Assembly: GCA_000310025.1 (NCBI GenBank)
Contig: FN648835.1
Location: 6,610 to 33,462, forward strand
DNA length: 26,853 nt
Source of the DNA: Ectocarpus siliculosus
Taxonomy: Eukaryota > Sar > Phaeophyceae > Ectocarpales > Ectocarpaceae
Direction: 5' to 3'
Shown here: positions 1 to 26,853 of the stretch, one piece after another
How the letters are laid out: each line of letters starts with the position of its first letter
Position numbering within the stretch: the first letter of the stretch is position 1
Made by a program: the position numbers and the translations under genes
The notes under the pieces: generated by a model
What the model saw: only the letters and a program-made list of their open reading frames with translations
Databases searched by the model: none
Told to the model about the DNA's origin: nothing

Positions 1-24
1 CCCCCCCCCCCCCCCCCCCCCCCC
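1..24. repeat. poly-C run at window start
   Basis: An uninterrupted run of 24 C residues opens the window. Shorter C runs (8-13 nt) recur inside the introns of the first gene, for example near 1541, 2780, 2847 and 3376, so C homopolymers are a property of this genome. A run this long at the very edge may instead mark a contig or gap boundary. The complementary strand is G-only. Confidence 0.9.
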
Positions 25-387
25 GCGGGGTCTTCTTTGGTACCAGATGTTCCCGGGCGAATCCCCTCCAGCTAGAGCCAACACTTACGAACTTATCAGT
101 TAAGAACTTGAACTTGAGCCTCGAACAGCTTAGACTCATAACAATTCGAACACCATTCGTGAGACCGGTGAAGAGCCCCTCACCAAAACCTATTAACCCT
201 AGGGAGAATGGACCTCAACCCTCGGCCGAAGCTAGAGATTCTTAAGCGCCGCCGTTAACTGTATCCGTGCCAGAGTTGCCTCTCGGAGGTTGAACTGAAC
301 TGTCCTCTCGCCTGAAGGCCGTTCGCGCCAGGCCACCCATAGACCTCGGGCATGTGCCTCCCGTCCTCCTTGTTCTCTGGCAACCAG
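25..387. other. 5' flank or intron before the first visible tyrosinase exon
   Basis: No coding segment can be supported here. The first recognisable exon begins at 388 after a pyrimidine-rich stretch ending in CAG and starts in the middle of a codon. At least one upstream exon must therefore exist, either beyond the window or as a very short exon I cannot identify. An ATG at 207 opens only a 16-codon frame. Confidence 0.5.
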
Positions 388-3300
388 GCGCGAAATCCGC
401 GACCTGACGGATGGGGACAGGGAGGCGTTTCTGGACGCCATGGAGACCTGGTACACCTTGCCGACCGACGCGGGGAAGGCCAAGTACGGGCCCAACTACA
501 GCAACTACATGTCCATCGCCGCCATCCACGGCACCGATGTAAGCGCGGCCGGCGGGATTCCTTGAATGCCTCGAGTGTGTAGGAGAAGGAGCCGCCTAGC
601 GTTTGGTGTTAGGGTTCCGCCGTCAAGAGTTCCGTGGTGGCGAGGGGGGCCCTCACTAAGGCCGATGCATCTGGCGGGGCGCATACCGGCCCTGTAGCCG
701 TGCGGGGCGAAGACCTGCCGTTATCCCGGAATCCCCGTTTTCAACAAGCATGCCTGAAGACGAGTGTGCGACTGCCGTGTGAACTGACGCATGAACCCAA
801 AACCGTTTCTATTTTCTAAGCCCCTTGGGCCAATCCGTGGCCCCCGGCCGTGGATGCCTCCCTCGATCCCTTCCGATAGACGGGGCAAAAAACTAATGAA
901 AACCGACTGCGATCCTCCTCTTCGGCAGTACAAAAACTTCTGCTACCACCAAGGTATGCAGTTCCTGACGAGCCACGCGGCGTTCGACCTCATCGTCGAG
1001 CGCTACCTCCAGATGATCGACCCGACGGTTTCCCTTCCCGTGTGGGACTACATGATCGACTCGGCATTGCTGGGCCTCGAGTGGGTATTCTTCGTTCTGT
1101 ACTGTAGGCTCTCGGTTTGTCGGGTTGAGTTCTCGCGGTAGGGGGCGGGACGGGGGTCTTGGTTTGAAATAATATGTAAAAGCAACGTCATTTTAGCGCA
1201 TGAACACTGCTACTGCTGCTGCTGCTCTTTTCGACAACAGGTGGTACGACAGCGTAATGTTCCAGCCCGACTGGTTCGGGTCCGCGATGGGCGATGTGGA
1301 GAACCACTTCATGGTCACGGGCGGCCGCTTCGGCAACGTCTCCGCGATCTACGACCCCGACTACACCCTCACGGATAGCAGAGTCACGCCCACACACAAC
1401 CCGTACGGGTACCTTTCTTCCTCGCACAACTACCAGGTTGCGTCCCTGCCCGCCCGCTTTCGCATTCGTTCGCCATTGGTTGCTGTATGAGCCGTACGGT
1501 TTGACTTCTTGTGGAATTGTGCCGTATGATTCGTGTATCCCCCCCCCCCCCTCAGCGTCCCGCCTCGTGGGCGTATTACACACCAGTCCGGTGTCCGTTT
1601 TTCTCTCTGCCGGTGTGGCTTTCATCTTTACACCATCTATTGTGCAGAGCGCAAGGACGAGGCAGAATCTCACGGATGTTGGTCCAGGGTCTTCGCCTTG
1701 AGCGCCGTCCCGGTCTGATCGCTCGGTATTGTCTGCACCGGTCCAACTGGCCCGAACAGCTCGGACGTGGTCAAAGTCCAACTACCCCCAAAACACCGGT
1801 ACACACTTCGAGGAGACACCGGTCGGTGTATATCTACACAATCTTTGTTGCAATCCGCGCTCCCCGCTCACACCGCCCGAGTCTAGATATGTTCTTCGCC
1901 CCCCGCAGTGTTTCCGTGCTACACCCTGGTTGGTATGACCAAGGGGTACAAAGCGGGCAGTCTTCCTGTTTTGATGTCTCAACCGGCACGTGTCGTGTTA
2001 AACGTTTTTCGTTCACCACTGTTGGTTCTAAACAATACCATGCAAGCAACAACGAAACAAACGTAGCTCATCGAAGGGCTCCCAGGCCATGCGCACAAAT
2101 CAACACATACTCACTCTGGCGACGCGTGATTTCTTTTGTTTGCGTGCGTTGTCATAACTCGCATTAACGTTTGTGACGCCTACAGGCTCTGTCGTCGCAA
2201 GGTAGACATCCCTCGCGTTTTTCCCGTGCAGCGAATAGGAACAAGCCCGCGCGTCCACTTGTGGTATGCTTAGAAGAAGCTAGTTGGGCACCCGCGAAGG
2301 CGCTCCTAGGAAGTTGTAGAGCTGCCGCTGTACCAAAACGATGCGCACGGCAGCAGCACACAGAAACAGCCAAAGCTCACGCGCACTCACGCGTCGTCGG
2401 GTGGTCTTTCTGCCAGGATCTCCCGAGGTTGACCCGCACGAGCTCGTACTGTGGCCTGCAATCTCGCGACACCTTCGCCACCCTGGACGTGTTCTTGGGC
2501 TGCTTCGGGGACAACAGGTCTCTCTACGGTTGGGAGGAGTGCATGCAGTACAAGGTAGGCAAGGAGCAACGCGAGGTACCGGGTGGGGGTCATGTTATGG
2601 AGTTCGTGAGCCGAGTGTGTCGTTTGTCGAGCAGGATTCTCTGTCGCGCTGCGTTCATCGAGTCGAACCCCCCCCTCCCCTCCCGCGCACGTCCGTGACT
2701 TGAGGCCCAAACCAGTGGTCGAAGATAGTGTAGGGGTATGCATGACCAGCAATGGTGAGTCTCCCCCCGCCTCTGTCCTCCCCCCCCCCCCCGGTGTTTG
2801 CCATCGGGGTTGGTTTTGGTCGCTTGGCAACGACGTTGTAAAACAACCCCCCCCCTCGGTGTTTGCCGTCGGGATTGAGTTTTCGTCGCTTGGCAACGAC
2901 GTTGTAAAACGAGCCAATTCACTTCGTGAACTCGGCAACCAGGTTACCGTGTGTTTTTTTTACTTCAGTTTTTATTGTTTGCGGTATCCATAGTGGTGGT
3001 CGAGTAGATCATGTTGTGCGGGGTCGAGAACCCTCACTCCACGCAAGGAGGATGATCGCACCACGTTGTGTTAAAATGGTCAAGCATCCTCGAGGCCGTT
3101 ACACAGTGCTTACAACTGTCTCTGGAAGTGAAAGCACCAGAAAATAAATAAAGTCATAAGCAGCTGCCATCCGTACGCAAGGAAGTAAGCACAAGATGCC
3201 GAACACCCATAGCAGGATGCAGCGCACCCTTCATGCCACTCGCCAAATACCTCACGGCGCTTCGCGCTTGGTGATATGAGAGCCTGGTCCGGTGAGAACC

Positions 3301-6300
3301 CCGCGTGCTCCGTCCCGGCTGTGTAGGGATGCGAGGTCAATGCTCTATCGACTACGGCATGCACGACTATGAGTACCCCCCCCTCCCCCCCTTCCCCCCC
3401 CCGATCGCACGCACGTCGTCCCGTGACATGCAGAAGTTTGTTTTGTGGCATCTGTTTCCTACCCATTTCTTTGGCCGTTGTTTGCTTGTTTCCCCCCGGA
3501 AACTCTCTTTTTCCCTGCTTTTCTCGATTTTGGTCAACCCTTAAAAGGTTTTCCCTGTCGTTTTAGCCATTGCAGGCTCGGTGTTCGTTTCTTCTTTTTA
3601 ATTTTGTTTAATTTCAGCCCTCGATCGCATTGGAGCCTCCTTTCCCGTAAGGTTTGGCTTACTTGATTGATTGCGTGGTCGACCTGGTCATCATTCGTGC
3701 GAGATCGTTGGTGATTTTCCCTTCACGATTATTGTCTCCTCGTCCTGCGGGGCAGCACACGGTTCCAAAATTATTGTCCGGTGGGTCCCCCGGATAGGTC
3801 GGGTTTGGACCAGAGCATGTTGCCCGATCCGTTGTGAACGTCCTCCCCGCGTGATCGCACTCCCCAGAAGAGCTGGTCTCAGGGCTAGCCCATTTTGCCC
3901 CCCCTCCCCCCTCCCCTTAGCTTCAACTCAAATATTCATTTTTTCTGCTTCCCGCGCACCCGTTCCGCACACCGCGAAAGATTCACGGGGATATCCACGG
4001 TCTTCTCGGCGGGGCGTTCGACTGCAATACGGACATGGCGAACTTCTCGGCGGAGCACCCGGAGTACTCCCACGGCCTGCTCGCGTTCGCCCTGCAGATC
4101 CTGACCTTCAAGTTCACGGCCTGCAACGCGCTCACGCCCGACGACAACGTCTGCGACGCGAGTTGCGACAGGGGGCAGACGGAGCCGTGTGGCTGCACGT
4201 GTCTGATGGATGCGTTCGCCATCTCCGAGGAGCAGGTCGAGTGTGCGCGTGTGTTGTCTTTATATCTTGCACCCGCCGCGCTACGCCGACTAAGCAATAA
4301 AATTCCGTCTGTTGCGTGTGTGTGGGTGTCTGCTATTTTCTGCATGCGACACAACGATCACACACCCACGAATACCACACAACCCGGCGGTAGAATGTTT
4401 ACGGGTCACCAGGAGCCCAAAACGACTCTCGCATGAAGATATTGGGCGACCCATACTTCCTTACAACTCACACGACCGATGGTAATCGATCTAAACGCCA
4501 TTGGCTGGATGCAGACGTTGCGTCTTACGCGGCTCCGCCCCAATGATTGCGCGCGGTTTCCCCCGGCACGCACACGCTCCCGCATCTCTGCATTTTTCTT
4601 CGCAGGTTTACGGCTACATGCAGCCGTTCATGGAAGCGGCCATGACCGACTTTAGCGGCTACCTGTACATCACCCACGACGAGGAAGCTGCATACCCCTA
4701 CGGCTTCATTCAGGTGTGGGGGAGCCGCCCACCGGCGGCGCGGCAGCTATTGGCATCATCAAATTTTCCAAAATATTTTAATTTGCATTTTCAACCCGTA
4801 CGCCTTATTGATTGGGGCAACCCACAACCACAATTTGTTTTTTTTCTTCAACCCGTATGCCTTGTACTCGAGTACCATCTCGAACGCGGGTGTAGTCAGT
4901 GACTTCACGTATGATTTTTTTAAGAGCATACAACCACAGCGTAAAGACTGCCGCCCGTTCGACACACAAAATGTCCCAATCGGACATATTTCTTGGATAT
5001 TTTGAGTGGTGAGGAAACGTCTGCTGGATGCCGGGCTTCTTGATTGAGACCGTCGAAGCCTGTCACTTTGTTTCGACACGACAGGACTCTGCCAACACGT
5101 GTGAACGTGTCGGGTAGAGGATACGATTGTATCTATTCGGGTTCAGCACAGCGACCCGTGTGGGTAGTGTTCCCGTTGTCAGCGCTCCCTCCCTCTCTCT
5201 CGGCGCGAGACTCAGCAATAGAGAGGGTGAGAGGCGTGATTTCCGCCCACCGTGGTCGATGGGTTCTCGGGAAGCGACGAGCGTACAGTCGTTTTCCTTT
5301 TCCCTGCCAAGGGTTGGAAGACACTTCGTCTCGACAGAATTGTCAGCATCAACATGGTAGTTCCGTGTAGTTTGGCGCCAGGATGGAATCGCGAGAAAAG
5401 AAACACACACACACCCCGAAAGGTACGAGAACGGCTTGCCATACCCTCCTGCCCGTTTGCGCGCACGGGCACGCCCCTTCTTCGGCTCGTCTCCCGCGGG
5501 AGTCTTGTCCCCCAGAATGCCTGGACATTTTTTTTTGCCTCGTTCGCCGCTGGCCGTCGGTTTTGCTTACTTGTGGTCGCCTTTTCCCCTTCTCCTCCGT
5601 GCCCCATAAGGATGACCACCGCATGAGCGATGAACACGCAATGTTCTTGATGAGAACACTGGTCAAGATCGGGTGCGAGCCCGGAGCGGTGGGCATGATG
5701 TCGACGGCTGCTAGCCCGGTTGACCCGGTGCGTTCCTGTGTTCCTGTCTGTTGTGCTCGTTTCCCTACGGCAGTGGCGTTCTGTTTGGTGCTTCTTCGTG
5801 CTGCACCAACGGACCTCACTTAAAACGCTTCGAAACAAATGCCGTCTCGCCCCGCGAAATCGCAGACAGAACCCCTTTGCCGAAAGTATTTCCGGCATGA
5901 GTGTAGCCCTCGAGGAATGTTCAAATTGTGATGAATCCGCTCTGTTTTTTTTTTTTGGAGGGGGGGTTCTGTCGTTTGTGCTTCCCTCGCCGACGCCATC
6001 GTCTTGAGCTTGCGGCGACAGATCCCCGCTTCCTGTGTGTTAGTTTCGCGTTGCCCCTGAGCGCCATCACCCGGGCGTGGTTGCTCTACTCGCCTCCCCC
6101 CGCCTGCCCTTGTTGGATAAAAAACATCATTTGCAGATATTTTGGGTCTTGCACCCGCTGTTCGAGAAGGCGATGCATGTCTTGCTGCTCTCTCCCAAGT
6201 ACGACGAGTACACGATGGAGTGGGTCGATGGCGAGTGCCCAGGTAGCGGCTACACGGACGAGCTCCCGATCACGGGTGAGGCCCACGCAGCTATAGACTC

Positions 6301-7117
6301 GTGCGTTCAGTTCTTCTTGCCAACGTAAAGTAGTGCATGAGAGGTCGTCTCAACATGGCGACGAGAAGCGCATCCCTAGCCGCCCGAATTCCCGCCTTCG
6401 ACGGGTAACGGGTGGTCTAGGCCAGCGTTGCACGCTCGCGGTCCGCAAGCGCTGTGAAATGAGGGACACGCATCGACCGCACTACGGCCCGCAAGACACA
6501 GCCGGGACCCCAAAGGGTCGGTTCCGACTTTCGGTAGCGGAACCAGGGGGGGTGGTTCGACACCGTCACAAGGACGGCGGCGGCGTTTGGTTCGCAAGGG
6601 CTACCGGGAAACAGTGTCGTCCCGACCGACACTCCCCCCAAACTCTTCCGGCCTCTCCTGTCTAAGGTCTGTTAATCTCACGCCCGCAGCACCAGCGAGC
6701 TACTACCGGAAGGCGCCCGAAAGAATAAAAAGGAGTACATGTAGCTCGGCAATCATCTGAGCACCGTGTCGAAGTTTTCGACCCCCTCCCGGCATGCAGG
6801 GTAGGAAGGAACGGTTGGCCATCGGTGATCGGTCGTCTGGGAACATTGCTCGTCATCTTTAGGACACGTGGTCAACTGTCTAACAACCAAGGCAAGTGAC
6901 ACATGAGTACGTCCCCCGCCCACCCCCCTGACACATCTTCTGATAATACTTGTTGTTTCTCGCGGTTCAAAAAGAATTGGCAATCGGCCTGGGTCCCGGA
7001 GAAGACTACCTCACGAACCAGCAGCTGCTGGAGCTTATGTACCCCTCGAATCCCGCTCTGCCCTACGTCTACAACAACCTCCCGAGATGGGGCGGTACGG
7101 ACACCGAGCTGGTTTAG
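388..7117 (+). CDS. tyrosinase-family (type-3 copper) protein, nine exons, 5' partial
   Basis: Exons: 388-538, 929-1080, 1241-1436, 2417-2554, 3981-4235, 4606-4713, 5611-5727, 6137-6275, 6975-7117 (stop TAG 7115-7117). All junctions are GT-AG with matching phases and give 465 residues after a split first codon. Numbering from that codon, CuA ligands are His47 (AIHGTD), His57 (FCYHQG) and His66 (FLTSH), followed by LPVWDY at 86-91. CuB ligands are His214 and His218 (HGDIH) and His378 (DPIFWVLH). Tyrosinases and related phenol or catechol oxidases use such a dicopper site to oxidise phenols with O2; the substrate here is unknown. Oddities: the conserved Arg after the third CuA histidine is Ala; the usual His-His of CuB is His-Pro; about 160 residues separate the CuB HxxxH from the last histidine, with Cys at 260, 270, 274, 282, 284 and 286. 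The Cys cluster suggests a secreted or lumenal protein, but the N-terminus is missing. The donor after 4235 (GTCGAG) is weak, yet it is the only one that keeps frame. Apart from the two short duplications listed separately, the introns hold nothing I recognise. Confidence 0.85.
2780..2910 (+). repeat. tandem duplication with C-run spacers in tyrosinase intron 4
   Basis: Two similar units of 52 and 53 nt (2793-2844 and 2858-2910) each start GGTGTTTGCC and end GACGTTGTAAAAC, and each is preceded by a run of C. They differ at only a few bases. The array lies inside the intron 2555-3980. Confidence 0.8.
4782..4863 (+). repeat. short imperfect direct repeat in tyrosinase intron 6
   Basis: The phrase TTCAACCCGTAYGCCTT occurs at 4790-4806 and 4847-4863, each time preceded by a T-rich stretch starting TTTG. 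It looks like a small local duplication inside the intron 4714-5610. Confidence 0.65.
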
Positions 7118-9000
7118 CCGCCTATCTACCGAATGGAGAAATCGCTGAGCTAGCACCGGGTGCGTGTGTGGCGCCCGGACTACGATGCATTTTGTAGGCA
7201 CCATAGCACGAGGCCCGCACGCAGCACGGGCTTCGTTCCGACGACCACTTTCCCACAAAGTGTAAGCGGATCTGAGGTGCGCAGGACGCAGGACTGGGTC
7301 CTGAAGCTCCTGGTGCTCAGTGTGTGTGTTTTCTTTCTGTTTAGTGACCCAGGTGTACCACGCTATACAAGATAGAATTTTGAATGTGTTCTGCTTGCTA
7401 CGTGTACGGCAACACATCGTCAACGTCGTGTCTCGAATCCGGACCATTTCTGGGCTTTTGGCGTGACCAACCTCCAACGCAAAGCGGTTGCTTGGCGCCT
7501 GTGCTGGCTTGCGTTCCTACCATCAGAGGCCCACCCAAGGCACCAGGGGCAGGGGCAAGGTGTTGAGCTCTGAAACGGGTGAAAATGTACAACATCAGGG
7601 CACCATGGGTTTCCAGGCGGTGGGATTGGATGACACAGTGAGTTTTGGAGTTTTTTTCATCGACAGGATGGGATGGGGTCGGCAGGATGGGACGGATAGT
7701 GTTTGGCAGATGTACCAGACCTCACAGATGGAAGCTCCCGGTAAGCTCATGAAATTGAGACAAAACTTACACAAGTGTCGCTCGGCGGGGTGAAAAAAAA
7801 CGTAGCGGAACTCACCGAGTCCGGGTAGTTAGTATTAAATTGCATGGCGCCGGGTACGCGTAATTCCCGGCACAGTATTCTTTCCCCCGGTTTCCCGCTT
7901 TTCCAGGTATTATATTTTAAATGTTTTTGTCCCCGCATTTTCTCCCCTCACCTAGGCCACTGGGGTTGTGGAACTTTTAAACCGTTCGGGGTATGCACAG
8001 GAAAGCGCGGCAGAACTCGCACAGGGCCGGGGTATCGTCGCGGAATGTTGGAATATGTGCACGGCTCTCACATAAGATCCGAGTTTTTGTTTTGCTTTGT
8101 TTTCGCAAGTGTCACGGAATTCACTCATGGAAGTTTCCGTCTACTATTATAGGGTTTTCTGTCTGTTACCGAAATCACGGAGAGAGTTCGTGGTAGGGTG
8201 TCAGAATCATCACCGAATTTCTCAGAATTTTGTCAAGTACGGGTAGACGCGTATTTTAGCTGCCGCCCACGCGTCTTGTCTGTACATTGTGTTGTTGCAG
8301 GGATGTCTCCAGGCCTTCCGATTGCGCCTGCACCCTTGGAATACCGCCCTCCGTGTGCAGGAGAATCGTGCGGCACCCTTCCCCTACATCAGAAAATTCA
8401 TCCGTTGGAGATATCTGTCTGTCTGTGTGTTTTATTTGTTTCCATCTCACTTAGTGTTTACTACGGACGCCTGATGCATGATGAGTGGACCGTACCAACT
8501 AGGTTGTGGGTGTTGTATGGGCGGTGTGTATCACCACTTCATGAAAGACTTTGACACTTTGTTGAATGCTTTAGAAATGTTTTTGGAGAAATAGACTTGA
8601 GGGGATTATGGGGAAGTGTGCAGTGTACTTGAAGGGGGCTACCGTTTAACCTGGCCGTCGCGTACTTTGTGATTCTCGTTAGATCTAGCCGGGGTGGTGG
8701 TGTTCGGAGTACGGCAATTTATTAAGGTACTGACAGAGGTTTTAGAGTTGTTACGCGGGCGAACCCCGCGAAAACAAATTAAGCCCCTATTTTCTTCCGC
8801 AGAGAAAAGCTTCACGCGTTACGACGAGGCGTCCTTATTTTTCCGATGTTTCCTCCGATTTCTGTGTTTACCATTGTGCACGTGGTGTGTGTACTGTGGT
8901 GATGGTAGGTGGGCCAATCTTGTTCTTGTAAGTGGCTCGGCCGGGAGGAAATCCATTACTTTCTCGAATAATATGTCAGGTGCAGTAGTGCTTGCGTTCT
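7118..9000 (+). other. T/G-rich 3' flank, possible long 3' UTR of the tyrosinase gene
   Basis: After the TAG at 7115-7117 no further exon is convincing. The plus strand is visibly rich in T and G (for example 8080-8180 and 8500-8960), with frequent stops in all frames. A long 3' UTR is plausible, since brown algal transcripts are known for long 3' UTRs. I cannot identify a polyadenylation site. Confidence 0.4.
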
Positions 9001-9901
9001 ATGGTTGAATGCAAGACCCAACCCATACGGCTGAGGAAACTCGGGTGCCACGAATTGGATCCAATCCTACCAGTCAAAGGAACTAATACTGGAAGAGGCA
9101 GACGCCCACGCCATCACAATCAATCGGCTATCCCTTCCAAAACGTGCAGTACGTGAATCAATGTTCATCGTCACCCACGCGCTAACGAGGACGGTGCTCG
9201 TCGTGTCACGGCTGCTCACTGTCAATGATGCACGGGGCTGTGGCACCGGGGTCAGAGGAGCACGGTTCGGCTCTGTGAACCACGTCGTTTGCGCAGCAAT
9301 CCCTGGGCCCAATATCGGAGGATGTGTCCATCCGGCCCCCTCGCCTCCTCACTGCCCTCATCCGAGCTATTGGTAGTGGACCGCACGGACGGCGTGTTTA
9401 GTAGGGTCAGAGGTCTCGACATCGAACCCAAAGGCGGGGTTCGTCATTTGGACTACAGACGTAGTGAACGTTCAAGGTTCACGAGGTAAAGGCCACATCG
9501 AGTCTCGACGAGCAGCAGGCGATGCCGTAGTCGCTAGTGCCGATGATTCCTTTGACGTTTGAGTGAATCTTGCACGTCGTTTCAACTGGATGTTCCATTT
9601 TCGGCCTGGAAGACGTTCGTTCCTGGTCTTACATGTAGGGGGTTGCGAGTTGGTGAGGCAAAAAGCTGGGAGAAATGTGATCACTTGCCGTGCATGGCGT
9701 TTTACCAAGAACACGTTTTCACAACCATACCAGGGAAACCGGCGATCGAACCAGTGTCCTCGACGAAGTCGATGTGAAGGGTACTGGATACAAGGTGGCA
9801 TCTGGCGATTGCCGTGGCAAATGGACCCTTCTAAACGCTCTCCACCGACAGGATGTACCTTCTGCGATAGGCGCTTTGACTCGGGACCAGTCGGGGAGGC
9901 A

Positions 9902-10074
9902 GGGGAATTTGATGGAGGTGCAACCAGATTATTTTTTGGGGTCAGTCCAGGAGATGCTCTCTCTTGTCTTTGATGTGTTGGAAACCCCTCTGGCCGGAAT
10001 CGCTGGCCGACGCGGAATTGGCCTCCCATACATGGTGCAGAAAAAGGCATCCAACTACGTTGACGACACCAACA
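9902..10074 (+). pseudogene. relict non-LTR (LINE-type) reverse transcriptase fragment, frameshifted
   Basis: One frame (9902-9966) reads FDGGATRLFFGVSPGDALSC. The adjacent frame then continues at once with LVFDVLETPLAG (about 9963-9998) and later GIGLP and YVDDTN, ending at 10074. In order and spacing these match the LINE reverse transcriptase blocks GVRQGDPLSxLLF, the EPLA helix, GIxxP and the catalytic YADD box. The frame change between SC and LVF, the SP in place of the usual RQ, and the absence of the rest of the polymerase show a decayed copy. Weaker traces may extend to about 10260. I found no endonuclease domain, poly-A tail or target-site duplication. Confidence 0.55.
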
Positions 10075-13000
10075 CCAAATCAAGCTCCAGCCCATGCGTG
10101 CGTCGACGGAGGGGGTCGCCACTTGACGACATCACACAGACAGAAGGCTTTCGCCGTGGCGAAGCGGTGCACGCCAAATCGCCCTGTGAATCACCACGGG
10201 GCGAATGAACCCCAAATCCCGAGCCCAAAACTTGGAATCGTTCCTTGGAGCAATCCGTCCACCGAAGAAGCAACCCCCGCGTTAAGCCCATACACTTTAC
10301 AGTCATGAAAGCAAGCCACCAACGGTAATAATAATCGTACACACAAGCGACGACGTCACGAAAGCTACAAAAACGGGCATGGCCGACATCGCTGACATAG
10401 CGAGAAAACCTCCGCCAAGGGTTTGCTCATACCATCCCCCTGATTGTAAAAAATCAGTACCCTTACGAGCGGTTCGCAGGCAAAGAGAGAATTCACCAAC
10501 CGATTGCTTGCACCATCCGTTGACTGTAAGGAACTGGACCCTCACGTTACGAGTTCGTTCGTAGACAAACATGTCCTACTGCGTGGTTTTCCCCTCTGCC
10601 CTACATCAACCACCACCACTAACACAAACATCTTCACAAAAGGCAAGAGGGAAAGGTACAACACCAGCTAAGCGAAGGATGGGCTACCCACCGCCTGTTC
10701 GTGGGCAGCCGCTCCACGGCGACATGTCCCTCCATTCCAACGCGACCGACAGAATACTTTCGCGACTGGGCGCGCAGCCTAGGACAGCTGCCATTCTTAG
10801 CCGCACATACGGACTCGAAGACACGTGCGCCGCAACCGCCACGTTCGAAAGAAGGCCGAATGGTACGTTTCACGTCCTGCCAGACAACACATAACACCAC
10901 CGCACGCCATGCTCAATGCAGCACATCGCCTGTCCCCCCTCTACCCGCCACCATGGCAATGGTGGGCAACACAGATCACATATTCCATGCAATTCGCCCA
11001 ATGATCCATTCACACGACAGGGATGATCGGGTAGAAGCTTTTGTACGGAAGGGACAGGGAAAACACGCACAGGCATGCATCAAACGCGGCTAACAAACAC
11101 CTAAGGCACAACTACGACGAGGAACAAAACTAACCAAAACAACACACGGACACGGCCTCCTTACGCAAATACGACCATGAAACGTCAGCACTAAAAAAAA
11201 TAAGAATAAAATGCTTATTCAATCAATCAAAGACAGCCAGGAGAGGTCTCGATACCCTACACAATCACAGAACAGGTTTGGGCAGCACCGTCGTCACCCT
11301 TCACGCTGCGCTGTGATGCAAAGACGACGCCGTTCCGCCGGAAGCAAACGGAAACGCCGGCGCACGGCTGCATGTCGGCACGAAATTGCTACACGTCTTC
11401 ACTATTTGCTCGAACCACGCCCGAGGCCAAGGCGGCAGGAGATGAGGCACCCACAGCCACACGCTCAGGCGACCTGGGGATTCCCTCAGCAGGAATCGAC
11501 CTTTCACTGTGCGTTGGGCACGAGCACGGCCAATCTGATACCCAAAAGCGCAAGGTCGACGCAGCCCGAGGGATGCTCGATCTCACCTGACTCACCACAC
11601 CAACACCGTGTTGCCTTAAAAGGTGTGAGCGACCCTATGCGCGGTACGATCATGAACAGCCAACCGTGCAGTGGACCTATCTTTCACACTCGCATGCCGT
11701 GGCACACACCGCGTCAACCAGAGGCCGACCGCCACACTCATTCCCGCGGACTCAAAAACGAGTGAAAACATATCGACCAAGAACATGGGTCAAGAGCAGC
11801 ATCCTCGTCCAGTCGATGGCTTTCAAAAGGGTGGGAACTTCCACATTCACAATAAAAAGGCACTACAAACACATGCGTATGTATCTATCTACCGCGGCCA
11901 GACCACACAGACGTTCTTCAGATCCCTCCCCGCCTGCACCCACCGGTTTCGTAAAGGCTCCGCGCTCGAGACGCCTAAAATACAGCTACCGCCAAGTGAC
12001 ACACCGCAACAAGCGCCTCTGGATACCGACTCCGGATACAACTTCGCAGTCATCCGACCCACCCCCAACAACAACACAAAGCCAACCCATCACCCACAAC
12101 GACGCCAAGCGCTATGCACGCGAAGGCGCAAAAGCGAGAGCGCTACAATTAATTGTAGGCTAGTGTCACAAAAAAATACCTTTCGCCAAAAGGGCACTAC
12201 GGCGAAACTAAGGACCACATTTGCTACTGCTATCGAAGGGGTCACTGCTCCGCCGCCATATTCTAACACTGCAAGAGTTATCCTTGACCGCGTCCTGGGC
12301 CGTCCAACGGCGTTGAAAACCATCTGTCTGCTGCGGTGGGTACGACCAAACAAGAACGTCGAGCGTGAAGACGACCAATGAGAGCGCTCCGCACACACTC
12401 TGAGTGCCTAAAACTCAAACCGAAAACTCTCAAAAGAGGATTTCACTTTGTCCCACCTACCTCCCCACAAAGCCAGAGCCGCTGCACGATACGTCGATCT
12501 CCGGATCAGTCGAAAGGGAACAAAATCATACATGCTGCCGGAAGTGAGGATGGGGAAAGTCCTGGCGTATCGCAGCGCTACTCCAACGAAAAATAAGAGC
12601 CCGCAATACCTGCGCAAGCTCACCCGCACAATAAAAATTTGAAGAAAAATAATGTACTCAAAACGACACCGAGGTCTACAAAGAAGCACGAACATCTGAC
12701 CCCCGCGTCCCATTGCACGACAGGAAAGAGACTGCTGCCGTCGGAACGAGACGGCGGAGACAGGAAGACACACACCATCAAGTCCGACGAATGCTAAGAA
12801 AACGCTCAAAAATACGACATGGATATTATTGTACTATCATAGACACGAAACAGGTGCTCACCAATCTGAAAAAAAATCTGACTAAAAAACTATTAATCAC
12901 GTGAACGACATGCGACCGCTCCCATCGTTCGGCCGTCCCCAAAAGTCCGGTTTAACGTCGACGACAGCATGAACCGACCTTTTGGGGCGAGTCTGGCGAG

Positions 13001-14018
13001 GGCCAGGGGGAAACGAGGTATCACCAAGAAGACCCCGACGTTAAAAAAGCTGGAGCTACCCATCGCACGCCGTCTTTTTATGCTCTCCAGATCCCCACCA
13101 CAACACCACACACAACAAGAGAAGATCGCACGAAATACGAAATACAACAACATAGCACGCGGACGGCAGGGGTGCAGCAGTCTAGTTCCGTGCAGGAGAA
13201 GGACACACCGCACAGGCCTCTTATCACAATCGCTCGGCACGCCAACAATACGCCATGAAATAACTACGAACCGCAATTTCACTGCAAGCTTTCCCTTCGC
13301 TGGTCCATATAGCTGAAGACCAACTTGCTTGTACGGCGGTTGAACCCCTCAGATAGCCCATTTGCTCCCACGAGCTACGTTCGACCGAGCGGATCGCTTG
13401 CAGAAAAGCAACCACACTGAGGATACAATGGTGCCAATGCTTGCAGTTCTTCCTCGCAAGTGTCCGAGCTCGGGAGAGCCGCAACAGACGCGATTGCTCT
13501 CGTGGACAGGGCAAGTAGCTCTGATCATCCCAACTGGCGTTGCGCAATGCAAGAAACCTTGAGAAGAAACTGTCATGTTCAGCTTCGCATCTTTCAGTTG
13601 CTGATTCTTCAATGGCGCACGTCGTTCATGCAAAACAAATAAGCACACCACAACAAACCAGCAGCAACAAAAACAAGACCCACAGACTCCACAAGCCACC
13701 CCTCTCGCCCACCACCTCGGCGTTCCCCCCCCCGGAACACGTTGCAACACACGGAACAAAAAGCAACAAAAAAGTCTAACCACCCTCTTTGCTCTTCATC
13801 GCCAAAAGTGGCATGCACGCCAAACTGCTCCGTCAAGCGCAAAAGAGACGAGAGCGTAAAACACCCCTGCGCCGCCTCTAAAACCCCCAAAAAATAAACC
13901 CCCAAGACAGAGAAACACTTGACTGCCCCTCGGGCTTCAAGTTCAATGGCCTCCAGCGGTTTCACGATCTTCCCACGGCCCTTCAGACGGGGTGGCCAAA
14001 TAACGTTTGAGACTGGGT
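10075..14018 (-). other. A/C-rich interval (T/G-rich on minus strand), possible long 3' flank of the minus-strand gene
   Basis: Apart from the duplication at 10421-10569, I see no gene, RNA or mobile element here that I can name. The plus strand is strongly enriched in A and C, with strings such as ACACCACC and CAACAAC repeated irregularly. The bias is the mirror image of 7118-9000 and would suit the 3' UTR or flank of the minus-strand gene ending at 14152 or 14019. Open frames within it are short and their predicted products are not recognisable. Confidence 0.4.
10421..10569 (+). repeat. diverged tandem duplication, about 65 bp units
   Basis: Units at 10421-10484 and 10502-10569 share in order TTGCTnnnACCATCC, a TGTAA block, a GACCCTnACG-like block, TTCG and AGnCAAA, with small gaps between blocks. 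The pair is separated by about 17 nt and lies in the A/C-rich intergenic interval. No coding function is evident. Confidence 0.55.
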
Positions 14019-14162
14019 TCAGTCATCGTTAACGACTTCCCGGGCACCGCGTGACGTCCATGGACCACGCGAAAACCCGACTGCGTCGCTCCCGCTGTTT
14101 TCGGGCGCACCCAAGAGGTCAATCAAGCCCGACCACACCCCGCTACCGGCATCAAGGGCTAG
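14019..14162 (-). other. alternative terminal exon for the minus-strand gene
   Basis: Using the acceptor GACAGTTCAG ending at 14163 instead of the one at 14308, exon 7 would continue in phase 0 into a 47-codon tail plus stop (TGA 14019-14021). The tail contains SGLIDLLGAPENSGSD and is less repetitive than the rest of the protein. It is a genuine competitor to the terminal exon 14152-14307 used in the main model. Both could be used by alternative acceptor choice. Confidence 0.35.
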
Positions 14163-16537
14163 CTGAACTGTCGGCGGCGGCACCGGCTGCCGGGTTGGAC
14201 GCACTGTTGCCGCTGCTTCCGATGGCGACGACGGGGCCGCCGCCGCCGCCGCCGCCTACAGCCCCGCCGCGCTCTCCCCCAACGGGAGTGGAGGAGACGC
14301 TGCTGTTCTGACGGTGGCCGGAGGGCCTCTGCTCGACCACACAAGCACGGAAAACAGCGGGTTATCATCATCTTTGCTGTAGCGATGTTTTGGAGTAGTT
14401 TGCTCGTGGCCGAACTTTAGATCTCGCGGCCATTGGCATGATGGGTAGAGAAAAAAAAGCGCTCATGGCGACCGAGATACACACCGATTCTACCCGGGAG
14501 CCGGACGAGGAGGAAAGAAGCGAGTTACGGTAGCGATTTCTATCCCATACACAAACTCACCACGTCGCCGCCGCTCCAGTCACTCCCCCGCTGTCCGAAC
14601 GACGAAAACAGGCTGTTGGTGTCCACGTGGAGCGGCGGGTCCATTCCCGAGCCAATTGCGCCGCCGCCCCCGCCGAAGCCACGGCCGAGGTTGAGCTGCT
14701 GCGGCATCATCGCAGGAGCAGCATCCACGGGACCGGCGCTGTTGTGAGACGACGGCGAGGACCCGATCCCAACTCCGCCGCCGACCGTGTCCAGACCAAA
14801 CAAGCCGGAGACGAACCCTCGACCCGCGCCTTCGCCGGCCGCGCTGCCGGTGAAGCCGGCGGGGGCGGCGGTGGCGGACGTCCCCTGCCCGCCGTCATCG
14901 CTCCCGGCATTGCCCTCGCTGCGGGTAGCGGAGAAAATGGCGGCGACGGCGGCGCCGGGACCGCTACCATGCGCGCTCAGAGCACCCTCGCTTCCCGTCC
15001 TGCCGAACACCCGGGCACCACCGCCGCCACCGCCGCCATACCCGGCGAACTCGAGCGGGAACGAGAGGCCGGTAACGAGAGGACTGTCGCTAAGCGGGGA
15101 CGCGCGGCCGACGCTATCAGCCCCTCCAGGCACGAACCCTCCGCCCCCGTCGCTGCCGCTGCTCCATCCGGGATACCCACCGGTCTGGTGGTTGATGCTG
15201 CTGTCGCGATTCGCCGTGGTGGACGTTGGGTGGGCGTCCTCCTGCGTACGCCGGAACATCGCGGCGGCGGGCTCGTGACTTTTCTCCGCCCGGCTTGTGG
15301 CAGCCGCGCTGTAATTGTGTCGAGCACCGCCAGGGGTGTGGCGGGGGCGGCTACCGCCGTCGCTGCCACCGCCCTCCTCGAAGCCGCGGGTGTCTCCCGT
15401 GGCGTGAAAGGGGTGCGGCGAAGCGTTTGAGTACTGCAAGAGGCGAGCGGAAAGGGTCGGGAGAGGGTTCATCACGCTGAATATTTGCTCTTCGGTGGAA
15501 CGGTACAACAGTCAACACACCTCCCCGGTGAAAGAGGGGGTCCGTAGCGCCAGCGGGGGTTGTTATTCACAAGCTCGACCCACAACAACGGGCAAACGCA
15601 GCGAACGTGAATACACCGGAACACACCTGAGGAGAGCTGATCCGATAAAAAACAATCCCACTGCTCACAAAATATATAAATATAAAACAACGACGCGTGC
15701 AGATGGAGCCGCCCTGTTGATACGTGCCGCCGTCGACGAATGAAACGAACCTGCCGCTGCTGCTGCTGCTGCTGCGAGTGTCCGGCCTGGGATCCCTTCC
15801 ACGGGGGCACCACCGCCGCCTCTGCCGCTCCTGCGGCGATTTCCTGGGTGCTGGTGGCGGCATTGTTCCACGACCCGTCAGCCGCGGCGGTTCTCGGCGT
15901 CACCAGAACAGACTCCGCCACCTGCACATACCGATGTGGGGGCGCGCACGTGTGCGGTGAAACCACAGCGAGGTACATGCCGAGCAGACGTGCCCACGGG
16001 CGCCTGGGGGCGAGCTTCGGGCATGCGATGCAACGCACAGACGAGCCTTCTGCGAGCGCCGCCGGAGGAAATAAGCGCAGGGACAAACATTTCTTCCGCC
16101 AGACAAACCCAAGCCGAAGCATCAACAAATTATCGAAAAAATACACTGCATCATGTACCAAAATAAAATACATGGCAACTCGACCAAATGTTCCCGCGCT
16201 TCAACGGCAAAAAACTCCACCCCCCGCCATCGAAAAATACCCCCCCAAGAGAACAAAATGGTACACAGCAGGCAAACAGATCAGAACACTCGCATTAAGA
16301 GAGATGTCGCCTTCTGCGAACGGCGGCGGTGACCCGTGCCTCACGCCGCCGGCGGTACCCGCCCCCCGCACCAAGCTGATTCCATCCCCCCCGAACATCG
16401 CCTCCCTCCCACCAAACCCGCCCCCACCACCACCACCACCACCACCCCCGTTGCCGACGGTCCGCCTCCCCGCATCGCGGTGGTACGCAGCGGACGAGAC
16501 GACCACTCCCCCGTTGCTCCTGCGAGACACGAGCTGC

Positions 16538-16578
<41 letters not shown>

Positions 16579-19500
16579 GGCGGGGAGGTGGCGGCTGCTG
16601 CCCACACCGGTGTTCCGCGACCCGTCGCCGTTTGCGCCGTTACCTGCACCATCCGGCTGGCGGTGGTGGTGGTGGTGATGCTGCTGCTGCTGCTGCTGCT
16701 GCTGCTGGCTATGGCTCCGGTAGGAGTCGCCGCTACTGTACCGCCAGTGCGGGGTGGGTTGTTGCTGGTGGTGGTTAGCGTGGTAGTGGTCGCCCATTCT
16801 GGACGGCGGCGGCGGCGGCGGCGGCGGCTTGCTCCCGTCCGATCCTCGGGAGTAGCCGCTGTGGCGGTAGTGCTGCTGCACACCGTCGTAGACGTCGCGC
16901 TCTTGGAGCTTCGCGCTGCCGCCGCCGCGGCCAGCGTGGTGGCTAGAACTCACGAGGCCATCGCTCCTCGCCCGCTGCATGCGGGGGTAGGAGTGCGGGT
17001 GGTACTGCCGTTGGTGCTGCTGCTCCTGGTAGAAGCGCCGGGCGTGCGACGCGCTGGCGTCGGACTCTTCGAAACCGCTGAGGGGGGTCAAGCGCTCGCC
17101 GCCGATCATGCCGTGGACGCGGGCGGTGCTACCGCCGGGACCCCTCTCTCGAACCTGAGTCCCGCGAAATCATTGGGGGATCGGGGTCGGAGCAATCGGG
17201 TTGTGGTGGAAAGGTGAACGGCGAACTGGTATGTAGCAGCGGATGCGTGGGGCCATCGACACAAAACGCGGGTGATCACAGCAAACTCATCAGTAAGCAG
17301 CATCAGCACTGAAGCCGCCTACTGTAACTCGTATTCTCATGAACGGGTACAAGTTGTGGGCGAGGGAAAAGTCCCACACATTATTCTCCGAGCCAGGCTT
17401 CATCTTTTTCGGGTACAAAACGCTTCCACAAATATATGTTAGCAGAGTCGTGGGGACCAACGTGTACGGGAACTCCGTGCACAAGTTTGATACCCGTCCT
17501 CTGGGCCTTCGGGTGTTCCGAAGCAACAGGAAAAAAGAGCGTGCGCGGGCTGACAAACGTGCTCCGAACGTGAACGCACCTGTTCTTCCGCGAAACGCCG
17601 GCGTTCCTCCGCGAGTTGCCCACCGTCCAGGTGATGCAGCGACCGCGGTCGATCCCCGGACCAACCACCCGCCGCCCGCTCAAGCGGGTCACGGTCCCGC
17701 CCTCCGCCGCGGTCATGGTGATCACCGGCGGTAATCCCGGCATCCGCAGAAGACCCACGCACACCCCCGGCGGCGCCGTCCTGCCTCCGCAGGTCTCTGA
17801 ACTCCTGCGCCCAGAGCTCGTCTCCCATCATCAGGAGGGACGACGACTGCCCGCTGCCGCCGGCCGATGGCAACGGCATGGACACAGGGCGCCGGCCAGA
17901 GGAGCTGGACGCTGCTTCCGGCAGCATGGTGCTCGGTGGCTGCTGCTCGGTAGGAAGGCCTCTTCCTGATCCTCCGCCGTGCGGGCCTCCAAAACCGCCT
18001 CCAACGCCGCCGCCGCCGCCGGAAGTGGGGTGGCCCTTGGCCTCGAGAGTCAGGTCCGGACAGCTGATGGCAGACAATCTCTCAGCTGCTGCAGCTGCCT
18101 CTGCTTCCGTCGGCCCCCGCTCAACTCCGCTCGACGCCCCGCCCCCCCTTCCAACCCCGCTCGCAGCGGGAGCCGGACCAATCGACCCGCCGCCGCTTAC
18201 TTCTCCAGAGGCCACTTGGTTATCGTCCCGGCTCACCGCCCGAGGCTGTGAGGACGAGCGAGGGTGTTCGTCGTCGTCGGCGTAGGCCCAGGGGTCCGAC
18301 ATGCTCCGCCTTATCCTGGGGGAAGGGCTGGCGCTAGAGTAGCCATCGTGGTAGAGGTGGTGGCGGAGGTCGCGGTGTTGGTGACTGTCTTCGCCGCCGA
18401 GCTTGGGGGAGTACTGGCCGTTGGGACGAGGCGACCTGCTCTCGACAACAGACATAGCAGGCGGCGCGTTGGGGTTTGCCAACGGTTGCGCCCACGAGCG
18501 AGAGGTGGTGGTGTCTTCGAGAGATTTTCAGAAAAACAGACCACGGGCGACCAATGCTACCCGCACCCACACCTCGGCTACGGATAAGAACGGGTAAGAG
18601 GCTACTTGAATCTGCGTTGCCGGCCCCACAGAACACAGGGAAAGGGCCCAAGATGCGACAGGCTGTAGCGCAACACTTGAGATATCGAACGGCAATGGCG
18701 CGGTGTCAAACACAGGGGCAGTGGACAGCCTCCCGCACCGCCCCCGTCGGACCCACCCTCAACAACTATCGCACCCCCCTCCGCTGCTGCGATTCAACAA
18801 CAAAAAAAAAGGCCACGTGTAGAAACTCTCCCGCTTGTCACCTGTTACGTCCCCGCCGCCCACCCCGCCGGGTGCGACGATGCGGCCGATCCTCCACGCC
18901 CGGCGTGGAAGGGCTCGAGCGAGGCACCGGGCTCCGGCTGTCCGCGTGCCCCCCGCGGCGCCGCCCAAGGTCGCCGCTGCGAGCCGGCGAGACAGCCCGC
19001 CCTCGGCCGAAGTCGCCGCCGCCGCCGTCGGAGCAAGGGTTATTCCGTTCTTGTTGTGCTCCCGGGAGGGCGGAGGAGGCAGGCTGAGCCGGCGCGGTCA
19101 GCGCCTCCCTCGCGAGACGTATCTGCGAATGAAGGGGGAGGGGGGAGGGGGGGTACTCATGTATTGCCGGCCTTCGCGGATAGATGATTCTGCGGGGAGT
19201 CAAAACAACCAGCTCGCCTTAGCGAGGATTGTCGAATTAATCTACGAAATAGAGAGGGCTTCGTATTCTTATCCCTAACCCTGACCCTGACCCTGACCCT
19301 GACCCCCAACTCTTGTCTAGGGGAACGGACAGCATGAAGACGCGCTCATCATCAGGTTACCCCCGGCGGGGGGTGCGCGGCGTTGCACGGGTGTGTGTGT
19401 GTGTGTGTGATTGATGGAGCACCGTCGGAGACAGGAGGGGGAGAGGTGCCCAACCTTCGAACGAACCGATCGCCGTACAGTAGAACGAGACGCACCAACC

Positions 19501-22500
19501 ACGGCAACCGTTAGCACAACAAAGAACAAACAACCGCCAAGAGACCACGACGGCCGGCCGACGCCCACACATGCAAATAACATTCTCGAAAAGTTCTGGG
19601 TTGTACACCCCCGCATCACACTTCTCACCACCGGCATTTGGTTGTGGATGACGCCAATTTCTAGAAAACGTACACACAGCCACCAGAAGAGCTTACCCAA
19701 CCGAGTTAGTGCCAGAGGCGATGGGGATGTGTTGAAGTCATCGCAGTGAGTTCACAAAGACAAGAGGCGTGCTGACGACAAAAAAAACTCTGAAAATCAC
19801 CTTGGTCAACTCCTTGAGTTCCTGCACGGTCAGCCCGTGCGGCATGGCAGACGCGAACTGAGCACCCCTCGGAGCCGCCCCCGCCCCGCCGCCCCTGCTG
19901 CTTCCCCCCTGGGGCCTCGCCAGAGGGGACTGCCTCCGCCTGCCGTTCCCTATCGGCGACACCGACCGGCCCCCGAGGTTGACGCTCCCCCCCCGGACGC
20001 CGCTCCTGGTGCTGTGGCCGCCGCTGCTTGTGGTGCTGGAAGGTGTCGGGGGGATGGCGGGGACATTTCCTCCATGCCCCCCCCCCACCGGGCCGCTGCT
20101 TGCCGCCGCCCCCGCCGCCGCCGCGGCCGCCGCTGCCCCTGTGACAATAATCCCGTCTTGACGCCGCGAATGAGGCGGCTGGTCCCCCGCTGATCCGCCC
20201 ACCGTGGAAGAAGGCAACATTCCGTGGGTGAGGCTGCCGCTTCCGCTTCCGATGCTGCGAGAGGAAGACGTTCGAGGGGGGGGGAGGGGGTGCTGCCGGT
20301 GGCGGTGGACGCCGTCCCCCCCGAAATACGCCGACGTCTCGAGGCTTGCCTCGCGATCCCTCCCTTCGTGGGCTACAAGCAGCGGCGGCGGAAGGTCTGG
20401 AGACGAGGCCCGCGAACGCGGCTGCGGCTGCCGCCCCGCTAGTTGACTTTCTCCTGCACCCCCGGCGGCAAGAATCACACGTGGGTTCAAAAAAAAAAAT
20501 AACGATAAAATCCGTTAGACATAATAACAGGCTAAATAGCTCCTGCGTGCAACGATCCACCCGCAGGTGTCAGTCGATTCTCGCGCGTACCAGCCAGCAG
20601 GAATGGGAAATTCTCTCGGATTGGTATGATACGCCTAGCGAGGTGTGATTCTTCAAGCAGTGTCTACACTCTAAACGTGGTCAGCGTTGTTGTGCACGTA
20701 AACAAGATACATACCACAGAGCTGTTTCGTGCGCGGCTGGAGGGAGAGCGAGTGCGGTAACTTCGATTTTCTACCTATGTGTTGAGGTGGTCCACAAAAA
20801 TGCATCGCTAAAGAATGTCGCCTAGTATATAACCGCATGAACTCGAGGACATAATGCTGCGTACATTGCACGACAGAGACGCAGAAAAAGGAAGACGCGT
20901 TTCAAAAGACTACATAGTCTGGGAGAGAGGGACACAAGCGGAATGTGATTGTTGTATTTTTATAAAGCAATCATAATCTCACAGAAAGACTACCCGTTCG
21001 AGATACAACAACAGTCGAGAGGGGTGTACTTAAGTCTTCTCAGTGAGTGGAGGGAAACCGGCTGGAAACTGGGCTTATTTTGAGTTTGTTTTAAGCCCAC
21101 GTATACACTGAATTGTATCAGTGATGCCAGCTGGTGCTAACAACAAAAGTATCTGTATAGGGGTACATTTTGTAACGAGGAGTACATTTCGTAACACATC
21201 CCCTGTAGTTCTCTCCTGGGTCAACGACAAAAGGGGAGAAGACCTCCGGAAAGCCGTGTGTTGGAAGATGTGGCCTTCACAGGGAACACGGCGCGGCGGT
21301 TGACAGCTATTCTGAATCTATTTCTTATTCTTCGAATTTGACCCAACGAATCCATCTCTATCTACGAAAAAAGAGTCTAAGAAAGAGTAAGATTAGCAAT
21401 GGATTCATTGTAGCGTCAGAGAAAGCTGTATTTTGAATCTACATGTACACTCATTTTATATTTATATTTAGAAAAACAGGAGTTCGTGGTTCGAGCAAGC
21501 TGGTTCCGGCTCATTTTGAAATCTACAACGCGACATTGATCACCTCGCGTGATGAGTGTAGGTGAAACGAAACGCATTAGAGGGGATTGGGGTACAGAGC
21601 AGTATGTATGGCAGGTAGGAAGGCGATAGCAGTCCGTTTGTATCAAAATGGAATTCAATCCTGTTTGTGTGAAATGGAGCGGCAAGGCAAAAACAAAAAA
21701 ACGGAAGGAGATCAGCATGAACGGCAGCACCAGCAAGCAGAAGAACTTCCCTGTTTTCTCAGACGACGGGTCAGTGTGTCCAAGAAATTTGACACCATTT
21801 TTTGGAGCGTGTCGTGTGTTGTTTTTGATTTCGTCCACTTGAAACAGGAAGGAAGGCAGGGAAAAAGAGAAGTGGCCAAAATCGGGTACACCCGGTCAGA
21901 ACACGGCCATAATCGGGTAGACCTACAAGACGCTGCTGGGAGCGACCGCATGCCACCATCTGATTGGCCGACGCCCGCCCCTACCCGGCCTTGGCCGTCT
22001 TTCCACCGGGTGCACCCGATCTTGGCTACTCACCCCCCGGAGGGGTACCCGGTTTTTCTTTCCCCTACCCGAAAGTTGGCTGGGCTGTTCGACCGAAACC
22101 CATGCACACAAGTACACGTCCGCAACGCCCTGCCCTCGAAAATTCGGACGTTCTGACGGCCTGCCGGGCGGAGGCAGACCCTCCGCCGGCGATGGAAGTC
22201 TCCCTTGGGGGAAACGGCTAATGGTCTGTCTGTGCAAGTGATCAAGAAGAAGAGCTGGATGAATCCCTCCCTCACGAGATGCGACAGACACAAGACTCAT
22301 TTAAAAAATAGACATATTCTCTCCCTCCCGCTACTTGCTCATTGGCGAAAAATGAGGGCCAGTGGTATGCGTCCGACCCGTGATTGTGTGCATGGGTTTT
22401 GGTCGAACAGCCCAGCCAACTTTCGGGTAGGGGAAAGAAAAACCGGGTACCCCTCCGGGGGGTGAGTAGCAAAGATCGGGTGCACCCGGTGGAACGACGG

Positions 22501-23018
22501 CCAAGGCCGGGTAGGGGCGGGCGTCGGCCAATCAGATGGTGGCATGCGGACGCTCCCAGCAGCGTCTTGTAGGGCTACCCGATTATGGCCGTGTTTTGAC
22601 CGGGTGCACCCGATTCTGGCCACTGTTATATAGGTCATACTGACAAAATAGATTCGTTGGGTGACACTGACAAAAAAAAAAAAAAAACACTTGAAAAAAA
22701 AACGCCGTCTCCTCATCCTAAAGGCGAGGCCTCCTGGACTCGTGGCTTTGTCGGATCTTTGGACTTTCGACTACTGCTGTGAGAGGGTACTTCTCGAAGG
22801 GGTAGTCTTTCTGTGTGTGTATTTATTTTCCCCAAGATTAGATGAATCTGGTAACACACTTGGTGTTTTTTTAGGAACGTAACCTCTTCGGGCTTGTGCA
22901 CCCTCTCTCCTTGTGGCGTGTTCTTTGGATCCTCTGATGGCTCTAGCATTCTTGTAACCCTGTACTCGAGCTTTTGCTAGATTTTGGGATTAGCAACTGA
23001 CACGAGTGTAATGTGAAG

Positions 23019-23050
<32 letters not shown>

Positions 23051-24809
23051 AACAACGCGCGCCAACTCCTGCTGTGGATCGAGATGAAGAATTGTTTGAA
23101 CATTCGAAGTTTTGCACCACAGGGAAAAAAAATGACGTCATGCACTTATACCTCGTAGATGTGTACTCTCTCTGAAAGACAGAAAAAACAAGCTGTGCCG
23201 TGTATTAAGGAATAATATAAACACACACAGAAAGACTACCCATTCGAGATATACCCACAGTCGAACGGGATGTGGTGGAGTCTTTTCAGTGTATGAAACA
23301 AGCGCATCATGGATATCCTCTTTCCGTAAAGCCTTCCTGTATCTACAGATTGTGGTTACGGGGTAAAATGCGATGCATTCAGAACACCAAGGGATTTCAC
23401 CTTATACTTAGTTACTACAAGCAGACACACCATGTGAACCTGGGCGGGAAAAATATTGCAAAATACGAACATTTTTTTCTGGAAAGAAAGAGGAAAAAGG
23501 CTGCGTCCTCTCTCGACTCTTTGATTTCCGACGAAACAATAGTTGGGGTTGCTGTGGCATGCCATGCAGCGCATGAGAGCGATCGCGACGCAGGTCTCGG
23601 AGATGCTACTGTTCTCTTTCCTTCCTGTTTCCTTTTATTTTTTTCTCTTTTTCTCTTTAGTATCCTTGTCGCTCTTTCTTTCTCTCTTTTTCTGTGTCAG
23701 ATGGCCTTGTCTCTGCTTGCGTCTGAAGCACCAAGATTGAACCAAGGGAGTGTACCTCTTTCTCTCTGGCCCGTGATGCTGACTAGTCTCAGTTGTTACC
23801 TCGCAATGCGCGCAGAGGGAGCGGAGGACTCCAGAATATCTGTCGTTGATTTCTATTGACTTGCGAACCCCTCGGGGCCAGTTTGTTTGAGCGTACCTTT
23901 TTAGGGTAAAAGGTAACTTTTTAGGGTTAAAAGGTAAGTTATTAGCCTGCTGTGACCACGGGAATCGACCGCGTCAAGTGTTGGATCAGTACGGACATAT
24001 GAAGGTACTGGGTAGAGAGAGATCGGAACGTTTTTTAATGTGAAGACAGCAACAACAAGGCAACAACAACTGCTGATCCCAATGTCGAGGTCTACATACA
24101 ATGCAGGCGTAGTCTTGTTGTACGCACACCATCAACCACACGCCCGATGGAGGGGAACTCTCCGGCAAAATAAACAAATCAATAAATCAAAAATCAATAT
24201 ATTCTCTTTACGTACTGAAACGTAGTCTGCTGCACGGCGGTACATACAGGTTTGCATACGACGCAAGTGTACGGTGTGCTGAAGCAAAGAACGATTGCGC
24301 GAGCATCACCAACATCATCACCATCATTACCGACAACCTTTCGATCTTTTTTTATACTACTACGCACCGTCATGTTCGAAAGGGCTGCTGGCATCGGGAA
24401 GGCGCTGGTGGTGGTGGCCGTGGTGGTGGTTGGCCATCCGCAGTGCCGTCATCTTCTTGAGCTCCTCAACGCTTATCCCACTAGACAAGTTGCCAGCAGA
24501 TCCCCCACGCGCTGCCTCCCCCGGCTCTCCCCCTCCATCCTGCTCCTGATGGGGCAGTTGCACCGCCGCTGATGCTGTCGAGATCGGAACCGGGGGAGAG
24601 GAGGCACCATGGGAGCTCACGCTGCTCGTGTCCTCGCGTAGTAGCGCTGCTGCCGCTACAGCAGGGGGCTTGGACGCGGCCGGGGCTGCTACTACCGGCA
24701 GCAGCAGCAGCGCCTCCTCCGTAATCAGCGTGTTGCCTTTTCCTCCTCCTGGTGGTTCTTGCGTGTTGCTACTGCTACTGCTGCTCCTGGCGACATCCGT
24801 AGGCGACAT
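14152..24809 (-). CDS. large low-complexity protein with a duplicated ELK-T-R-A motif, eight exons; function unknown
   Basis: Exons in coding order: 24809-24368, 20453-19801, 19122-18849, 18514-17580, 17154-16345, 15921-15751, 15487-14561, 14307-14152. Phases agree and total 4,368 nt, giving 1,455 residues. ATG 24809 is the first Met after an in-frame TGA 21 nt upstream, though an acceptor-like AG lies between them, so an earlier exon is possible. I do not recognise the protein. Most of it is Ser/Gly/Pro/Ala/Gln-rich and probably disordered. Landmarks: motif copy 1 (residues 111-126), a His cluster just after it, motif copy 2 (354-369, split by intron 2), RRSMSDPW in exon 4, a short charged helix LAEERRRFAEEQVRER at the exon 4/5 junction, then polyP, Q9-H6, Q12 and polyG in exon 5 and Q6 in exon 6. 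This composition is common in nuclear or regulatory proteins, but no DNA-binding or catalytic domain is visible. Least certain are the exon 3 donor (GAC|GTAACA, alternative G|GTGGGC), the exon 7 acceptor and the 3' end. Confidence 0.6.
16540..16575 (-). repeat. (CAG)12 polyglutamine tract in exon 5
   Basis: Twelve perfect CTG units on the plus strand read as CAG on the coding strand and encode a polyQ run between HLPAH and PQL. The tract is a pure microsatellite, so its length is likely to vary between individuals. Confidence 0.9.
16681..16707 (-). repeat. (CAG)9 polyglutamine tract followed by polyhistidine
   Basis: Nine perfect CTG units on the plus strand encode nine glutamines, followed on the coding strand by CAT-CAC codons for six histidines. 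It sits in the same exon as the 12-unit tract about 100 nt away. Confidence 0.9.
19273..19302 (+). repeat. interstitial telomere-like repeat CCCTAA(CCCTGA)4 in intron 2
   Basis: One CCCTAA unit is followed by four perfect CCCTGA units inside the 678-nt intron between exons 2 and 3 of the minus-strand gene. On the coding strand it reads (TCAGGG)4TTAGGG. It is a short variant telomere-type array. Confidence 0.9.
19391..19409 (+). repeat. (GT)n microsatellite in intron 2
   Basis: Nine GT dinucleotides plus one G form a simple repeat inside the same intron as the telomere-like array. Its role, if any, is unknown. Confidence 0.9.
20981..21045 (+). repeat. 65-bp dispersed repeat, copy 1
   Basis: This stretch starts ACAGAAAGACTACCC and ends TCAGTG. 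It aligns without gaps to 23227-23291, matching about 53 of 65 bases by hand count. Flanking sequence on both sides differs. It lies in intron 1 of the minus-strand gene, on the far side of the foldback element from its partner. Confidence 0.75.
21871..22624. mobile_element. foldback / MITE-like element with 240-bp inverted arms
   Basis: Left arm 21871-22110 and right arm 22385-22624 are inverted copies of equal length, with only scattered differences. The outer ends read AGTGGCCA and TGGCCACT. Each arm carries several GGCCAnAATCGGGT-type motifs and short palindromes such as CGGGTGCACCCG and GGGTACCC, which resemble repeated transposase-binding sites. The 274-bp centre (22111-22384) has no convincing coding sequence, so the element would depend on a transposase supplied elsewhere. 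I could not find a target-site duplication. It lies wholly within intron 1 of the minus-strand gene. Confidence 0.8.
23021..23056 (+). repeat. (AAC)n microsatellite
   Basis: A nearly perfect AAC tract with one AAT unit follows directly on the phrase ATGTGAAGAC at 23011-23020. The same phrase also precedes a shorter interrupted CAA tract at 24038-24060, and in inverted orientation at 26306-26324. Confidence 0.9.
23227..23291 (+). repeat. 65-bp dispersed repeat, copy 2
   Basis: This is the partner of 20981-21045 in the same orientation, about 2.2 kb away. Shared blocks are ACAGAAAGACTACCC, TTCGAGATA, ACAGTCGA and AGTCTTnTCAGTG. The two copies bracket the foldback element. Confidence 0.75.
23894..23937 (+). 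repeat. tandem TTTAGGG-containing hairpin repeat
   Basis: A 20-bp unit (CTTTTTAGGG then TAAAAGGTAA) at 23897-23916 is repeated with one extra T at 23917-23937. The first copy lies within a perfect hairpin, TACCTTTT-loop-AAAAGGTA, with the loop TAGGGT (23894-23915). It is located in intron 1 of the minus-strand gene. Confidence 0.8.
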
Positions 24810-26298
24810 GCGTGTGTGTGCTTGCTGTCAATCGCAAGCGCACCCCGTCACGCTGGGAAAGAAGGGAGTGCCAGCCTTTCTCTCGCTCTCGCTGGAGATC
24901 ACCTCCCTCTTCCTTTACCCCCGGCTCGTGCGATAATGTTTCTTCCCGCCACCGCTGCCCACAACAAATCAAATATCGGAAATCGCTCACACACCCCGCG
25001 CGCTCTCCTCCCTGGATCGCCAGAAGAGGGCGTCGGGGTGACTGCACCTGCCAGCAGGAAACTGACGCCCGTGCCCCTACTTTCCTTCGCCCTCTTGGCT
25101 GCTGGTCTGGTGGGTGTGCGGGTGAGAGGTGGCTTAGGAGTGTGGGCGCCGACTTGTAGACTTGTAGTAGCAGTATTTACGCGGACGGAGATATGGGAGA
25201 CGGAGGTTACGCCGCGTTCGTGGTTGTTTCGAGTTTGAGGGCCCCCGCTGGTTCCAACCAACCAACGGGGCAACACCCCGGTGATAACAGCAGTACTGCT
25301 GTCTACTTGTAGATCAAAAGGCGGTTCTGTTGCACCCCTGCTCTCTTGTGCTCCCCCTACCCGCTGCTGCAGCCCGCGCCCTGGGTGGTGGCATCGGCGT
25401 CTTCTTTCTCTCTTTTTGGCGGGGATCCTGCCCTCTGCCTTTCCTCATTTTTCTCTCTGTGGATATCCGAACTTCAAAAACTGCCGTTCATCATCGAACC
25501 GCCCCCGGACACGACAGCAGGATATTCAACAGAGAGGTGCGCATGCAGGCCGAAGTTACCAAACCTCAGCCCTGAAATAGTGGATAGAGAGAGGTGCGGG
25601 GGCGGGGCGGGAGAGAGAGGGAAAGAGCGTTTGAATGTCTGCACCCACATTCATGCACGAGGTCTACAGCACCTCCTGTTATCCGTTGTCTCTCTGACTC
25701 TCTGACATATTATCTGCCTCCACAGAAAAGAAAATGGTTCGGACAAACCCTCCTGGATACCACGACTTCTACCTGTGGTGCTCGGAAACCTGTACGCAAA
25801 AAATGTCGCCACCGGTGTTGTTGCCGACGCAAGAGGAACGAACAGGTTTCGAACTACTACAAATGCATCCCGTTCGAAAGGGGTGTGGTGAAGTGAGGTC
25901 TTTATTTACAGCGAGGGTTGAGGAACACTCCCTGGGTATACCTACCTACCTCTGGCTTGATTTTTACCTACAAGTCGTCAATCTCTTACACGCAGTCTCG
26001 GCCGATGAATGATGAGCAGCTACAAGCAGTATGCATGTCATAGGACATGCAACATGCAAGCAAGCGTCACCGGTTTTGTCAGGGTTTTTGTACCCCCCCG
26101 CAAGTTGCCTCCAGTTCATCGCATCCACCAGCCACGCAGCCACTGCGAAGTGTGAAAGATACCGCCAAAGATCCAAGCACGCACGCACGTTCTTTCAGAC
26201 CCCTACAGCGGGGTACATAGCATACCATACACAGCATTGCTATTCATATACGTATGCATACGTACTGCTGTGTGTTACAGAGGGACACCCGATGTTAC
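24810..26298. other. upstream flank of the minus-strand gene; no supported gene
   Basis: No exon with a recognisable product is visible on either strand. A 93-codon plus-strand frame starts at an ATG at 25734 in an AAAATGG context, but its product resembles nothing I know. CT-rich patches (for example 25400-25460 and 25680-25720) occur. Promoter elements for the minus-strand gene would be expected here but cannot be pinned down. Confidence 0.4.
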
Positions 26299-26354
26299 CT
26301 ACATTATTGTTGTTGTCTTCACATAAAAACCTAGAAGTATGCGTAATAATGTAG
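26299..26354. repeat. stem-loop with an inverted copy of the ATGTGAAGACAACAAC motif
   Basis: CTACATTATT (26299-26308) and AATAATGTAG (26345-26354) form a perfect 10-bp inverted repeat. Just inside the left arm, at 26306-26324, is the reverse complement of the ATGTGAAGACAACAACAA phrase that also occurs near 23011 and 24038. Confidence 0.7.
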
Positions 26355-26410
26355 ATATGTCCTCCCTGTGTGAGAATTTTGCCCGAACACTTTTTTTGTA
26401 ATACAACCAA

Positions 26411-26853
26411 GCGCGATCGACGGCGACGATCGACGGAGCGACGGCGGCGCGATCGACGAAGGCGGCCCAAGGCCGCCCGACCGACCGACCGACCGATCGA
26501 ACCCAACCCTAATCTACCCTATACCCTGCACAACCCAACCCCAACCCTACCCCAACCCGTCCGAACGATCGACCGACCGACTGACCCGACCCACACCCTA
26601 CACCCAACACAACACAACACAAGACAACACAACACAAACCGCAACCCAACCCCAACCCAACCCACCGACCGACCGACCGAGCGAGCCAACCCACCCTACC
26701 TCCAACCCAACCCAACACAACACAAAACGCATCCCAAGCAACCGACCGACCAAACCCACCCTACCCCCAACCCAACCCCCGACCGACCCTGCCCTACGTT
26801 ACCCTACTCTACCCTGTACCCTACACAACCCCAACCCCAACCCAACCCCAACC
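26411..26853. repeat. C-rich mosaic satellite (CGAC, CCCTA, CCAACC and ACACA units)
   Basis: From 26411 to the end the sequence is built from short repeats: CGATCGACGG-like units, then (CGAC)n, then mixtures of CCCTA, CCCAA, CCCCAACC and AACACAACAC. The C-rich strand runs 5' to 3' rightward throughout. It resembles degenerate telomere or subtelomere repeat but contains no regular array. No gene is present. Confidence 0.85.

Follow-up and report, generated by a model that had tools for sequence, protein, structure and literature searches.

The stretch of DNA analysed here (the window) covers 26,853 nt of Ectocarpus siliculosus contig FN648835.1 (6,610-33,462) and carries on its minus strand a three-exon gene model in which a 16-residue motif occurs twice. 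The spliced model (24809-24368, 20453-19801 and 19122-18842) has a frame that is open throughout and encodes 458 residues. Exon 1 (24368-24809) begins at a candidate ATG at 24809, has an open, disordered frame containing motif copy 1 (GISVEELKKMTALRMA, residues 111-126, 24432-24479) and ends in phase 1 at the donor G/GTGCGT. Intron 1 (20454-24367) is 3914 nt long with GT...AG ends and matching phases (phase 1). The low-complexity exon 2 (19801-20453) encodes motif copy 2 up to its twelfth residue (GLTVQELKELTK, 19801-19836); the copy is interrupted between Lys and Ile by the phase-0 intron 2 (19123-19800, 678 nt, GT...AG) and completed by IRLA (19111-19122) in the open frame of exon 3 (18842-19122). 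The 3' end of exon 3 is uncertain, with 18849 or 18842 as last base. After splicing, copy 2 reads GLTVQELKELTKIRLA (residues 354-369; 19836-19801 plus 19122-19111), and the two copies are 227 residues apart. Intron 1 contains a foldback element (21871-22624) that is MITE-like, with two 250-nt arms which are 95% complementary and spaced by 254 nt, and a short telomere-like repeat of the GGGTCA/GGGTTAGGG type is found in intron 2 (~19270-19310). Three long, low-complexity frames on the minus strand (18527-17439, 17169-16201 and 15511-14540) may extend the motif gene. A neighbouring open frame on the plus strand (788-1141) matches the tyrosinase central domain (PF00264, E 5.5e-05).

The original prediction described a 16-residue motif present twice in an otherwise low-complexity protein. 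Both segments were recovered, starting at residues 111 and 354, with identity at 8 of 16 positions and a BLOSUM62 score of 49, and G, S, A, P and R account for 61% of all residues in the model. When the 458-residue model is compared with itself without gaps or overlap, the pair is its best match of 16 residues, and none of 300 whole-protein shuffles scored 49 or more (mean best score 35, maximum 45). Exact matches to the DNA core in the window were two, namely the motif copies themselves. When one mismatch was tolerated, three window matches were found against 2.21 expected and at least three were reached in 40 of 100 shuffles, so the short DNA core by itself says little.

Further copies were searched for in the genome (189 Mb, 492 contigs) with degenerate codon patterns and protein queries. 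This genome has at least 150 matches to the EsV_1_7_cys family (150 scored out of 880 candidates), compared to none in 14 control genomes, which suits a brown alga, the family being expanded in that group. Four copies were judged genuine, located at two loci: the window gene (W1 and W2) and contig C128 (C1 and C2). Exact matches to the core V-x-E-L-K-x-[LMI]-T were confined to the window gene, where there were two, and of the nine one-mismatch matches one was genuine and lay on C128. With five codon patterns, 3 of 11, 3 of 5, 2 of 4, 4 of 14 and 1 of 3 matches were judged genuine, always at the same four places, and the remaining 8, 2, 2, 10 and 2 were discarded on reading the flanks as they were without R14/[ML]15, reached a stop codon or missed the rest of the motif. 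The reversed-pattern controls gave 7, 3, 0, 14 and 3 matches, respectively; since these controls were often equally numerous, it is the flanking residues and not the match counts by themselves that serve as evidence. Another codon pattern had two matches (one on contig C6, L003) against one with its reversed control. Protein queries with single motifs found their own place only and no other copy in the genome. Because such queries fail to reach even the other copy of the same gene, they may have overlooked copies that diverge further. The four copies define the consensus [GM]-[ILM]-[ST]-V-[EQ]-[EDK]-L-K-x-[ML]-T-[AK]-[LIM]-R-[ML]-[AQ], in which V4, L7, K8, T11 and R14 are invariant. Elsewhere in the genome, a frame at locus L010 (G000:C26:3262021) contains two stretches resembling SAP on visual inspection, the second including MSVKELREIT, which resembles the start of the motif.

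On C128 the motif occurs twice, in the same order and on the same strand as in the window gene and 2.2 kb apart. The first match found there was copy 2 (FGPGLSVEKLKELTKLRLQQQ, 104835-104788, minus), which is intron-free; copy 1 (GMMSVQDLKQMTAMRMAQQQ, 107023-106976, minus) lies in an open frame approximately 2.2 kb upstream of it. Downstream of copy 2, 9137 bases (95331-104467) read N. The recurrence of paired copies that had been anticipated was thus encountered in a paralogue within the same genome. Identity was 10/16 between the first copies and 11/16 between the second copies, and 6 to 9 of 16 for the four other pairs. Columns 10, 12 and 15 divide by copy type (M10/A12/M15 in type 1 and L10/K12/L15 in type 2), none divides by gene and one divides crosswise. 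As three columns divide by copy type and none by gene, the doubling of the motif probably preceded the gene duplication. This is the simplest history for the 16 columns compared, for which the division is suggestive and no more. The two types may have slightly different preferences. Adjoining the paralogue, a 945-residue open frame (L023, G000:C128:110917-113751, plus) without Pfam match includes SVQELRKLAAATAAAR, which is motif-like but without T11 and R14. R-x-x-S-x-P sites were noticed at both loci: RRSMSDPWAY and RRPVSMP (18311-18282 and 17894-17874) in the next open frame of the window (18527-17439, minus), and the similar RRGISAPRM (105557-105531) and GRPLSAP (106753-106733) on C128. We take these sites to resemble 14-3-3 mode-I sites, a likeness that could be compositional chance; RRSMSDPWAY as a protein query of the genome found only itself.

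The open spliced frame is consistent with the proposed splitting of copy 2 by a phase-0 intron between Lys and Ile. Out of 41 AG sites between 19780 and 18800, only the acceptor at 19122, which is preceded by a long C/T-rich tract, continues as [ILMV]R[LMIV] and would restore the motif. The intron-free copy 2 of C128 reads LTKLRLQ where the window has LTK, a phase-0 intron and IRLA, and because this uninterrupted copy contains TKLRL the TK/IRL junction is independently supported. The intron within copy 2 has no evident role and was either gained in the window gene or lost in C128. For intron 1, matching phase and the recurrence of the motif pair point to the proposed joining of exons 1 and 2, and we infer that both copies are on one transcript at the window locus as well as at C128. 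The alternative, in which exons 1 and 2 belong to separate transcripts and each protein has one motif, draws on the 3.9 kb length of intron 1 and the foldback element inside it. We regard it as rather improbable, since the phases agree, the joined frame is open, and the copies on C128 show the same order, strand and proximity.

The surroundings of the motif were compared without gaps between the minus frames of the window (13501-24950) and those of C128 (104468-108600) after filtering for low diversity, and the best 31 matches were considered. Among these 31, motif pairs took the first four places (scores 53, 49, 46 and 44), with another lower at 41; next came stretches rich in Pro or His (43, 42) and then isolated pairs, for instance RSDGLVSSSHH/GSDQLSSSSHH with a score of 40. 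SPDPFR is found in short open frames at both loci (window 15464-15447, minus; C128 105636-105619, minus; score 41) and may represent either another island common to the loci or coincidence. Comparison of the window with two other parts of C128 (85331-95330 and 115300-121000) yielded scores of up to 51 and 48 for 15-residue stretches. The match scoring 51 (window 22844) lies in an arm of the intron 1 inverted repeat, the one scoring 48 is in the window frame at 17803, a different frame from that of RRSMSDPWAY, and both were judged unrelated. As unrelated stretches reach these values, a score of about 50 is no proof by itself.

At the codon level, the six copy pairs differ at 1-3 of 16 second codon positions, compared to 5-10 of 16 first and 5-9 of 16 third positions. 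Different codons are used for 5 of 8 shared residues in W1/W2, 5 of 10 in W1/C1, 5 of 9 in W1/C2, 5 of 11 in W2/C2 and 3 of 7 in W2/C1. These codon differences indicate selection on the motif at the protein level. Against this, C1 and C2 have 6 residues in common, 5 of which have identical codons, so that their codons give no hint of divergence. A recent segmental duplication was considered and discarded on the codon comparison of the motif copies. Within this one genome and for these four copies, the motif was kept while the flanks diverged. An alternative in which the pair was left behind neutrally by a recent duplication inside the gene, free of selection, would account for alike segments in one gene and for the identical codons at 5 of 6 shared residues on C128. 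We give it hardly any credence: the likeness is limited to 16 residues, the window copies differ in codon at 5 of 8 shared residues, the second codon position is spared from changes, and the pair is kept at a second locus whose flanks have no convincing likeness. Longer nucleotide similarity around both copies was not seen either.

AlphaFold was run on single sequences of the exon-1 frame (149 residues) and the exon-2 frame (258 residues). The exon-1 frame had a mean pLDDT of 55.7, with values of at least 70 in 17 of 149 residues. Copy 1 was predicted to form a helix at residues 114-127, from motif position 4 onwards, with a mean pLDDT of 90 for residues 111-120 and 78 for residues 121-130; a further five-residue helix (31-35) was of low confidence. 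In the exon-2 frame (mean pLDDT 50.4) a helix starts at residue 230, which is again motif position 4. Residues 1-20 of this frame and everything after the twelfth motif position come from translation of intron, so no meaning attaches to the helices called at 2-18 or to how the last helix continues. Motif position 3 is S or T, which fits a helix cap. The original prediction of an amphipathic helix is supported by these models as far as the helix is concerned, but its amphipathic character is not: the hydrophobic moments over motif positions 4-15 of the four copies (0.11-0.21) were equalled or exceeded by 77-91% of 5000 shuffles, and V, L, K, T and R together make a conserved face of mixed character. 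Positions 4, 7, 8, 11 and 14 fall within a 120-degree arc, as do 31 of 1287 equal-sized subsets (2.4%), a result that comes from four sequences only and lends mild support to the conserved residues forming one binding face in the predicted helix.

Pfam searches recognized no family, whether the queries were the four motifs (E up to 10) or six translations of exons and frames from the gene region (E up to 1), although the HMMER filters drop weak matches. Among viral contigs 217 pattern stretches were found and among prokaryotic contigs 190, none of which was confirmed at E 1e-3; with queries of 24 residues, which seldom reach this threshold, the test is a weak one. The motif strings searched for were not found in the literature, and the titles and abstract openings of the literature on the topic show nothing on the motif. 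As these string and topic searches, the latter at the level of titles and abstract openings, found nothing, we refer to the motif as undescribed.

The pair of motifs exists, recurs in the same order at a second locus and has been kept despite divergence of the flanks. We consider the best explanation, with a probability of roughly 55%, to be a long, probably disordered protein with two helices that dock on a shared partner domain, connected by a flexible tether. Since the pair is present in another gene of this genome as well, the helix is more likely to be a genuine binding module than a chance resemblance, and a docking motif, as had been proposed, is plausible. Each helix would dock via the face V4-L7-K8-T11-R14 plus [ML]15, one partner domain would serve both copies, and the disordered chain between the copies would act as a flexible tether and make the protein bivalent. 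Docking, the single partner for both copies and bivalency are inferred. The main rival is self-association, in which the two copies bind one another or the copies of the paralogue and lead to oligomers or condensates without an outside partner. Two copies per locus, a low-complexity background with much G, S, Q and H and the predicted helix are compatible with it, but a stable coiled coil usually takes more than the roughly 14 residues available here, the hydrophobic moment is low, and K8 and R14 sit in the conserved face, conserved Lys and Arg being atypical of a self-packing core; we regard it as unlikely. A worn-down SAP-type nucleic-acid-binding helix, of which only helix 1 is left, seems more doubtful still. 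We assume a resemblance of the first ten motif residues to SAP helix 1, and the genome stretch MSVKELREITSRLGVSTAGCLEKRDMVERI (L010), SAP-like by eye, resembles the same ten residues. No Pfam match was obtained with exon translations or motifs at the E-values given above, the AlphaFold model has no second helix after copy 1, and the G...G-K spacing is absent from the residues following the motifs.

A bolder version of the docking explanation, which we put forward tentatively and consider possible at best, is that the two genes belong to a family of disordered proteins in brown algae that align nowhere else and are defined only by the ordered pair of an undescribed helix, the two sub-types of which specialised before the gene duplication. 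Such proteins might be bivalent adaptors for an undescribed partner domain, possibly switched by phosphorylation of Thr11, an invariant residue of the binding face. The earlier suggestions of selection and of a family signature gain support inside this genome, where the second locus keeps the ordered pair while its flanks have diverged. Low-complexity algal proteins seem unalignable and tend to stay hypothetical; the paired motif offers a handle for finding their relatives, a testable bait for partners, and comparative support for a splice junction without RNA data.

Several known systems resemble the motif in part. Sequence matches in the PDB were designed repeats and chance matches and were rejected as relatives. 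The designed repeat proteins 5byo (dTor_12x31L) and 8vd6 (CAP REPEAT) have a repeat unit GISVEEL or GLSVDEI, which is like the motif start, but these proteins and 4yxy (dTor_9x31L) are artificial by name and their matches reach motif position 10 at most. A single repeat scores only 4-8 bits, and 5byo and 8vd6 owe their low E-values to the summing of near-identical repeats. A SAP domain has a second helix and a glycine/lysine spacing, both of which are missing at the window motif. The Pfam profile of the ELK domain of KNOX proteins was matched by neither the exons nor the motifs. Helical short linear motifs, or molecular recognition features, are a general kind of element found in disordered proteins. 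The window motif differs from those described in having no Pfam model or literature string match and a low hydrophobic moment, but it shares with them a short conserved island with a predicted helix, disordered low-complexity surroundings and more than one copy per locus. A short helix-prone segment inside predicted disorder, as expected of a helical docking motif, was found in the models, and we regard the motif pair as real, on the searches made undescribed, and as a putative example of this kind of motif.
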